Assembly: GCA_022567155.1 (NCBI GenBank)
Contig: JADFHN010000004.1
Coordinates: 1 to 64,000, forward strand
Reading direction: 5' to 3'
From: Bacteroidota bacterium
GTDB taxonomy: Bacteria; Bacteroidota; Bacteroidia; Cytophagales; Cyclobacteriaceae
DNA length: 64,000 bases
Shown: piece after piece, positions 1-64,000 of the stretch
Position numbering within the stretch: position 1 is the first letter of the stretch
How the letters are laid out: every line of letters begins with the position of its first letter
Translations under genes and position numbers: made by a program
Notes under the pieces: generated by a model
What the model saw: the letters and a program-made list of their open reading frames with translations, nothing else
Databases searched by the model: none
What the model was told of the DNA's origin: nothing

Positions 1-49
1 ATTTGATGTATATATGTATGTATTTATATTTTATTTATGGAATTAACGG

Positions 50-205
50 GCACAAATTGGGCCAACGCTGGTGCCGATGTTAAGACTTGGGCCAGAGTGG
101 GGCCAGAGTGGGGTGCCAGAAATTATGCCGGACTGAATTCACTGATTGACATTGATTTGATATGAAGGCGTAGGCCGATGCTAAGACTTGCGCCAGATTG
201 GAACA
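50..205. repeat. Imperfect direct repeats at window start
   Basis: A motif of the form gccgatg(t/c)taagacttg followed by (g/c)gccaga occurs near 74-95 and again near 174-198. The first copy is followed by a short tandem of 'ggccagagtgggg' (about 91-114). No plausible protein covers the stretch. It may be the edge of a repeat family or decayed coding DNA from the gene upstream of the window. Origin unknown. Confidence 0.45.
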
Positions 206-212
206 CTTCCCG

Positions 213-333
213 GGACTGTCTCAAAAGATCAATAAACCGTCATTCTGAGGAACCGAAGAATCTCAAACAATCAGTACACACTGAATATAAATTCTTCCCT
301 TCGGTCAGAATGACGGTACTTTTGAGACAGTCC
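213..333. repeat. MITE-like palindromic element
   Basis: A 15-bp perfect terminal inverted repeat bounds the element: ggactgtctcaaaag at 213-227 and its complement at 319-333. A second inverted block lies inside it: gtcattctga at 239-248 against tcagaatgac at 305-314, then ccgaagaat against attcttc...cgg. The centre (about 262-290) is unpaired and AT-rich. There is no transposase. The size (121 bp) and nested inverted repeats fit a non-autonomous miniature element or an extragenic palindrome. The element sits just upstream of the promoter of the FG-GAP gene. Confidence 0.7.
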
Positions 334-360
334 TGCCATTTTCACTCATTTATAAATCAA

Positions 361-392
361 TTTGAACCTTTTTTTATTTGTTTTTATGTTTG
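361..392 (+). promoter_or_regulatory. Bacteroidota promoter for FG-GAP lipoprotein gene
   Basis: TTTG at 361-364, a 20-bp spacer, then TATGTTTG at 385-392 match the Bacteroidota sigma-A consensus (TTTG / TAnnTTTG). The ATG lies 30 bp further on at 423. Confidence 0.65.
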
Positions 393-422
393 ACTTTTGA
401 CTTTTGATTACTCCAAATATCA

Positions 423-3400
423 ATGAAGAAGTACGTACTGATTTTTTTTGCCGGATTGCTCATCTCCTGTTCAGATTCATCACCACGATTCCAACGGTTG
501 AGCGCTGACCTGACGGGGATCAGTTTTTCTAATTCAATCGTTGAAACGGACAGTTTCCACATATTAAACAACGAATATATTTACAATGGCGGGGGTGTGG
601 GCATTGGAGATTTGAATAATGACGGATTGCAGGACATCATATTCGTTGGCAATATGGTGTCAACCAGGGTATATCTGAATTCAGGAAATTTTCAATTTGA
701 AGATGTAACATCCAGTTTTGAGGGCCTTTCCAATAATCAGTGGTATAGCGGAGTAGTAATGATTGATATTAATAGTGATGGATGGCTTGATGTTTACCTT
801 ACTGCAACAGCTGATAATAATCCGGTAAAACGTAAAAACCGATTATGGGTCAGTCAGGGATCAGGTGATGAAGACTTCCCGGTGTTCAGGGAAATGGCAG
901 AAGCCTATGGGATAGCGGATGAAGGCTATTCCATCCATGCCGGATTTCTTGATTACGACCTGGACGGTGACCTGGATCTGTATATTCTTAATAACGTGGT
1001 GGATCCAGAGGTTTCAAGAAAGCACACTCCTAAAATAGATGACGGAACGGCTATCAACAACGACAAGTTTTACCGGAATAACGGGAATGGCAGTTTCACT
1101 GACGTGACCATTGAAGCAGGAATTGTTTATGAGGGATTTGGCCTGGGTCTAGCCATTGGTGATGTGAACAAAGATGGGTATCCGGACATATTTGTTGCCA
1201 ATGACTACATTTCAAATGATCTTTTATATATAAATCAGGGCAACGGTACCTTTCGTAATGAGTCAAAGAAATACCTTTCATACAACTCAAAATTTTCAAT
1301 GGGCACCGATATGGCCGATGTGAACAACGACGGGAATCCTGACATCATGTCGCTTGATATGAATCCTGAACCGTATTTCAAAAAGAAGCAAACCATTAAC
1401 GGTAACAGTTATTTTTTTTATGTTAATGACGAAAAATATGGATATGAACGCCAATACGTAAGAAATATGCTTCACTTGCATAATGGATTCGTTAATGGAG
1501 AAATGCTGCCCTTCAGTGAGGTAGGTCAGATGATGGGGATATACCAGACCGGATGGAGCTGGTCTCCATTATTTGCCGATTTCGATAACGACGGCGATAA
1601 AGACCTGCTCATCACCAATGGGTTTCCCAAAGATCTAACCGATAAGGATTACACTAAATTCAAAGCAAAGGTACACGGATACGTGGCGTCCGACAGGATG
1701 GTTATAAACCGGATTCCAGCTACGAAAATATCGAATTATGCATTCGAAAACACCGGTGATTTCAGTTTCGTAAACCGGACCGAAGCCTGGGGCATGGATA
1801 TTCCGTCATTTTCATACGGGGCGTCATTTGTTGATCTCGACAACGACGGTGATCTTGATTATGTAGTAAATAATTTGAATGACGAGGCATTTGTTTATAA
1901 AAATAACACCATTGAACGGGCAGACAACCAGGCAAATTACATACGGATTAGATTGAAAGGAAAAAAAGGAAACACGATGGCACTCGGTGCTAAGGTTGAG
2001 CTTTGGTATAATGGTCAATACCAGTTTTATGAGCACTTTCTATCAAGAGGATATACTTCTTCAGTTGACCCGATTATCCACTTTGGCCTCCCGGGGAACG
2101 CGGCTATTGATTCAATAAAAATAACCTGGCCTACTGGTAAAAACATATCAATAATGAAAAATGTCAAGGCCGGCCAACTAATTGAAATCAATGAGATGAC
2201 ATCCAAAACTGAAGCTTATGCGAAATACCCTCTGTATAACGCAGACCTTTTATTTGTAAAACGCGACGATGTCATAAATTATACACACAGGCAAATAGAC
2301 TATATTGATTTCTTTCTGGATCAGAATATACTTCCTCATAAATTTTCCCAGATCGGACCAATTATGGCCAAAGGAGATCTGGATGGTGACAACCGGGAAG
2401 ATATGGTTATAGGGGCAACCAGTGAATTGCCAACTACGGTCTTTTTGAGAAAAAACAATGGATTTGATACAGCCGCATTCGAAGGACTCACAGGCCGTAA
2501 GAAATGTATGGAATCCGACCTCGTTATTCTGGATATAGATGGGGATGGTGATAACGATATCATTGCCCTTTCCGGTGGATATTCAAATGAAAACACAGAG
2601 GACTATATACACTACCTGTACGAAAACATGGGAGGAACATTTAAAAAAATTCCGCTTCCGTTACCTCCGTTTCCCGCTTCCGTAGTAAAGCCGTTTGATT
2701 TTGATCATGACGGCGACATAGACTTGTTTGTTGGTGCGCGGGTTAAAAGAGAGATGTTTCCGCTTGCTCCGAATTCATATGTGCTAATTAACACAAATGG
2801 AAAATTTTCAACTGATCCGGCATTTACTTTCGACCTGGGAATGGTAACCGATGCTGTTTGGAGCGACTACGATGGCGATGGTTGGGAAGATTTATTAATA
2901 ACAAGAGAATGGAATTCATTGGCAGTTATTAAGAATACAGAGGGAAAGGAGTTACGTATTGAGACTATTCCTGTAATTGAAAAAAACCATGGTATCTGGT
3001 ATGCGCTGGCAGCCGGCGACTTTGATCAGGACGGAGACGATGACTATATCGTAGGTAATCTTGGTGAAAATCACAGGTTCCATGTTAGTGATAAATACCC
3101 CATGAAGCTTTATTCCATTGACTTAGACCAAAATGGTACAATTGTTCCTCTCATTACAGGATATTGGGAAGATCCTGACGGAATAATGAAAGAATACCCG
3201 GTAAACTACCTCGATGAACTTGCGGCGCAGTCGCGTTTTTTCCGCAGGATGTTTAACAGTTATACGTTATTCAGCTATGCCACCATAGATGATATACTGG
3301 GTGAATCCAGATGGGTAGCGGACAGAAAGTATCACCACCATGTTAATACTACATCCAGTTTCATATTATGGAACGATAATGGTGATTTCAGATGGGAGAA

Positions 3401-3716
3401 GTTACCGATGCAATTACAGATTGCCCCCATCACAAAAATGATGGTTCGTGATTTTAATGGCGACAACTACCCCGATGTGCTGATTGCAGGGAATGACCAT
3501 TCTTACGATGTATCAACGGGTTACTACGATGCAAATAAGGGATTCGTTTTATTGAGCAGAGGAGCTTCATCTTCATTTGAGGTGCTGTTGCCTCCTGAAA
3601 GCGGTTTGTGGTTTCAGGGACAAATCGGATCGCTGCTCTATTTTGAAGGTGATACTTCACTGGTGGTTGGGGGTATCAACAGGAAGAAAATTGTGGTGTA
3701 CGAACATAAAAAATAA
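423..3716 (+). CDS. FG-GAP/VCBS repeat lipoprotein with ASPIC/UnbV domain
   Basis: The 1097-aa protein begins with a short lipoprotein signal (hydrophobic core, then LISC with the lipidated Cys near residue 16), so it is probably anchored in the outer envelope. Calcium-binding FG-GAP/VCBS repeats recur throughout, seen as DxNxDGxxD or DxDxDGDxD loops, for example DLNNDGLQD and DYDLDGDLD. An ASPIC/UnbV-type segment near residues 515-590 contains the family's typical 'GAKVELWYNG' and 'ITWPTGK' stretches. A second propeller-like repeat block follows. Such CRTAC1-like proteins are common surface proteins in Bacteroidota and are often encoded with SusC/SusD systems, but no such partner is present here. 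The substrate is unknown. It stands alone, with its own promoter. Confidence 0.9.
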   Translation: MKKYVLIFFAGLLISCSDSSPRFQRLSADLTGISFSNSIVETDSFHILNNEYIYNGGGVGIGDLNNDGLQDIIFVGNMVSTRVYLNSGNFQFEDVTSSFEGLSNNQWYSGVVMIDINSDGWLDVYLTATADNNPVKRKNRLWVSQGSGDEDFPVFREMAEAYGIADEGYSIHAGFLDYDLDGDLDLYILNNVVDPEVSRKHTPKIDDGTAINNDKFYRNNGNGSFTDVTIEAGIVYEGFGLGLAIGDVNKDGYPDIFVANDYISNDLLYINQGNGTFRNESKKYLSYNSKFSMGTDMADVNNDGNPDIMSLDMNPEPYFKKKQTINGNSYFFYVNDEKYGYERQYVRNMLHLHNGFVNGEMLPFSEVGQMMGIYQTGWSWSPLFADFDNDGDKDLLITNGFPKDLTDKDYTKFKAKVHGYVASDRMVINRIPATKISNYAFENTGDFSFVNRTEAWGMDIPSFSYGASFVDLDNDGDLDYVVNNLNDEAFVYKNNTIERADNQANYIRIRLKGKKGNTMALGAKVELWYNGQYQFYEHFLSRGYTSSVDPIIHFGLPGNAAIDSIKITWPTGKNISIMKNVKAGQLIEINEMTSKTEAYAKYPLYNADLLFVKRDDVINYTHRQIDYIDFFLDQNILPHKFSQIGPIMAKGDLDGDNREDMVIGATSELPTTVFLRKNNGFDTAAFEGLTGRKKCMESDLVILDIDGDGDNDIIALSGGYSNENTEDYIHYLYENMGGTFKKIPLPLPPFPASVVKPFDFDHDGDIDLFVGARVKREMFPLAPNSYVLINTNGKFSTDPAFTFDLGMVTDAVWSDYDGDGWEDLLITREWNSLAVIKNTEGKELRIETIPVIEKNHGIWYALAAGDFDQDGDDDYIVGNLGENHRFHVSDKYPMKLYSIDLDQNGTIVPLITGYWEDPDGIMKEYPVNYLDELAAQSRFFRRMFNSYTLFSYATIDDILGESRWVADRKYHHHVNTTSSFILWNDNGDFRWEKLPMQLQIAPITKMMVRDFNGDNYPDVLIAGNDHSYDVSTGYYDANKGFVLLSRGASSSFEVLLPPESGLWFQGQIGSLLYFEGDTSLVVGGINRKKIVVYEHKK

Positions 3717-3849
3717 TGATGGCGGGCAGGAAGAATAGGTACGAACCGGGTTACACACTATTGCCAGTGTCAGGAATTACCCCAGGATTGATAGCGCCCT
3801 GCATGTGTCACAAGTGAGTTTAGGTAAGCAAGCCACACCATCAGACTTC

Positions 3850-4095
3850 ATTTCCCGCCTGTTCCGCTAGGCGGGGAATTGCGCAGCGACTCCAAACCTC
3901 TTAAAAAAGTCGTCATTATCCGGATCGCGGAGCGATGCCGGGTAATCTCCTTATACAGGTAGTGGGGTTGAATAAACTGAAACCAGTGTGTCGTTAGGGG
4001 ATTACCCGGATAAACCGGGTAATGACGTTGGTTTGTCGGGGGATTACCCGGACCCGCCAGGATGAATCATGTCGGGTAAACCGGGTAATGACGTT
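3850..4095. repeat. Palindromic extragenic repeat cluster
   Basis: This gene-free stretch holds several related palindromes. One hairpin pairs ttcccgcct (3852-3860) with aggcggggaa (3869-3878). The unit 'ggggattacccgga...accgggtaatgacgtt' appears at about 3997-4029 and, interrupted by an insert, at 4039-4094. An inverted version occurs at about 3910-3952. The units resemble REP-type repeats scattered in intergenic DNA. The remainder of 3717-4163 shows no gene. Confidence 0.7.
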
Positions 4096-4163
4096 ATTTC
4101 ATAATTTATTCGCGCATTCGCGGCCTTTTCACTCTGGATGGCTACTTTGACGTAATGCGTTGA

Positions 4164-4880
4164 CTAATGGATTTTATTTAATTCTTCCTGGTATTTTTTG
4201 ACTACAAATTTCATTTTTTCAAGGTCAGTATTTATCTGTTCTATCTGTACCCTGGTATTTTCGATTCGCTGATTCAATGCCAGAATTTCAAGTTCCAGTT
4301 TTTCAAGCATTTTTAGCATTCTTTCTCGTTCGTTTGTTGCGCGCTGCAACTGCCCTTCAAAAGTTTCGCCATCATCAACCAGGGTGCGTTGTTGTTTTTC
4401 GGTAAATGCAATGGCCTGTTCTGCTTCGCGTATCCTCTTCCGGATTAAATCTTCCTGGTAGGCAGCCGGCAATTTCTCCATAAATGTTCTTAACGCTGTA
4501 TTTACGAGTTCTTCACCTTCTTCACCAGCCAGCAGCGTACCGGGGTCAAGAGCTATCCATATTGTCCCAAGGCTGTCTTTTTCGTTTATCCGTACATAAT
4601 ACATGGCTTCCGGATAAAATGCCTCCGGCAGCTTAAATTCTTCCATCTGATAAAAATCACGCTTACGACGTAATTTTGCCATTTCTCCTGCATATTCAAC
4701 CCAGAAATCAAGAACTTTGTCACGGGTGTCATTGATTATGACACTGAATCCATGGAATTTTGTTGCGTTGATGTTGCCTGATTCGTTCCTGACTATTTGC
4801 GCATTACCGGATGTCGGAATTATAATCGCAGCAATAACCCACAAAACCTTTTTTTTAATGAAACCGTTTACAATTCGCAT
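4164..4880 (-). CDS. Exported protein with C-terminal coiled coil, function unknown
   Basis: This is a 238-aa protein if the ATG at 4878-4880 is used. A TTG nine codons upstream is possible but less likely. An N-terminal signal peptide ends near 'TSGNAQ', so the protein is exported. A middle globular part (about residues 35-130) shows no motif I recognise. From about residue 150 to the end the sequence is rich in E, K, Q, L and R with heptad-like spacing (runs such as MLKMLEKLELEILALNQRI), indicating a long coiled coil. It is divergent from the epimerase gene at 4950. I do not assign a function. Confidence 0.7.
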   Translation of the reverse strand: MRIVNGFIKKKVLWVIAAIIIPTSGNAQIVRNESGNINATKFHGFSVIINDTRDKVLDFWVEYAGEMAKLRRKRDFYQMEEFKLPEAFYPEAMYYVRINEKDSLGTIWIALDPGTLLAGEEGEELVNTALRTFMEKLPAAYQEDLIRKRIREAEQAIAFTEKQQRTLVDDGETFEGQLQRATNERERMLKMLEKLELEILALNQRIENTRVQIEQINTDLEKMKFVVKKYQEELNKIH

Positions 4881-4949
4881 AACTTTGAAATTTATTTTGT
4901 TCAGCAACTATAAACATACAATTTTTATAATTCAACAAATATCTGGCCA

Positions 4950-5864
4950 ATGGGTAAAAATATTTTAATAACAGGAGGAACAGGAACAATTGGTATTTCT
5001 GTTTCGGAGTTGCTGGCCAATCGCGGTCACCGGGTTCGGATTTTGTCAAGATCAGTGCATGACAAAGCAGGTTCGTACGATTATTTCACATGGAATCCTG
5101 CCATTGGCAATATTGAGGATGCTGCCCTTAAAAATGTTGATGTTATCATTCACCTGGCAGGCGAAAGCATTGCAGGTAAAAAATGGACAAAAAGCCGTAA
5201 AAAATTGTTAACAGACAGCAGGGTAAACACCGCAAAATTTATTAAAGATGTAATTTCAGGCATGGATGAAAAACCGGCGGCATTTATATCTGCTTCAGGA
5301 ACGGGATACTATGGATATGATACCGGTGCCATTGTAGTGAAGGAAGACAGCCGGTTTGGAGATGATTTTCTTGCCACCCTTGTAAAAAAGTGGGAGGCTG
5401 CCGCTGATACGTTCGAAGAACTGGGTATGCGGGTGGTAAAATTCAGAACCGGGCTGGTGTTAAGCAAATACGGGGGTGCATTGGAAGTTATGGCCAGACC
5501 TGTAAAAATAGGTATCGGATCGCCTTTGGGACGCGGCAATCAGGTAATTAGCTGGATCCATGCGGATGACCTGGCAGCTATGTATGGCTATGCGGTTGAA
5601 AATACAGCTCTGAAGGGCGTTTATAATGCGGTATCTCCCGAACCTGTAATGAACACCGATTTTATGAAGACAATAGCAAAAGTGTTAAAAAAACCCTTTT
5701 TTATGCCTAAGGTACCTTCTTTTGTATTGAAATTGATGTTGGGCGAAATGGCGTCGCTGGTAACCGGCGGAAACTGTGTATCTTCAGAAAAAATCCGTGA
5801 TGATGGATTTGAATTTAACTTTAATCATCTGGAAGAAGCATTAGAAAATCTGCTTCTTTCGTAG
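4950..5864 (+). CDS. TIGR01777 family NAD(P)-dependent epimerase/sugar nucleotide-binding protein
   Basis: The 304-aa protein is an atypical short-chain dehydrogenase of the YfcH/SDR39U1 type. The Rossmann nucleotide-binding motif GGTGTIG lies at residues 9-15. 'IHLAGESIAGKKW' follows near residue 70, and 'SWIHADDLAAM' near residue 200 is characteristic of the family. A DUF1731-like C-terminal end (PSFVLKLMLGE) is present. Length is normal for the family. Family members bind NADP, and their physiological substrate is unclear. It is followed 49 bp later by the LOG gene on the same strand. Confidence 0.9.
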   Translation: MGKNILITGGTGTIGISVSELLANRGHRVRILSRSVHDKAGSYDYFTWNPAIGNIEDAALKNVDVIIHLAGESIAGKKWTKSRKKLLTDSRVNTAKFIKDVISGMDEKPAAFISASGTGYYGYDTGAIVVKEDSRFGDDFLATLVKKWEAAADTFEELGMRVVKFRTGLVLSKYGGALEVMARPVKIGIGSPLGRGNQVISWIHADDLAAMYGYAVENTALKGVYNAVSPEPVMNTDFMKTIAKVLKKPFFMPKVPSFVLKLMLGEMASLVTGGNCVSSEKIRDDGFEFNFNHLEEALENLLLS

Positions 5865-5913
5865 CGAATCAACAAAATTTTCTAAAAATTTGAATAAACC
5901 TACTTAAAATGTC

Positions 5914-6675
5914 ATGAATGAGAATAAAGATATATTGAACAATGGACCGAACGGAGCTGAGATATCACCTGATGAGGAAAAGCGTATCCGGCAGGCATTT
6001 AAAGACAAGGATTGGGCGGAAATCAAGAGCACCGACTCGTGGGTGATATTTAAGGTAATGGCTGAATTTGTACAGGGATTTGAAAAACTGGCTAAAATCG
6101 GACCTTGTGTTACCATATTCGGATCGGCGCGATCAAAGCCTGGTTCGGAAAACTACCTGATTGCACAACAGATTGGTGCAAAACTTGTGGAACACGGCTA
6201 TGGCGTCATAACAGGCGGAGGCCCAGGTATTATGGAAGCCGGCAACAAAGGAGCACGCGAAGCCGGGGGAAAATCTGTGGGCCTGAATATTGAACTTCAA
6301 CATGAACAGTTCAGCAACATTTATATCGATCCGGATAAACGGATTGATTTTGATTATTTCTTTGTACGGAAAGTAATGTTTGTTCGCTATTCGCAGGGCT
6401 TTATCGTTATGCCGGGTGGGTTTGGTACGCTGGATGAATTTTTTGAGGCCCTGACGCTTATACAAACCCAGAAAATAGGCAGGTTTCCTATAGTGCTGGT
6501 AGGACGGGCCTTTTGGGGCGGATTGATAGACTGGATTGAAAGCACCGTACTTACCAAAGAAGCCAATGTTAATGCCGAGGACATGAACCTGTTCAACGTC
6601 GTGGAAAACCCGGCCGAAGCCGTAGATGTTATCAACGAATTTTATGAGAAGTATCTTCTCTCACCCAACTTTTAA
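5914..6675 (+). CDS. LOG family protein (TIGR00730), long form
   Basis: The 253-aa Rossmann-fold protein carries the two LOG signatures: GGGPGIMEAGNKGA around residue 106 and PGGFGTLDE near residue 168. Family members hydrolyse nucleoside 5'-monophosphates to free base plus ribose 5-phosphate (lysine-decarboxylase-like fold; cytokinin-activating enzymes in plants). The N-terminal ~55 residues are an extra helical stretch seen in longer bacterial members. The stop is 2 bp before the TTG start of the lytic transglycosylase gene, so the two are probably co-transcribed. A second, shorter LOG gene lies at 13953-14534. Confidence 0.9.
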   Translation: MNENKDILNNGPNGAEISPDEEKRIRQAFKDKDWAEIKSTDSWVIFKVMAEFVQGFEKLAKIGPCVTIFGSARSKPGSENYLIAQQIGAKLVEHGYGVITGGGPGIMEAGNKGAREAGGKSVGLNIELQHEQFSNIYIDPDKRIDFDYFFVRKVMFVRYSQGFIVMPGGFGTLDEFFEALTLIQTQKIGRFPIVLVGRAFWGGLIDWIESTVLTKEANVNAEDMNLFNVVENPAEAVDVINEFYEKYLLSPNF

Positions 6676-6677
6676 CC

Positions 6678-7601
6678 TTGAAATTATCCGATTATCTTTC
6701 TGTTTTAAGCCTGGTAACGTTATTAGGTTACATTGCCTTTAACGAAGCACGTGACAACGAACCGGATGACAAGCAGCTTCCCGGATTTACAAGTCAGGGT
6801 ATAGCACTCGGAAATTATATTGCCAAAAGTATTACCCTGCCTGAGCAACTAACCTTTGCGGGCGAACAAGTGCCCCTTGACGAACCCGATGTCAGGGAAC
6901 GGCTGGACCGGGAATTACATATAAATACGTATTGGCACAACAACACGATTTTTATTATTAAACGGGCACACAGGTGGTTTCCTGCTATAGAAAGGATACT
7001 TGATGAAGAAAGCGTACCCAATGATTTTAAATACCTGCCCGCTATTGAAAGCAATTTTTTGAATGACACTTCACCTAAAAATGCCGTTGGTTTCTGGCAG
7101 ATCAGGAAATCTACCGGCCGGGAGATGGGCCTTGAAATAACACGGGAGGTGGATGAGCGCTACGACCCCGTCAAATCCACTCGTGCTGCATGCAAATACC
7201 TGAAAAAAGCGTATAAAAAGTTCGGCAACTGGACCATGGTAGCTGGCTCCTATAACCGGGGAATGACTGGTATCCAAAATGCAATCGAAAAACAGAAAAC
7301 TGATTCGTATTACGACCTTCTCCTGAATTCGGAAACCTCCAGGTATGTGTTCAGAATTCTTGCCATTAAAGAGATCATTGAAAATCCTGAAAATTATTAT
7401 TTCAAAATCAGTGATGACCATTTATACAACCCATATAATGTAGAATATGTAGAGGTTACGGAGTCGATTCCGGATCTTGTTGAATTTTCAGAAAAACTGG
7501 GTATAAACTACAAGCAGTTAAAGAAGTATAATCCATGGCTGAGGCAGGATAAACTTACGGTCAGGGGCAACAAAAAATACCTGATTGCCATTCCGGTCTG
7601 A
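6678..7601 (+). CDS. MltD-like membrane-bound lytic murein transglycosylase
   Basis: The 307-aa protein starts at TTG (6678), two bases after the preceding stop. A short hydrophobic N-terminus targets it to the envelope. The SLT/lysozyme-like domain spans about residues 95-230. 'LPAIESNF' near residue 124 carries the probable catalytic Glu, and 'AVGFWQI' follows. The family normally reads GLWQ, so Phe replaces Leu. The C-terminal ~50 residues (ITESIPDLVEFSEKLG-like, then NPWL...IPV) look like a LysM peptidoglycan-binding module. It is expected to cleave the MurNAc-GlcNAc bond in cell-wall turnover. Confidence 0.85.
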   Translation: MKLSDYLSVLSLVTLLGYIAFNEARDNEPDDKQLPGFTSQGIALGNYIAKSITLPEQLTFAGEQVPLDEPDVRERLDRELHINTYWHNNTIFIIKRAHRWFPAIERILDEESVPNDFKYLPAIESNFLNDTSPKNAVGFWQIRKSTGREMGLEITREVDERYDPVKSTRAACKYLKKAYKKFGNWTMVAGSYNRGMTGIQNAIEKQKTDSYYDLLLNSETSRYVFRILAIKEIIENPENYYFKISDDHLYNPYNVEYVEVTESIPDLVEFSEKLGINYKQLKKYNPWLRQDKLTVRGNKKYLIAIPV

Positions 7602-7638
7602 AGGAAAAATTAAATAACGAATGCTTTTATTTTCATCT

Positions 7639-7657
7639 GCCTGCCCACTAGGCAGGC
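7639..7657. repeat. Short palindrome after transglycosylase gene
   Basis: gcctgcc (7639-7645) and ggcaggc (7651-7657) form a perfect 7-bp stem with a 5-nt loop. No T-run follows, so it is more likely an extragenic palindrome than a strong intrinsic terminator. Confidence 0.5.
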
Positions 7658-7685
7658 GTCATTACATTTATGATAATTTTAGGTT

Positions 7686-7693
7686 TAACTTTG
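7686..7693 (+). promoter_or_regulatory. -7 element before CcoI fragment
   Basis: TAACTTTG matches TAnnTTTG 17 bp before the ATG of the 41-codon fragment. No clear -33 TTG lies at the expected distance, so the promoter may be weak. Confidence 0.4.
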
Positions 7694-7710
7694 TTTCCAA
7701 TAAATAATAA

Positions 7711-7836
7711 ATGCTTACCACCGGGAAAAAAACTGTAGATACTGAAATACGCTGTGCGCATTGCAGTGAAGTTTGCGATGATGATTCGATCCGGGCTGAT
7801 GATAAGAATTTTTGCTGCCTGGGATGCATTAAATGA
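7711..7836 (+). pseudogene. N-terminal fragment of CcoI/FixI-type copper P-type ATPase
   Basis: This 41-codon reading frame contains RCAHCSEVC and then FCCLGC. That pattern (CxxC...FCCxGC) is the zinc-finger-like metal-binding head of Bacteroidota CcoI/FixI heavy-metal P-type ATPases, which load copper into cbb3 oxidase. The full enzyme has about 800 residues with eight membrane helices and a DKTGT motif; none of that follows, because the frame stops at TGA (7834-7836) and the cytochrome c gene starts 67 bp later. It is best read as a deletion remnant. It could also be an independent small Cys-rich protein. Confidence 0.6.
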
Positions 7837-7849
7837 TCAATTTGGAGGG

Positions 7850-7879
7850 TTGCCAAATCTTATTGAATAATTACCTTTG
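7850..7879 (+). promoter_or_regulatory. Promoter for cytochrome c / nos remnant cluster
   Basis: TTG at 7850-7852, a 19-bp spacer and TACCTTTG at 7872-7879 match the Bacteroidota consensus. The cytochrome c ATG follows at 7903. Confidence 0.6.
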
Positions 7880-7902
7880 CAGGGGTAAAAAAATCATAGA
7901 AA

Positions 7903-8391
7903 ATGAAAAAAGAAATATTAAAATTCGGAATTACAGGAATGATCCTAAGCGGTGCACTGCTGACGTTTAGTTGTGGTGGCGGCAGTAAGGAATCGGCGGA
8001 AGGCGAAGCTGCTCCCCCCCCAAATTCAATGGTGGAAAAAGCTGAAGAAGTGGACCCAATGGATGACAAAGGTATCGGCCCGGTTTCCAGCTTAGAATTA
8101 GGCAGCGAAATCGATACAGACCTTGTCAAAAAAGGCGAAGAAATATATGGCCAAATGTGTACGGCATGCCATAAGCAGGATCAAGATTTTATCGGTCCGG
8201 CACCGAATGGTGTATTGGAAAGAAGATCTCCGGAATGGATCATGAACATGATCCTCAATCCGGAAGAAATGGTACAAAAAAATAAAGCCGCAAGAGACCT
8301 GCTCATCAAATTCAATGGCGCACCAATGGCTAACCAGAACCTGACTGAAGAGCAGGCAAGAGCAATTTTGGAATATTTCAGAACGCTTTAG
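7903..8391 (+). CDS. Lipoprotein c-type cytochrome of the nos cluster
   Basis: The 162-aa protein has a lipoprotein signal (LLTFSCGGG, Cys near residue 24) and a linker rich in Ala, Glu and Pro. One cytochrome c domain runs from about residue 70 to the end. CTACH near residue 84 is the heme-binding CxxCH site, and Met in 'GAPMANQNLT' near residue 145 is the likely sixth heme ligand. In Bacteroidota such small cytochromes precede nos genes and are thought to pass electrons to N2O reductase (established gene order). Here it is intact and 34 bp upstream of nosD, but nosZ is absent. Confidence 0.85.
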   Translation: MKKEILKFGITGMILSGALLTFSCGGGSKESAEGEAAPPPNSMVEKAEEVDPMDDKGIGPVSSLELGSEIDTDLVKKGEEIYGQMCTACHKQDQDFIGPAPNGVLERRSPEWIMNMILNPEEMVQKNKAARDLLIKFNGAPMANQNLTEEQARAILEYFRTL

Positions 8392-8425
8392 TCGTAATTT
8401 CAGCTTTGTCTGAAACGATTTAGTA

Positions 8426-9661
8426 ATGCTGAAATTCTTGATAACAGGGTTGATACTCACTCTTCCCTTGATGGCGGCGGCAGGCAGGATCAATGTATGT
8501 TCCTCCTGCCCCGTTCCATCTATAACCCTTGCCATAGAAAAAGCACAACCCGGCGATACCATTTTTATTGAAAGTGGACTCTACAAAGAAGGGAATATCG
8601 TTATTGACAAGCCACTTGTATTTATTGGTATTGATTTTCAGCAAATTGACGGCGACAATGAATACGAAATATTCACCGTTAAGGCTGACAGTGTTGTTAT
8701 AATGGGGATACAGTTCCAGAATATTGGCACAAACTATATCGAAGACCGGGCGGCTATCAATATCGTAAAAAGCCAGTACATACGGATAGAAGGTAACAGG
8801 CTCATCAACACGTTTTTTGGTATTTATCTTGAAAATTCAAAAAACTGCCTGGTAAAAGATAATTACATTAAAGGCGATGTGCAACAGGAAATATCTTCAG
8901 GCAATGCCATCCATGCCTGGTATTGTAAAAATCTTCATATCGAAGGCAATACAGTGATCAATCACCGGGATGGGATTTATCTTGAATTTGTGGACAGTAG
9001 CAGTATCGTGAATAACATAAGCAAAGACAATCTAAGGTATGGGCTTCATTTCATGTTTTCTGACGTCGACAAATACATTAACAATCATTTCGAGTCGAAT
9101 GGTGCGGGGGTAGCGGTGATGTTTTCGAAATATATCCGGATGCAGGGAAATAACTTTGTCCGCAACTGGGGTGCCGCTTCCTACGGTCTGTTGCTAAAAG
9201 AAATTACAGATGGCGTTATTGAAGGAAATTTGTTTTCTGAAAATACGATTGGCATATATGCTGAAAGCGCGAGCAGAATGAATATTGTCGGCAATGATTT
9301 TATCCGCAATGGCTGGGCGTTAAAAATTCTGGGTAGTTGCGTTGACAATAGGTTTGAATCTAACAATTTTATCAGCAATACCTTCGATCTGATTACCAAC
9401 TCGGCTAAAAACCCCAATGAATACGTTCGTAACTACTGGAGTGCGTATTCAGGATATGACCTGGATCATGATGGCATCGGGGACATACCTTATCGCCCGA
9501 TTAAACTCTTTTCGCACGTTGTATCACTTGTTCCAACATCTATTGTATTATTACGAAGCTTATTTATAGACTTGATTAACTTTGCGGAAACCGTAACCCC
9601 GATTTTCACACCCGAAACGCTTACGGATGATAAACCACTGATCAGAAAAATTAAAAGATAA
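8426..9661 (+). CDS. nosD: NosD, periplasmic copper-delivery protein for N2O reductase
   Basis: The 411-aa protein has a signal peptide (residues about 1-19) and a long series of right-handed beta-helix turns (CASH/NosD repeats). These are recognisable as recurring G-N-x-(I/F) ladders such as 'IEGNRLINTFFGIYLENS' and 'LRYGLHFMFS', the latter being typical of NosD. The C-terminal part ends in 'NYWSAYSGYDLDHDGIGDIPYRP', close to family norms. Known role: NosD works with the NosFY ABC complex to supply copper to the CuZ centre of NosZ. This copy is open over its full length, although its NosF and NosY partners are damaged and NosZ is missing. Confidence 0.9.
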   Translation: MLKFLITGLILTLPLMAAAGRINVCSSCPVPSITLAIEKAQPGDTIFIESGLYKEGNIVIDKPLVFIGIDFQQIDGDNEYEIFTVKADSVVIMGIQFQNIGTNYIEDRAAINIVKSQYIRIEGNRLINTFFGIYLENSKNCLVKDNYIKGDVQQEISSGNAIHAWYCKNLHIEGNTVINHRDGIYLEFVDSSSIVNNISKDNLRYGLHFMFSDVDKYINNHFESNGAGVAVMFSKYIRMQGNNFVRNWGAASYGLLLKEITDGVIEGNLFSENTIGIYAESASRMNIVGNDFIRNGWALKILGSCVDNRFESNNFISNTFDLITNSAKNPNEYVRNYWSAYSGYDLDHDGIGDIPYRPIKLFSHVVSLVPTSIVLLRSLFIDLINFAETVTPIFTPETLTDDKPLIRKIKR

Positions 9662-9702
9662 TAACGATCCATGGATTAAAGAAAGCGTTTAACAGCAATG
9701 AG

Positions 9703-10368
9703 GTGCTGAAGGGTATTGAACTTGAAATCATGCCCGGAAAGATCACGGCAATTCTGGGAACCAACGGGTCCGGTAAAACCACCCTGATCAAGAGCATACT
9801 TGGCATGGTCATACCGGATGAGGGAGAAATTCTGATAAAACAGGAATGCATTAAAAACCAGTGGAATTACCGGAGTGAAATCAGCTATCTTCCTCAGATT
9901 GCCAGGTTTCCTGAAAACCTGCTGGCAACCGAACTTATAAGCATGATTAAGGATCTTCGTAATGAATCAACAGATGAAAATCATCTTATCAAAATATTTG
10001 AGCTGGAAGAGTGTCTTGAAAAGAGGCTTCGTAATCTTTCTGGTGTTACTCGTCAGAAGGTAAACGTGGTACTTTCTTTTATGTACGACAGTCCGCTGAT
10101 TATTATGGACGAGCCAACGGTTGGTTTGGATCCCGTGGCTTTGCTGCACCTCAAAGAGCTTATCAGGGTGGAGCGGGCAAAGGGAAAAACCCTGTTGTTT
10201 ACCACACATATCATCAGCCTGGTCGAAGAGCTGGCCGATGAGATAATTTTTCTGCTGGAAGGAAAAATTTATTTTAAGGGAGAACCGGAAGAAATGAAAT
10301 CAAAACATGACCCCACAAGTCTGGAGAAGTCCATTGCTATGATTCTGGAAAAGGAAAATTATGTTTAA
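9703..10368 (+). CDS. nosF: NosF-like ABC ATPase, damaged start and signature
   Basis: The 221-aa frame from the GTG at 9703 has Walker A GTNGSGKTT and Walker B IIMDEP plus 'VGLDPVA', as in NosF. Two faults stand out. First, in-frame codons upstream (9658-9702) encode the missing beta strand (ITIHGLKKAFNSNE), but the expected ATG overlapping the nosD stop reads ATA. Only the internal GTG remains as a start. Second, the ABC signature reads LSGVTRQ where LSGGTRQ is expected, replacing a glycine needed for ATP hydrolysis in the family. It overlaps nosY by 8 bp. The protein is probably inactive or produced poorly, so it may be a pseudogene in the making. Confidence 0.8.
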   Translation: MLKGIELEIMPGKITAILGTNGSGKTTLIKSILGMVIPDEGEILIKQECIKNQWNYRSEISYLPQIARFPENLLATELISMIKDLRNESTDENHLIKIFELEECLEKRLRNLSGVTRQKVNVVLSFMYDSPLIIMDEPTVGLDPVALLHLKELIRVERAKGKTLLFTTHIISLVEELADEIIFLLEGKIYFKGEPEEMKSKHDPTSLEKSIAMILEKENYV

Positions 10369-11143
10369 AATACTTAAATACAGCTTTTTTGACCTGATAC
10401 GAAGCAGGTGGAGTCTGATTTACTTCCTTTTTTATTTCATAAGCAGTATCTCTTTACTTTACCTGGGTGGAGACCTCTCTAAAGCCATGATAAGCATGAT
10501 GAACATCATTATAATCCTAAGTCCGCTTATCAGCACGCTTTTCGGAATCATGTATTACTATAATTCCAGGGAATTTATTGAGTTGCTGCTAGCACAACCC
10601 GTACGGCGTACATCTATCTTTGCCGGCCAGTATCTCGGTTTGTCTATTTAACGTTCATTGAGCTTTTTGCTCGGAGCAGGCATTCCATTTGTTATATACG
10701 GATTGTTTCGTTCTGCAGAAATATGGAATTTCAGTGTGTTGCTTATTTCCGGAGTATTTCTCACCTTAATTTTTACCGGATTTTCATTTATGATTACTGT
10801 GCGTAACGAAAACCCGATAAAGGGGTTTGGTATAGCGATACTGGTCTGGTTATTTCTGGCGGTGATCTATGACGGTTTGTTTTTATTGTCGCTGATCATA
10901 TTTCAGGACTACCCCATTGAAAAACTTGCACTGGTCCTGACTATCTTTAATCCGATCGACCTCTCCCGCATTCTGGTTATCCTCAAAATGGATATTTCGG
11001 CGCTGCTGGGTTATACCGGGGCGGTTTTTAATAAATTTTTTGGTACGCAGGCAGGTATGTTGCTTTCATTATTAATGCTGGCGCTCTGGACGGTAATTCC
11101 TGCACCGGGATTTTTGTACTTTGCCCGGGAAAAGGATTTTTAG
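10361..11143 (+). pseudogene. nosY: NosY ABC permease, interrupted by one TAA
   Basis: One continuous reading frame encodes a NosY-type six-helix permease. An in-frame TAA at 10649-10651 splits it into 96 codons upstream and 161 or more downstream, with no shift of frame. The upstream part holds the N-terminal helices and 'AQPVRRTSIFAGQYLG', characteristic of the family. The downstream part (from about 10658) gives the remaining helices to 'PGFLYFAREKDF'. NosY forms the membrane channel that, with NosF and NosD, matures NosZ. With a stop after about one third of the protein it should be inactive unless read through. Confidence 0.85.
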
Positions 11144-11151
11144 CAGTAGGT

Positions 11152-12411
11152 TCAGATAATTTGTGCCAGCTTGAATTTTCTCCGGATAATTTGACCGTCA
11201 CGTGATAATTCCAGCCTGATCGTCCGGTTTTGTCTGGAGTTGAATACGCCGTTGATTTCAGCAAGTTCCAGGCTATGTGTCGGATGATTGTTAATTCTGA
11301 TGATTTTATCCCCTACTTTTATATCTGCCTTATGTGCAGAGGAGTTTGCACGCACATCCACAATTTCGAACGTATCTAAATACAGCCCCTGGGCTTTTAC
11401 AGTGATCCCACTCATGTTATAGTTGAAAGGGTCTTTATATTTTTTGTTTTTTTTCATGTAAACATGGCCGTCCATGAAATTGAAGATGATCTTGAACCTG
11501 TAGAAGATACCTCCACCCAGTGTGCCGTTTCTGTATATTTTCCGAAAATCCTGATCATAGAATTGTTTGTCAGGATAAATGGCAATCACATGGTTAAACT
11601 GGAATTTATCCAAATCCAGCATTTGTACTCTTGCAATCTCACCGTATATATCACCGCCAAGTCCGCGGCCCAGGTGGCTTCTGATTTTTTTATCCGGTAT
11701 ATTGATTTTATCACTCGATTCCTCATGCAGCATCAACGCATGGCTGGCGCCGGTATCCAGCATCAGCTTTACTTCGACCTCGTTACCGTCGTAAAACACA
11801 ACGCGTGCCATACAATAGGGTTTGGTATCTTCTATCGTGATGGGCATTGCATAATACTTTTTGTTTTTACTAATTTTCTTTTTTGCAAATGCCTCAGGCT
11901 CGTAAAACGTCATGGTTTTATTCTGGTAGTTGATTTCGACGATAAACCGGCTGAAAAGTTCATAACCAAGAATGCCGTGGATATTATGACCGAGATAATT
12001 TTTTAACTGCAACAAGTCTTCTTCAAGCACCAGCAGGGCATGACCTGTACCTTTAAGTCCATTGATATCCAATGATACATTCGTAGCAATGTACCCATCA
12101 ATAAGCTTTTTTCCGCCTACTCCCGGAATGGCAATTACTCGCGAGTAATTAATATTGAGAAGGTCGGTAAATGTTTTTTCCATAAGAATGGCAGTTCGGA
12201 TTCCGGTGTCAACAATAAATTTTAGTGGCAGGGTGTTGTTCAAAATCACTTTTACCACTACCAGGTTATCAATCAATTCTATGGGTACCGTATATTTCGT
12301 TTTACCCTCTGGCAAATTGAACCCTAGCCGGTTTTGTGCATCTGCCACTGGCGAAATCAATAAAAAGAAGTTAATAATAACAGCAACAAGTGCTTTTTTT
12401 AAATTATTCAT
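11152..12411 (-). CDS. Exported aspartyl protease (two retropepsin-like domains) with PDZ domain
   Basis: The 419-aa protein has an N-terminal signal peptide. Two pepsin/retropepsin half-sites follow: 'FIVDTGIRTAI' near residue 65 (DTG) and 'LMLDTGASHALM' near residue 218 (DTGA). The last ~90 residues form a PDZ domain ('VRANSSAHKADIKVGDKI' is the carboxylate-binding loop region). This architecture is a common periplasmic or surface protease-like protein in Bacteroidota, but its substrate is unknown. It is transcribed against the nos remnants, ending 9 bp from the nosY stop, and is intact. Confidence 0.85.
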   Translation of the reverse strand: MNNLKKALVAVIINFFLLISPVADAQNRLGFNLPEGKTKYTVPIELIDNLVVVKVILNNTLPLKFIVDTGIRTAILMEKTFTDLLNINYSRVIAIPGVGGKKLIDGYIATNVSLDINGLKGTGHALLVLEEDLLQLKNYLGHNIHGILGYELFSRFIVEINYQNKTMTFYEPEAFAKKKISKNKKYYAMPITIEDTKPYCMARVVFYDGNEVEVKLMLDTGASHALMLHEESSDKINIPDKKIRSHLGRGLGGDIYGEIARVQMLDLDKFQFNHVIAIYPDKQFYDQDFRKIYRNGTLGGGIFYRFKIIFNFMDGHVYMKKNKKYKDPFNYNMSGITVKAQGLYLDTFEIVDVRANSSAHKADIKVGDKIIRINNHPTHSLELAEINGVFNSRQNRTIRLELSRDGQIIRRKFKLAQII

Positions 12412-12606
12412 GCAGCCGGTAAAGTAAGAGATATTAATACAATTATAATGTATAAGTACATCAAGATTACGAAGATCACCTATTTACTGATTCACCTATA
12501 CGGATTTAGTAAAGATAATGATTAATAAAATCATGAAAAAATAGATAAAAATCTGATAAAGATCATTTTGAGAATATGGTTCATTTTTCTAACTTCAAAC
12601 TTTTAA

Positions 12607-12645
12607 TTAACACCTAACATTAACCTAACCTTAATCCTAAAATAA
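12607..12645 (+). promoter_or_regulatory. 11-bp periodic repeats, Pho-box-like
   Basis: CTAACATTAAC (12614-12624) and CTAACCTTAAT (12625-12635) are direct 11-bp repeats with a weaker third unit (CCTAAAATAAA). The repeat composition and period resemble the array upstream of pstS at 43109-43146. They precede the ccoO remnant directly. Binding protein unknown. Confidence 0.4.
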
Positions 12646-12655
12646 AATCTGCTTT

Positions 12656-12940
12656 ATGGGAATGGAAAGATACAGTTATGACAATAAGATAGTGAAATCC
12701 TTTGTTAACCTTGACAAGACCACATGTCGTATATCAGCAATGCGCAAGCTTGGTGTGCCGTATCAGGCCAGGTACGAAGAGATTGCAAATGATGATTTGC
12801 TGAGACAGGAGGATAAAATTGTAAATAACCTTAAAGCTGGCGGCCTGGAAGTTGCCAGAGAGATGGAAATTGTAGCATTGATTGCATATTTGCAGCGATT
12901 AGGTACAAATATTAAAGTAGTTGATAATTCAGCGGATTAA
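12656..12940 (+). pseudogene. ccoO: C-terminal remnant of cbb3 oxidase subunit CcoO (CcoNO fusion)
   Basis: From about residue 17, the 94-aa frame matches the last part of CcoO or the fused CcoNO of Bacteroidota: 'LDKTTCRISAMRKLGVPY', then 'EIVALIAYLQRLGT', the family's C-terminal hallmark. The catalytic CcoN part (about 450 residues) and the CcoO heme-c domain are absent. Upstream is only 240 bp of AT-rich DNA and then the protease gene. The first ~16 residues are not CcoO-like and probably come from the fusion created by the deletion. Remnants of ccoQ and ccoP follow in normal order. Confidence 0.75.
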
Positions 12941-12955
12941 TTTGAAATTTGCAGC

Positions 12956-13136
12956 ATGTTTAAGCATTATTTAGAAGGGATAAAGAATATAGAAATCGGA
13001 CCGATTATATCGCTGAATCTTTTTTTTTGTGGTGATCGTCTGGATTTTCAGACTGGATAAAGGATTTATTAACAAGATGAAAAACCTGCCGCTGGAAGAA
13101 GATAAACCTGAAAACAATATAAATATAGAAGAATAA
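12956..13136 (+). pseudogene. ccoQ: ccoQ remnant with frameshift in a T-run
   Basis: The frame opens with 'MFKHYLEGIKNIEI', typical of Bacteroidota CcoQ. It then enters a run of nine T (13020-13028), after which the frame is lost and stops early. With one T fewer, translation continues as 'FFVVIVWIFRLDKGFINKMK' to TAA at 13134-13136, a normal single-helix CcoQ. It lies 15 bp after the ccoO remnant and 27 bp before ccoP. A homopolymer sequencing error could mimic this lesion, but the flanking ccoO and ccoP damage supports true decay. Confidence 0.7.
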
Positions 13137-13163
13137 CTGACATTAAGTAATACACTACATTTT

Positions 13164-13673
13164 ATGAAAAAGAGATATTCAATAGCAGCTTTTATGATTT
13201 TTTTTATGCTTCCGGGCATAACTTCTGCCCTGGGTAACGAAGGAGGAGCTATAAGCCAGGAGTTTATGGTTATGGCCATTTTCTCAGTGCTGATATTAAT
13301 GGTATTTGTGTTGATAGTCGTCATATATTCATTGCTGTCGCTCAAGAAAGCAATCCATGAGGAAACGAATAAAACAGCCCGGGAGGGAGAGGAAGTTGAA
13401 GTAGCGCCAGGCTGGTGAGCAACATTTTATAATAAACTATGGAACCGGGCCAGTACAGAAGAGGAGCGGGATATTCTGCTTGACCATAATTATGATGGGA
13501 TACGGGAGCTGGATAACCATTTGCCTCCGTGATGGTCTTATTTGTTTTATTTCACCATAGCTTTTGGAGAAGTATATTTGCTTGTGTATCACGTATTTCA
13601 TATAAACCCGAAATTAAACCGCACCGAATCCAGCCCCGTTCAGATTGAGATGTGCGAACCGTCACGTCTTTAG
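13164..13673 (+). pseudogene. ccoP: ccoP remnant with two TGA stops and no heme domains
   Basis: The first 84 codons encode a signal or first helix and a membrane helix typical of CcoP. The frame then meets TGA at 13416-13418 (after GW, where the second of two Trp codons is expected) and again at 13530-13532 (in 'LPP*WSYLFY', where WW is expected). Reading through gives 'TEEERDILLDHNYDGIREL', 'FYFTIAFGEVYLLVYHVF' and 'VQIEMCEPSRL', unmistakable CcoP sequence, up to TAG at 13671. The C-terminal diheme cytochrome c domains are entirely missing. This subunit cannot function. Confidence 0.85.
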
Positions 13674-13952
13674 TTTGCCGGATAGTTGGCACATTTCCGG
13701 CTGTTACACCCTGCAGTGCTTTGGAGTATTAACAAGTCGGAAGAACTCATGAATATAAAAAAAAGCTTTTACCTGAATTCACCACCAAAAAGCGTTATAC
13801 ATCCGGGCATTCAATTGGTTATATTTTTTATTAGAACCTACTATTGTGATTTAGCTGATTTACTCTCAAAAGGCGATGAAGTCAGGAATACCAGGAAGCG
13901 TTGGAGGTTTAAATTAACAGACACATATCTCTTCTAAAGTCCTGGAAAACTC
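13674..13952. other. No supported gene
   Basis: An 83-codon open frame (13686-13937) exists but matches nothing I recognise and has no promoter or plausible ribosome-binding context. The stretch lies where the ccoP heme domains would be and is probably degraded DNA. Confidence 0.4.
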
Positions 13953-14534
13953 TCATGTTTGTTCTTTGTGCAACCATTTTTCTACATGTACAGGTTTGTA
14001 GTCACGGAGTTTTTCGATCAACCTTTTCGGGTCGTCGTCAATAAGTAAAAGATTTTTATTCTCTTTTTTCAGAAAACCGCTTTCTTCCATGGTGTCAAAT
14101 AAGGATATTAACGGATTGTAATAACCGTTTACATTGAACAAACTAATTGGTTTTTGAACCAGTCCGAGTTGTGCCCAGGTTAGGATTTCAGCGAGTTCTT
14201 CCAGCGTCCCGAGACCACCGGGCATAGCAATAAACCCGTCTGCCAGTTCAGCCATTATTTGCTTTCGTTCGTGCATGGAGTTTACTTCGATCAACTTTGT
14301 AATGCCTTTGTGATCCACTTCTTTTGCAGTAAGAAAGCGTGGGATTACACCGGTAACTTCTCCGCCCAGCGCCAATATTTTGTCTGCCAGTATTCCCATT
14401 AGTCCGATGCTGCCGCCTCCGTAAATCAGATGAATGTTATTTTTGACCATTTCTACTCCAAGCTTTTCGGCTTCGGTAATATACTGCGGACGATTGCCTG
14501 TTGCCGATCCGCAGAAAACACATATATATTTCAT
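13953..14534 (-). CDS. LOG family protein (TIGR00730), short form
   Basis: The 193-aa Rossmann-fold protein starts 'MKYICVFCGSATG' and carries YGGGSIGLMG (about residue 38) and MPGGLGTLEE (about residue 102), the diagnostic LOG motifs with the catalytic Arg/Glu region. It probably hydrolyses nucleoside monophosphates to base and ribose 5-phosphate. Length is normal for the short subgroup. It is divergent from the RidA gene with 59 bp between starts and appears intact. Confidence 0.9.
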   Translation of the reverse strand: MKYICVFCGSATGNRPQYITEAEKLGVEMVKNNIHLIYGGGSIGLMGILADKILALGGEVTGVIPRFLTAKEVDHKGITKLIEVNSMHERKQIMAELADGFIAMPGGLGTLEELAEILTWAQLGLVQKPISLFNVNGYYNPLISLFDTMEESGFLKKENKNLLLIDDDPKRLIEKLRDYKPVHVEKWLHKEQT

Positions 14535-14593
14535 TTAATTAACTTTAGGATTTAAAATGTAAGGAGCGAATTTAGAAAATAAATCATAAGATT

Positions 14594-14980
14594 ATGACAG
14601 ACAGAAAAAATATAGCCTCCGGTGCAAAATGGGAAGATATAGTAGGATATTCGAGAGCCGTCCGAATTGGCAATATAATTGAAATCTCAGGGACCGTAGC
14701 TGTGAAGAACGGTAAAATTGTCGGACCTAAGGATCCGTATCTTCAGACCAAGCGAATTTTTCAGATAATCGAAAGTAACCTGAAGAAGGCCGGCGCCACA
14801 TTGAAAGATGTGATCCGTACAAGAATGTATGTGACAGATATCAGCCGGTGGGATGAAGTCGGGAAGGCACATTATGAGGTTTTTAAGGAGATAAAGCCGG
14901 CAACAAGTATGATCGAAGTGAAATCGCTGATCGATCAGGAATTTATGGTTGAAGTAGAGGTTACTGCGGTAGTCACATAG
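14594..14980 (+). CDS. RidA family enamine/imine deaminase
   Basis: This 128-aa protein of the YjgF/YER057c/UK114 (Rid) family would remove reactive enamines or imines made by PLP enzymes. 'ENLKKAGATLKDVIRTRMYVTD'-like sequence near residues 65-85 includes the Arg that binds the substrate carboxylate in the family (here in IRTRMYVTD). 'MIEVKSLIDQEFMVEVEVTAV' is the typical C-terminal strand with the conserved Glu. The first residues differ from classical RidA, so the exact subgroup is open. It is a single gene divergent from the short LOG gene. Confidence 0.85.
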   Translation: MTDRKNIASGAKWEDIVGYSRAVRIGNIIEISGTVAVKNGKIVGPKDPYLQTKRIFQIIESNLKKAGATLKDVIRTRMYVTDISRWDEVGKAHYEVFKEIKPATSMIEVKSLIDQEFMVEVEVTAVVT

Positions 14981-15090
14981 GTTATCCGGTGCTGATCAAT
15001 ATCATTCCTGTATATGAGTAAACACATGGCATTTTAATCCCGGATTGTATTACTTAGCGTAAGTATATTATTTTTCTTATCCGACATGAA

Positions 15091-15382
15091 ATGTACATAA
15101 ACGGGATTATTTTAGTAGTGGCAGGCCTTATGCTTGGTGGGCAGTTATCCGCCAAGATCAATCAATCACAGTCCGGTGAAACCGGCAGCGAAACCGTCTT
15201 TTCAGTGGGCGGGTTTGCAAAGCTGGATGTGGTTCTCTGATATTTATGCAGCAGCATTGATATTTCAGGCGCTCACTTCATTCTTTATTGTAATGGGCAA
15301 AAAAGGAGTAGCTGACAGGGGCGCCATTTATATCGCCCTTGGATTTATAATCCCTATTCTGTTCCTGATTTTTTCTATTTGA
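15091..15382 (+). pseudogene. Possible frameshifted small membrane protein gene
   Basis: A 48-codon frame from ATG 15091 starts with a clean hydrophobic segment ('INGIILVVAGLMLGGQL') and stops at 15237. In the next frame, from about 15225, a segment with two predicted helices ('DIYAAALIFQALTSFFIVMG' and 'YIALGFIIPILFLIFSI') runs to TGA at 15382. Joining the two by one frameshift would give a normal ~95-aa three-helix protein. Equally, the second part could be an independent gene from GTG 15134. Family not recognised. Confidence 0.35.
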
Positions 15383-15451
15383 ATATATGAATCTTTGTAT
15401 TACTGTAATGCAAAAGGGTTCCGTACCAAATTTTAAAAATCATATATACAT

Positions 15452-16489
15452 TTAATGGTATTGGATGTAATCTTCCCACTTTTCAAGTACAGTATTAAAA
15501 TCATCAGGGAGTTCCGAGTCAAATTTAACATATTCGTTTGTGCCCGGATGTATAAATCCCAGGGTTTTTGCATGCAGTGCCTGTCGGGGAATGATTTTAA
15601 AACAATTCTTAACAAATGCCCTGTATTTGGAAAAAACAGTTCCTTTCAGAATCTGATCGCCGCCGTAGGTGGCATCGTTAAAAAGCGGATGCCCGATATA
15701 TTTCATATGCGCCCTGATCTGGTGTGTCCTGCCTGTTTCAAGATTGCATTGCAGGAGTGAAACGTACCGCAAGCGTTTCAAAACCTTGTAATGCGTAATG
15801 GCACGCCTCCCGAAATCGCCCTCGGGGAATGCAGCCGTTACACGCCGGTCTTTAAGGCTTCTGCCAAGGTGCACATCAATGGTTCCGGTATCTTCCACCG
15901 GTGCACCCCACACAATAGCATAGTAGGTTCTTTCGATGGTATGATTAAAAAATTGCTTTGCAAGGTGGTACATTGCCATTTCTGTTTTGGCAATTACCAA
16001 CAATCCGGAGGTGTCTTTGTCGATCCGGTGTACCAATCCGGGCCGACCGTCATTGTTTTTCATTGTGGGAAGATGCTGAAAATGGTAGGCGAGGCCATTT
16101 ACCAGAGTCCCTGTCCAGTTATTATAGGCGGGGTGCACTACCATACCGGCTGGCTTGTTTACCACCAGCAGTTCGTCATCTTCATACTGGATGGATAACG
16201 GGATATCTTCGGGTATCAGTTCCGTATCCCTGGGAGGAACCGGAAGGTATATCTTTATTTCATCGCCGGGGTGCACTTTGTGGTTGGCTTTTACTTCCTG
16301 ATTATTTAATTTAATGAAACCGGCCTTTACAGCGGCCTGAATCCGGCTGCGTGATACATTAGGCAACCGGTCCATCAGAAATTTGTCTATCCGCAGGAGC
16401 GCCTGACCGGGATCAACCCTGAGGTGATGATGAATAAAAAGGTCGTCATCCTGCGAAGTCTCTTCTGATATAGGAGGAAAATCAGGCAT
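15452..16489 (-). CDS. rluD: RluA/RluD family 23S rRNA pseudouridine synthase
   Basis: The 345-aa protein has an N-terminal S4 RNA-binding domain ('LRIDKFLMDRLPNVSRSRIQAAVKAG'-like, about residues 30-85). The catalytic domain has GLVHRIDKDTSGLLV near residue 150, where the Asp of HRIDKDTSG is the nucleophile. 'RTHQIRAHM' near residue 257 is also diagnostic. It isomerises uridines in 23S rRNA, RluD-type specificity being inferred from the S4 domain. The stop leaves 69 bp to the small gene's end at 15382, and the start is 45 bp from the divergent PLP enzyme gene. Confidence 0.9.
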   Translation of the reverse strand: MPDFPPISEETSQDDDLFIHHHLRVDPGQALLRIDKFLMDRLPNVSRSRIQAAVKAGFIKLNNQEVKANHKVHPGDEIKIYLPVPPRDTELIPEDIPLSIQYEDDELLVVNKPAGMVVHPAYNNWTGTLVNGLAYHFQHLPTMKNNDGRPGLVHRIDKDTSGLLVIAKTEMAMYHLAKQFFNHTIERTYYAIVWGAPVEDTGTIDVHLGRSLKDRRVTAAFPEGDFGRRAITHYKVLKRLRYVSLLQCNLETGRTHQIRAHMKYIGHPLFNDATYGGDQILKGTVFSKYRAFVKNCFKIIPRQALHAKTLGFIHPGTNEYVKFDSELPDDFNTVLEKWEDYIQYH

Positions 16490-16534
16490 GGCGCAAAGAT
16501 AGAAATTTCCGATGGGGAGTGTACATTTGTCTGC

Positions 16535-17452
16535 ATGCTTTTAACACCGAAGAAAATACCATTTATACAGGAAATAAGGGATCCATTATTTGCCCGGCAG
16601 AAAATCAGATTTTTAATAAAAAGAGAAGATGTGATCCATCCACAGATTTCCGGCAACAAATGGCACAAGCTAAAATACAATCTCGAAGAGGCAAAAAGCA
16701 GGGGACATGAAACCTTGCTAAGCTTCGGCGGCGCCTACTCCAACCATATTTATGCGCTGGCTGCTGCTGCCCGGGAGGCAGGTTTTGCTTGCATCGGGGT
16801 GATCCGCGGTGAGCGGGTGGTGCCGCTTAATCCTACCTTACAATTTGCCGTGAAAGCAGGTATGCACCTCCACTTTGTGACAAGAGAAAAATACCGGGTT
16901 AAAACGGAAGCATCATTTATTGCAGATTTGAAGCAACAATTCGGAGCGTTTTATCTGATACCCGAAGGGGGGACAAATCAACTGGCTGTGAAAGGAGCCT
17001 CAGAAATTATTGATGAAACCATAGGGATATTTGATTATATATGTTGCCCGGTTGGAACAGGCGGAACCATAGCAGGATTGGTATGCGGACTTCGTGGGAG
17101 AAGTAAAGTCATTGGATTTCCGGTTTTAAAAGGTGATTTTCTGGGTGAGGAAGTGAATAAACTGGTGAAGGAATATTCAGGTCAATTCTACCATAACTGG
17201 TATTTGATGCAGCAGTATCATTTCGGAGGTTATGCAAAATTTACCGGGGAGTTAATTCATTTTATCAATGCATTCAGAGAGCAGCATTCAATTGCCCTAG
17301 ACCCAGTTTACACGGGTAAGATGATGTACGGAATTTTTGACCAGATCAGGAAGGGTTATTTTAAAAAGGGATCTAAGATAGTTGCCGTTCATACAGGTGG
17401 GTTGCAGGGAATTGCCGGTTTTAACGAGCGATTCGGCGAGTTAATTACCTGA
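16535..17452 (+). CDS. PLP-dependent ACC deaminase / D-cysteine desulfhydrase family protein
   Basis: This 305-aa fold-type II PLP enzyme has 'ISGNKWHKLKYNL' near residue 42 with the Schiff-base Lys, 'FGGAYSNHIYALAAA' near residue 65, and a phosphate-binding loop 'CPVGTGGTIAGLV' near residue 172. 'HTGGLQGI' closes the active site near the C-terminus. The family breaks C-S or ring C-N bonds of small amino acids (D-cysteine or 1-aminocyclopropane carboxylate). The true substrate cannot be read from sequence. It stands alone, convergent with radA. Confidence 0.85.
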   Translation: MLLTPKKIPFIQEIRDPLFARQKIRFLIKREDVIHPQISGNKWHKLKYNLEEAKSRGHETLLSFGGAYSNHIYALAAAAREAGFACIGVIRGERVVPLNPTLQFAVKAGMHLHFVTREKYRVKTEASFIADLKQQFGAFYLIPEGGTNQLAVKGASEIIDETIGIFDYICCPVGTGGTIAGLVCGLRGRSKVIGFPVLKGDFLGEEVNKLVKEYSGQFYHNWYLMQQYHFGGYAKFTGELIHFINAFREQHSIALDPVYTGKMMYGIFDQIRKGYFKKGSKIVAVHTGGLQGIAGFNERFGELIT

Positions 17453-17578
17453 AAATTTACAGATGAACTTTGCCCAACACACTCTTTTGTCTTTTCGTAT
17501 TGCTTTCAAGCGATGAGAAATCTTTATATAATGAGCGTTATGTACATTATTTTCTTACTGATAAAGATCTCTCTCCCC

Positions 17579-17603
17579 CCCGATAGTTATCGTGGCTATC
17601 GGG
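17579..17603. repeat. Hairpin between convergent genes
   Basis: cccgatag (17579-17586) and ctatcggg (17596-17603) form a perfect 8-bp stem with a 9-nt loop in the 221-bp gap between the PLP enzyme and radA stops. It could serve as a bidirectional structure at the transcript ends, though no T-run follows. Confidence 0.45.
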
Positions 17604-17673
17604 ATCGAGATGACAGTTGGGGTGGTGATGGTCGGTTGCGGATGTGAGTAAACTAAAACTCAATTTGCCATTC

Positions 17674-19044
17674 TTATCCGAATATCTCTGAAAAAACTTC
17701 CGACAGTTTATTGAATGTTTTTACATTAATTTTTTTTGGTGTGCCAGGCAATGATTTTTTACCATAGGAAGCAATGCATATTGTATTAAAACCAAGTTTT
17801 GATGCTTCGGATATTCTGCTTTCAACACGGTTTACGGCTCTTAATTCACCTCCTAATCCCACTTCGGCAGCAAAGCAGGTTTTTTCCTGCACTGAAATGT
17901 CTTCCAGGGATGATACAATGGCTATGCATACAGCCAGATCGATGGCGGGATCTTCCACCTTGATGCCTCCTGCCATATTCAGAAATACATCATTTAGTCC
18001 CATGCGAAAGCCGCTGCGTTTTTCAAGCACGGCCAGTAGCATGTTCAGCCTTCTGGCATCAAATCCCGTGGAGGTTCGCTGCGGAGTTCCATAGGTGGCT
18101 GGACTTACAAGTGCCTGCACTTCGATAAGCAACGGACGGTTGCCTTCAAGCGTACCGCCTATGGCTGATCCGCTCAGTTCACCGGCATTGTGTGTGATTA
18201 GCAATTCGGAGGGGTTCGGAACCTGGCGGAGGCCCTTTTCCTGCATTTCATAAATGCCCAGTTCCGAAGTGGGTCCAAACCGGTTTTTACTTGTACGCAA
18301 TATCCTGTATGCATGATGCATGTCTCCTTCAAACTGAAGCACCGTATCCACCATATGTTCCAGCACTTTCGGTCCGGCAATAGACCCGTCTTTTGTAATA
18401 TGTCCGATCAGAAAAACAGGTGTTCCAGTTTCCTTTGCATATTTCATCAATTCGCCTGCACTTTGCCGTACCTGCGAAACGCTGCCCGGTGTTGAATCCA
18501 CCTGTGAGGAATGCATGGTCTGGATCGAATCAATGATCAGGATATCCGGTGTTAATATTTCTGCCTGCTGAAATATTTTTTGTGTACTTGTTTCGGTCAG
18601 AAAATAACTTTGAGCAGAATCAAGACCAAGCCGCACCGCCCGCATTTTAATTTGCTGGTCGCTTTCTTCACCGGACACATACAACACTTTTTTGTCCTTC
18701 AGTGTCAGTGCAAGCTGCAACAAAAGAGTAGATTTGCCGATGCCGGGTTCGCCCCCGATCAGAATAACCGATCCGCGTATAATTCCTCCTCCCAGCGTCC
18801 TGTTCAGTTCCACGTCATCGGTGACTATGCGCGAGTTTGCTTCAAAGTCAATCTCAGATAGTTTTTTTGGAACAGCTTTGGTTTGCGATCCGTTGGTTTT
18901 CCACGAATGTGATCCGGGTTGCTCTTTTGAGATTACCTCCTCCACAAAAGTGTTCCACTCTTTACACGAAGGGCAGTTACCCAGCCATTTGGCAGATTCG
19001 TATCCGCAATTCTGGCAAAAAAAACTGATTTTTACTTTGGCCAA
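17674..19044 (-). CDS. radA: DNA repair protein RadA (Sms)
   Basis: The start is set at TTG 19042-19044, giving MAKVKISFFCQNC and 456 aa, the usual RadA size. Upstream codons to 19224 are not RadA-like. A C4 zinc finger is at residues 10-27 (CQNC, CPSC). Walker A GEPGIGKST lies near residue 98, the RadA-specific KNRFG motif near 250, and a Lon-like C-terminal domain runs to the end. RadA is a RecA-like helicase that processes recombination intermediates by branch migration. The gene is intact. Confidence 0.92.
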   Translation of the reverse strand: MAKVKISFFCQNCGYESAKWLGNCPSCKEWNTFVEEVISKEQPGSHSWKTNGSQTKAVPKKLSEIDFEANSRIVTDDVELNRTLGGGIIRGSVILIGGEPGIGKSTLLLQLALTLKDKKVLYVSGEESDQQIKMRAVRLGLDSAQSYFLTETSTQKIFQQAEILTPDILIIDSIQTMHSSQVDSTPGSVSQVRQSAGELMKYAKETGTPVFLIGHITKDGSIAGPKVLEHMVDTVLQFEGDMHHAYRILRTSKNRFGPTSELGIYEMQEKGLRQVPNPSELLITHNAGELSGSAIGGTLEGNRPLLIEVQALVSPATYGTPQRTSTGFDARRLNMLLAVLEKRSGFRMGLNDVFLNMAGGIKVEDPAIDLAVCIAIVSSLEDISVQEKTCFAAEVGLGGELRAVNRVESRISEASKLGFNTICIASYGKKSLPGTPKKINVKTFNKLSEVFSEIFG

Positions 19045-19120
19045 ATGATTAAAATTATCTATTTGTAACAAACTTAGTTTATTTTTTGTTGTTGTTTGAT
19101 TAATCCTATATCGAAAAATA

Positions 19121-22100
19121 GTGATTTTTAATTTCAGAGCATATTTAGGTGCCATAATTATTAGCCTGCTGTTATTTACGGGTAGTATGGCACAGGAATA
19201 CCGGCTGGTAATTTTGGGAAACAACGTCGATATTACCGCTGATCAGACATACTTACATCTACGTACCTTTTTAGAAAATATTGATTCGCCTTATTCGATA
19301 TTACTTGCTGGTGATATCACTAATTCCACAGGCCTGCTCCGGTATTCGGAAAGGCTTAAAGTAGTTTTATTGGGGTCCAGTGCCGAAAAAATTATCATCA
19401 TACCGGGAGATCGCGACTGGGATAATAGCGGCATAAACGGATGGAAAAATGTACTTGCTCTTGAAAAAGCAATCAGAAAATGGGATGATAAACGCGTAAT
19501 ATGGCCATTAAAAAATGCCTGCCCAGGACCGGAATATATCAGAATCAACAATTACATTGGTTTGATTGCATTCAATTCGCAATGGTTTAACCACCCATAC
19601 GATAAGCCACAACCTGAAGATGGGGTATGTACCGTTGCAACCATGGGTGATTTTCTGGAAGAGATGAAAGACCGGATCATTGAGAATGGAAATCGGAATA
19701 TACTTATTACAGGGCATTTTCCGATTTTATCACATGGGAAGTACGGAGGTTATTATCCACTAAAGAGCTGGTTATTACCTGTGCCGATTGTCAGTGGTAT
19801 GATTACCTCATTTCATCAGAATGTGGGAAATGCAAAAGATATTGTAAATGAAACTTTCAGTAATGCCAGGTATAAAATAGGATTTGATTTTATGGAATTG
19901 CATTCGGCAATATATATTTCGGGGCATGAAAAAAATCTTCAGATTCTTCGGGCAAAAGATAATTATTTTATAAATAGTGGCAGTCCGGAGAAAGGCGATT
20001 ATGTGGCAAGCAGTGGCCATGCATTGCTTGCTGATACCGGCCCGGGTTTGATAACCCTTACGTTTTTATCAAATGGAGAAGTACGGGCTGCCATAGCAAA
20101 ACTCAGCGGGTCAGGGTATGCTTTTCATAAACAAGTGGTGCTAATGGCAAATCAATGTGAGGCGCATGATCCGGGTATCCCTTCAAACCAGGCGTTTATT
20201 CCATGTAAGGAAAAAGAGCTGGCCGTAACCAGAATGGAAGGCCACTATCCCAAATACACGATGGTGGTGGCTGGACCCGAATATGAAGCAGGCGGTATGA
20301 AGAAATTATTTCTTGGTAAACATTACAGAGCAGACTGGATCCAACCCATTCAGCTTCCTTTTCTCGACCTTGATACCGTTTTTAACGGATTATCCGCCTT
20401 TGAACGTGGAGGTGGAAGGCAAACAAAATCACTTAAATTTAAAGGCGGTAATGGATATGAATATGTTTTCAGGTCGGTGAATAAAGATCCTGCAAGAGCT
20501 TTGCCATTCAAATTGCGTGGTACTATAATAGAAGAGATCATCCGGGATCAGACTACCACGCAGCAGCCTTATGGCGCAATAGTGGCCGATATTTTACTGA
20601 ACGAAATCAATATCCTGCACGCACATCCTGTTTTATATGTTATGCCTGACGATGCTAAACTGGGTCCGTTCAGGGCCGAATTCGGAAACATGCTAGGGAT
20701 GCTGGAAGACCGTCAGACGAATCCTGATAATAAAAATGAAAAAACATTTGCCGGCGCAGACAAGATAAGAAAGACCTTCAAGATGTTTAACGATCTGTTT
20801 GATGACTACCATAATGAAATTCAAACCGATGAATTTGTAAGAGCCCGTGTGTTTGACATTCTTGTGGGTGATTGGGGCAAGCACGAAGACAACTGGAAAT
20901 GGGCTGGATTTGACAAAAAGGGATCAAAAGGCAGGATTTACCGGCCTGTGCCACGCGACCGGGATCATGTATTTTCGAGGTGGGATGGCGTACTTCCCTG
21001 GTTGGCTGACCGTGAATGGGCCAAGCAAAGCGGCGAAAACTTTGATTACAGGATAAAAGGGCTTAGAAGTCTGATGTGGCAGGCCCGGCACCTCGACAGA
21101 CTGGTTGCAAATGAAATGACAAGGACCGACTGGACAGGCGCAGCCAAGTATATACAGGAGCATATTGATGCCAAAGATATTGAAAAGGCCGTACGGGCTA
21201 TGCCCGCTGAAACATATGATTTATCCGGGAAGATTATTGAAGAAAAATTAAAATCACGCCTTTCCGGGTTGCCCGGCTATGCCGAAGCATATTATGAAAT
21301 GCTCGCAAAGGAGGTGGATGTTGTGGGTTCAGGAAAAAAAGAATATTTCGATGTAACACGAAATGCAGATGGATCGGTAGAAGTAGCTATGTATGATGTA
21401 ATGAAAGGTGAAAAAGGCAAGCACAAATTATATGAAAGAACATTTTATCCACATGAGACCAGGGAGATCCGGCTATTTGGATTACAAAATGATGATATAT
21501 TCAATATTCATGGTGTGGCCTCACGCTCTATACTCACAAGAGTGGTGGGCGGGTATGGGAATGACAAAATCATTGATGAATCGGAGGTCAGAAAAGGGGA
21601 CAAGCATACATTGATATATGACAAAGAGGGCGATAACAATATCACTATGTCGCGGGAAACCAAAATCATAAATAGTAGAAATCCCCATGTATATGTGTAT
21701 GACCGGACAGCATTCCAGTATAATACGTACTTTCCGCTCATCACGTTAAGCTATAATTCGGATGAAGGCCTGCTTGCCGGATTAGGGGTCACTTTTACAA
21801 ACCAGAAATACGGGAAACCTACTTTCAGCAGCAAGCATGAATTTAAAGGGGATGTTTCTACGGAGCAGAATTACACACTGGATTATTCCAGCAGATTTCA
21901 TTATGTATTTGGGACATGGGATTTGCTGACAGGAGGGCATTTAGGGTATCCCAACAAGTTCAACTATATTTATGGTATTGGCAACGAAACCGTAAAAGAC
22001 GATGATCTTTATCGTCAGAAGTTTTACCGTACAAGATATAATTCCACCCTGATACGGATTGGAATATTGAATGAATTCTGGAGCCGGAGCAATTTTTCTG

Positions 22101-22765
22101 CAAATTTTGGGGTTGAATTCAACGGGGAGCAGCTTGAAGAAAATAATATTTTTTCACAAAGCATAGATCCTGTTTTAGGCGAAGAGGCACTCGATATTGC
22201 CAGAGGGGTTTTAATTCTTGATCTTGATTTTAGAGACAGGCCAAATCTTTCAACACGTGGCATGAGGCTCTTTGTTAACCATGAATCGGGCTGGGTGCTT
22301 AACACTGACACCAAAAGATACCATAAAATTCAGGCTACCGTAGAGCAGTTTTTTTCATTACGTAACGAGAGCCCGTTTACATTGGGACTTAAAGCGGGAG
22401 GATCGGCGACATCCGGCGACATCCCATATTATTACAGGTATTACCTGGGGCAGTTGCAGCACCTTAGAGGTTACAGAAAAAACCGGTTTACCGGAGATAA
22501 AGCTTTGTTTTTGAATACGAATGTACGGTGGAAATTAGGTGAAGTTAGAACCACCATAGTTCCTCTTGGATATGGCCTCAGGGGCTTTGTTGATACCGGG
22601 CGGGTATTTGAAAGCGGAGAATCGTCAGAAACCTGGCATATGGGATATGGATTCGGAATTTTTCTGGTACCTATTGAGGAAAGTTTTTCTATCAATATCA
22701 CGATTGCATTTTCTGAAGAAGAAAGTGCCTTGCTGTTGTTTAGTGTTGGGAAAACTTTTAATTAA
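19121..22765 (+). CDS. Phosphoesterase-like / kinase-like / BamA-type barrel outer membrane fusion protein
   Basis: The 1214-aa protein starts at GTG 19121 with a signal peptide ending 'GSMAQ'. Residues about 25-330 resemble a calcineurin-type phosphoesterase, but the usual metal motifs are altered: GNN where GDxG is normal, LLAGDIT, and IIPGDRDW where GNHDW is expected. The middle (about 400-700) contains 'FDILVGDWGKHEDNW' followed by 'YRPVPRDRDHVF', conserved in this family and reminiscent of HipA/FAM20-type kinase loops (my inference). The last ~350 residues form a surface-antigen/Omp85-like beta barrel ending in 'LLLFSVGKTFN' with terminal Phe. Its role is unknown. It is divergent from radA. 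Confidence 0.75.
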   Translation: MIFNFRAYLGAIIISLLLFTGSMAQEYRLVILGNNVDITADQTYLHLRTFLENIDSPYSILLAGDITNSTGLLRYSERLKVVLLGSSAEKIIIIPGDRDWDNSGINGWKNVLALEKAIRKWDDKRVIWPLKNACPGPEYIRINNYIGLIAFNSQWFNHPYDKPQPEDGVCTVATMGDFLEEMKDRIIENGNRNILITGHFPILSHGKYGGYYPLKSWLLPVPIVSGMITSFHQNVGNAKDIVNETFSNARYKIGFDFMELHSAIYISGHEKNLQILRAKDNYFINSGSPEKGDYVASSGHALLADTGPGLITLTFLSNGEVRAAIAKLSGSGYAFHKQVVLMANQCEAHDPGIPSNQAFIPCKEKELAVTRMEGHYPKYTMVVAGPEYEAGGMKKLFLGKHYRADWIQPIQLPFLDLDTVFNGLSAFERGGGRQTKSLKFKGGNGYEYVFRSVNKDPARALPFKLRGTIIEEIIRDQTTTQQPYGAIVADILLNEINILHAHPVLYVMPDDAKLGPFRAEFGNMLGMLEDRQTNPDNKNEKTFAGADKIRKTFKMFNDLFDDYHNEIQTDEFVRARVFDILVGDWGKHEDNWKWAGFDKKGSKGRIYRPVPRDRDHVFSRWDGVLPWLADREWAKQSGENFDYRIKGLRSLMWQARHLDRLVANEMTRTDWTGAAKYIQEHIDAKDIEKAVRAMPAETYDLSGKIIEEKLKSRLSGLPGYAEAYYEMLAKEVDVVGSGKKEYFDVTRNADGSVEVAMYDVMKGEKGKHKLYERTFYPHETREIRLFGLQNDDIFNIHGVASRSILTRVVGGYGNDKIIDESEVRKGDKHTLIYDKEGDNNITMSRETKIINSRNPHVYVYDRTAFQYNTYFPLITLSYNSDEGLLAGLGVTFTNQKYGKPTFSSKHEFKGDVSTEQNYTLDYSSRFHYVFGTWDLLTGGHLGYPNKFNYIYGIGNETVKDDDLYRQKFYRTRYNSTLIRIGILNEFWSRSNFSANFGVEFNGEQLEENNIFSQSIDPVLGEEALDIARGVLILDLDFRDRPNLSTRGMRLFVNHESGWVLNTDTKRYHKIQATVEQFFSLRNESPFTLGLKAGGSATSGDIPYYYRYYLGQLQHLRGYRKNRFTGDKALFLNTNVRWKLGEVRTTIVPLGYGLRGFVDTGRVFESGESSETWHMGYGFGIFLVPIEESFSINITIAFSEEESALLLFSVGKTFN

Positions 22766-22958
22766 CAGTAAATTGGATTATTAATATGCCGATGAGCCAG
22801 CACACTACGCCGGTAATGCCGTACAATTTAATAACCTTGAGCCGGTACTGGCGGTCTTCCCACCATAATACCATCCAGGGTTTATACAACCCGGCTATAA
22901 GCATGATAAAGCTCAGAATAGAAAGGATTTTAAACCCAAGGCTGATGAAGCCTGCCAT
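22758..22958 (-). CDS. Small conserved membrane protein, function unknown
   Basis: This is a 66-aa protein with two predicted membrane helices (about residues 5-27 and 43-63) around the motif 'WEDRQYRLKVIKLYG'. I recall similar small hypothetical proteins in Bacteroidota. It lies 21 bp upstream of the infB stop side, and its 3' end overlaps the end of the barrel protein gene by 8 bp (convergent). No function is assigned. Confidence 0.55.
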   Translation of the reverse strand: MAGFISLGFKILSILSFIMLIAGLYKPWMVLWWEDRQYRLKVIKLYGITGVVCWLIGILIIQFTVN

Positions 22959-22979
22959 GATTACCAGTTAATGCTTTTG

Positions 22980-25715
22980 CTATAGCGTACGCTTGGTTTC
23001 TTTTTCTTTGTAACCTTCTATTATATCTCCTACCTTTATGTCGTTGAAGTTCTCGATACTGATACCACATTCGTATCCGTTTTTGACTTCGCCTACATCT
23101 TCCTTAAATCGTTTAAGTTGAGATATCACACCGGAATAAACGACTACTCCTTCCCGAATTAACCGGATACGATTGTTCCGTTTTATGGATCCTTCGGTAA
23201 CCATGCATCCTGCGATCGTACCTACTCTTGAAATTTTAAATATTTCACGAACCTCGGCATTACCTACAATGATTTCTTCCACTTCAGGGGCAAGCATGCC
23301 TTCCATGGCATCTTTAACCTCATTTATGGCGTCATAAATCACAGAGTACAACCTAATATCAATTTCTTCGGCTTCGGCAAGATTTCTTGCATTGGCTGAA
23401 GGACGTACCTGGAAACCAATGATCACCGCATCCGATGCAGATGCCAAAAGCACATCTGATTCGGATATCTGACCTACGGCTTTATGAATGATATTCACCT
23501 GGATTTCTTTGGTAGAAAGTTTCAGCAGCGAGTCTGATAAGGCTTCAATTGAGCCATCCACATCACCTTTCACGATGATATTCAATTCTTTGAAAGATCC
23601 GATCGCCAGTCTTCGGCCAATTTCGTCGAGGGTAATGTGCTTTTGCGTACGAATGCTTTGCTCACGAAGTATTTGTTCACGTTTATTGGCTATCTCCCTT
23701 GCTTCGCGTTCAGTTTCCATCACATTGAATTTGTCTCCTGCCTGCGGGGCACCATCCAAACCGAGCATAAGCACGGGTGTGGATGTTCCGGCTTCCTTCA
23801 GCCGGCTTCCGTTGTGGTCAAACATGGCTTTTACACGGCCAAAGTGTGAGCCTGCAATTACGATGTCGCCAATCTGCAATTTTCCAGCCTGTACCAGAAA
23901 GGTAGAAAGGTAACCTCTTCCTTTGTCGAGGGAGGCTTCAATCACCGTACCTATTGCAGGTTTATCAGGGTTGGCCTTCAGTTCAAGCATTTCAGCTTCA
24001 AGCAATACTTTTTCGAGCAATTCATCAATCCCAACACCGGTTTTTGCAGATATTTCCTGTGATTGGTATTTACCACCCCAATCTTCCACCAGGATATTCA
24101 CATTGGCCAGCTCTTTTTTGATTTTGTCCGGATCCGAATCCGGTTTATCAATTTTATTTATAGCAATGATAATGGGTACCCCGGCTACCTGGGCGTGATT
24201 GATAGCCTCTTTTGTTTGAGGCATCACATTGTCATCAGCTGCCACCACAATAATTACAATATCCGTTACTTTAGCTCCACGTGCCCGCATGGCGGTGAAG
24301 GCTTCGTGTCCCGGGGTATCTAGAAATGCTATTTTATGACCATCTGGTGTTAATACATCATACGCTCCGATATGCTGTGTAATACCTCCGGCTTCCGATG
24401 CAATGATATTGGTTTTTCGGATGTAATCGAGCAAAGATGTTTTTCCGTGGTCAACATGACCCATGATGGTAACAATGGGAGCTCTTTCTTTTAAATCTTC
24501 CTCATTGTCAACTATATCTTTTACTACTACTTCCTCTTCAGCAGTAGAAAAATCAACATCAAAGCCAAATTCATCAGTAATCATTGTAATGGATTCAGCA
24601 TCGAGCCGTTGATTGATGGAGACGAACATCCCCATGGACATACAGGATGCGATTACCTCATTAACATCAACATCCATAAGTGAAGCAAGATCGTTAGCTG
24701 AGATAAACTCGGTAACTTTTAGTTTTTTGGAGTCTTCCTTTTCCTGGAGTATTGCCTCTTCCCTGGCTTCCGCCTGGATTACCCGCTTCTCTTTTCTGTA
24801 TTTTGCTCCTGCAGATCTTTTTGCTCCACCGCGGAGCTTTGCAAGGGTGGCTTTTATGTGCTCCTGGATTTCTTTGTCGGTAAGTTCTGCTTTAACAACA
24901 CGCTCCTTCCTTTTACCCTTTTGATAAGCTGCCCTGCCTTGGGCCTCACCTGGTATTCGTTTACGAGGCCTTTTTTTCTTCCTGTGAGCTACTGTCTCAT
25001 CCGAAGAAGCTACGGGTTTATTTTTTTCTTTGACAGGCATTTTGAGAAGATCGATTTTTCCTACAACTTTCAAACCCTTTAGCTTGTCAGCTTTTGCCTC
25101 TATTACTTCAGTAGTAATATCATCGGATGCAGGAGTTTCTGCCTTTTCAACAGGACTTTCTTCAGCCGGCTTTTTTTCCTCAGCTTGTGGTTCAGCAACT
25201 TCTTCTTTCGTTGCCTTCTCAGGTTCTTTTTCTTTTTTCGGTTTGACCGAAAGAACTATTTTACCTACAACCTTTATTCCTTTAAGTTTCGTGCTTTCAG
25301 TAAGAGCAGGATCAGGTCGTTGTGTGGAGGCCGGCTCTTCGACTTTCTCTTCTTCCTTTACTGGAGATTCATCCACAACGGCTTCATCCGCGGTTTGTTG
25401 CCCGATAGAGATATTTTTGATAAGAAATTCATCGTCATCTACATTTTTCCTTTCCTTGCTTTCGATTTTTTCTATAACAACGTTTTCGGTATGTTTTATT
25501 CCGATTGAAAGGCTTTCGGCTTCTTCTTTTTCATGAAGAGAAGAAGCAAATTCTTTAGCCAGCAACGCGTATTGCTCAGAAGATATTTTTGCATTCGGGC
25601 TATGATCTATTTCAAATCCCTTCTTAGCCAGATGTTCAATAATGGTGTCTTTCCCAATATTAAGCTTCCTTGCTACCTGTCCAAGCCTCATGGTTCTTTC
25701 TTCAGACATACTCAA
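22980..25715 (-). CDS. infB: Translation initiation factor IF-2
   Basis: The 911-aa protein has a long charged N-terminal region. It carries a duplicated 'LKG(I/L)KVVGKI' segment (about residues 145-225), Pro/Glu/Lys-rich linkers and a basic patch. The GTPase domain follows near residue 420, with G1 GHVDHGKTS, then DTPGHEAF and NKID. Domains II, III and IV follow normally. IF-2 delivers initiator tRNA to the 30S subunit. It is the last gene of the rimP-nusA-infB operon, 33 bp after nusA. An N-terminal winged-helix motif (about residues 6-30) is present. Confidence 0.97.
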
Positions 25716-25748
25716 ATATCCTTCTTTTTTACAATTTTAAAAAATTTG

Positions 25749-26990
25749 CTATTCAAACTCCTGGCTTAAAATACCTATAACTTCGTCTATTGTTTCATCT
25801 TCAAGATCAGTTCTTCTTACAAGTTCCTCTTTTGACAACCCCAAAACACTTTTAGCGGTATCCAGGCCTATTCGTTTCAATTCGTCGATCACCCAGCTTT
25901 CAATTTCATCTCCAAATTCATCCAGATCCACATCCTCTTCTTCAAACTCTGCCAGTTCTCTGAAAACGTCGATCTCCATCCCTACAAAACGGCTGGCAAG
26001 CTTTATGTTTTGCCCTCCTTTACCGATGGCAAGCGATACCTGGTCGGGTTTCAGATAAACAGATACTCGTCCGTTTTCTTCATCGATTTTCATTGAAGTG
26101 ATTTTAGCAGGGCTTAACGACCTGGAAATGTATAGTTCGAGATTATCCGTATAATTGATAACATCGATATTTTCATTTTGCAATTCTCTTACAATAGCAT
26201 GAATCCGTGACCCTTTCATACCCACACAGGCACCAACCGGATCAATCCGGTCATCATATGACTCTACTGCTACCTTAGCCCGCTCACCGGGTTCCCTGAC
26301 TACATTTTTAATAGTGATCAGCCCGTCGTACACTTCAGGTACCTCACTTTCGAAAAGCCGTTCGAGAAATTTGGGAGATGTGCGCGACAGGATAATCCTT
26401 GGATTTCCGTTTGCCATTTCAACACGGTGCACTACCGCACGTATGGAATCGCCTTTCCTGAACCTGTCTTTTGGAATTTGCTCATTTTTTGGCAGGATCA
26501 ACTCATTTCCGTCATTATCGATAAGCAGCACTTCCCTACTGAGAATCTGATAGACCTCTCCGGTAATCACTTCTTCAACCAGATCCTTATACTTCTGAAA
26601 AAGGATGTCTTTTTCAAGGTCTTTGATTTTTTGCATCAACGTTTGCCTGGCGGTCATCACAGCTCTGCGGCCAAAATCTACAAGTGAAATTTCTTCTGCT
26701 ACTTCTTCGCCGATTTCAAAATCGCTTTCTATTTTCCGGGCTTCCGAAAGACTTATTTTATCATAATCCCAGATATCTTCCGAATTATCATCAACAATTT
26801 CACGAAAGCGCCAGATTTCCAGATCACCTTTGTCTGCATTGATTACAATATCAAAGTTCTCGTCGTACCCGTATTTTTTACGGATCATTGTTCTGAACAC
26901 ATCCTCTAATATGCGGATCATTGTAGGACGGTCTATATTCTTATTCCTTGCAAAGTCAGCAAACGATTCGATTAAGAATTGGGTATCCAT
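25749..26990 (-). CDS. nusA: Transcription termination/antitermination factor NusA
   Basis: The 413-aa protein has the usual NusA N-terminal RNA polymerase-binding domain (about 1-125), an S1 domain (about 130-200), and KH1 and KH2 domains ('VGACVGMKGSRIHAIVREL' and 'VSLAIGKGGQNIKLA'). A short C-terminal HhH-like end follows ('LDTAKSVLGLSKEEL'). It modulates pausing and termination. It sits between rimP (13 bp away) and infB, the conserved operon order. Confidence 0.95.
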   Translation of the reverse strand: MDTQFLIESFADFARNKNIDRPTMIRILEDVFRTMIRKKYGYDENFDIVINADKGDLEIWRFREIVDDNSEDIWDYDKISLSEARKIESDFEIGEEVAEEISLVDFGRRAVMTARQTLMQKIKDLEKDILFQKYKDLVEEVITGEVYQILSREVLLIDNDGNELILPKNEQIPKDRFRKGDSIRAVVHRVEMANGNPRIILSRTSPKFLERLFESEVPEVYDGLITIKNVVREPGERAKVAVESYDDRIDPVGACVGMKGSRIHAIVRELQNENIDVINYTDNLELYISRSLSPAKITSMKIDEENGRVSVYLKPDQVSLAIGKGGQNIKLASRFVGMEIDVFRELAEFEEEDVDLDEFGDEIESWVIDELKRIGLDTAKSVLGLSKEELVRRTDLEDETIDEVIGILSQEFE

Positions 26991-27003
26991 TTTTTTTTAT
27001 TTA

Positions 27004-27477
27004 TCAGTATTTACTAAATGAAACTAACACTTTGGCTAACCGGATATTTTCAAATGATACTGTCAGGGTTTCCTTGTTTATTTTTTGCTTTCCTGACAAG
27101 GTACCTTTTTCAATGCGAATAAAATCCTTTTGCACATCCGTCAACTTTCCTTCAATCTCCTGGCCATCCAGCATATGAATCCGTAGTTTCTTTCCAATAT
27201 TTTTGAGATACTGCCGGATAAGTTGTAACGGTTGATCAATACCCGGTGATGAAACTTCGAGTAAATAATTCGAGTCAAAATAGTCGCGATTTTCTAGCTC
27301 AATTGAAAGTTTTCTGCTGATACGTGCGCAGTCATCAATGGTAAGCCCTGTATCACTGTCAACTAATACAAGAAGTTTCCCGCTTCCTGACCCGCTTTTG
27401 TGAATAATATTCACTAGAAACTGGTCTTTTTCAAGAAGAGGTTCTACCAAATTTTCTATTTCAACCGTTAATTCCAT
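27004..27477 (-). CDS. rimP: Ribosome maturation factor RimP
   Basis: This is a 157-aa protein if the ATG at 27475-27477 is used ('MELTVEIENLVEPLLE' is the expected N-terminus). Extra codons further upstream would run through the leader hairpin and are not RimP-like. It shows the 'YLLEVSSPGIDQPL' motif near residue 80, diagnostic for the family. RimP assists 30S subunit assembly. It is the first gene of the operon, with its own promoter and a hairpin in the leader. Confidence 0.93.
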   Translation of the reverse strand: MELTVEIENLVEPLLEKDQFLVNIIHKSGSGSGKLLVLVDSDTGLTIDDCARISRKLSIELENRDYFDSNYLLEVSSPGIDQPLQLIRQYLKNIGKKLRIHMLDGQEIEGKLTDVQKDFIRIEKGTLSGKQKINKETLTVSFENIRLAKVLVSFSKY

Positions 27478-27491
27478 AGTTCCGAAACAAA

Positions 27492-27516
27492 AGAGGGGAC
27501 AAATTGTGTCCCCTCT
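27492..27516 (-). terminator. Hairpin plus T-rich tail in rimP leader, possible attenuator
   Basis: agaggggac (27492-27500) pairs perfectly with gtcccctct (27508-27516), a 9-bp stem with a 7-nt loop. On the minus strand it is followed by TTTTGTTT and then, 14 bases after the stem, by the rimP ATG. It sits wholly between the predicted start of transcription and rimP, as expected for an attenuator or a translation-control hairpin. Confidence 0.6.
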
Positions 27517-27531
27517 GGTCAAGAGTGGTTG

Positions 27532-27559
27532 CAAAAGTAGCCTTTTTTTTAGTTTTCAA
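27532..27559 (-). promoter_or_regulatory. Promoter of the rimP-nusA-infB operon
   Basis: On the minus strand TTG (27557-27559), a 17-bp spacer and TACTTTTG (27532-27539) match the Bacteroidota consensus. Transcription should start near 27525, leaving a leader of about 48 nt that contains the hairpin. Confidence 0.65.
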
Positions 27560-27588
27560 CAAGATTGTTCATATCAATTCGACGATAA

Positions 27589-27620
27589 TTGAGTGGGTTT
27601 GCAACGTTTTGTTATTTTTG
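27589..27620 (+). promoter_or_regulatory. Promoter very close to the cysS start
   Basis: TTG at 27589-27591, 21 bp, then TATTTTTG at 27613-27620. The ATG of cysS is only 4 bp downstream, so the transcript may have almost no leader. This promoter is divergent from that of rimP. Confidence 0.5.
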
Positions 27621-27624
27621 CCGC

Positions 27625-29118
27625 ATGCCAGGCGAACTCTACATATTTAACAGCCTTACGAGAAAGAAAGAAAAGTTTGAACCATATAACCCTCCTTTCG
27701 TAGGAATGTATGTTTGCGGTCCGACCGTTTACAGTGATATTCATCTCGGCAATGTCCGTACATTTCTCTCATTCGATGTGGTTTTTCGTTATCTGATTTA
27801 CCTGGGGTATAAAGTTCGCTATGTACGTAACATTACCGATGTAGGTCATCTGGAAAGTGATGCAGATGAAGGTGAGGATAAGATTAGTAAAAAGGCCAAA
27901 CTTATGAACCTGGAGCCTATGGAAGTCGTTCAGAAGTATACTAACGAATTTCATAATGTGCTTCACAAATTCAATATTCTTCCGCCAAATATTGAACCTT
28001 CGGCCACTGGTCACATTATCGAGCAGATTGAATGGGTTAAAAAGCTAATTAGTGAAGGCCTGGCGTATGAAGTAAACGGATCCGTATATTTCGAAGTAAA
28101 TAAATATAATAAGAAAAACCACTATGGCGTATTGTCAGGAAGAGTGGTGGAAGAGCTGATGGAAAGCGGCAGAGAGCTTGACCGCCAGGAAGAAAAGAAG
28201 GAAGCAATTGATTTTGCACTGTGGAAAAAAGCTTCAGAAGGTCATCTTATGAGGTGGAATTCACCCTGGGGAATAGGCTTCCCAGGCTGGCATCTCGAAT
28301 GTTCTGTAATGAGCACAAAATACCTGGGTGATACTTTTGATATACATGGAGGAGGAATGGATCTGAAATTTCCGCATCATGAATGTGAGATCGCACAGTC
28401 GGTGAGCGTAACCGGTAAAACTCCAGCTAAGTATTGGATCCATACCAATATGCTAACCGTGAACGGACAGAAAATGAGTAAATCACTGGGAAACTCTTTT
28501 CTTCCTGAGGAGCTTTTCTGCGGAAGCCATCCATTGCTCGACCAGCCATACAGCCCGATGACAGTACGATTTTTTATGCTCCAGTCGCATTACTCCAGCA
28601 CGCTCGATTTTTCGAACGAAGCGATGAAAGCTGCCTGCAAAGGGTATAAAAAGCTGATCAACGGTCTGAGGATAATCCGGGAAATGCAATATGAGAATCC
28701 GGATGCGGAAAATCCTGAAAACGAACAGCTTGTGATCCAAATCCAAAAAATCATCGATGCCTGCCACAATGCCATGAATGATAATTTCAATACAGCGCTT
28801 ACCATCGGCCATTTGTTTACTCTGTTAAAAAGGATAAACGCCTTGCATAATGGGTTGCTGTCATTTTCGGAAGTAGGAACGGAGACATTTGATAAGCTGA
28901 AAGAGACTTATATAGATTTTATAGTGAATGTGCTCGGGCTAAAAGAAGAAAAACCGGAGGATATCAGTCAGTTTCTTTTGCCTCTTATTGAGCTGTACAA
29001 GGATGCAAAGTTTAACAGGCAGTATGAAAAAGTTGACAAGATAAGGGCAAGCCTGAAAGCATCAGGTATTGTTTTGAAAGATATGAAAACAGGAGTAGAT
29101 TGGGCATATGAGGAATAG
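27625..29118 (+). CDS. cysS: Cysteinyl-tRNA synthetase
   Basis: This is a 497-aa class I synthetase starting '[18 protein letters not shown]' at ATG 27625. The zinc-binding Cys in '[15 protein letters not shown]' lies near residue 30, with the HIGH-like motif reading HLGN. 'WHLECSVMS' and 'HHECEIAQS' supply the other zinc ligands. KMSKSLGN near residue 285 is the KMSKS loop. It charges tRNA-Cys and is intact. Its last 11 bp overlap the start of the M28 peptidase gene. Confidence 0.95.
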
Positions 29119-30121
29119 AATATATTTATTATTACTTTCTGCCTGGGTAGTCGTTTCATTTTCCTGTCAGCGAAAGACAATCGATCCGGAGGAGACGGTT
29201 TCAAAACTTCCCGAAAAAAGGGTTGAGGTTCCGGAATTCAATGCTGATTCTGCATTCTATTTTGTTGAAAAACAGGTAAATTTTGGTCCCAGGGTGCCCA
29301 ACAGCAAAGCACACAGGGTCACCGGAGACTATCTGGTAAAAAAACTCAAAAGCTACGGGGCAGAGGTTACAGAACAGCAATTTGAAGCCACCACGTTCGA
29401 TAATGAAATCTTGTATCTGCGTAACATCATTGCCGGCTTTTACCCGGAAAAGCGAAAACGGATTTTGCTGGCAGCTCACTGGGATTCACGTCCTTATGCC
29501 GATAAAGACGAAGACGAGGCCCGCAGAAACGAACCCATAGACGGTGCAAATGACGGCGCCAGCGGGGTAGCTGTATTGCTGGAAATTGCAAGAATAATGC
29601 ACGAATACCCTGTGAAACCGGAAGTAGGAGTAGATATTATATTTTTTGACGGTGAGGACTGGGGCGAATTAAACTCAGGCTTGAGAAAGCCAACTCCAAG
29701 TGACCTGGACTCATGGTGGTGTCTGGGCTCACAGTATTGGTCAAAAAACAAGCATATCCCTAATTATTCAGCCTATTATGGCATTCTAGTGGATATGGTC
29801 GGAGCTAGAAATGCCCAGTTTCATATTGAAGGCCTTTCCAATGATTATGCCGGCAAAGTGGTTAAAAAAATATGGGATTGGGGGAATGTGCTGGGTTACA
29901 GCAATTTATTTATTTATGATATTAAGCCGAGAATCACCGATGACCATAAATATGTAAATGAAATTGCCCGGATTCCTATGGTTATTATTGTTCATTATGA
30001 ACAGGAACATGGCTATTTTGGCGATTTTCACCATACACATAAAGATAATCTGGAACTTATTGATAAAAACGTACTGAAAGGAGTAGGCGAAACCCTTTCG
30101 TATGTCATTTATCACGAGTAG
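29108..30121 (+). CDS. M28 family zinc peptidase / glutaminyl cyclase-like lipoprotein
   Basis: The 337-aa protein has a lipoprotein signal (VVSFSCQ, Cys near residue 20). The M28 domain shows the expected metal ligands: AAHWDSRP (His, Asp), NDGASG (Asp), FFDGEDWGE (Glu/Asp), and HHTHKDN near the C-terminus (His). The sequence around 'GPRVPNSKAH' and the DGEDWG box fits the glutaminyl-peptide cyclotransferase branch better than aminopeptidases, so it may cyclise N-terminal Gln; this is inferred. It is translated from within the cysS 3' end. Confidence 0.85.
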   Translation: MRNRIYLLLLSAWVVVSFSCQRKTIDPEETVSKLPEKRVEVPEFNADSAFYFVEKQVNFGPRVPNSKAHRVTGDYLVKKLKSYGAEVTEQQFEATTFDNEILYLRNIIAGFYPEKRKRILLAAHWDSRPYADKDEDEARRNEPIDGANDGASGVAVLLEIARIMHEYPVKPEVGVDIIFFDGEDWGELNSGLRKPTPSDLDSWWCLGSQYWSKNKHIPNYSAYYGILVDMVGARNAQFHIEGLSNDYAGKVVKKIWDWGNVLGYSNLFIYDIKPRITDDHKYVNEIARIPMVIIVHYEQEHGYFGDFHHTHKDNLELIDKNVLKGVGETLSYVIYHE

Positions 30122-30126
30122 CTGCT

Positions 30127-30990
30127 TTATTTATCGAGAATATTAAGCAGGTATTTCCCGTACCCACTGTTTACAAGCGGCTTGGCAAGCTCTCTGAGTT
30201 TCTCACCGTCAATGTACCCCATACGGTAGGCAATTTCCTCAATACAGCCTATTTTCAGTCCCTGCCTCTCTTCAATGACACGTACAAATTCGCCGGCCTG
30301 CATCAATGATACAAATGTGCCTGTATCCAGCCAGGCGGTACCTCTGCCAAGAATGTCAACCTTCAACCTGCTATTTTCAAGATATGTTTTGTTAACATCG
30401 GTAATTTCATACTCCCCGCGAGCGCTCGGCTTTAGATCACGGGCAATTTCCACAACCTGATTGTCGTAAAAATAAAGTCCCGGTATTGCAAAATTTGATT
30501 TGGGATGCCTGGGTTTTTCCTCTATGGATATTACTTCTTTGTTATCATTGAATTCAACCACTCCGTAGCGTTGTGGATCATGAACGTGATAAGCAAATAC
30601 AATTCCACCATCAGGATTATTGTTGTTTCGTAAAAGCCGGCCCATACCAGTGCCATAAAAAATATTATCACCAAGAATCAGGGCAACATTATCTTTTCCG
30701 ATAAATGATTCGCCGATGGTAAATGCCTGGGCAAGTCCTTTGGGTTTGGGTTGTGTTTCGTAATGAAAATTACATCCCAGCCGGATCCCGTCTCCAAGCA
30801 GACCCTGAAATAATGGTATATCTTTCGGTGTTGAAATGATAAGAATTTCACGGATGCCTGCAATCATCAAGGTAGCGAGGGGGTAATAAATCATGGGTTT
30901 GTCATACACAGGCAGGAGCTGTTTACTGACTGACAACGTTACCGGGTGGAGCCTTGATCCTGTGCCGCCTGCAAGAATGATCCCTTTCAT
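30127..30990 (-). CDS. rfbA: Glucose-1-phosphate thymidylyltransferase
   Basis: This 287-aa nucleotidyltransferase opens with '[18 protein letters not shown]' (the signature loop GGxGxRL). It continues with '[10 protein letters not shown]', 'GDNIFYG' and 'WLDTGT', all typical of RfbA/RmlA. It makes dTDP-glucose from dTTP and glucose 1-phosphate. It is the last gene of the nucleotide-sugar operon, 30 bp after rfbB. RfbC and RfbD are not in the window. Confidence 0.95.
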
Positions 30991-31020
30991 AATACTGTTT
31001 TGTATTTTTATCTGGTGATA

Positions 31021-32088
31021 TTAACGGTTTTTGTATTGATTGTCATAGTACGTTTTGTATGCTCCCGAAGTTAAACGATCCAGCCAGGCTTCGTTTTCAA
31101 GATACCAGTCAACCGTATTTTCAAGCCCCTGATCAAATGTTACCGAAGGTTTCCATTCCAGTTCATTGCTGATCTTTGTAGCGTCAATAGCATACCGCAG
31201 ATCGTGGCCGGGGCGGTCTTTAACAAATTCTATCAGTTTTTCAGATGTTCCGGTTTGCCTGTGAAGTTTATCATCCATAATACGGCACAACAATCTGACA
31301 ATATCAATATTCTTCCACTCATTTAACCCGCCTATATTGTAGGTTTCCCCCTTTCTTCCGCGATGGAACACAAGATCAATGGCTGCAGCATGATCTTTCA
31401 CATAAAGCCAGTCACGGATATTCTCCCCTTTTCCGTACACCGGCAATGGTTTTTTGTTCCGGATGTTATGGATCATTAACGGAAGTAGTTTTTCAGGAAA
31501 CTGATAAGGGCCATAATTATTTGAACAATTTGTAATTACAACAGGTAAGGCGTAGGTATTCTCATAAGCTCTTACAAAATGGTCAGAACCGGCTTTGGAT
31601 GCTGAATAAGGGGATTTAGGGTCGTAAGAAGTGGTTTCAGTGAAATAGCCCGATTCACTGAGCGATCCATATACTTCATCCGTAGAAATATGGCAAAAAA
31701 GCTTATTATTAAATTGATCTTTCCAGGAGGTTAATGCAGCGTTTAAAAGATTTACCGTTCCAAAAACATTGGTAGTAACAAAACTTAAAGGATCCTGAAT
31801 AGACCTGTCAACATGAGATTCGGCAGCAAGATGGATCACAGCATCAAATTCATGATTATTAAAAAGGGTATTGATAAATGTCACATTCGTAATGTCGCCC
31901 TTAATAAATTTATAATTAGGCATTTTTTCGACATCACGTAAATTTTCCAGATTGCCTGCATAAGTGAGTTTATCCAGGTTAACAATGGTATAATCCGGGT
32001 ATGTGGTAACAAACCAGCGCACTACATGTGAACCGATAAAACCTGCTCCGCCTGTTATTAAAATATTATATTTTTTATTACTTTCCAC
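31021..32088 (-). CDS. rfbB: dTDP-glucose 4,6-dehydratase
   Basis: This 355-aa extended SDR enzyme has NAD motif GGAGFIG near residue 13, 'HLAAESHVDRSI' near 86, 'STDEVYG' near 134 with catalytic Thr/Asp/Glu, and YSASKAGSDH (Tyr, Lys) near 160. It converts dTDP-glucose to dTDP-4-keto-6-deoxyglucose, the precursor of rhamnose and other deoxysugars. Its start overlaps the galE stop by 11 bp, so the two are translationally coupled. Confidence 0.95.
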   Translation of the reverse strand: MESNKKYNILITGGAGFIGSHVVRWFVTTYPDYTIVNLDKLTYAGNLENLRDVEKMPNYKFIKGDITNVTFINTLFNNHEFDAVIHLAAESHVDRSIQDPLSFVTTNVFGTVNLLNAALTSWKDQFNNKLFCHISTDEVYGSLSESGYFTETTSYDPKSPYSASKAGSDHFVRAYENTYALPVVITNCSNNYGPYQFPEKLLPLMIHNIRNKKPLPVYGKGENIRDWLYVKDHAAAIDLVFHRGRKGETYNIGGLNEWKNIDIVRLLCRIMDDKLHRQTGTSEKLIEFVKDRPGHDLRYAIDATKISNELEWKPSVTFDQGLENTVDWYLENEAWLDRLTSGAYKTYYDNQYKNR

Positions 32089-33106
32089 GGCTTTTTAGTA
32101 CTTTCTGCCAGTTCCAGGCATCGTTTAATGCCTGCTTTAACGATCGTTCGGCTTTCCAGTTTAGTACTTTATTTATTTTATCGGCATTTGCCCATACTTT
32201 CTCTATGTCACCTGGTCTGCGTCTGCCAATCCGGTAATTTACTTTTTCACCTGTTGCCAACTCGAAGGTTTTTATCACATCAAGTACGGTATGGCCATTT
32301 CCTGTACCTACGTTGAATACCAGATTTAAGGAATCATTTTTTTCATTTTCCAGATAATCCAGTGCTTTTACATGCGCCTTTGCCAGGTCAACCACATGAA
32401 TATAATCTCGCACACACGTTCCGTCGGGGGTATTATAATCATCTCCGAAGATAATAAGTTCTTCGCGGATTCCGGCCACGGTTTGAGTAAGAAACGGGAT
32501 AAGGTTATTGGGGGTTCCAATCGGCAATTCACCAATTTGTGAGGTAGGATGTGCTCCGACAGGATTAAAGTATCGTAGCGAAATGGCTTTTATTTTCCCG
32601 GATGCAACAACGGTATCTTCAATGATTTCTTCGCAGATTTGCTTGGTATTGCCATATGGCGATTCGGCTTTTTTTACCGGCGATGATTCTGTAACCGGTA
32701 AATCATCGGGCTGTCCATAAACCGTGCAGGAAGAGGAAAAAACAAGGTTTTTTATATTGAAGTTCAGCATGGCGCTTAAAAGCACCAGCAGCGAACTGAT
32801 ATTGTTTTTATAGTATTGAACCGGCTTTTCTATTGATTCTCCAACCGCTTTGTAGGCTGCAAAATGCATGCATCCGGAAATTTCCGGCTCCGATTCAAAT
32901 ACATGATTTACGAAATGTTCATCGTTGCAGTCGCCTGTATATAGCGAGATGGTTTCTCCAGTTATTACTTCGATTCCTTTAAGAACGCTCTTTTCTGAAT
33001 TTGAAAAGTTGTCAATGATCACAGGTTTGTAATCTGCCCGAAATAATTCAACTACGGTATGAGATCCGATATAGCCGGCGCCGCCTGTCACTAAAATTGA
33101 TGGCAT
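32078..33106 (-). CDS. galE: UDP-glucose 4-epimerase
   Basis: This 342-aa extended SDR enzyme has GGAGYIGSHT at residues 7-16, 'CMHFAAYKAVGES' near 80, 'SSSCTVYGQP' near 125 and YGNTKQICEE (Tyr, Lys) near 150. 'GTCVRDYIHVVDLAKAH' near 225 is diagnostic of GalE. It interconverts UDP-glucose and UDP-galactose. It lies 2 bp from the uxs stop and overlaps rfbB by 11 bp. Confidence 0.95.
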   Translation of the reverse strand: MPSILVTGGAGYIGSHTVVELFRADYKPVIIDNFSNSEKSVLKGIEVITGETISLYTGDCNDEHFVNHVFESEPEISGCMHFAAYKAVGESIEKPVQYYKNNISSLLVLLSAMLNFNIKNLVFSSSCTVYGQPDDLPVTESSPVKKAESPYGNTKQICEEIIEDTVVASGKIKAISLRYFNPVGAHPTSQIGELPIGTPNNLIPFLTQTVAGIREELIIFGDDYNTPDGTCVRDYIHVVDLAKAHVKALDYLENEKNDSLNLVFNVGTGNGHTVLDVIKTFELATGEKVNYRIGRRRPGDIEKVWANADKINKVLNWKAERSLKQALNDAWNWQKVLKSRGK

Positions 33107-33108
33107 TG

Positions 33109-34098
33109 TTATCTGATATAGTCTTTAAATGTGTGGTGCTCTGTTTTATGAAGTTCTTCCTCCGGTAAGGATTTAAAATACGAATATGTAATCTCAAGCC
33201 CTTCTTTCCTCGATACCCTTGGCTCCCATCCCAGAATTTCTTTTGCTTTTGTAATATCAGGTTTGCGTTGCGAAGGATCATCTTCAGGGATGGGCCTATA
33301 AACCACTTTTTGTTTGGTACCCGTAAGTCTGATGATCTCTTCAGCAAATTCCTTAATCGTGATTTCATCCGGATTGCCTATGTTTACCGGATAGGTATAA
33401 TCACTGAACAATAACTTTACAATGCCCTCAATCAGATCGTCAATGTAACAGAAAGATCTTGTCTGGCTTCCGTCACCGAAAATAGTCAGGTCTTCGCCCC
33501 GCAGGGCTTGTCCGATAAATGCCGGAAGAACCCGGCCGTCGTTCAGTCGCATTTTGGGCCCGTAGGTATTGAATATTCGTACAATACGGGTATCAATGCC
33601 ATGAAAGGTATGGTAGGCCATGGTAATAGCTTCCTGAAACCGTTTGGCTTCATCATAAACACCCCTCGGTCCGATGGGATTTACATTCCCATAGTAGTCT
33701 TCGGTCTGGGGGTGAACCTTTGGATCGCCATATACTTCAGATGTGCTCGCTACCAGTATGCGGGCTTTCTTTGACCTGGCCAGTCCCAGCAGGTTGTGGG
33801 TACCCAGCGAACCCACTTTTAATGTTTGAATTGGAATTTTCAGGTAATCGATCGGGCTGGCTGGGGAGGCAAAATGCAGAATATAATCCAGGTGGCCTGG
33901 CACATACACGAAACTGGAGACATCATGATGAAAAAATTCAAAATTTTTTTCTTTGAAAAGATACTCGATGTTTTTCAAATCACCTGTTATCAGGTTATCC
34001 ATACCAATAACCTGATAGCCTTCAGCCATAAATCGGTCGCAAAGATGTGATCCGATAAACCCGGCCGCTCCGGTAATAAGAATTTTTTTATTCTTCAT
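33109..34098 (-). CDS. UDP-glucuronate decarboxylase (UDP-xylose synthase)
   Basis: The 329-aa protein, from ATG 34096-34098 (N-terminus [20 protein letters not shown]), is an extended SDR. It has '[20 protein letters not shown]' near residue 75, 'STSEVYGDP' near 115 and YDEAKRF (Tyr, Lys) near 145, all diagnostic of UXS. It decarboxylates UDP-glucuronate, supplied by the upstream ugd product, to UDP-xylose. Its start overlaps the ugd stop by 11 bp. Codons upstream of this ATG lie within ugd and are not used. Confidence 0.93.
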
Positions 34099-35404
34099 AA
34101 ATATACGCTCTTCCGATGCTAAAATACGCGAAACCATGCTTTTTCATTGTATCTGTTTCATACAGGTTTCTTCCGTCAAATACAACTTTATGGTTCATCA
34201 GGTTAGCCATTTTATCAAATTCAGGCGACCTGAAAACCGGCCATTCGGTCACGATAAGCAGGGCGTCGGCATTTTCCAACGCTTCATATTCATCCTTACA
34301 TAAAACAATTTTATCGCCAAATATCTTCTTTACATGCTCCATCGCCTCAGGATCATACGCTCGAATAGAAGCCCCGGCTTCAAGCAGCATGCGTATGTTA
34401 TCCAAAGAAGGCGCCTCCCTGATGTCATCTGTAGAGGGTTTAAATGCCAGGCCCCACAGTGCAATGATTTTTCCCTCTAAACTGTTGTTGAAATAATCGT
34501 TCATCAGGGGGATCAGCTTTGTTTTCTGGCTGGAGTTTACCTTCATAACGGCATTCAGGATCTTAAAGTCATAATCTACTTCATCTGAGGAATTTGCCAA
34601 TGCACGTACATCTTTCGGGAAACAGCTACCTCCATAACCAATTCCTGCGAATAAGAATCTTTTGCCAATACGGTTATCTGTTCCTATACCTTTTCTAACA
34701 GCATCGACGTTGGCGCCCAGTTTCTCACATAAATTGGCAATTTCATTCATGAAAGTGATTTTAGTGGCAAGAAATGCATTAGCCGCATATTTTGTTAATT
34801 CTGCCGATCTTTCATCCATAAATAAAATCGGATTTCCCTGCCTTACAAGCGGCGTAAATAACTCACTCATTATTTTCTGTGCTTTTTCAGACGTTGTCCC
34901 TACTACAACCCGGTCAGGTTTCATAAAATCCTCAACGGCAACGCCTTCACGCAAAAACTCAGGATTTGAAACTACATCAAATTCCACGTTTGAACCGGCT
35001 GCAATTCTGTCACGTACTTTCTCGCATGTTCCTACCGGAACGGTACTTTTATCTACAATCACTGTATAATCCTTCAACAATGGGCCGAGTTGTTCAGCAA
35101 CGCGGAGAATAAACTTAAGGTCCGCTGATCCGTTTTCTTCAGGGGGAGTAGGCAGCGCTAAAAATATGATCTCAGCCCCGCTAACCCCTTCTTCAAGACT
35201 TGTAGTGAAGGATAATCTTCCTTGACGTACGTTACGTTCAAATAAGATTTCAAGTCCTGGTTCATAGATCGGGATATTGCCGTTTTGCAGATTTTCAACT
35301 TTTTTCTCATCGATATCAACGCATCTTACATGATTGCCTGTTTCCGCCAGGCATGTACCGGTTACCAGTCCTACATAACCTGTTCCAACAACTGTTATAT
35401 ACAT
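34088..35404 (-). CDS. ugd: UDP-glucose 6-dehydrogenase
   Basis: This 438-aa UDP-glucose/GDP-mannose dehydrogenase has [10 protein letters not shown] at residues 7-16 (NAD site), '[13 protein letters not shown]' near 120, and '[16 protein letters not shown]' near 255 with the catalytic Cys. '[17 protein letters not shown]' marks the C-terminal UDP-binding domain. It oxidises UDP-glucose to UDP-glucuronate. It is the first gene of ugd-uxs-galE-rfbB-rfbA, a set that feeds capsule, exopolysaccharide or LPS synthesis. Confidence 0.95.
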
Positions 35405-35439
35405 TTTAAATTAATTCGCCGGTTATTCTAAAAACATCG

Positions 35440-35447
35440 CAAATTTA
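35440..35447 (-). promoter_or_regulatory. -7 element before ugd
   Basis: TAAATTTG on the minus strand matches TAnnTTTG, 35 bp upstream of the ugd ATG. No convincing -33 TTG accompanies it. Confidence 0.35.
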
Positions 35448-35586
35448 TTCTGAAAACTTTGTATTCCCACCTTTTCAATGAAATGTTAAATCCGGTCAAT
35501 TGCACCGGACGGGTTGGTATAAGGTCAGGTATTCCTTAATTTAGCGAATAATCTACATCTAAATGTCTTAAATAGCTGGAAATAAG

Positions 35587-36735
35587 GTGAGTAAAGAAGC
35601 TACAGTAGTAAATGAAAATAACGCAATGATCAGGGATATGATCCGTGATTTTGCCGAAAAGGAAATACGGCCGCATATGAGAGTGTGGGATGAGACCCAG
35701 GAATTTCCGGTTCCACTGTTCCGAAAGATGGGTGCGTTGGGGCTGATGGGAGTTTTGGTACCGCATGAATATGACGGTTCCGGTTTCGGATATCAGGAAT
35801 ACGTTACTGTAATTTCAGAGATTGCCAGGGTGGATGGCTCAATCGGTTTGTCAGTAGCAGCGCATAATTCACTTTGCACCGGGCATCTACTTCAATTTGG
35901 AAATGAAGCTCAAAAGAAGAAATGGCTTCCAAAGTTAGCATCGGGCGAATGGATCGGGGCATGGGGGCTCACTGAGCCCAATACTGGTTCGGATGCTGCC
36001 AGAATGAATACTGTGGCAGTGAAGGATGGCGATTATTATGTGATCAACGGTTCCAAGAACTTTATCACACATGGAAAATCCGGAGATATTTTTGTTGTAA
36101 TTGTTAGAACCGGAGAAAAGGGAGATTCAAGGGGGATGACTGCATTTAGTATTGTAAAAGGCACGCCTGGTTTTTCATCAGGGCGAAAGGAAGATAAACT
36201 TGGAATGCGGGCTTCTGAAACTACCGAGTTAATATTTGAAGATTGCCGGGTGCATAAGGACAATATGATCGGAGCAGAAGGAGAGGGGTTTATCCAGTCT
36301 CTTAAAGTACTGGATGGTGGCCGCATTTCTATTGCGGCGCTTGCACTGGGAATTGCCAGGGGCGCCCTGGAGGCATCCATAATATACGCCGGCCAAAGAC
36401 ATCAGTTTGGGAAACCTATAGCCAGTTTTCAGGGTATCTCATTTAAGCTTGCTGATATGGCAACTAAAATCGAAGCTGCTGAACTTCTTACCCGCAGGGC
36501 TGCCGAGCTCAAGGATAATCATCAGCCTGTTACAAAAGAGTCGGCTATGGCAAAATACTATGCCTCCGAAATTGCCGTTGAGGTTTCTACTGAAGCCGTT
36601 CAGATTTTCGGAGGCTATGGATATACCAAAGACTATCCTGTTGAAAAGTATTACCGTGATTCCAAGTTGTGCACGATAGGTGAAGGCACGACTGAAATTC
36701 AAAAAATAGTAATATCCAGGTCTATTCTGGCCTGA
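35587..36735 (+). CDS. Acyl-CoA dehydrogenase
   Basis: The 382-aa flavoprotein starts at GTG 35587. It has the family signatures 'GAWGLTEPNTGSDAA' near residue 120 and 'QIFGGYGYTKDYPVEKYYRD' near 340, followed by GEGTTEIQK, where the Glu is the usual catalytic base. It oxidises acyl-CoA to enoyl-CoA, passing electrons to ETF. Chain-length preference is not readable. A second paralogue is at 50258-51397. No beta-oxidation partners are next to it. Confidence 0.92.
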   Translation: MSKEATVVNENNAMIRDMIRDFAEKEIRPHMRVWDETQEFPVPLFRKMGALGLMGVLVPHEYDGSGFGYQEYVTVISEIARVDGSIGLSVAAHNSLCTGHLLQFGNEAQKKKWLPKLASGEWIGAWGLTEPNTGSDAARMNTVAVKDGDYYVINGSKNFITHGKSGDIFVVIVRTGEKGDSRGMTAFSIVKGTPGFSSGRKEDKLGMRASETTELIFEDCRVHKDNMIGAEGEGFIQSLKVLDGGRISIAALALGIARGALEASIIYAGQRHQFGKPIASFQGISFKLADMATKIEAAELLTRRAAELKDNHQPVTKESAMAKYYASEIAVEVSTEAVQIFGGYGYTKDYPVEKYYRDSKLCTIGEGTTEIQKIVISRSILA

Positions 36736-36780
36736 TTTGAAACGAAGAGTAGGGGTATTGTAAATTTCATTACGATTAGG

Positions 36781-36811
36781 TTGATGATAATTTATTAATA
36801 AGCTAACTTTG
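36781..36811 (+). promoter_or_regulatory. Promoter of rpsU
   Basis: TTG at 36781-36783, 20 bp, then TAACTTTG at 36804-36811 is a near-ideal Bacteroidota promoter 24 bp before the rpsU ATG. Confidence 0.65.
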
Positions 36812-36835
36812 CACTCCTGAAAATAAAATTTAAGT

Positions 36836-37030
36836 ATGATTGTCATAAACGTAAAAGAAAACGAATCAATAGACAGAGCTTTAAAAAGGTTTAAGAAAAA
36901 ATTTGAGCGTACCGGGGTGCTAAAGGAGCTCAGAGCCCGTACTTTTTACGAAAAACCCTCAATAAAAAACCGGATTATGAAGCTTAAAGCTGCATACAGG
37001 CAAAAGATGTATGCAAATGAGAATTATTAG
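36836..37030 (+). CDS. rpsU: 30S ribosomal protein S21
   Basis: This 64-aa basic protein has the S21 pattern '[21 protein letters not shown]' and '[10 protein letters not shown]', of normal size for Bacteroidota. It joins the 30S subunit near the anti-Shine-Dalgarno end of 16S rRNA. It is followed by the xer gene and hpf in an order common in Bacteroidota. Confidence 0.95.
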
Positions 37031-37100
37031 CAGCCGGTTCTTTTTCTCCCAAAAATTCATTAAGTTCGTACTACAATACTTTTTTGTAATACGGGCTTAA

Positions 37101-37991
37101 ATGTTAGCTTCTTTCATAAAATATCTTCAGTATGAGCGACGGTATAGTTCTCATACTGTCGATTCCTATCAAAATGATCTCACGCAGTTTAGCGCATTTC
37201 TGACACAGACAAAGCCGGAGGGTGAGATTGAATTAAAAGATGCTGAGCATAATGAGATAAGAAGCTGGATAATATCACTGATGGAGGATGGACTGGACCC
37301 TCGTTCGGTGAACCGGAAAATGGCGGCGCTTCGTACCTATTTCAAATTCCTGTTAAAGCGAGATGTAATTACGAAAGACCCCACTGCGAGGCTGTCAGCT
37401 CTGAAGACTTCAAAGAAACTGCCATCCTTTGTTAAGGAAACGGAGCTTATTGGTCTGCTCAATCAGTTTGAGTCGGATGATGCGTTTACCGGGAAGCGTA
37501 ACAAGCTCGTTTTGGAGCTTTTGTACGGTACAGGTATCAGGCTCACGGAGCTTATCCACCTTAAAAAGTCAGATATCAATCTGAAGGAAGGATTAATTAA
37601 GGTACTGGGAAAACGCAACAAGGAGCGAATTATTCCACTGCCGGCAGAACTAATATCGGTAATTGATGATTATACTATAAGCAGGGAAAAAGCGTTAGGA
37701 GAATATACGGGAGACGATTTTCTGGTGGTTACTGACAAAGGACGTAAAACATATCCGATGTACATTTACAGAATAGTAAACAGGTTTCTGGCTTTATTCA
37801 CAACAACGGATAAAAAGAGCCCCCATGTATTGCGACATACTTTTGCAACCCATTTATTGAACAAGGGTGCTGATCTGAATGCTATAAAAGATTTGCTGGG
37901 TCACTCCAGCCTTGCATCAACCCAGGTATATACACATAATACCATCGAAAAGCTGAAAGCAGTATTTGATCAGGCACACCCGAAAGCATAA
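37101..37991 (+). CDS. xerC: Tyrosine recombinase XerC/XerD
   Basis: The 296-aa protein has an N-terminal SAM-like core-binding domain (about 1-90) and a catalytic domain containing all active-site residues: Arg in GTGIRLTEL (about 150), Lys near 'KVLGKRNKER', HVLRH (His, Arg; about 246), GHSS (His) and the nucleophile Tyr in 'TQVYTH' near 280. It resolves chromosome dimers at dif. The position between rpsU and hpf marks it as the housekeeping Xer, not a mobile-element integrase. XerC versus XerD cannot be settled from sequence alone. Confidence 0.9.
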   Translation: MLASFIKYLQYERRYSSHTVDSYQNDLTQFSAFLTQTKPEGEIELKDAEHNEIRSWIISLMEDGLDPRSVNRKMAALRTYFKFLLKRDVITKDPTARLSALKTSKKLPSFVKETELIGLLNQFESDDAFTGKRNKLVLELLYGTGIRLTELIHLKKSDINLKEGLIKVLGKRNKERIIPLPAELISVIDDYTISREKALGEYTGDDFLVVTDKGRKTYPMYIYRIVNRFLALFTTTDKKSPHVLRHTFATHLLNKGADLNAIKDLLGHSSLASTQVYTHNTIEKLKAVFDQAHPKA

Positions 37992-38026
37992 CTAAATATA
38001 TTGTTTAACTTAAATTGTTAGGACGT

Positions 38027-38323
38027 ATGAAATTACAAGTGCATTCACTGAAGTTTGATGCCGGCAAAAAATTGTTAGGCTTTATTGAGAAGAAAGTAAA
38101 CAAACTGGACATGTATTACGACCGCGTTGTAGATGGAGAGGTGTACCTGAAAATCAATAATAAAGGAACGGAGAATAAAACCGTTGAGATTAAGCTTAAC
38201 ATTCCAGGTTCTCAGTTATTTGCAAAGGAACGGTCAAACTCATTTGAAGAAGCGATCGACATGGCAGTGGATGCCCTCAGAAGGCAACTTACAAAACGAA
38301 AGGAAAAGCTGAAAGTTCATTAA
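38027..38323 (+). CDS. hpf: Ribosome hibernation-promoting factor, short form
   Basis: This 98-aa HPF/RaiA-domain protein starts at ATG 38027 (MKLQVHSLKFDAGKKL). The beta-alpha-beta core ends in 'SFEEAIDMAVDALRRQLTKRKEKL', the typical basic C-terminal helix. It binds the 30S decoding region and stalls ribosomes in stationary phase. It follows the xer gene by 35 bp and ends the rpsU-xer-hpf unit. Confidence 0.92.
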   Translation: MKLQVHSLKFDAGKKLLGFIEKKVNKLDMYYDRVVDGEVYLKINNKGTENKTVEIKLNIPGSQLFAKERSNSFEEAIDMAVDALRRQLTKRKEKLKVH

Positions 38324-38360
38324 CATACACGCAGTTTCACGAAGTAGCGGTAATACGAAA

Positions 38361-38391
38361 AATGTTCTTAAATTCTCTGAGAGCATTTTTT
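38361..38391 (+). terminator. Likely intrinsic terminator after hpf
   Basis: aatgttct (38361-38368) pairs with agagcatt (38380-38387), 8 pairs with one G-T, followed by TTTTTT ending at 38391. It lies 38 bp after the hpf stop and may also serve the convergent zinc-ribbon gene. Confidence 0.5.
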
Positions 38392-38411
38392 ATACCTGTA
38401 TTATAAAAAAT

Positions 38412-39161
38412 TTAAGCCGTTTTAGCCCGGAGCCGGTGTGTGACCACAATTTTACGTTCTTTATGACCACAGTAAGAGCAGGAAAGAAATTCTTCAAGTT
38501 CCCCTTCTTCATCCACTGTTGGCGATCTAAGAATTTGCTCTTCAATAACACGTAAAGTTCGGTAACCGCAGGAAGGGCATTCCACAGCAAGTGATGATCC
38601 GTCATACTTTTCAATTTTTGTATAGCCGGTTTCTTCATCCAGCCAAACATCATAGTCAATTGCGGCGCGCGCCTCGTCTTCGATCATTTCATCGGTCATG
38701 TACTGGTCTTCCTCATCTTCGCTTACCAATTTCAATTTGTTACCGTTGCTGGGGTTGATCCTTGGCTGGTGACGTAGTCTATTCAACCGTTTATTTACCG
38801 TAAACGGATAATAAACCTTGATAAGACTATTGAATATCAATCCAAAAATGGTGGCAAAACTTGCCGTGATGAAAAGCCGTACAATGAAATGCATAACTTC
38901 CTCCTGTACATAGGTGTTGGCCACGGTGTTCAGATACAAGCCACCTGCTACTGTAAGGCTTAGCATGGCATACCAGAACATATTGATTTCATTACTGTTG
39001 ATGAAATCATGTTTTGCTTTAGGGTCACGTTTAAACAACAATCTAACCAGATAGAATGATGTTATAAGGGCAGCAATTCCTACAAAAACAAACGTGATAT
39101 TATGTATCCACCCGTTCCATGTTTCTAAGAAACTAACATATTTAGGGTCTAATTCTTCCAT
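38412..39161 (-). CDS. Membrane protein with C-terminal zinc ribbon, function unknown
   Basis: The 249-aa protein has about three or four membrane helices in residues 15-125 (for example 'NITFVFVGIAALITSFYLV'). An acidic linker follows (about 150-185). A C-terminal zinc ribbon has CPSCG near residue 196 and CSYCGHKE near 230. The ribbon predicts binding of one zinc ion by four Cys, probably on the cytoplasmic side. I recall uncharacterised homologues in Bacteroidota but no function. Intact, convergent with hpf. Confidence 0.7.
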   Translation of the reverse strand: MEELDPKYVSFLETWNGWIHNITFVFVGIAALITSFYLVRLLFKRDPKAKHDFINSNEINMFWYAMLSLTVAGGLYLNTVANTYVQEEVMHFIVRLFITASFATIFGLIFNSLIKVYYPFTVNKRLNRLRHQPRINPSNGNKLKLVSEDEEDQYMTDEMIEDEARAAIDYDVWLDEETGYTKIEKYDGSSLAVECPSCGYRTLRVIEEQILRSPTVDEEGELEEFLSCSYCGHKERKIVVTHRLRAKTA

Positions 39162-39339
39162 TGCGATAAATTAAAAATTTAATTATGAACTAATTCAGCT
39201 TTAAATTAATATAAATATTCTTTATGAATCAAAAAATCGCTCAATAATTCAATTTTCATATTACTAAAAATAATTTTAAACCCATTACATACAGGCTTTA
39301 TTTTTCTTAAAATCAATGAATAGCAAGATTTTCATGCAA

Positions 39340-40098
39340 TTACAGATTTTCATAGCTAATAATGAAACAATCGGGATATCTTTTTATAAGCTTTTTCATT
39401 ATTTGTTCTGCCTTTTGTCTGCTTTTCTCCTTGCCCACGATTATTTTGTAAAATTTCTCTTTATCGATGATGCTGACCCTTACGGTAACTTTTTTCCGGT
39501 ACGAAGTCTTCAGGTTCTCGGCTAACCTCACAATGTTTACTATTTCCCTGTAACTTCCGATCTGCACCCCGAAGCCTTTTGGATTTATACGCTGAATATT
39601 AAAATCATAGTATTCTTTTTCACTTACAATATCGCCGGTAGGAACTCCCGGGCTTGTACGGTACTGGTTACCCTTGCCGTCACCAGGGTTCAGTATCGCA
39701 ATCCTTACTTCTGCCAGACCCTGGTTGATGAAGCCCAATTGCTCGGCTGCCGACTTTGATAAATCAATGATCCGGTTGGCAACATATGGCCCACGATCAT
39801 TGATTTTCACTTCCACTGTCTTTTGGTTGCTCAGGTTTGTAACCTTTACTATGGTGCCGAACGGCAGTGTTTTATGGGCTGCAGTTAGTTTGGAATGCTT
39901 ATATTTTTCTCCGCTTGCTGTAGGTCTGCTTTCAAATTTATCGGCATAAAATGAAGCAGTACCTTCCTGGGTATAAAACTGTGCCAGTGTAATGATGGTG
40001 GTGAAAGAGGCCAAAAAAGAAATAAATATGGCTTTTTTTAGAGTTCTGGATCCGTTCAAATTACAAGTTTTATTTATCTGAAGAAAGTGCTTCAACAT
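39340..40098 (-). CDS. rlpA: RlpA-like septal ring lytic transglycosylase with SPOR domain
   Basis: The 252-aa protein has a signal peptide (residues about 20-42). The double-psi beta-barrel domain contains 'EGTASFYADKF', 'TAAHKTLPFGTIVKV' and 'INDRGPYVANRIIDLSKSAAEQLG', with the conserved His and Asp. A C-terminal SPOR domain (about 175-250, 'GFGVQIGSYREI') binds denuded peptidoglycan at division sites. RlpA cleaves glycan strands lacking stem peptides in some species; elsewhere its activity is unproven. Confidence 0.88.
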   Translation of the reverse strand: MLKHFLQINKTCNLNGSRTLKKAIFISFLASFTTIITLAQFYTQEGTASFYADKFESRPTASGEKYKHSKLTAAHKTLPFGTIVKVTNLSNQKTVEVKINDRGPYVANRIIDLSKSAAEQLGFINQGLAEVRIAILNPGDGKGNQYRTSPGVPTGDIVSEKEYYDFNIQRINPKGFGVQIGSYREIVNIVRLAENLKTSYRKKVTVRVSIIDKEKFYKIIVGKEKSRQKAEQIMKKLIKRYPDCFIISYENL

Positions 40099-40263
40099 AT
40101 CTTGTCAAAAGATATATTACTATTAAAATCTGCCAAACCATGTTAAAACTACGACAAATCATTTGTATTAACGATTTTTGTTTAATTTTTTTTTGCATGA
40201 TGCATATTGGGATGCTGGCGCAAACCGGACCGATATTCAATAATTTAAAAAATTACGAATTAA

Positions 40264-40298
40264 TTGATTTTATAAATCAGTATATCTGCGTACTTTTG
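40264..40298 (+). promoter_or_regulatory. Promoter of guaB
   Basis: TACTTTTG at 40291-40298 fits TAnnTTTG. A TTG at 40264-40266 gives a long 24-bp spacer. The ATG is 33 bp downstream at 40332. Confidence 0.5.
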
Positions 40299-40331
40299 GC
40301 CGGCAAATAATTACACTAACTATTATTTGCT

Positions 40332-41798
40332 ATGTCGTCAGACAATACCACTCTTTATGAAGCGCTTACCTACGATGACGTGCTTCTCCTGCCGGGTTTA
40401 TCTACCGTACTTCCAAGAGATACCGATGTTTCTACAAGGCTAACCAGAGATATAAAACTGAACATTCCGATTGTATCTGCGGCCATGGATACTGTTACGG
40501 AAGCAGATCTGGCTATTTCCATGGCCTTGGAAGGGGGCATAGGGTTTATTCATAAAAACATGACTGCCGAAAAACAGGCAAAACAGGTACGGCAGGTAAA
40601 ACGAAGCCAGAGTGGCATGATTCTCGACCCCATTACGCTGAATGTAAATGCCAAAGTAGGCGATGCCAACGAAATTATGGGTGAATTCAAGATCGGAGGA
40701 ATACCCATAATAAATGAAGGGGGCAATCTGATAGGAATTTTGACCAATCGTGACCTGCGTTTCATCAACGACATGAACTTGCCGGTAAAAGAGGTGATGA
40801 CACACGAAAACCTGGTTACGGCGAATGAAGGATGTACCCTGGACGAAGCGGAAGGTATTTTACAGCAGTACAAAATCGAAAAACTGCCTATTACCGATGA
40901 TTCAGGTAAACTTATTGGCCTGATCACCTACAAAGACATTTTAAAGAACAAAGACCGGCCATTTGCCTGTAAGGATGAATATGGAAGGCTTCGGGTGGGC
41001 GCTGCTGTTGGCGTAACGCATGATATACTTCAGCGGATTGAGGTTTTAATCCAAGCCGGTGTGGATGTGGTAAGCATCGATACGGCGCACGGACACAGCA
41101 AAGACGTGATCGATATTGCTGCGGATGTTAAAAAGACGTATCCCGATTTAAACCTGATTTTAGGAAACATTGCTACGGCTGAGGCAGCAATGGCACTTGC
41201 CGATATTGGTGCCGATGCGGTGAAAGTGGGTGTGGGCCCGGGTAGTATCTGTACTACACGGGTTATTGCGGGCGTGGGCGTTCCCCAGCTTTCTGCAGTA
41301 ATAGATGCAGCCAAAGCGCTTGAAGGTACGGATATACCTGTGATTGCTGACGGAGGTGTTCGTTTTTCAGGCGATCTGGTAAAAGCCCTGGCCGGTGGTG
41401 CAGACAGCATCATGATCGGATCACTATTTGCCGGTACCGAAGAGGCGCCGGGCGAAGTAATTATTTATGAAGGCCGCAAGTTTAAAACATACAGAGGCAT
41501 GGGTTCGCTCGAAGCCATGGAAGATGGCTCCAAGGACCGGTATTTTCAGGATGCCGAAGAAGATATCAAAAAACTGGTGCCCGAAGGGATAGTAGGCCGC
41601 GTACCTTACAAAGGGATGGTTTCAGAGGTCCTGATACAGTTGGTGGGCGGCCTGAAAGCCGGGATGGGATATTGCGGAGCTGCAACAGTCAGCGAACTGA
41701 AAAAGGCCAGATTTATAAAAGTTACACCTGCCGGTGTGCGCGAAAGCCACCCGCATGATATTCAGATCACGCGCGAAGCACCTAACTATAGCCCGTAA
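40332..41798 (+). CDS. guaB: IMP dehydrogenase
   Basis: This 488-aa IMPDH has a beta/alpha barrel with two CBS domains inserted at about residues 95-205. '[10 protein letters not shown]' near residue 305 carries the catalytic Cys, and '[10 protein letters not shown]' and '[10 protein letters not shown]' form the IMP site and flap. It oxidises IMP to XMP with NAD, the committed step to GMP. Intact and of normal length, with its own promoter. Confidence 0.96.
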
Positions 41799-41819
41799 AT
41801 ACAAATCGGAAAAACAAGG

Positions 41820-42942
41820 TTAGAATATCATTTCTATCAATTTATTGTGTATCTGATCGTTGATAGCCAGCGCCAGTATCATGGAAACCCCCAGTCCGAT
41901 CAGTGCATACAGCAGTTCTTTTCCCAGCAACTTCAAACTTTTTTTTCGCGGATATGATTTTACGACTTTTTCGTTATTTTGTGAAACTAATGGACAGCTC
42001 TCTGCCCCCGAGAAGACCGATAAACAACCAGGTGGTACTCGTGGGTAGCGTGATTTCAAAGAGTTTATATTAGAGAAGGATAGCATAAATTAGATCCACA
42101 ACGGTAGCTGCCCGTATGTCGGTAACGCCCGATTTCTCCAGGACAATGGCCTGGATACAGTCTCCCCTCATAAAGAACAAAAAGCCAATGCAGAAAAAAA
42201 AATAATGCAAATCCCAGAAATTCCGGTAAGCTTAGACTCCGCGGAAGGTATATGGCAACATTTACCGTGTCCTGCATAATCCATACGGCCCAAAGTGACC
42301 CACTGGTAATCCATTGAAGAATGACCCAGGATCTGGCATGCTTTCCCCTCTTCTTCTTAAATTTTTCACAAAATACCCAACAATGAACCAAACGAAAATG
42401 GCAGAGAAAAAAGCAAGAAAATAGCCGATTAAACTTTTCCGAACACCTATGATTGTTTTTGAAGAGGTTGAAAAGGCGTTCAACAACAAAAAAGTGGTGG
42501 ATACAGGCATCCGCAAACGGGTAAGTATCAGTAATATTACCGGCGTAGCCAAATGCAGGAAACTGAATGTGCCCGGCGCCTCCGAAAATCCTTTGGATTG
42601 CAACCGATGGTAAGTGACGTCGCCGTCAAAGTGAATCCAGCTATACGTTACAGTAGCCAGAAAAATAAGCCCCATAAATATCCACAAATACCACCATCTC
42701 CGGTGAAGGTTTGAAGCAATGAACGTGCCGATAGTCTGAATGCTGTCGTTGGCGATCGCTGCATAGGCAGCAAGCCCAAAGCCTACCCACATGCCAACAG
42801 GCCTGATCGGGTAAACAAGATCGCATAAAATAAGCAACCCGATAATGATATAAAGAAATATGATTTCCTTTTTTGCCAGGCCAAAAACCTGGAATAATAA
42901 ATTACGTGCTTCTGTCGGGAAAAACTGTTTATCTTGTGCCAT
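41820..42942 (-). pseudogene. PiT-family inorganic phosphate transporter, multiply frameshifted
   Basis: The start (42942) and first ~190 codons are good PiT sequence with helices and 'ANDSIQTIGTFIASN', 'PVSTTFLLLNAFST'. Frame is lost near 42350 and continues in another frame as 'RSWVILQWITSGSLWAVWIMQD'. It shifts again near 42170 ('EKSGVTDIRAATVVDLIYA'), passes in-frame TAA codons, and shifts once more near 41940 to end in 'LLGKELLYALIGLGVSMILA'. At least three frameshifts and two stops make this dead. PiT is a low-affinity phosphate symporter. The family identity is clear, and the lesions look older than those of the neighbouring pst genes. Confidence 0.85.
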
Positions 42943-43108
42943 GCTGTCTGCTTCTTTCAGACCTTATCAAATTGCAAAGATTTTTCTTATATCAAAGATT
43001 TTATCGTTTTTCCCGGATAATAATTCCTTTCAAAAATTGAACCTGTAATTCAGAGGTTAGCTACCGGTCGCATATGATTGAAATTCTCAAAAAACAGTTT
43101 ATGCGGTA

Positions 43109-43146
43109 TTAACCATTTGTTAACAAAAACTTAATGCCTGTTTACG
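43109..43146 (+). promoter_or_regulatory. Pho-box-like direct repeats upstream of pstS
   Basis: TTAAC (43109), TTAAC (43120), TTAAT (43131) and TTACG (43142) are spaced exactly 11 bp apart. PhoB-type response regulators bind direct repeats with an 11-bp period in other bacteria. The array ends 22 bp before the -7 element, so it covers the -33 position. A PhoB-like regulator is inferred, not shown. Confidence 0.6.
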
Positions 43147-43167
43147 ATTCAGACCCTGTCAGTAAGA

Positions 43168-43175
43168 TAATTTTG
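43168..43175 (+). promoter_or_regulatory. -7 element of the pst promoter
   Basis: TAATTTTG matches TAnnTTTG, 19 bp before the pstS ATG at 43195. No TTG lies at the -33 position, as expected for an activator-dependent promoter. Confidence 0.55.
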
Positions 43176-43194
43176 TAATTTTAATAAAAACCAA

Positions 43195-44160
43195 ATGGGA
43201 AAAATGAAGAGACTTAAATTGTCGGCTTTTTTGATTTCGGGAATGGCAATCAGCCTTTTTTATGCGTGCCAGCCAGGGGGTACTTCAGAAGAGCGCCTGA
43301 GCGGCGCTGTTAAAATTGACGGATCCAGTACCGTCTATCCTATTACCAAAGCCATTGCAGAAGAATTCAGAGTGGTAATTCCCGATGTAAAAATTACCAT
43401 AGGTGTATCGGGAACCGGTGGTGGATTTAAAAAATTCAGCCGGGGCGAAACAGATATCAATGACGCTTCAAGACCTATTAAAAGCAGGGAGATAGATGCC
43501 TGCAAGGAAAATAACGTTGAATATGTAGAACTGACAGTAGCATACAACGGCCTTGCTGTATTGGTAAATAATGACAATGACTGGGTGGATCATTATACCA
43601 CGGAAGAGCTAAAGATAATATGGGAACCTGATGCACAGGGTAAAATTACACGATGGAATCAGATCAGGTCTGAATGGCCTGACGAAGAGTTTAATCTTTT
43701 TGGGCCGGGGGTGGCATCCGGAACCTATGATTATTTCACCGGAACCATTATGGGCGAAAGCGGCTCCAATAGGGGTGATTATACGGCCAGTGAAGATGAT
43801 AATGTGCTTGTTCTGGGCATTGCCGGAGACAAAAATGCCATTGGTTTTTTTGGTCTTACCTATTTTGAAGAAAACAAAGAAAAGTTGAAACTTGTTGGAG
43901 TTGATAACGGGAGCGGCCCGGTTACGCCGAATCTTGAAACAGTAAAAACAGGTACATACAGCCCGCTTTCCAGACCGGTGTTTATTTATGTAAGTAAGCT
44001 TGCAGCCTCAAACCCTGGAGTAGTAGAATTTGTCAGATTTTATCTGGAAAATGCAGATGAGCTTGTGCAGGATGTAGGGTACATCCCATTGCCGGCAACA
44101 GAGTATGCCGGCGAGTTGGAAGAATTCAATGCGTTTATTTCCAAAGAAGCTCAACAATAA
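43195..44160 (+). CDS. pstS: Phosphate-binding lipoprotein PstS
   Basis: The 321-aa protein has a lipoprotein signal (LFYACQ, Cys near residue 25) and the phosphate-binding fold: 'IDGSSTVYPITKAIAEEF' near residue 42, 'GVSGTGGGFKKFSRGETDINDASRP' region near 75, and 'GSNRGDYTASEDDN' near 188. The loop usually read as SGT(F/Y)D is present as 'ASGTYDYF'. PstS captures phosphate for the PstCAB importer. It is the only gene of the operon that remains undamaged. Since pstC, pstA and pstB are broken, the protein has no local permease. Confidence 0.93.
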   Translation: MGKMKRLKLSAFLISGMAISLFYACQPGGTSEERLSGAVKIDGSSTVYPITKAIAEEFRVVIPDVKITIGVSGTGGGFKKFSRGETDINDASRPIKSREIDACKENNVEYVELTVAYNGLAVLVNNDNDWVDHYTTEELKIIWEPDAQGKITRWNQIRSEWPDEEFNLFGPGVASGTYDYFTGTIMGESGSNRGDYTASEDDNVLVLGIAGDKNAIGFFGLTYFEENKEKLKLVGVDNGSGPVTPNLETVKTGTYSPLSRPVFIYVSKLAASNPGVVEFVRFYLENADELVQDVGYIPLPATEYAGELEEFNAFISKEAQQ

Positions 44161-44194
44161 ATCGAACTGTTTATCTATAGATTATTTCTTGAAC

Positions 44195-44228
44195 CCGGAT
44201 AGGTTTTATCCGGTTTTACCGCTTTTTT
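44195..44228 (+). terminator. Hairpin between pstS and pstC
   Basis: ccggata (44195-44201) and tatccgg (44207-44213) form a 7-bp stem with a 5-nt loop, followed by TTTT and, 8 bases later, a run of seven T (44223-44229). Such a partial terminator would keep pstS mRNA more abundant than the permease genes, a common arrangement for binding proteins. Confidence 0.55.
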
Positions 44229-44253
44229 TGTACATCGTTAAATCCAATAAAGA

Positions 44254-45131
44254 TTGGCCAGGCTTAAAGAAAAAGTAATTGAAGGGCTGCTGATGACAGC
44301 CGGGATGATTACTATACTTGCCACACTGGGTATCATCTGGATTCTCTTTTCCGGGTCTTATGGGTTTTTCAAAGAAGTGCCCATTAGAGATTTTTTAACC
44401 GATACGCAATAGACGCCGTTATTTACACAAAAACATTACGGCATCCTACCTTTACTCTCAGGTACCCTGCTTGTTACTTTTATCGCCACTCTGGTGGCTT
44501 TACCACTGGGAATTATCATTGCTATATACCTCAGCGAATATGCTCCGGTTAATTACAGGAATAAGATCAAGCCGGCGCTCGAACTCCTGGCGGCTGTGCC
44601 TACCGTGGTTTACGGTTTTTTTGCCCTTACCGTGGTAACCCCATTTCTACAGAATATCATTCCGGGGCTCGGTACCTTTAATGCGCTGTCGACGGGTATT
44701 GTAATGGGAATCATGATCATTGCAATGATCTCCTCGTTGAGTGAGGATGCCCTTCATGCAGTACCGAAATCAATGAGAGAAGCTTCATGCGGTATGGGCA
44801 CTATGCGGTTCCAGACAGCTATAAAAGTGACGGTGCCTGCCGCTTCATCGGGTATCGTGGTATCTGTGATCCTGGTAATAAGCAGGGCTATCGGCGAAAC
44901 CATGATTGTGGCAATAGCCGCCGGCCATCAGCCTGTTTTAGGTTAGATATTCAGCAATCAATAGAAACCATTACCGCATATATCGTGCAGGTGAGCCTTG
45001 GCGATGTACAACACGGTTCGCTGGAGTATAAAACGATTTATGCTGCGGGAATTACCTTGTTCATATTTACTTTTCTGCTCAACAATATCAGCTATTTTAT
45101 AAAAAATAAATATCAGGAAAAGTATGAATAG
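44254..45131 (+). pseudogene. pstC: PstC phosphate permease, nonsense plus frameshift
   Basis: Reading from TTG 44254 gives normal PstC N-terminal sequence, but an in-frame TAG at 44410-44412 occurs in 'TDTQ*TPLF', where the family has Trp (TGG). After it, the frame gives helices and the permease loop ('[15 protein letters not shown]...') until 44946. There a single-base loss near 44940-44945 ends it. The rest continues one frame over as '[21 protein letters not shown]' to 45131. No ATG start is visible. PstC pairs with PstA to form the phosphate channel; this copy cannot make a full protein. Confidence 0.9.
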
Positions 45132-45995
45132 CATTAAAAAAAACCAGATAACAGATAGCCTTTTTAATTACCTGGGGATCGCCAGCACAATGTTCGGGCT
45201 TATAATGCTTGCTATTTTTATAGCAAACATCCTGATAGACGGAATCGCAAGGATAGACTGGCAGTTTCTGACCAGCCTGCCTTCAAGAAAACCCGAAAAA
45301 GCGGGTATTCTTACGGCATGGACCGGCACAGTATGGATACTGGGTCTTACGGCGGTATTTGCTATTCCACTTAGTGTGGCAACAGGTATTTACCTGGAAG
45401 AATATGGGAAAAGAAACAAGCTGGGAACATTAATTGAAATAAATATTACCAATCTTGCCGGTGTTCCTTCCATTATTTACGGACTTCTAGGCCTTGAAAT
45501 TTTTGAAAGAATACTTCATTTCGTGTCCAGCCTGATGGCCGGAGCTTTTACACTCGCACTTCTTATATTGCCGATTATTATCGTGGCCACAAGAGAAGCC
45601 ATAAGAGAAGCCATAAGGGCCGTCCCCAATTCGCTACGTGAGGCATCATACGGAATGGGAGCTACCAAATGGCAGACGGTATCACATCAGGGGTATTGCC
45701 TGCCGCTTCAGGAGGTATTCTTACCGGCATTATCCTGTCGCTGTCAAGGGCAGTGGGCGAAACGGCCCCGCTTATTGTGATCGGCGCGCTGGCATATGTG
45801 CCGTTTGTAGCCAAAACACCTTTGGATGAGTTTACCGTGCTGCCTATGCAAATTTTTAACTGGACCAGCAGGCCGCAACAATGGTTTATTATCAATGCGG
45901 CTGGAGCTATCATAATATTACTGGCGCTGACCTTTATTATGAATGGCATCGCTATATATTTGCGCGACAGATGGCGAAAAAGGGTGAAATGGTGA
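45124..45995 (+). pseudogene. pstA: PstA phosphate permease, frameshift
   Basis: The ATG at 45124 overlaps the old pstC stop by 8 bp, the normal coupling. Good PstA sequence runs to 'GMGATKWQTVSHQG'. In the g-run near 45686-45690 the frame slips, and the shifted frame carries 'LPAASGGILTGIILSLSRAVGETAPLI' to TGA at 45993-45995. The conserved EAA loop, just upstream (about 45610-45690), is intact. The unshifted frame ends at 45780 with a wrong C-terminus of about 30 residues, removing the last two helices. Confidence 0.88.
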
Positions 45996-46012
45996 TATAT
46001 GGTTAATAAGTC

Positions 46013-46765
46013 ATGCCTGCAATACAGACAATTGACATAAACGCCTATTATGGCCCCAAATAAGCGCTTAAAAACATAAGCCTCGAAATTGAAGAACATT
46101 CAATCACTGCGTTTATAGGCCCCTTCGGTTGCGGTAAATCCACTTTCATTCGGATATTTAAAAGGATGAACGACTACATTGAGGGATTCACGATGGAGGG
46201 CCAGGTACTCATTGACGAACAGGATATTTATGAAAAAGAGGTACGTGTAGAAGAGCTCAGGCAACGGATAGGCATGGTATTTCAGAAACCCAATCCGTTT
46301 CCGTCATCGATTTTTGAAAATGTAGCTTTCGGACTCAGAATCAAGGGAATCAATGATAAAGAAGTGCTGTCTGAAGTGGTAGAAAAGTCGCTGATACGTG
46401 CCGTTTTATGGAATGAAGTAAAAGATGACCTGAACCATCCGGCATTGTTGCTATCCGGAGGTCAGCAACAAAGGCTTTGTATCGCCCGGACCCTTGCCGT
46501 GGAACCGAAGATAATTCTGATGGATGAACCTGCCTCAGCGCTGGATCCGATCTCTACTGCCAAAATAGAAGATCTTGCCACCGAGTTAAAAGAAAACTAT
46601 ACCATTGTAATTGTAACACACAATATGCAGCAAGCGGCACGGATCAGCGACAAAACTGCGTTCTTTTATATGGGAGAAATGATTGAATACGATAAAACAA
46701 CTGAGTTATTTACAAATCCTAAGAATGAACGAACAGAAAATTATATAACAGGCCGATTCGGTTGA
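46013..46765 (+). pseudogene. pstB: PstB phosphate ATPase, early nonsense codon
   Basis: From ATG 46013 the frame reads MPAIQTIDINAYYGPK, then TAA at 46061-46063 where Gln is usual (xKQALKN), then 'ALKNISLEI' and the full ABC domain to 46765. Walker A is GPFGCGKST, with Phe where Ser is normal. The signature [10 protein letters not shown] and Walker [14 protein letters not shown] are intact. PstB powers PstCA. Translation could restart only downstream of Walker A (about 46166), giving a useless fragment. Confidence 0.88.
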
Positions 46766-46807
46766 TATAGTTATTTTTAATACTTTATTAAAATAAATGA
46801 TGATACC

Positions 46808-47494
46808 ATGACAAATTTAGAACAGGCCATGGAGGAATTGAATGATGACCTGCTTGAAATGACCCGGTTGGTTGAAAGCCAGTTGAATAAATGCCGGAAA
46901 GCAGCTGTGTAAAATGACATGGACCTTGCAAAAGAAGTGGCTACAAGTGACAAACGGGTGAACGCAATGGATCTGAAAGTAGATAGGGAATGCGAATACA
47001 TTCTTGCTCTATATATGCCGGTGGCTACCGATCTCAGATTTGTGCTTGCTGCCATTAAAATATGCAGCAATCTGGAACAAATAGGCGATCACGCACAGCA
47101 GATTGCGAAAAGCACTATGAAAATCATTAAAAAAGCCGATATTCCGCTTAGCAGGAATTTTAAAATCCTCAAAATGTTCGATACGGCCATGTCGATGCTT
47201 GTAGATGCCTACGAAGCTATGGAAAACAATGACTCCTCGCTTGCCCGAAAAATATTCAAAAAAGATGATTTTATAAATGATGCCAACAAACAAGCTGCAA
47301 ATGTTGCTGCAAAACTACTAACAGAGAAAAGCCATAATTCGAAAATAATCCTTGAACTTTTCTCCATATGTCGGAAGCTCGAACGGATTGGCGACCTGAA
47401 TAAGAACCTGGCTGAAGAGATCATATTCCATCTCGAACTCGAAGCAAAGGTGCTGAGGCATAAAAATCGCAAAAATAAAATCAGAAAAAGTTAA
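46808..47494 (+). pseudogene. phoU: PhoU, early nonsense codon
   Basis: ATG 46808 opens 'MTNLEQAMEELNDDLLEMTRLVESQLNKC', a PhoU N-terminus. TAA at 46910-46912 interrupts it after 34 codons, where a Gln or Glu codon is expected. The remaining frame ('NDMDLAKEVATSDKRVNAMDLKVDRECEY' region, then the second three-helix bundle) continues to 47494 with no further lesion. PhoU tunes Pst activity and represses the Pho response. Loss of PhoU alone is often toxic when Pst is active, so its decay fits with Pst being dead as well. Confidence 0.85.
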
Positions 47495-47729
47495 CCACTT
47501 TTCAGCACTTTATCCGGCGTTACCTTTTTCACAGCATTCATTATTTCTGAAAACACCATTAATTTTGATTAGTTGAATGAAAAGAGAGCCAGGTCAGATT
47601 TTATGTATCGGATCGTCTCAATAAATTTTTTCTATAAAAACGCAGAAAATCGATAATTATCGCCGGTCAAAGGAACTGATTATCCTTAATTTCCACTAAA
47701 TTTCGTTTCCAAATAAAGTCAGAATAGCT

Positions 47730-48092
47730 GTGAGTGAAAGAAAAGGCCTTTTATCGTTTTTTAATATTGATTCTATCATTGACAATATGTCGGGTTATAT
47801 TGAAAATAAAATAGCCCTCCTCAAGATCGAAATAAAAGAGGACATGGCCATTGCGGGTGCCAGAATTCTGATCATGCTTGTGCTGGCATTGTTTATGTTT
47901 ATGATCATCCTTTTTCTGAGCATTGGAGCCGGGGCATTATTTAATATGATGCTGGGGAATGATTATCTTGGCTACTTCATAGTGGCAGGTTTTTACCTGA
48001 TCCTCTTCATGATATTCGGGCTGATGCACAAGAAGTTGGGAATTGAACAAAAATTTGAAAAAATAATTTTAAAAATTCTGAAAAATGAATGA
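47730..48092 (+). CDS. Holin-X superfamily membrane protein
   Basis: The 120-aa protein starts at GTG 47730 and has two membrane helices (about residues 43-66 and 74-100). It resembles the putative Holin-X / phage holin 3_6 family: small, paired helices, acidic start of the helix region. These proteins are widespread in bacterial chromosomes and are not evidence of a prophage here. The stop overlaps the next gene by 8 bp, so both are co-translated. Function unknown. Confidence 0.65.
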   Translation: MSERKGLLSFFNIDSIIDNMSGYIENKIALLKIEIKEDMAIAGARILIMLVLALFMFMIILFLSIGAGALFNMMLGNDYLGYFIVAGFYLILFMIFGLMHKKLGIEQKFEKIILKILKNE

Positions 48093-48510
48093 AGCAGAGA
48101 TGGAAGTTATGGATGACATCGGGAAAAAGGAGGAACTTCAGCATTCGGCTGATGAATTTAAGCAAAATCTGGAGGATGATTTTGAAAAATCGATTGCTGA
48201 ACTTAAAAAAATATTCATAATTGCTGCTTCTGCCGGCGCCGGTTTACTTTTCGTTTATTCTGTATTTAAACTTTTTTCACACGGCAAGGAGCAAGATAGC
48301 AAACCTGAATATACAGAGCCACCCGCAGCTACCGGCAGCCCGGGTTTTCTGAAAACGATGATGGCCACCGGAGTTGAAATAGCTGCTGTGGTACTGCTCA
48401 ATATTGTTAAAAAAAAGATAACCGAATACATAGAAGGTCTCGATAAAATTAATGATAATGGAATTACCCATTTTGGAGGAGCTGATCAGGAAAAAGCAAA
48501 AAGGGATTAA
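48085..48510 (+). CDS. Membrane-anchored protein of unknown function
   Basis: This 141-aa protein has an acidic N-terminal half ('ELQHSADEFKQNLEDDFEKSIAELKKI'-like helix), one helix near residues 45-65, and a second hydrophobic segment near 92-110. No known domain. Its start overlaps the Holin-X gene, and its end overlaps the GGGP synthase start by 59 bp, implying one transcript. It may assist the partner membrane protein; this is only inference. Confidence 0.6.
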   Translation: MNEAEMEVMDDIGKKEELQHSADEFKQNLEDDFEKSIAELKKIFIIAASAGAGLLFVYSVFKLFSHGKEQDSKPEYTEPPAATGSPGFLKTMMATGVEIAAVVLLNIVKKKITEYIEGLDKINDNGITHFGGADQEKAKRD

Positions 48511-49225
48511 ATCCTTTGCTGTTCTGATTGATCCGGATAAAACGGAAAATGTTGTTTCGCTTACTCGGCTGATCCGCATGTGTATGGAGAATATGGTTGA
48601 CTACTTTTTAGTGGGAGGTAGTTTCATTACCCAAAATAATACTTCAGAGATCATTTCGAAAATTAAAAAACAGTGTGAAATTCCGGTAATTCTCTTTCCC
48701 GGGAGTAATCTGCATATTGATCTGACGGCAGATGCTCTCTTATTTTTATCGTTGATCTCAGGGAGAAATGCAGATTTCCTGATCGGGCAGCATGTGCTTG
48801 CAGCTCCAATCTTAAAAAACAGCAATCTGGAAATCATCCCCACCGGATACATGCTTATAGGGGAAAATAATGCCACTACTGCGTCTTATATGAGCAATAC
48901 AACTCCAATACCTTCTGATAAATATTCAGTGGCTGCCTGCACGGCTTTGGCTGGCGAAATGCTCGGAATGAAGGCTATCTACATGGATGCCGGTAGCGGG
49001 GCAAAAAGAAGTATCAGTTCGAAAATGATCAGTCATGTAACTAGAAATACAAAATTGCCATTAATTGCAGGTGGTGGGCTGAACACTCTTGCCAAAGCAT
49101 CGGAAACTCTGCAGGCCGGAGCCGATACCATTGTGGTTGGGAACGGGATTGAAAAAGACCCGCAATTGCTGATTGAAATATCAGATTACATTCGAGGAGT
49201 TAATGAACCCCTAAAGATTCATTAA
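48452..49225 (+). CDS. Geranylgeranylglyceryl phosphate synthase family protein (PcrB/GGGPS)
   Basis: The 257-aa TIM-barrel prenyltransferase has 'FAVLIDPDKTENVVS' near residue 25, 'VGGSFITQNNTSEII' near 55, 'VILFPGSN' near 80 and 'LPLIAGGGLNT' near 205, the phosphate and substrate-binding motifs of the family. It couples glycerol 1-phosphate to a polyprenyl diphosphate through an ether bond. In Bacteroidota this group makes archaeal-type ether precursors (known from characterised homologues), and chain length is not readable here. It overlaps the preceding gene by 59 bp. Confidence 0.88.
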   Translation: MIMELPILEELIRKKQKGIKSFAVLIDPDKTENVVSLTRLIRMCMENMVDYFLVGGSFITQNNTSEIISKIKKQCEIPVILFPGSNLHIDLTADALLFLSLISGRNADFLIGQHVLAAPILKNSNLEIIPTGYMLIGENNATTASYMSNTTPIPSDKYSVAACTALAGEMLGMKAIYMDAGSGAKRSISSKMISHVTRNTKLPLIAGGGLNTLAKASETLQAGADTIVVGNGIEKDPQLLIEISDYIRGVNEPLKIH

Positions 49226-50131
49226 CGATTCTCTACGGCGCATTTTGCCTGCGGGAATGCCAAACATCATCTTAAACCTCCTGCAAAAATACGCGGTGTC
49301 TTTATATCCCACTTCTCTGCCAATTTCTCGGATACTTTTTTTGCTGGTTCGTAGTAAATTCACAGCCTCTTCCATACGCTGGTATTCAATATAATCCTGG
49401 GGATTGATGCCGGTAAGCATTTTAAAATACTGGCCTACATAATCTTCTGATACGTTGGCAACGTTGGCAAGTACTTTGTTAGATAAATCTCCACCGAGAT
49501 TATCTTTGATATATGCGAAAATATCTATAAGCCGCGGATCTTTGAAGTACGTGCTGTTTGTAACAAGCTGCTCTACAAAAAGATTCTTAGTAACGATATA
49601 CCGGATGATCTCTACCACAAGTTGCTCGGTAAGCAACTTTATAATCCGTTCCTTACCAGGCAGTGATGAATCGGTTTCCAGGACGATATGGTGAATAACA
49701 CTTGAGATTTCTCCGCTGCGGATTTTAAAAGGAGGAATGTCAAGCGAAGCAAAAAAGTTGACAGAATTAAAAACTTTTGCCTCAAAAGACGCATAACTAA
49801 AGCTGTCGTAATTTGGATCATTCGATACTTCGTTATCATAATGCCGGAAATACAATTCCTTTTTGTTTATAAAGTCATCATTCGACATTGATATTACAGG
49901 ATCAAGTCCGTACGAAATGTCTGTGGTTTTACCTCCAGGAATAAATAATATTTCACCGGAGCGCAATGATTCCTTACGTTCACCAAATTTGATTACTCCT
50001 TTTCTGAGCAGGATAATCGTATTTTCCACTTCATAGGAGCCTTCAATCTTAACAGGTTGTAAAATATTTATATTATTGGCTTTTATAAATCTTACACCTA
50101 ATGATTCAATTATTTTATTATAATCTTCCAT
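49211..50131 (-). CDS. AraC-family transcriptional regulator
   Basis: The 306-aa protein has a variable N-terminal sensor (about 1-185) and a C-terminal AraC DNA-binding domain with two HTH motifs: 'KVLANVANVSEDYVGQYFKMLTGINP' region and 'SIREIGREVGYKDTAYFCRRFKM' near 270. The ligand is unknown. It is convergent with the GGGP synthase, overlapping by 15 bp, and is the last gene of a five-gene minus-strand run with bcd upstream, so it may regulate that run. Confidence 0.9.
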   Translation of the reverse strand: MEDYNKIIESLGVRFIKANNINILQPVKIEGSYEVENTIILLRKGVIKFGERKESLRSGEILFIPGGKTTDISYGLDPVISMSNDDFINKKELYFRHYDNEVSNDPNYDSFSYASFEAKVFNSVNFFASLDIPPFKIRSGEISSVIHHIVLETDSSLPGKERIIKLLTEQLVVEIIRYIVTKNLFVEQLVTNSTYFKDPRLIDIFAYIKDNLGGDLSNKVLANVANVSEDYVGQYFKMLTGINPQDYIEYQRMEEAVNLLRTSKKSIREIGREVGYKDTAYFCRRFKMMFGIPAGKMRRRESLMNL

Positions 50132-50257
50132 TTAGACAACTATTTTCGTAATTGCAATAAATTAAGTCCAACTGATCCTAAAACAAATCTAATATAATTT
50201 ATTTCAATATAAAAAGTAAATTTCGCAGATATTGTATTTTTACAAGAAAAAATAACT

Positions 50258-51397
50258 TTAACGATGCAATAACTCCCTGGAAATTACAATTTTCAGAATC
50301 TCAGAGGTTCCTTCATAAATTTGCGTAATTTTCGCATCACGCATCAGTCTTTCAACATGATATTCCTTCACATATCCATAACCTCCATGTATCTGAACCG
50401 CTTCATTGGTTACCTGTTGTGCTATTTCAGAAGCATATAATTTTGCCATGGCGCTTTCTTTGACAAAAGACCTGCCCTCGTCTTTCAGTCTGGCTGCCTT
50501 CAAAACCAGCAGTCTTGCTGCGTCAATTTTGGTAGCCATTTCTGCAAGTTTAAATTGTATAGCCTGATGCTGGGCTATGGGTTTGCCGAATGCGATCCTT
50601 TCTTTCGAATAACTAAGCGCCAGTTCATAAGCTCCGGAGGCAATTCCCAGGGCCTGTGAAGCAATGCCAATGCGACCTCCGTTTAACACCTCCATGGCAA
50701 ATTTAAATCCAAATCCGTCTTCACCGATCCTGTTTGCTTTGGGCACTTTCACATCGGTAAACATGATGGAGTGCGTATCGGAAGACCGGATTCCCATCTT
50801 ATTTTCTTTTTTTCCTACCACAAGCCCCTCCGATTCTTTTTCCACAATAAAAACATTGATGCCTTTATGCCGCAACTCCGGATTGGATTGAGCAAAAACC
50901 AGGCAAATCCCGGATGAATTCCCATTTGTGATCCAGTTTTTGGTGCCGTTCAGTAAATAATGGTCTCCCTGATTGATTGCAGAAGTTTTCTGCGACCTAG
51001 AATCCGAGCCCGCTTCCGGCTCGCTCAGGCAAAATGCACCAATCGTTTCGCCGCTTGCCAGCCTGGTCAGATACTTTTGTTTCTGTTCTTCGGTTCCGTG
51101 TCTTTCAATTCCCCAGCATACCAGCGAATTGTTGACTGACATGATCAAAGCGCAAGAGGCATCTACTTTGGATATTTCTTCTATAGCCAATACATAAGAT
51201 ACGGTATCCATACCGCCGCCACCATAGTCCTGGGAGGTCATCATACCCAGAAAACCCAAATCAGCCATCATTTTCACTTGCTCTACAGGAAATTGTTGCT
51301 TTTCGTCACGTTCAATCACGCCGGGCAGCAATTCCATTTGAGCAAAGTCCCTGGCAGCGTCACGTACGGCTAATTGTTCTTCAGTAAATTCGAACAT
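50258..51397 (-). CDS. Acyl-CoA dehydrogenase, Bcd-like
   Basis: This 379-aa flavoprotein has 'GAFCLSEPEAGSDSRSQ' near residue 120 and 'QIHGGYGYVKEYHVERLMRDAKI' near 335, followed by 'IYEGTSEI' carrying the catalytic Glu. These features fit short-chain (butyryl-CoA type) dehydrogenases. It oxidises acyl-CoA to enoyl-CoA with ETF as acceptor. It lies 12 bp after the YugP gene and 126 bp before the AraC start. Confidence 0.92.
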   Translation of the reverse strand: MFEFTEEQLAVRDAARDFAQMELLPGVIERDEKQQFPVEQVKMMADLGFLGMMTSQDYGGGGMDTVSYVLAIEEISKVDASCALIMSVNNSLVCWGIERHGTEEQKQKYLTRLASGETIGAFCLSEPEAGSDSRSQKTSAINQGDHYLLNGTKNWITNGNSSGICLVFAQSNPELRHKGINVFIVEKESEGLVVGKKENKMGIRSSDTHSIMFTDVKVPKANRIGEDGFGFKFAMEVLNGGRIGIASQALGIASGAYELALSYSKERIAFGKPIAQHQAIQFKLAEMATKIDAARLLVLKAARLKDEGRSFVKESAMAKLYASEIAQQVTNEAVQIHGGYGYVKEYHVERLMRDAKITQIYEGTSEILKIVISRELLHR

Positions 51398-51409
51398 AAG
51401 TGTATCCCC

Positions 51410-52105
51410 TTAATCGCGGCTCCCTAAAAATATGGAGATAAAATATAATAATGTTACAAGTGAGCCCAATGCGGCTACCACATACGTCATTGCCGCCCAT
51501 TTCAAGGCATCTTTGGCCATATCATGCTCCTGCGACGACACGATTCCCCGCTGTTCAATCCAGTTGAGCGCCCGCTTGCTTGCATCAAATTCAACGGGTA
51601 GCGTAATAAATGAAAAGAGAGTAAGCACCAAATAGCAGCCGATTACTACAATCAATAAAGTCTGCCAGTTGGTTCCCAGCACAAATCCTCCTCCGAAAAT
51701 AGAAATCAGCATGATAAAGTTCAGAATTCTTCCGCTGGCATTCTGAACCGGCACCAAGGCGCTTCTTACTTTGAGCAAGGAATAAGATGCAGCATGCTGT
51801 ACGGCATGACCACATTCGTGAGAAGCGATAGCAGTCGAAGCAGTTGATCGGCCGTGGTAAACCGCCTCACTTAAATTCACGGTTTTATTCAGTGGGTTGT
51901 AGTGATCTGTCAGTTGTCCTTTTACACAGGTTATCTGCACATCATTAATCCCATTGTCACGGAGCATCAGTTCAGCTACATCACGGCCCGATAAGTTGTT
52001 TTTTAAAGGAATGGCTGAATATTTTTTAAACTTTCTTTTTAGTGTCCTGCTTACTGCAAAACTTAAAATGGCGAATACAATGAAAATTATTATTAATCCT
52101 GACAT
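51410..52105 (-). CDS. YugP-family membrane zinc metallopeptidase
   Basis: The 231-aa integral membrane protein has helices near 3-20, 120-160 and 200-226. 'SHECGHAVQH' near residue 96 is a HExxH-type zinc site (HECGH). A downstream 'FDASKRAL' Asp-containing helix is also typical of the family. Probably a membrane protease; its substrate is unknown. It lies 12 bp from the bcd gene and 11 bp from hldE. Confidence 0.88.
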   Translation of the reverse strand: MSGLIIIFIVFAILSFAVSRTLKRKFKKYSAIPLKNNLSGRDVAELMLRDNGINDVQITCVKGQLTDHYNPLNKTVNLSEAVYHGRSTASTAIASHECGHAVQHAASYSLLKVRSALVPVQNASGRILNFIMLISIFGGGFVLGTNWQTLLIVVIGCYLVLTLFSFITLPVEFDASKRALNWIEQRGIVSSQEHDMAKDALKWAAMTYVVAALGSLVTLLYFISIFLGSRD

Positions 52106-52116
52106 GATTTTAATAG

Positions 52117-52608
52117 TTATTTGTTAACGAATGTTATTTTTCTTATCAATTCTGAAGTTGAATATCCGGCAACCAGTGGAACTGTTAGCACTTCTCCGCC
52201 GTTTTCCTTCACTATTCCGGCACCAACAATATCTTCATCAGCATAGTCATTCCCCTTCACAAGTATATCGGGAACAACCTGGCTGATAAGCCTGTGCGGG
52301 GTATCTTCGTCAAATAAGGTGATGAGGTCAACAAATTCCAGCGCTGCCAAAATACGTGCCCGGGCATTTTGATCGTTCAGCGGTCTTCCGGGGCCTTTCA
52401 GTTCAAGCACCGAACGATCGGTATTGAGCCCCACTACAAGCTTGTCGCCAAAATTACCTGCTTTTTCAAGATAGTCAATGTGGCCCGCATGAATCAGATC
52501 AAAGCATCCGTTGGTAAAAACCACTTTTTGCCCCTTTTCTTTCCACTCCTTTATCAGAGAAATGAAAGCCTCGTTACTCACTATTTTATGCTGACTCGTT
52601 GTTTTCAA
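52117..52608 (-). CDS. rfaE2: D-glycero-beta-D-manno-heptose 1-phosphate adenylyltransferase
   Basis: The 163-aa protein corresponds to the C-terminal cytidylyltransferase-like domain of HldE, encoded alone. 'TNGCFDLIHAGHIDYLEKA' near residue 34 carries the HxGH nucleotide motif, and 'VKGNDYADEDIVGA' follows near 112. It makes ADP-heptose for LPS core synthesis. Its start overlaps the flippase-like gene by 23 bp. Confidence 0.92.
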   Translation of the reverse strand: MKTTSQHKIVSNEAFISLIKEWKEKGQKVVFTNGCFDLIHAGHIDYLEKAGNFGDKLVVGLNTDRSVLELKGPGRPLNDQNARARILAALEFVDLITLFDEDTPHRLISQVVPDILVKGNDYADEDIVGAGIVKENGGEVLTVPLVAGYSTSELIRKITFVNK

Positions 52609-53629
52609 TGTTTTGCTGTAATTTTTGGTTACTGATTCTTTTTCTTTGCAAAAATACGGTAACTATCAGACTTATACCTCCGAATAAGATTACAGTTAAC
52701 ACTTGCGAAGAGTGCAGCACGGTTGCAAATAAAATGCCGTCTTCGAAAACCACTCCGTATAGTATCAGAACGCCGCTGACAAGGGCATGAAATGCTCCAA
52801 TTCCACCCTGTACGGGCGTAGCCATGCCGATACTTCCTGTTACAAGTATTGTCAATCCTGCAATTAGCGAAAGATGAGAAGTTTCATCAATGGAAAAAAC
52901 AACAATGTAGGTCAGGGCGTAATACAGGAGCCACATCAACCCTGAACTTATCCAAAAATGCGCCTTCTTCTTCAATTTACCGATACTGGAAAGCCCTTCG
53001 CCCAGTTCTCTAAGAATGGCTCTTATTTTAAGAAACAGTGGAATTCTTTTCAGCTTTTCCTTATACACACGCAGGAAAAAGTATCCGATAATCAATAGAA
53101 AAAATCCTGCTCCGGCAAAAACGTACAATACCATGAGGTTTTGAACCACGCCGGAAAATTTTGAGGAAAAAAAATCTTTAAAGAAACCACTCAGTAAGTC
53201 ATATTCAATAAGCATGTTAAAAATAATAAGCGATATCAGTGTGAGCAGATCCACGATCCGTTCAGCTACTACACTTCCAATCGAAATGGCCATTGGCACA
53301 TTGTTGGTCCTTTTTAAAACACCACACCTTGTAATCTCACCCATGCGGGGAAAAAAAAGGTTGGCAAGATAACCGACCATAATGGCAAGAAACATGCGCC
53401 AAGTGCTTACCGGATAACCGATAGGCGAAAGCAACAGGGACCAGCGGTACGCCCTTACCAGATGCGCTATGAGCATAATGGCAATGGAGATTATGACATA
53501 TTTATACTTTACATCTCCAAGTCTGGTAAATAACCGGCCAATGTCAATATGCCGGTAAACCAGCCATAAAAGCAGACATGCCACTGCAAATACAATCAGA
53601 TATTTCAGAATATTTATTACGGTGCCCAA
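52586..53629 (-). CDS. UPF0104/LPG-synthase-type flippase-like membrane protein
   Basis: This 347-aa protein has about eight membrane helices. 'HLVRAYRWSLLLSPIGYPVS', 'GYLANLFFPRMGEITR' and 'VVAERIVDLLTL' are the conserved motifs of the lysylphosphatidylglycerol synthase membrane region (DUF2156-less flippase-like domain). The family moves lipids or sugars across membranes, but the cargo here is unknown. It overlaps rfaE2, so an envelope role is plausible. Confidence 0.85.
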   Translation of the reverse strand: MGTVINILKYLIVFAVACLLLWLVYRHIDIGRLFTRLGDVKYKYVIISIAIMLIAHLVRAYRWSLLLSPIGYPVSTWRMFLAIMVGYLANLFFPRMGEITRCGVLKRTNNVPMAISIGSVVAERIVDLLTLISLIIFNMLIEYDLLSGFFKDFFSSKFSGVVQNLMVLYVFAGAGFFLLIIGYFFLRVYKEKLKRIPLFLKIRAILRELGEGLSSIGKLKKKAHFWISSGLMWLLYYALTYIVVFSIDETSHLSLIAGLTILVTGSIGMATPVQGGIGAFHALVSGVLILYGVVFEDGILFATVLHSSQVLTVILFGGISLIVTVFLQRKRISNQKLQQNIENNESA

Positions 53630-53719
53630 TTAGTTTAGTATATTTTGATTGTCTGGAAATATGATTTAAATAGTTCTATCGTCATGTCAAATTCTCTTTT
53701 TTTCATTCTCACGATATTC

Positions 53720-54568
53720 TCAGCTTCTTACTATCAGATTATCAATTAATCTTACTTCACCGATTTTTACTGCTATACATATGGCCGCGTTTTCAGATAT
53801 ATCGTCCTTTTCCAGTATTTCAAATGAATCCGGGTCAACACATTCGATGTATTCCGGATTTAAAAGCGTTGCCTCCTTCAAGACAGCCACAACGGTGTTA
53901 CATACATCCCCTACTGAGCCTTTGTTCCTCACCATCGCTTCGCCTGCTTTCAACGCTTTATAAATAATTGAAGCCTGTATTTTTTCGTCGTCGGTCAACC
54001 GTTTGTTTCTTGACGACAAAGCCAGTCCGTTTTGTTCCCTCACTGTGGGGATACCGATGATTTCAATGGCATAATTCAGATCCGTAACCAACCGGCGGAT
54101 AATGGCCAGTTGCTGCAGGTCCTTTTCTCCGAAATATGCGCGACTCGGAGCTACTATATTGAAAAGTTTGGAAACAATAAACCCCACTCCGTTGAAATGT
54201 CCGGGGCGGAATTTTCCCTCCAGTATGTTGCCCAAATTGCCAAAATCAAATTGCACAACCGGAGGTTGCGGATACACTTCCTTCATTTCAGGATAAAACA
54301 CTATATCACACCCTGTACGTTCGAGAAGTGTCAAATCCTTTTCAATATTCTGAGGATATTTTTTTAGGTCGGCAGGATTATTGAATTGAGTGGGATTAAT
54401 AAAGATCGAACAAACCGTTACCTTGTTTTGATTACGACAACATTCAATGAGCTGCAAATGCCCTTTGTGAAGGCTTCCCATGGTTGGGACAAGACCCACT
54501 GAATGTCCGGTATTTCTATATTTTGTTAAACTTTTCCGAAGAAGGCGTGCTTCCTTAAATACCTTCAT
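53720..54568 (-). CDS. panC: Pantothenate synthetase
   Basis: This 282-aa adenylate-forming ligase has 'VPTMGSLHKGHLQLI' near residue 28 (HxGH), 'FGEKDLQQLAIIRRLVTDL' near 150 and 'SSRNKRLTDDEK' near 190. It joins pantoate and beta-alanine. It is divergent from the glycogen-synthase-like gene, an order often seen in Bacteroidota. The intact 282-residue length is normal. Confidence 0.95.
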   Translation of the reverse strand: MKVFKEARLLRKSLTKYRNTGHSVGLVPTMGSLHKGHLQLIECCRNQNKVTVCSIFINPTQFNNPADLKKYPQNIEKDLTLLERTGCDIVFYPEMKEVYPQPPVVQFDFGNLGNILEGKFRPGHFNGVGFIVSKLFNIVAPSRAYFGEKDLQQLAIIRRLVTDLNYAIEIIGIPTVREQNGLALSSRNKRLTDDEKIQASIIYKALKAGEAMVRNKGSVGDVCNTVVAVLKEATLLNPEYIECVDPDSFEILEKDDISENAAICIAVKIGEVRLIDNLIVRS

Positions 54569-54597
54569 TGGTGGTAAATCAGTGTAATAAAAGGACG

Positions 54598-54605
54598 CAA
54601 AATTA
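54598..54605 (-). promoter_or_regulatory. -7 element of panC
   Basis: TAATTTTG on the minus strand (54598-54605) matches TAnnTTTG and lies 29 bp before the panC ATG. A TTG at 54622-54624 is possible at 16 bp spacing. Confidence 0.4.
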
Positions 54606-54626
54606 CTTCATAAGTAGTTAACAATC

Positions 54627-54657
54627 TTGAATAAAGTAAATATTTTTAGTACCTTTG
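54627..54657 (+). promoter_or_regulatory. Promoter of the glycogen-synthase-like / DUF4270 / glmS unit
   Basis: TTG (54627-54629), 20 bp, TACCTTTG (54650-54657), an ideal Bacteroidota promoter. The ATG is at 54697. Confidence 0.65.
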
Positions 54658-54696
54658 TTCGTCATTTCTTATGATTTTTATCAAATCAAATTAATT

Positions 54697-55497
54697 ATGT
54701 CTAAATATCGTATTCTTTACGTTGCCACCGAGATTAACCCCTTTCTACAAACTTCAGAAGTAGCGAATTTTGTTCGTAAACTTCCGCAGGCCATGCAGGA
54801 AAAGGGAATGGAGATAAGAATTCTGGTACCGAGGTTCGGTTTGATTAACGAAAGGAAAAACAGACTTCACGAAGTAGTTCGTTTATCCGGGATTAATATT
54901 TCAGTAGGTGATGAGGAGAAACCATTGGTAATCAAGGTTGCTTCTATTCCTAATGCGAAGTTACAGGTTTACTTCATCGATAATGAGGATTATTTTCACC
55001 GAAAATCAATGTTTCATGATTCGGATGATAATTTTTATGAAGACAATGACGAAAGAGCCATTTTCTTTTGCAAGGGCGTAATCGAAACAGTAAAAAAACT
55101 TGGATGGGCGCCTGATATTGTGCATTGCAATGACTGGATGACAAGCCTTATTCCCCTTTATCTGAAAACAACCTATAAAAATGATCCGCTTTTTGTCAAT
55201 ACAAAATGTGTTTTCACCGTTTATAATAATAAGTTCAATCATAAGTTTAAAGGTAACCTGATTGATAAGGTAAAGATGCTGGACATTGAAGACAGCATGC
55301 TGAATACACTTAAAACTGCTGATTATGACGGATTTATCAGGCTTGGTATCGAATACTCCGATGTTGTTATCAAAGCTGAAGAGAATCTTGCCGGCCTTGA
55401 AAATCTGTTGCAAAACGGAATTAAAGTGGAAACCATCAATAAAGATGAGGATTTTACTGATTCATATTTTAACTTATACAACGAACTTGTGGGGTGA
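54697..55497 (+). CDS. Glycogen/starch synthase-like catalytic-domain-only protein
   Basis: The 266-aa protein, from ATG 54697, matches the N-terminal GT5 half of glycogen synthases: 'LYVATEINPFLQTSEVANFVRKLP' at the start (family KxGGLGDV replaced by SEVANFV), and 'GWAPDIVHCNDWMTSLIPLYLKT' near residue 130. The C-terminal half with the ADP-glucose site is absent, and length is far below the ~480 of true GlgA. It may therefore be a regulatory or divergent glycosyltransferase. The gene precedes a DUF4270 lipoprotein and glmS, a conserved set. Confidence 0.85.
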   Translation: MSKYRILYVATEINPFLQTSEVANFVRKLPQAMQEKGMEIRILVPRFGLINERKNRLHEVVRLSGINISVGDEEKPLVIKVASIPNAKLQVYFIDNEDYFHRKSMFHDSDDNFYEDNDERAIFFCKGVIETVKKLGWAPDIVHCNDWMTSLIPLYLKTTYKNDPLFVNTKCVFTVYNNKFNHKFKGNLIDKVKMLDIEDSMLNTLKTADYDGFIRLGIEYSDVVIKAEENLAGLENLLQNGIKVETINKDEDFTDSYFNLYNELVG

Positions 55498-55498
55498 G

Positions 55499-56896
55499 AT
55501 GAACCGAAGGAGGGGGAAAAGTATGGGGCTGATCCTGGGATTAGCCCTTTTAATATGGGTATCATGTGAAGATCCGGGAATTATTGGTATTGATATAGAT
55601 CCTGATAATTTAAACTTCAGCACACATTACGAACAATTCACATTGCCTGCAACACTGGTTCAGGTAGATTCAATACCTTCGGGCAATGCGGGCAGAGTAC
55701 TGGTAGGCCGGTATAATGATCCATTGTTTGGTATTACAACTGCAAAAGCCTATTCCCAGGTGTGGTTGTCAACACAACCTAATATACCTGAAAACGGGGT
55801 GTTTGATTCGCTCATTCTTCAGCTTAAGTTTGATTACGTACACGGAAATAAGAATGATTTCCAGGAGTTTCATACCCTGAAACTTTATCGGCTGGCTTCC
55901 ATGCTGGATGAATTTACAACCTATTATACTACAAGTGAATCCATTCGTTCACCAACTCAGATTGGCACAAGAATTTTTACATATGATACCACAAATGTGG
56001 GTGGAGAAATTTCAGTAAGACTCGATTCGACGCTGAGAATATTAATGCGGAAGGAATTAGGACAGTTAATTTTCGACAAAATGAAAGATGAGTCTGACTC
56101 TACGTTCGACAACAATACCAATTGGCTTGAATTCTTTAATGGAATCGTACTTGAGCCGGGAGATGAATACTTTAGCATTACCGGTTTCAAAATCAGGGAT
56201 TCCAAATCCAGGATGATCATATATTATCATTATACCGATGATCAGGGCGAAGACGTCAATTCAGAATATAACTTTAGCCTTGAACCTGCGTTACACTACA
56301 GCAATATTTCCCATGACCGTACGGGTACGGCTATTGAAGGAATACAGCCCCTTTACACGGAGCACACGGCTTCGGATAACAATATTTATATTCAGGCCGG
56401 AACCGGAATAGTAGCCAAGATTGATTTCACACCTGTAATAGAATTTGCTGACAGCATAGACTTCCTGATCGTAAATTCAGCCATATTAACACTGGGAAGT
56501 GTGGATCCATACACTTCTTTTGTAAAACCTCCTGACAAACTCATGTTTTATTACACCGATTCATCGAACTTTCTCCTCAAAGACGATGCGGGATTCAGGA
56601 AAACCATTCAGGAGGATAACCCTTCTTTTGATCCTACGTCAACGCGAGTTCCACTGGAATCTGCATTTATTTTTAAGGATACTACAAAGAGTGTAAATAT
56701 AATCGAATCTTACTCCGACCGTGTTTCCAGCTATATTCAGGCACTTATCGATGGTGCCATAGAAAATCATCTGGTACTGGCATATCCGGTAACTGTGACC
56801 AACGCTACAACCATTGACCGGTTACTTCTTGATCCCGGAAATATTAAATTAGAGATTTATTACACAACGTCTAAAGAATCGACTGACTCCGAATAA
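55499..56896 (+). CDS. DUF4270 domain lipoprotein
   Basis: The 465-aa protein starts at ATG 55499, one base after the upstream stop. Its lipoprotein signal ends 'LIWVSCEDPG' (Cys near residue 23). Most of the rest matches the DUF4270 domain of Bacteroidota, with many beta-strands (for example 'PATLVQVDSIPSGNAGRVLVG' and 'IPENGVFDSLILQL'). Function is unknown; it is a surface or periplasmic protein always found in this lineage. Co-transcribed with the glycogen-synthase-like gene and glmS. Confidence 0.88.
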   Translation: MNRRRGKSMGLILGLALLIWVSCEDPGIIGIDIDPDNLNFSTHYEQFTLPATLVQVDSIPSGNAGRVLVGRYNDPLFGITTAKAYSQVWLSTQPNIPENGVFDSLILQLKFDYVHGNKNDFQEFHTLKLYRLASMLDEFTTYYTTSESIRSPTQIGTRIFTYDTTNVGGEISVRLDSTLRILMRKELGQLIFDKMKDESDSTFDNNTNWLEFFNGIVLEPGDEYFSITGFKIRDSKSRMIIYYHYTDDQGEDVNSEYNFSLEPALHYSNISHDRTGTAIEGIQPLYTEHTASDNNIYIQAGTGIVAKIDFTPVIEFADSIDFLIVNSAILTLGSVDPYTSFVKPPDKLMFYYTDSSNFLLKDDAGFRKTIQEDNPSFDPTSTRVPLESAFIFKDTTKSVNIIESYSDRVSSYIQALIDGAIENHLVLAYPVTVTNATTIDRLLLDPGNIKLEIYYTTSKESTDSE

Positions 56897-56930
56897 GCAA
56901 AAAAGGAGTCTGAAGTAAAAAAGCTTATTT

Positions 56931-58763
56931 ATGTGTGGAATTGTTGCATATGTTGGTAATAAGCAGGCTTATCCCATCATTATTAAAGGACTCAAAAGGC
57001 TTGAATACAGGGGCTATGACAGCGCCGGTGTGGCTTTGCTCAACGGATCACTGAATGTATATAAAAAACAGGGGAAAGTCTCCGACCTGGTATCTGCAGT
57101 GGGAGAAAACATAGAAGGCACGATCGGCATCGGTCATACCCGCTGGGCAACCCACGGAGAGCCAAACGACCGGAATGCACATCCCCATTTTTCACCAAAC
57201 GGTAAGCTTGCCATAATCCATAACGGCATCATTGAGAACTATTCCGTCCTAAAACAAGAGCTTATCAATAAAGGATATTCGTTTAAAAGCGATACCGATA
57301 CCGAAGTATTTATTACGTTTATTGAAGATATCCGTACAAACAATGACTGCTCGCTCGAAACCGCAGTGAGACTGGCGCTGAATAAAGTGGTGGGAGCCTA
57401 TGCCATTGTCATTATTTCAGAAGATCATCCGGATATGTTAATTGCTGCCCGTAAAGGCAGCCCCCTGGTGATCGGACTGGGTAAAAACGAATTTTTCCTT
57501 GCCTCCGATGCTACGCCCATCGTCGAATACACCAACGAAGTTGTATATCTCAACGATGAAGAGATGGCTGTTATAAAGGGCGGCAAACTGTCGGTCAGGA
57601 CAATCACGGATGTGGAAACAACGCCTTACATCCAGACCCTTGATATTGAACTGGAGGCCATTGAAAAGGGTGGTTACGAGCATTTCATGCTGAAAGAAAT
57701 ATTTGAACAGCCCAGGTCGGTAAAAGACAGTATGCGCGGCAGGGTAAATGCCGATATTGGCCGGGTAGTGCTTGGTGGCATACGCGAATATAAAAACAAG
57801 CTTTTCGATGCGGATCGAATTATCATTGTAGCATGTGGCACGTCGTGGCATGCAGGCCTTGTTGCCGAATACATGTTTGAGGAATTTTGCAGGATACCGA
57901 TTGAAATAGAGTATGCCTCCGAATTTCGATACAGAAAGCCTGTTATTAATGAAGGAGACGTAGTATTTGCCATTTCTCAATCAGGCGAAACGGCCGATAC
58001 GCTTGCAGCCATCGAAATGGCCAAGTCCAAAGGTGCCACCATATTCGGAGTTTGCAATGTGGTAGGGTCTTCTATAAGCCGGCTGTCGCATGAAGGTGCA
58101 TATACACATGCTGGCCCTGAAATTGGAGTGGCCAGCACCAAAGCTTTCACAGCCCAGCTCACTGTTTTATCCATGATCGCTCTGATGGTTGCCGAACAAA
58201 AGGGCACCATCTCAGAAAGCCGGTTCAGAGAGCTGCTTGCCGAGCTCGAAACCATACCGGCAAAAATTGAAGAAGCGCTTAAACTCAACCCTCAGGTGAA
58301 ATACATCGCCGGCATTTTTAAAAATGCGCGTAATTTCCTGTACCTGGGTCGTGGATATAATTTTCCCGTAGCACTGGAGGGTGCACTGAAGCTCAAAGAG
58401 ATATCCTACATTCATGCCGAGGGCTATCCCGCAGCAGAAATGAAGCACGGTCCCATCGCATTGATTGACGAAGAAATGCCGGTGGTTTTCATTGCCACAA
58501 AAGACAGTTCGTATGACAAAATCGTATCGAACATTCAGGAAGTAAAAGCACGTAAAGGGCGGGTTATTGCTGTCGTATCGGAGGGAGACGATCTGATTTC
58601 CAAAATAGCTGATTATACCATTGAAGTACCTGTAACGGATGAAGCACTTATGCCACTCGTATCGGTAATCCCACTGCAACTCCTGTCTTATCATATTGCC
58701 GTTATGCGAGGTTGCAATGTAGATCAACCCCGAAACCTGGCAAAGTCAGTTACGGTAGAATAA
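56931..58763 (+). CDS. glmS: Glucosamine-6-phosphate synthase
   Basis: The 610-aa amidotransferase begins MCGIVAYVG with the catalytic Cys at residue 2. The glutaminase domain runs to about 240, and two SIS isomerase domains follow (for example 'CGTSWHAGLVAEYMFEE', 'SQSGETADTLAAIE'). 'LARNLAKSVTVE'-type end reads 'PRNLAKSVTVE', the normal C-terminus. It makes glucosamine 6-phosphate, the first step to UDP-GlcNAc. It closes the panC/glmS unit. Confidence 0.96.
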   Translation: MCGIVAYVGNKQAYPIIIKGLKRLEYRGYDSAGVALLNGSLNVYKKQGKVSDLVSAVGENIEGTIGIGHTRWATHGEPNDRNAHPHFSPNGKLAIIHNGIIENYSVLKQELINKGYSFKSDTDTEVFITFIEDIRTNNDCSLETAVRLALNKVVGAYAIVIISEDHPDMLIAARKGSPLVIGLGKNEFFLASDATPIVEYTNEVVYLNDEEMAVIKGGKLSVRTITDVETTPYIQTLDIELEAIEKGGYEHFMLKEIFEQPRSVKDSMRGRVNADIGRVVLGGIREYKNKLFDADRIIIVACGTSWHAGLVAEYMFEEFCRIPIEIEYASEFRYRKPVINEGDVVFAISQSGETADTLAAIEMAKSKGATIFGVCNVVGSSISRLSHEGAYTHAGPEIGVASTKAFTAQLTVLSMIALMVAEQKGTISESRFRELLAELETIPAKIEEALKLNPQVKYIAGIFKNARNFLYLGRGYNFPVALEGALKLKEISYIHAEGYPAAEMKHGPIALIDEEMPVVFIATKDSSYDKIVSNIQEVKARKGRVIAVVSEGDDLISKIADYTIEVPVTDEALMPLVSVIPLQLLSYHIAVMRGCNVDQPRNLAKSVTVE

Positions 58764-58840
58764 ATAAATTTATGGATCCGAGGCATCCGGATAAAGACCA
58801 CTTAAGTGATGATGCAAGTACTTAAATCCAAACATGTCGG

Positions 58841-58893
58841 TGAGGCATACTGGACTCGAACCAGTGACCCCAACCCTGTCAAGCCAGTGCTCC
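58841..58893 (-). pseudogene. Decayed tRNA-Val-like 3' half
   Basis: Aligned by eye to the tRNA-Val(GAC) just downstream, 42 of 53 positions match, including the T-arm (TTCGA core) and the GAC anticodon loop. Pairing of the anticodon stem is broken at two positions and the D-arm and 5' acceptor strand are missing. It looks like a partial duplicate that decayed. Confidence 0.6.
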
Positions 58894-58963
58894 CCGCATG
58901 TACCGAACGTCCGACTGCACAGGATGTGGGCCGGTTCGGGTGGATAAACAACACTTGCCAAAG

Positions 58964-59038
58964 TGGGACTTACTGGATTCGAACCAGCGACCTCTGCCCT
59001 GTCAAGGCAGCGCTCTAAACCAACTGAGCTAAAGTCCC
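58964..59038 (-). tRNA. tRNA-Val(GAC)
   Basis: On the minus strand the 75-nt sequence folds as GGGACTT acceptor, D-arm TAGCTCAGTTGG, anticodon stem CTGCC/GGCAG around TTGACAG (anticodon GAC), T-arm with GGTTCGAATCC, and 3' AGTCCCA. CCA is not encoded. It reads GUC and GUU valine codons. Confidence 0.9.
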
Positions 59039-59402
59039 ATTTTCCGGGTTTATATCCAGGATACATCCGGCGAGTGACCATGCAGCGTTCCCAAACCCGT
59101 ATTCAAATATAAAATCCTCCTGGTAAATCTCCGTGAATTTCTGTTTATTCCTTGACATGCAGGAAATATTTTACATGGGAAGGCAAAAAGCCGGCTTTGT
59201 CTGCCGGAGGCACAGCCGTAGGTTGAAAGTCCCGCGCTACCCCTCGGTCCCCTAAAGGGGATGCCCACCGCACAACCTCATGTATGCGGTTAGCAAATTG
59301 TGCTTAGGTGAGTGAAAGCGTCCGTCTTAATCTTATTCCTGGTATCAGGTATGGATTAAAGTCAATTATTTACTTTTGCGCATTCAACACCGGGGAAATA
59401 AC
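59039..59402. other. Gene-free stretch with short inverted repeats
   Basis: No gene is visible. Short hairpins occur: tcccc/gggga (59248-59261) and accgca/tgcggt (59267-59290), with gcacaa/ttgtgc (59270-59303) competing. TACTTTTG at 59371-59378 is a -7 element for the tiny open frame at 59403. Confidence 0.5.
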
Positions 59403-59462
59403 ATGAAATACACTGTAATACCTATTTTGATAATTTTATACTCATTTTGTGGCACACATTAA
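59403..59462 (+). pseudogene. Signal-peptide-only remnant
   Basis: A 19-codon frame encodes a Met-Lys start, a hydrophobic core and a 'FCGTH' lipobox-like end, then stops. It follows a -7 element (TACTTTTG, 59371). It looks like the front end of a lost lipoprotein or small cytochrome gene next to the oxidase-like gene; no family can be named. Confidence 0.35.
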
Positions 59463-59537
59463 GCATAATCGCTTGAATAGCAATCAATGAAAGCAGAAAC
59501 CGGCCATATGTTCTAATGGATCAGCTGTAAGCCAACT

Positions 59538-60782
59538 ATGAATTTCAACAGAAACAAATTACTTTTTTCATTCACCTTTTTATTAGTGGCCGCTTTGGCA
59601 GGAGTATTATTACGTTTACAATTCATGCATCCCATTGGCATGATCAAGTACAAATACCTGCTGCACACACATTCACATATTGCCTTGTTAGGCTGGGTTT
59701 TTAATGCCTTGTTTTTGGGGTTAACGCACAGTTTCTTATCAGAATCACCTGATCTTAAAAAAAGTTATCATCGTCTGTTTATTTTATTTCAGGTTACTTA
59801 TATCGGAATGCTGGCTAGTTTTCCGGTTCAGGGCTACGGAGTTGTTTCTATTTTTTTTTCAACGCTCTTCCTTTTTGTTTCGTACGCGTTTTCTTACAGG
59901 TTGTATAATGATGTAAATAGCACACACCCTCTTAACCATGTATCAGTCCGGTTTGTCAAAGCCGCTTTATTTTACCTGGTACTATCAAGTCTCGGTCCCT
60001 GGACGCTGGGGCCTATTATGGTAACCGGCAATTCTGACAGCCAATGGTACCCGTTGTCGATATATTTCTACCTGCATTTTCTGTACAACGGCTTTTTTGT
60101 ATTCGCCATTGCCGGGCTTATATTTAAAATGCTGGAAAAGGAAGGCGTCATTATAAATGAAAAGAAATCAAAACTCATTTTTATGTTGATGCATGTGTCC
60201 TGCCTGCCTGCATTCCTGCTCTCTACGTTGTGGCTTTCTCCTCCGGCTGAGTTACATGTTGCCGGTGGTATTGCTGCTTTGTTGCAGGTATTTGCCTTGT
60301 TTCTCTTTTCCGGTATCATTTATGAAAACCGGGAGGTACTTACACATGTCTTTTCTAAAAAAACAAGGATTCTATTTGTGATTGCCGGGGCAGCATATAC
60401 AATCAAAGTGATCATGCAGGTAGCATCGGCATTTCCTTCCCTGGCAATGATGGCCTTTTATACTCAGCGTTTTACTATTATCGGCTATCTCCATTTGGTA
60501 ATGCTGGGGTTTGTCACCACCTTTCTCATGGCATATTTCATTTATATAAAAAAGTTTACCTTTGAAAATAAAGGAAGCGTACTTGGAGCAGGCTTGTTTA
60601 TACTGGGTTTTTTGTTTTCAGAAACCGTCCTTTTTACCCAGGGTGTGCTGACTTTTAATTTTCACACTAGCATTGAGTACTACTCGGAAACCATGTTTTA
60701 TACCAGCCTGCTGATGTCCTTCGGATTGATAGTTTTTTTTATATTTCAAACAGCTTTCACGTCAAAACACCTGAATGCTTAA
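59538..60782 (+). CDS. Heme-copper oxidase subunit I-like membrane protein
   Basis: The 414-aa protein has about 12 membrane helices. Helix 2 contains HTHSHIALLGW (His about residues 43-46), resembling the low-spin heme ligand of heme-copper oxidase subunit I. Helix 6 contains 'FYLHFLYNGFF' (His near 179), where the copper-ligand His is expected. The remaining His pair near helix 10 ('YTQRFTIIGYLHLVM') is present. No subunit II or cytochrome gene is adjacent. It may be an orphan oxidase-like or NO-related protein, and enzymatic activity is unproven. It overlaps the downstream minus-strand gene end by 4 bp. Confidence 0.65.
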   Translation: MNFNRNKLLFSFTFLLVAALAGVLLRLQFMHPIGMIKYKYLLHTHSHIALLGWVFNALFLGLTHSFLSESPDLKKSYHRLFILFQVTYIGMLASFPVQGYGVVSIFFSTLFLFVSYAFSYRLYNDVNSTHPLNHVSVRFVKAALFYLVLSSLGPWTLGPIMVTGNSDSQWYPLSIYFYLHFLYNGFFVFAIAGLIFKMLEKEGVIINEKKSKLIFMLMHVSCLPAFLLSTLWLSPPAELHVAGGIAALLQVFALFLFSGIIYENREVLTHVFSKKTRILFVIAGAAYTIKVIMQVASAFPSLAMMAFYTQRFTIIGYLHLVMLGFVTTFLMAYFIYIKKFTFENKGSVLGAGLFILGFLFSETVLFTQGVLTFNFHTSIEYYSETMFYTSLLMSFGLIVFFIFQTAFTSKHLNA

Positions 60783-62347
60783 TACATTATCTCCTGATAA
60801 TGTTCAGGGACAGTTTCAGGTTTCAACAGCGCGCCGGTATTTAAATATGGGAAAATTTCATCGTACTTCTGTATATCGTGCATATTTACCCTTCTGTTAA
60901 TGTGCTTCCTGTTTAAATCTTCAATATCCTCGATTCCGGCAGCACCAACGAGTTCAGTCAGGCTTATAAGTGTTGCATGGTGGTAATTTTTAACCCGCTT
61001 CGCTTTATCATCCACATTCAGGCCTTTTATCAACGATTTATTCTGAGTGGTCACGCCCACCGGGCAGGTGTTGCGGTTGCATTGCAGCGCCTGTATGCAA
61101 CCGATAGACATCATCATGGCTCGCGCACTGTTGCACAGGTCGGCACCCAGTGCAATAGCTCTTGCCATATGGAAACCTGTAACTATTTTCCCCGCAGCAA
61201 TCAGTTTTATATCTTTTTTGAGGTCAAATCCAACGAGGGTATCATACACAAAAGACAGCCCTTCGCGTAGGGGCATACCCAGTGAATTGGAAAATTCAAC
61301 AGGTGCCGCTCCCGTACCGCCTTCACCGCCATCCACTGTGATAAAGTCCGGTTTAATACCGGTTGTTATCATGGTCCTGCAGATGTCGGTAAACTCTCTT
61401 TTTTTACCAACGCACAATTTAAATCCTATCGGTTTACCTCCTGACAATTTCCGTAACTGCCGAATAAATCCTAAAAATTCCTCAGGGGTGGAGAAGGCCG
61501 TATGCGCAGGAGGTGATAATACATCGGTATGAGGTTGCACACCCCTGATTTTAGCAATTTCAGGGGTGTTCTTTATAGCGGGTAAAATTCCGCCATGTCC
61601 GGGCTTGGCTCCCTGCGATAATTTTATTTCGATCATTTTCACTTGCTCCTGCTGTGCCTTCTGTTCAAAAAGCAGGGATGAAAAATTGCCTTTTTCATCC
61701 CTGCATCCAAAATAACCCGTTCCGATTTGCCAGATCAGATCACCACCATACTTGAGATGGTAAGGACTGATGCTGCCTTCACCGGTATTATGCGCGAATC
61801 CTCCCAGCCGGGCGCCCTTGTTAAACGCCATGATCGCATTTTTGCTCAGTGAGCCGAAACTCATTGCTGAAATATTAAGCAGGCTTGCGGAGTAGGGCTT
61901 TTTACAATCAGGACCTCCGACAAGTATGCGAGGGAGTTCATCAGATAAATCAGCTAATTTCGGATATATCGAATGATCCATCCATTCATAACCAGCCTTG
62001 TAAACGTCCATTTGTGTACCGTAAGGTGTTGTGTCGTTTACTTTTTTAGCCCGTTGATAAATAAGCGACCTAAAGATCCGGTTAAACGGCTTACCTTCCG
62101 TATCTGTTTCAACGAAATATTGCATAATCTCAGGCCGTATTTTTTCAAGTATAAACCGCGCGTGTCCAATCACAGGAAAATTGCTTTTAATCGCATGTTT
62201 TCGTTGTAAAATATCCGAAACTCCAAGCAGGATAACCGGCAGAATAAATATAAGGGACCACAATACGGATAGCCATTCCATCGAGATGATGCCAATGGCA
62301 ACAAGGATCATAACCGACGCTAAAATAAATTTTTCTCTATATTCCAT
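60779..62347 (-). CDS. FMN-binding glutamate synthase family protein
   Basis: The 522-aa protein has an N-terminal membrane helix pair (about 7-45) and the GltB central FMN/Fe-S domain: 'AMSFGSLSKNAIMAFNKGA' near residue 175, 'VDGGEGGTGAAPVEF' near 345 and 'CIQALQCNRNTCPVGVTTQ' near 420, with the cysteines of a 3Fe-4S cluster. It lacks the glutaminase domain of true glutamate synthase, so its substrate is unknown. Such membrane-anchored GltB-like proteins are common in Bacteroidota. Confidence 0.88.
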   Translation of the reverse strand: MEYREKFILASVMILVAIGIISMEWLSVLWSLIFILPVILLGVSDILQRKHAIKSNFPVIGHARFILEKIRPEIMQYFVETDTEGKPFNRIFRSLIYQRAKKVNDTTPYGTQMDVYKAGYEWMDHSIYPKLADLSDELPRILVGGPDCKKPYSASLLNISAMSFGSLSKNAIMAFNKGARLGGFAHNTGEGSISPYHLKYGGDLIWQIGTGYFGCRDEKGNFSSLLFEQKAQQEQVKMIEIKLSQGAKPGHGGILPAIKNTPEIAKIRGVQPHTDVLSPPAHTAFSTPEEFLGFIRQLRKLSGGKPIGFKLCVGKKREFTDICRTMITTGIKPDFITVDGGEGGTGAAPVEFSNSLGMPLREGLSFVYDTLVGFDLKKDIKLIAAGKIVTGFHMARAIALGADLCNSARAMMMSIGCIQALQCNRNTCPVGVTTQNKSLIKGLNVDDKAKRVKNYHHATLISLTELVGAAGIEDIEDLNRKHINRRVNMHDIQKYDEIFPYLNTGALLKPETVPEHYQEIMY

Positions 62348-62901
62348 ATCAAACTAATTTTAATTAATAAATATGTACAAATAATAGGTCAATTTCATAT
62401 TTGTTGGTAGCAATTAAATAGGGTACTACTGTAATATAGTGGATATGATTAAATGCGTAAATGATTAAATGCGTAAATGTTATTGATTGATCATATAAGA
62501 TGAATTTTTTGCTGTTGTCATAACTTTTGTTATTTCTTTCTCTGTCATCCTGCTCTACAAATATTTATTTTAGGATACAAGCATTTTAGCATTCGATTAT
62601 AAATCCATTCCTCATCAAATTTGCCTACCAGCAGACAGATTCGTGTTTAAGTCTTAAAAAGAAGAACCGGCATTTGTCAATAACTTATCTGATCAGGTAC
62701 TGGTTCCATTTAAATACTACAGGGCACAATGCGTATTTTATTGCCTTCTTCAGATCACCTGAATTCAAATGTGCTATCAAAGCAATACTACTATTTTTAG
62801 CTTTTTGCTAAAATAATTAGCTTTTAATTGTAAAAATTCGTAAAATATGATTTTTATTACTAATTTTATTAGCTATTGTCTAATGATTTTAGCAAAATAC
62901 A
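62348..62901. other. AT-rich intergenic stretch
   Basis: No gene, RNA or promoter is convincing. A perfect 16-bp tandem duplicate of atgattaaatgcgtaa lies at 62445-62476. The stretch also holds many stop codons in every frame. Confidence 0.6.
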
Positions 62902-63960
62902 ATGCAGGAACCTTATATCAAAGGGAGGGGAGCACAGATTAACCCTAAGAACCCGTTTGCAAAATCAGAATACACGCGGGAACATACGGAAGGTATCGAC
63001 GATAATGTCTTTGCCGATAAACCGAAAATGCAACTGTTTTATGAATCTCCCAAAAACATTATAAGCAAATTCGACAGTCCTGATCTTGGGGGCGAGGGTT
63101 ACTCGGTAAATCCTTACCAGGGTTGCGAGCACGGTTGTTCATACTGCTATGCACGAAACTCACATCAATATTGGGGGTTCAGTGCCGGTTTAGATTTTGA
63201 AACGAAAATAATTGTAAAGAAAAATGCTGCCGAACTTCTTGAAAGGACATTTCTGTCTTCAGGTTGGGCAGCGCGTCCGGTCATGTTGTCTGGCAATACC
63301 GATTGCTATCAGCCAGCGGAAAGAAAATTGAAGATCACACGTTTGCTCCTGGAGGTGTTTGCAAGGTATCGAAACCCTGTTACGATAATCACCAAAAATA
63401 ACCTTGTGGAAAGGGACATGGATATTCTGCAGGACCTGGCAAAGGATAATCTCACACATGTTTTTATATCAATAAATACCGTTACGGCAAGTCTAAGGCA
63501 AAAGATGGAACCCAGAACGGCTACTGTAGCAAAACGATTTATGATCATCAGAAAACTAAGTGATTCAGGCATACCTGCCGGAGTGATGGTGGCTCCGGTA
63601 ATTCCTGGTTTAAATGACCATGAAGTGCCTGAAATTTTAAAACGGGCAGCAGATAATGGAGCGGTGGGATGTGGATATGAAGTGATCAGGCTAAATGGTA
63701 CCATTGGAACCATATTCAAAGACTGGCTGGTAAAAAACTATCCTGAAAAAGCATACAAGGTATGGAAGCAGATTGAAACGCTGCACGGTGGAAAGGTAAA
63801 TGATACCAAATGGGGCAGGCGGTTGATCGGTGAAGGAAATTACGCAACTATGATCGCCCGGCTTTTCCAGACATCAAAGGAAAAATACTTTGAAGGACGG
63901 CAGCTACCCGTGCTGAATCGTAATAAATTCCGCAGGGGAGGGAATCTGACTTTATTTTGA
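62902..63960 (+). CDS. PA0069-family radical SAM protein
   Basis: The 352-aa protein has 'NPYQGCEHGCSYCYAR' near residue 73, with the CxxxCxxC cluster-binding cysteines of radical SAM enzymes. Spore-photoproduct-lyase-like context follows: 'MLSGNTDCYQPAERKL' and 'VFISINTVTASLRQKMEPR'. The family binds a 4Fe-4S cluster and SAM; its substrate is unknown. Intact and followed by the window end. No promoter was clearly seen upstream. Confidence 0.88.
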   Translation: MQEPYIKGRGAQINPKNPFAKSEYTREHTEGIDDNVFADKPKMQLFYESPKNIISKFDSPDLGGEGYSVNPYQGCEHGCSYCYARNSHQYWGFSAGLDFETKIIVKKNAAELLERTFLSSGWAARPVMLSGNTDCYQPAERKLKITRLLLEVFARYRNPVTIITKNNLVERDMDILQDLAKDNLTHVFISINTVTASLRQKMEPRTATVAKRFMIIRKLSDSGIPAGVMVAPVIPGLNDHEVPEILKRAADNGAVGCGYEVIRLNGTIGTIFKDWLVKNYPEKAYKVWKQIETLHGGKVNDTKWGRRLIGEGNYATMIARLFQTSKEKYFEGRQLPVLNRNKFRRGGNLTLF

Positions 63961-64000
63961 AATTAACAGGCGATTAGAAATATGTACCTTTTTCCGAATG

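Follow-up and report, generated by a model that had tools for sequence, protein, structure and literature searches.

Accessory nos genes that outlast nosZ have been described before. Acidovorax caeni R-24608 has kept nosDFYL and eliminated nosZ (PMC4653804), and Neisseria meningitidis MC58 is cited in a passage of the same paper as carrying accessory nos genes without nosZ. A passage of PMC4250227 cites a long-term loss of nos in nirK-bearing Neisseria. Partial denitrifiers of the "initiator" type, with nir, with or without nor, and lacking nosZ, are common (PMC12569097). In Bacteroidota, the clade II (Sec-type) cluster consists of nosZ-nosL-nosD-nosF-nosY and a cytochrome c. The locus described here has the same type and order of NosD, NosF and NosY, and its cytochrome c belongs to the family that adjoins nosZ in relatives, but nosZ and nosL are missing and nosF and nosY are broken. 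It resembles A. caeni and N. meningitidis MC58 in that accessory nos genes outlasted nosZ, although in a different phylum and with, in addition, the lesions of nosF and nosY and the loss of a cbb3-oxidase (cco) cluster. It resembles the nirK Neisseria in having retained nirK and lost nos, again in another phylum and here with several stages found within one genus. As in the initiators, nirK (and, tentatively, nor) occurs without nosZ; that survey counts genes and its text contains neither nosD nor "gene loss", whereas here the loss is caught under way. The decay of accessory genes after nosZ loss is of a known kind, and what is added is a single genus in which three stages can be seen and the order of loss can partly be read.

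The window analysed here comprises 64,000 nucleotides (bases 1–64,000 of contig C90) of a 4.09 Mb draft genome (G000) in 171 contigs, 98.7% complete. It was compared with the syntenic contig of a sister genome (G001, 95% complete) and with a same-genus draft (G002, 58% complete), the contigs of which break within the nos cluster. We are highly confident that a clade II (Sec-type) nos cluster has recently been inactivated at this locus; the genome belongs to the Bacteroidota and stands close to the Flammeovirgaceae MAG SZUA-230.

The first two genes, both on the forward strand, are intact, as the initial annotation had proposed. The c-type cytochrome c gene (7903–8391; PF00034, 8e-8) is an open frame of 162 aa with a CTACH haem motif, and nosD (8426–9661) is an open frame of 411 aa which belongs to the NosD family with a score of 414 bits against TIGR04247 (cut-off 300). 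The next gene, nosF (9658–10368, forward strand), is a pseudogene, and comparison with the intact G002 copy bears out both lesions first reported, the missing ATG and the LSGV in place of LSGG. After the upstream stop, the codons read AAG ATA ATA ACG in the window versus ATG ATA ACG in G002, and the earliest table-11 start codon listed is a GTG at 9703. The overlap between nosD and nosF is ATGA in G002 and ATAA in the window: a single G to A change at position 9660 turned the nosD stop from TGA into TAA and at the same time destroyed the ATG of nosF, which explains the presence of an intact nosD beside a start-less nosF. The LSGV motif (10036–10047) ends with the substitution G130V (GTT at 10045–10047). 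Beyond the initial annotation, a second substitution, P35T (9760–9762), was found in the Walker A motif, which reads GTNGSGKTT versus GPNGSGKTT; A140S and A155V complete the list. The second glycine of LSGG is invariant across 76 NosF homologues and the Walker A proline is conserved in 99% of them. In nosY (10361–11143, forward strand), the single in-frame TAA reported at the outset was confirmed at 10649–10651, in an otherwise open frame of 260 codons. Relative to the intact G002 copy it replaces S97, in a column occupied by S or A in nearly all homologues, and it is directly followed by a further change, L98R, absent from the initial annotation (TCT CTT in G002, TAA CGT in the window).

A functional NosDFY requires a NosF with its start codon, Walker A motif and LSGG signature, a full-length NosY permease, a NosZ client and the copper chaperone NosL. 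In the window all three features of NosF are altered and NosY is cut to 96 of 260 residues by the stop at codon 97; NosZ and NosL are missing from the genome. Without a start codon, the Walker A proline and the signature glycine, which an ABC ATPase needs, NosF would be unable to work as one. Its function would thereby be lost, and NosD, as far as the sequence tells, would be left with neither an energised partner nor a NosZ to mature. The losses of consensus residues (those conserved in 70% or more of homologues) were unevenly distributed, with five on the window side versus one on the G002 side in NosF, one on each side in NosD, and in NosY nothing other than the stop and the neighbouring L98R. 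An intact cytochrome c and an intact NosD carrying no extra change would also be expected of a working relic.

The G002 genome holds intact orthologues of nosF, nosY and the adjacent aspartyl protease gene at the same place, with 87% DNA identity to the window over 8780–12705. Its nosF is uninterrupted, with an ATG start and LSGG, and matches the NosF structure 7o0y_B in the PDB; its nosY is open, with a serine at the codon that is TAA in the window, and matches NosY (7o0y_D, E 1e-9). Programmed recoding, by an ATA start and read-through of the TAA, found no support, as the frames coincide with those of this intact copy and as LSGV and P35T would remain. A reading in which nosF and nosY are really intact and the lesions are sequencing or assembly errors could appeal to the draft state of the genome and to the fact that the decisive point changes are only three, but we consider it extremely improbable. 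The 40 window genes with G001 orthologues, about 14,094 codons in all, contained neither stop nor frameshift (a few stops flagged in this check lay in antisense frames of real genes), so that several independent inactivating changes in nosF and nosY are confined to a dispensable cluster. The lesions consist not of homopolymer indels but of substitutions in strongly conserved positions, large deletions occur in the same island, one of them with a junction common to an independent genome, and the sister G001 has lost the same genes. The window genes that bear lesions, those of nos and of the phosphate uptake operon pst, are the ones absent from G001; the lesions thus follow gene function, unlike sequencing errors.

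The absence of nosZ and nosL from the window, already recorded in the initial annotation, extended to the whole genome when both were searched for there. The Sec-type NosZ model TIGR04246 matched nothing in this 98.7% complete genome, even at an E of 1, and the NosL model PF05573 gave no match anywhere in it; a short propeller model for NosZ matched no control genome either and carries no weight. Neither a second NosD nor an intact nosZ operon with its own NosDFY was found elsewhere in the genome. Among 390 genomes of the order, NosD was present in 96 and NosZ in 94, and the only two NosD carriers without NosZ were the window genome and G136, the latter being uninformative as its contig ends 1.3 kb from NosD. 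In this survey, no NosD carrier other than the window genome lacked NosZ despite a completely assembled nos locus. These observations bear on the proposal that NosZ and NosL lie in sequence missing from the assembly and that the helpers are still used, a reading to which the 171 contigs and the intact nosD lend some colour. The site where nosZ would be expected is nevertheless fully assembled in the window and contains no nosZ, the sequence on either side is collinear with G001, and NosZ lay less than 5 kb from NosD in 71 of the 71 same-contig pairs checked (gap of 1.2–4.7 kb, median 1.3 kb). With NosF and NosY broken as well, and with the genome nearly complete and devoid of a second NosD, an unassembled NosZ is barely credible. 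A NosZ located elsewhere in the genome was rejected, and with it the suggestion of the initial annotation that partly working helpers serve such an enzyme. The other branch of that suggestion, that N2O reductase was lost first and the helpers are decaying, fared better: loss and decay are strongly supported, and the precedence of nosZ is plausible. As to a spread by plasmids, nosDFY had no match in the plasmid collection.

The nos relic is part of a larger cbb3-oxidase/nos island under erosion, which extends roughly from 7,650 to 13,770, and the ruin of the neighbouring cbb3 cluster had escaped the initial annotation. A probable ancestral order can be drawn from G002, in which one contig carries LOG, SLT, ccoI, ccoS, crp/fnr and the start of nosZ, at the contig end, and other contigs carry nosD, nosF, nosY, the aspartyl protease gene and ccoN, then ccoO, ccoQ, ccoP, ccoG and ccoH (the cco names other than CcoI, CcoN and CcoO are our reading of the sequences). 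The presence of a Crp/Fnr regulator between ccoS and nosZ in G002 (L063, 764–1381) suggests that cbb3 and nos were jointly controlled by low oxygen in the ancestor. On the left of the island, only a 5' stub of approximately 40 codons of ccoI, the FixI-type copper ATPase gene, is left in the window (7711–7836, forward strand). The segment 7655–7828 shows 83% DNA identity to the start of the complete 818-aa CcoI of G002 (L063), and homology ends at approximately 7828, the deletion junction. The right side of this deletion (7829–7862) marks the removal of the 3' part of ccoI, ccoS, crp and nosZ, which follow the same SLT gene in G002, and probably of nosL. The nucleotides between the stub and the leader of the cytochrome c gene had no match in the G002 island or in G001. 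Beyond nosY lies the aspartyl protease gene (11152–12411, reverse strand; PF13650 and a PDZ domain), a neighbour outside nos that is intact in all three genomes. It is followed by a ccoNO relic (12656–12940, forward strand; FixO 1.5e-12) in which about 17 codons from the start of ccoN are joined in frame to the tail of ccoO. At the junction, position 12705, homology to contig C166 of G002 stops and homology to its contig C124 starts. The fusion forms an open frame of 94 codons that an annotator could take for a real gene. The ccoP relic (13164–13418, forward strand) is cut by a TGA (GWW in G002, GW and stop in the window), and a last deletion (junction at 13599–13601) runs from the middle of ccoP to the end of a TauE/SafE-like gene, with loss of ccoG and ccoH. 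A search of the window genome for subunit I of haem-copper oxidases gave an oxidase of the caa3/aa3 type and a divergent NorB-like protein, and no cbb3 CcoN.

In the syntenic contig of G001, nosDFY is gone, and the remnants consist of a short stretch matching the tail of nosY, a 5' stub of crp of approximately 110 bp, and the cytochrome c gene, kept with 80% identity and a dN/dS of 0.23. This cytochrome c is thus present in both sisters (7903–8391 in the window; L065, 4347–4790) although nosZ is gone from both, and relatives carry second copies of the same family away from nos; it may have another partner. The deletion between ccoP and the TauE/SafE-like gene has the same junction in both sisters, the G001 alignment (13497–13716) running straight across it. 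The ccoN/ccoO junctions are different, and so are the left ends of the deletions on the nosZ side, in ccoI in the window and in crp in G001. This pattern most likely means that cbb3 disappeared once, in the common ancestor, and that two losses of nos followed.

The substitution rates point in the same direction. Between the window and G002, dN/dS was 0.116 for nosD, 0.139 for nosF and 0.069 for nosY, with dS of about 0.42–0.48; these values indicate ordinary purifying selection and lie within the range of 0.03–0.19 obtained for further pairs of closely related intact clusters. For the window against G001, dS was 0.28–0.38 in four flanking genes. Had nosDFY evolved without selection from the G001 split onwards, over about one-third of the divergence, a dN/dS of about 0.37 would by our estimate be expected; the observed values exclude this, and the decay of nosDFY therefore came late on the window branch. 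Raised dN/dS as a proof of decay failed, the genes having died too recently: the values of 0.07–0.14 are averages over the whole window–G002 divergence, and only NosF has an excess of losses at conserved sites. In the ccoP relic, the unique changes at codon positions 1 and 2 versus 3 numbered 15:9, compared with 86:188 in nosDFY (p = 0.003), and the same test against three flanking genes gave p = 0.055, on a relic of only 65 codons. Nos died recently, most likely after cbb3, and was probably lost separately in each sister; the nosZ deletion and the lesions of nosF and nosY are all recent. A loss of nos already in the ancestor shared by G000 and G001 is disfavoured by the dN/dS values and by the different left junctions; a nested nosZ deletion that both share, and that eroded further on the window side, keeps a small probability. 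Had the deletion been common to G001, selection would have had to preserve NosD, with or without NosFY, for a period in some capacity unrelated to NosZ maturation, such as handling copper for NirK. The low dN/dS over the whole divergence and the intact NosD and cytochrome c agree with such a role, but the separate left junctions argue for recent independent losses of nosZ, G001 has lost nosDFY and yet kept NirK, and NosD hardly ever occurs without NosZ in the order. We regard this role as very unlikely, and find it just as doubtful that nosDFY or NosD alone was selected after nosZ loss in the service of a copper protein such as NirK, to be released only now.

We propose instead a stepwise loss. 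The ancestral island would have contained, in order, the transglycosylase gene, ccoI, ccoS, the crp/fnr regulator, nosZ, nosL, the cytochrome c gene, nosD, nosF, nosY, the aspartyl protease gene, ccoNO, ccoQ, ccoP, ccoG and ccoH, nosL and the cytochrome c gene being placed by us where the G002 contigs break. The cbb3 oxidase would have died first, with the deletion from ccoP to past ccoH that is common to the sister species. The loss of N2O reduction would have come later, in what look like separate events in each sister. On the window branch, the stretch from ccoI to nosZ and nosL would have gone in one or several deletions, and at roughly that time point mutations would have inactivated nosF and nosY.

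The window genome encodes NirK, a copper nitrite reductase with a fused cytochrome c (348 bits, cut-off 296), and a cytochrome cd1 nitrite reductase was not found in it. A divergent NorB-like haem-copper protein (L152, 283–1990, on contig C28) is encoded beside a NorC-like cytochrome c. Its best PDB match is the NorB 4xyd, a weak one (E 0.005), and no NCBIfam NorB model matched, so that the two are only tentatively a NorBC-like pair. With NirK, a tentative NorB-like reductase and no NosZ, any denitrification should, judging from gene content, end at N2O.

The pst operon (43171–47491) gives another example of a function that the sister has lost and that is in decay in the window: it is missing from the same place in G001 and looks broken here. 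The PstC frame contains a stop near 44410 and changes after 44943, that of PstA changes near 45700, and PstB is without its N-terminal start; PstS and PhoU look intact.

N2O is a greenhouse gas, and we know of no biological sink for it other than NosZ. The present case is one of ordinary gene decay, visible at three stages in three related genomes of one genus: intact genes in G002, freshly broken ones in the window and an almost erased cluster in G001. It also means that NosD alone is no proof of N2O reduction. The order of loss is partly readable, the microaerobic cbb3 oxidase going first, N2O reductase later, and nitrite reductase being kept. This makes the locus a small, clean case in which to ask why N2O reduction goes while N2O production stays.
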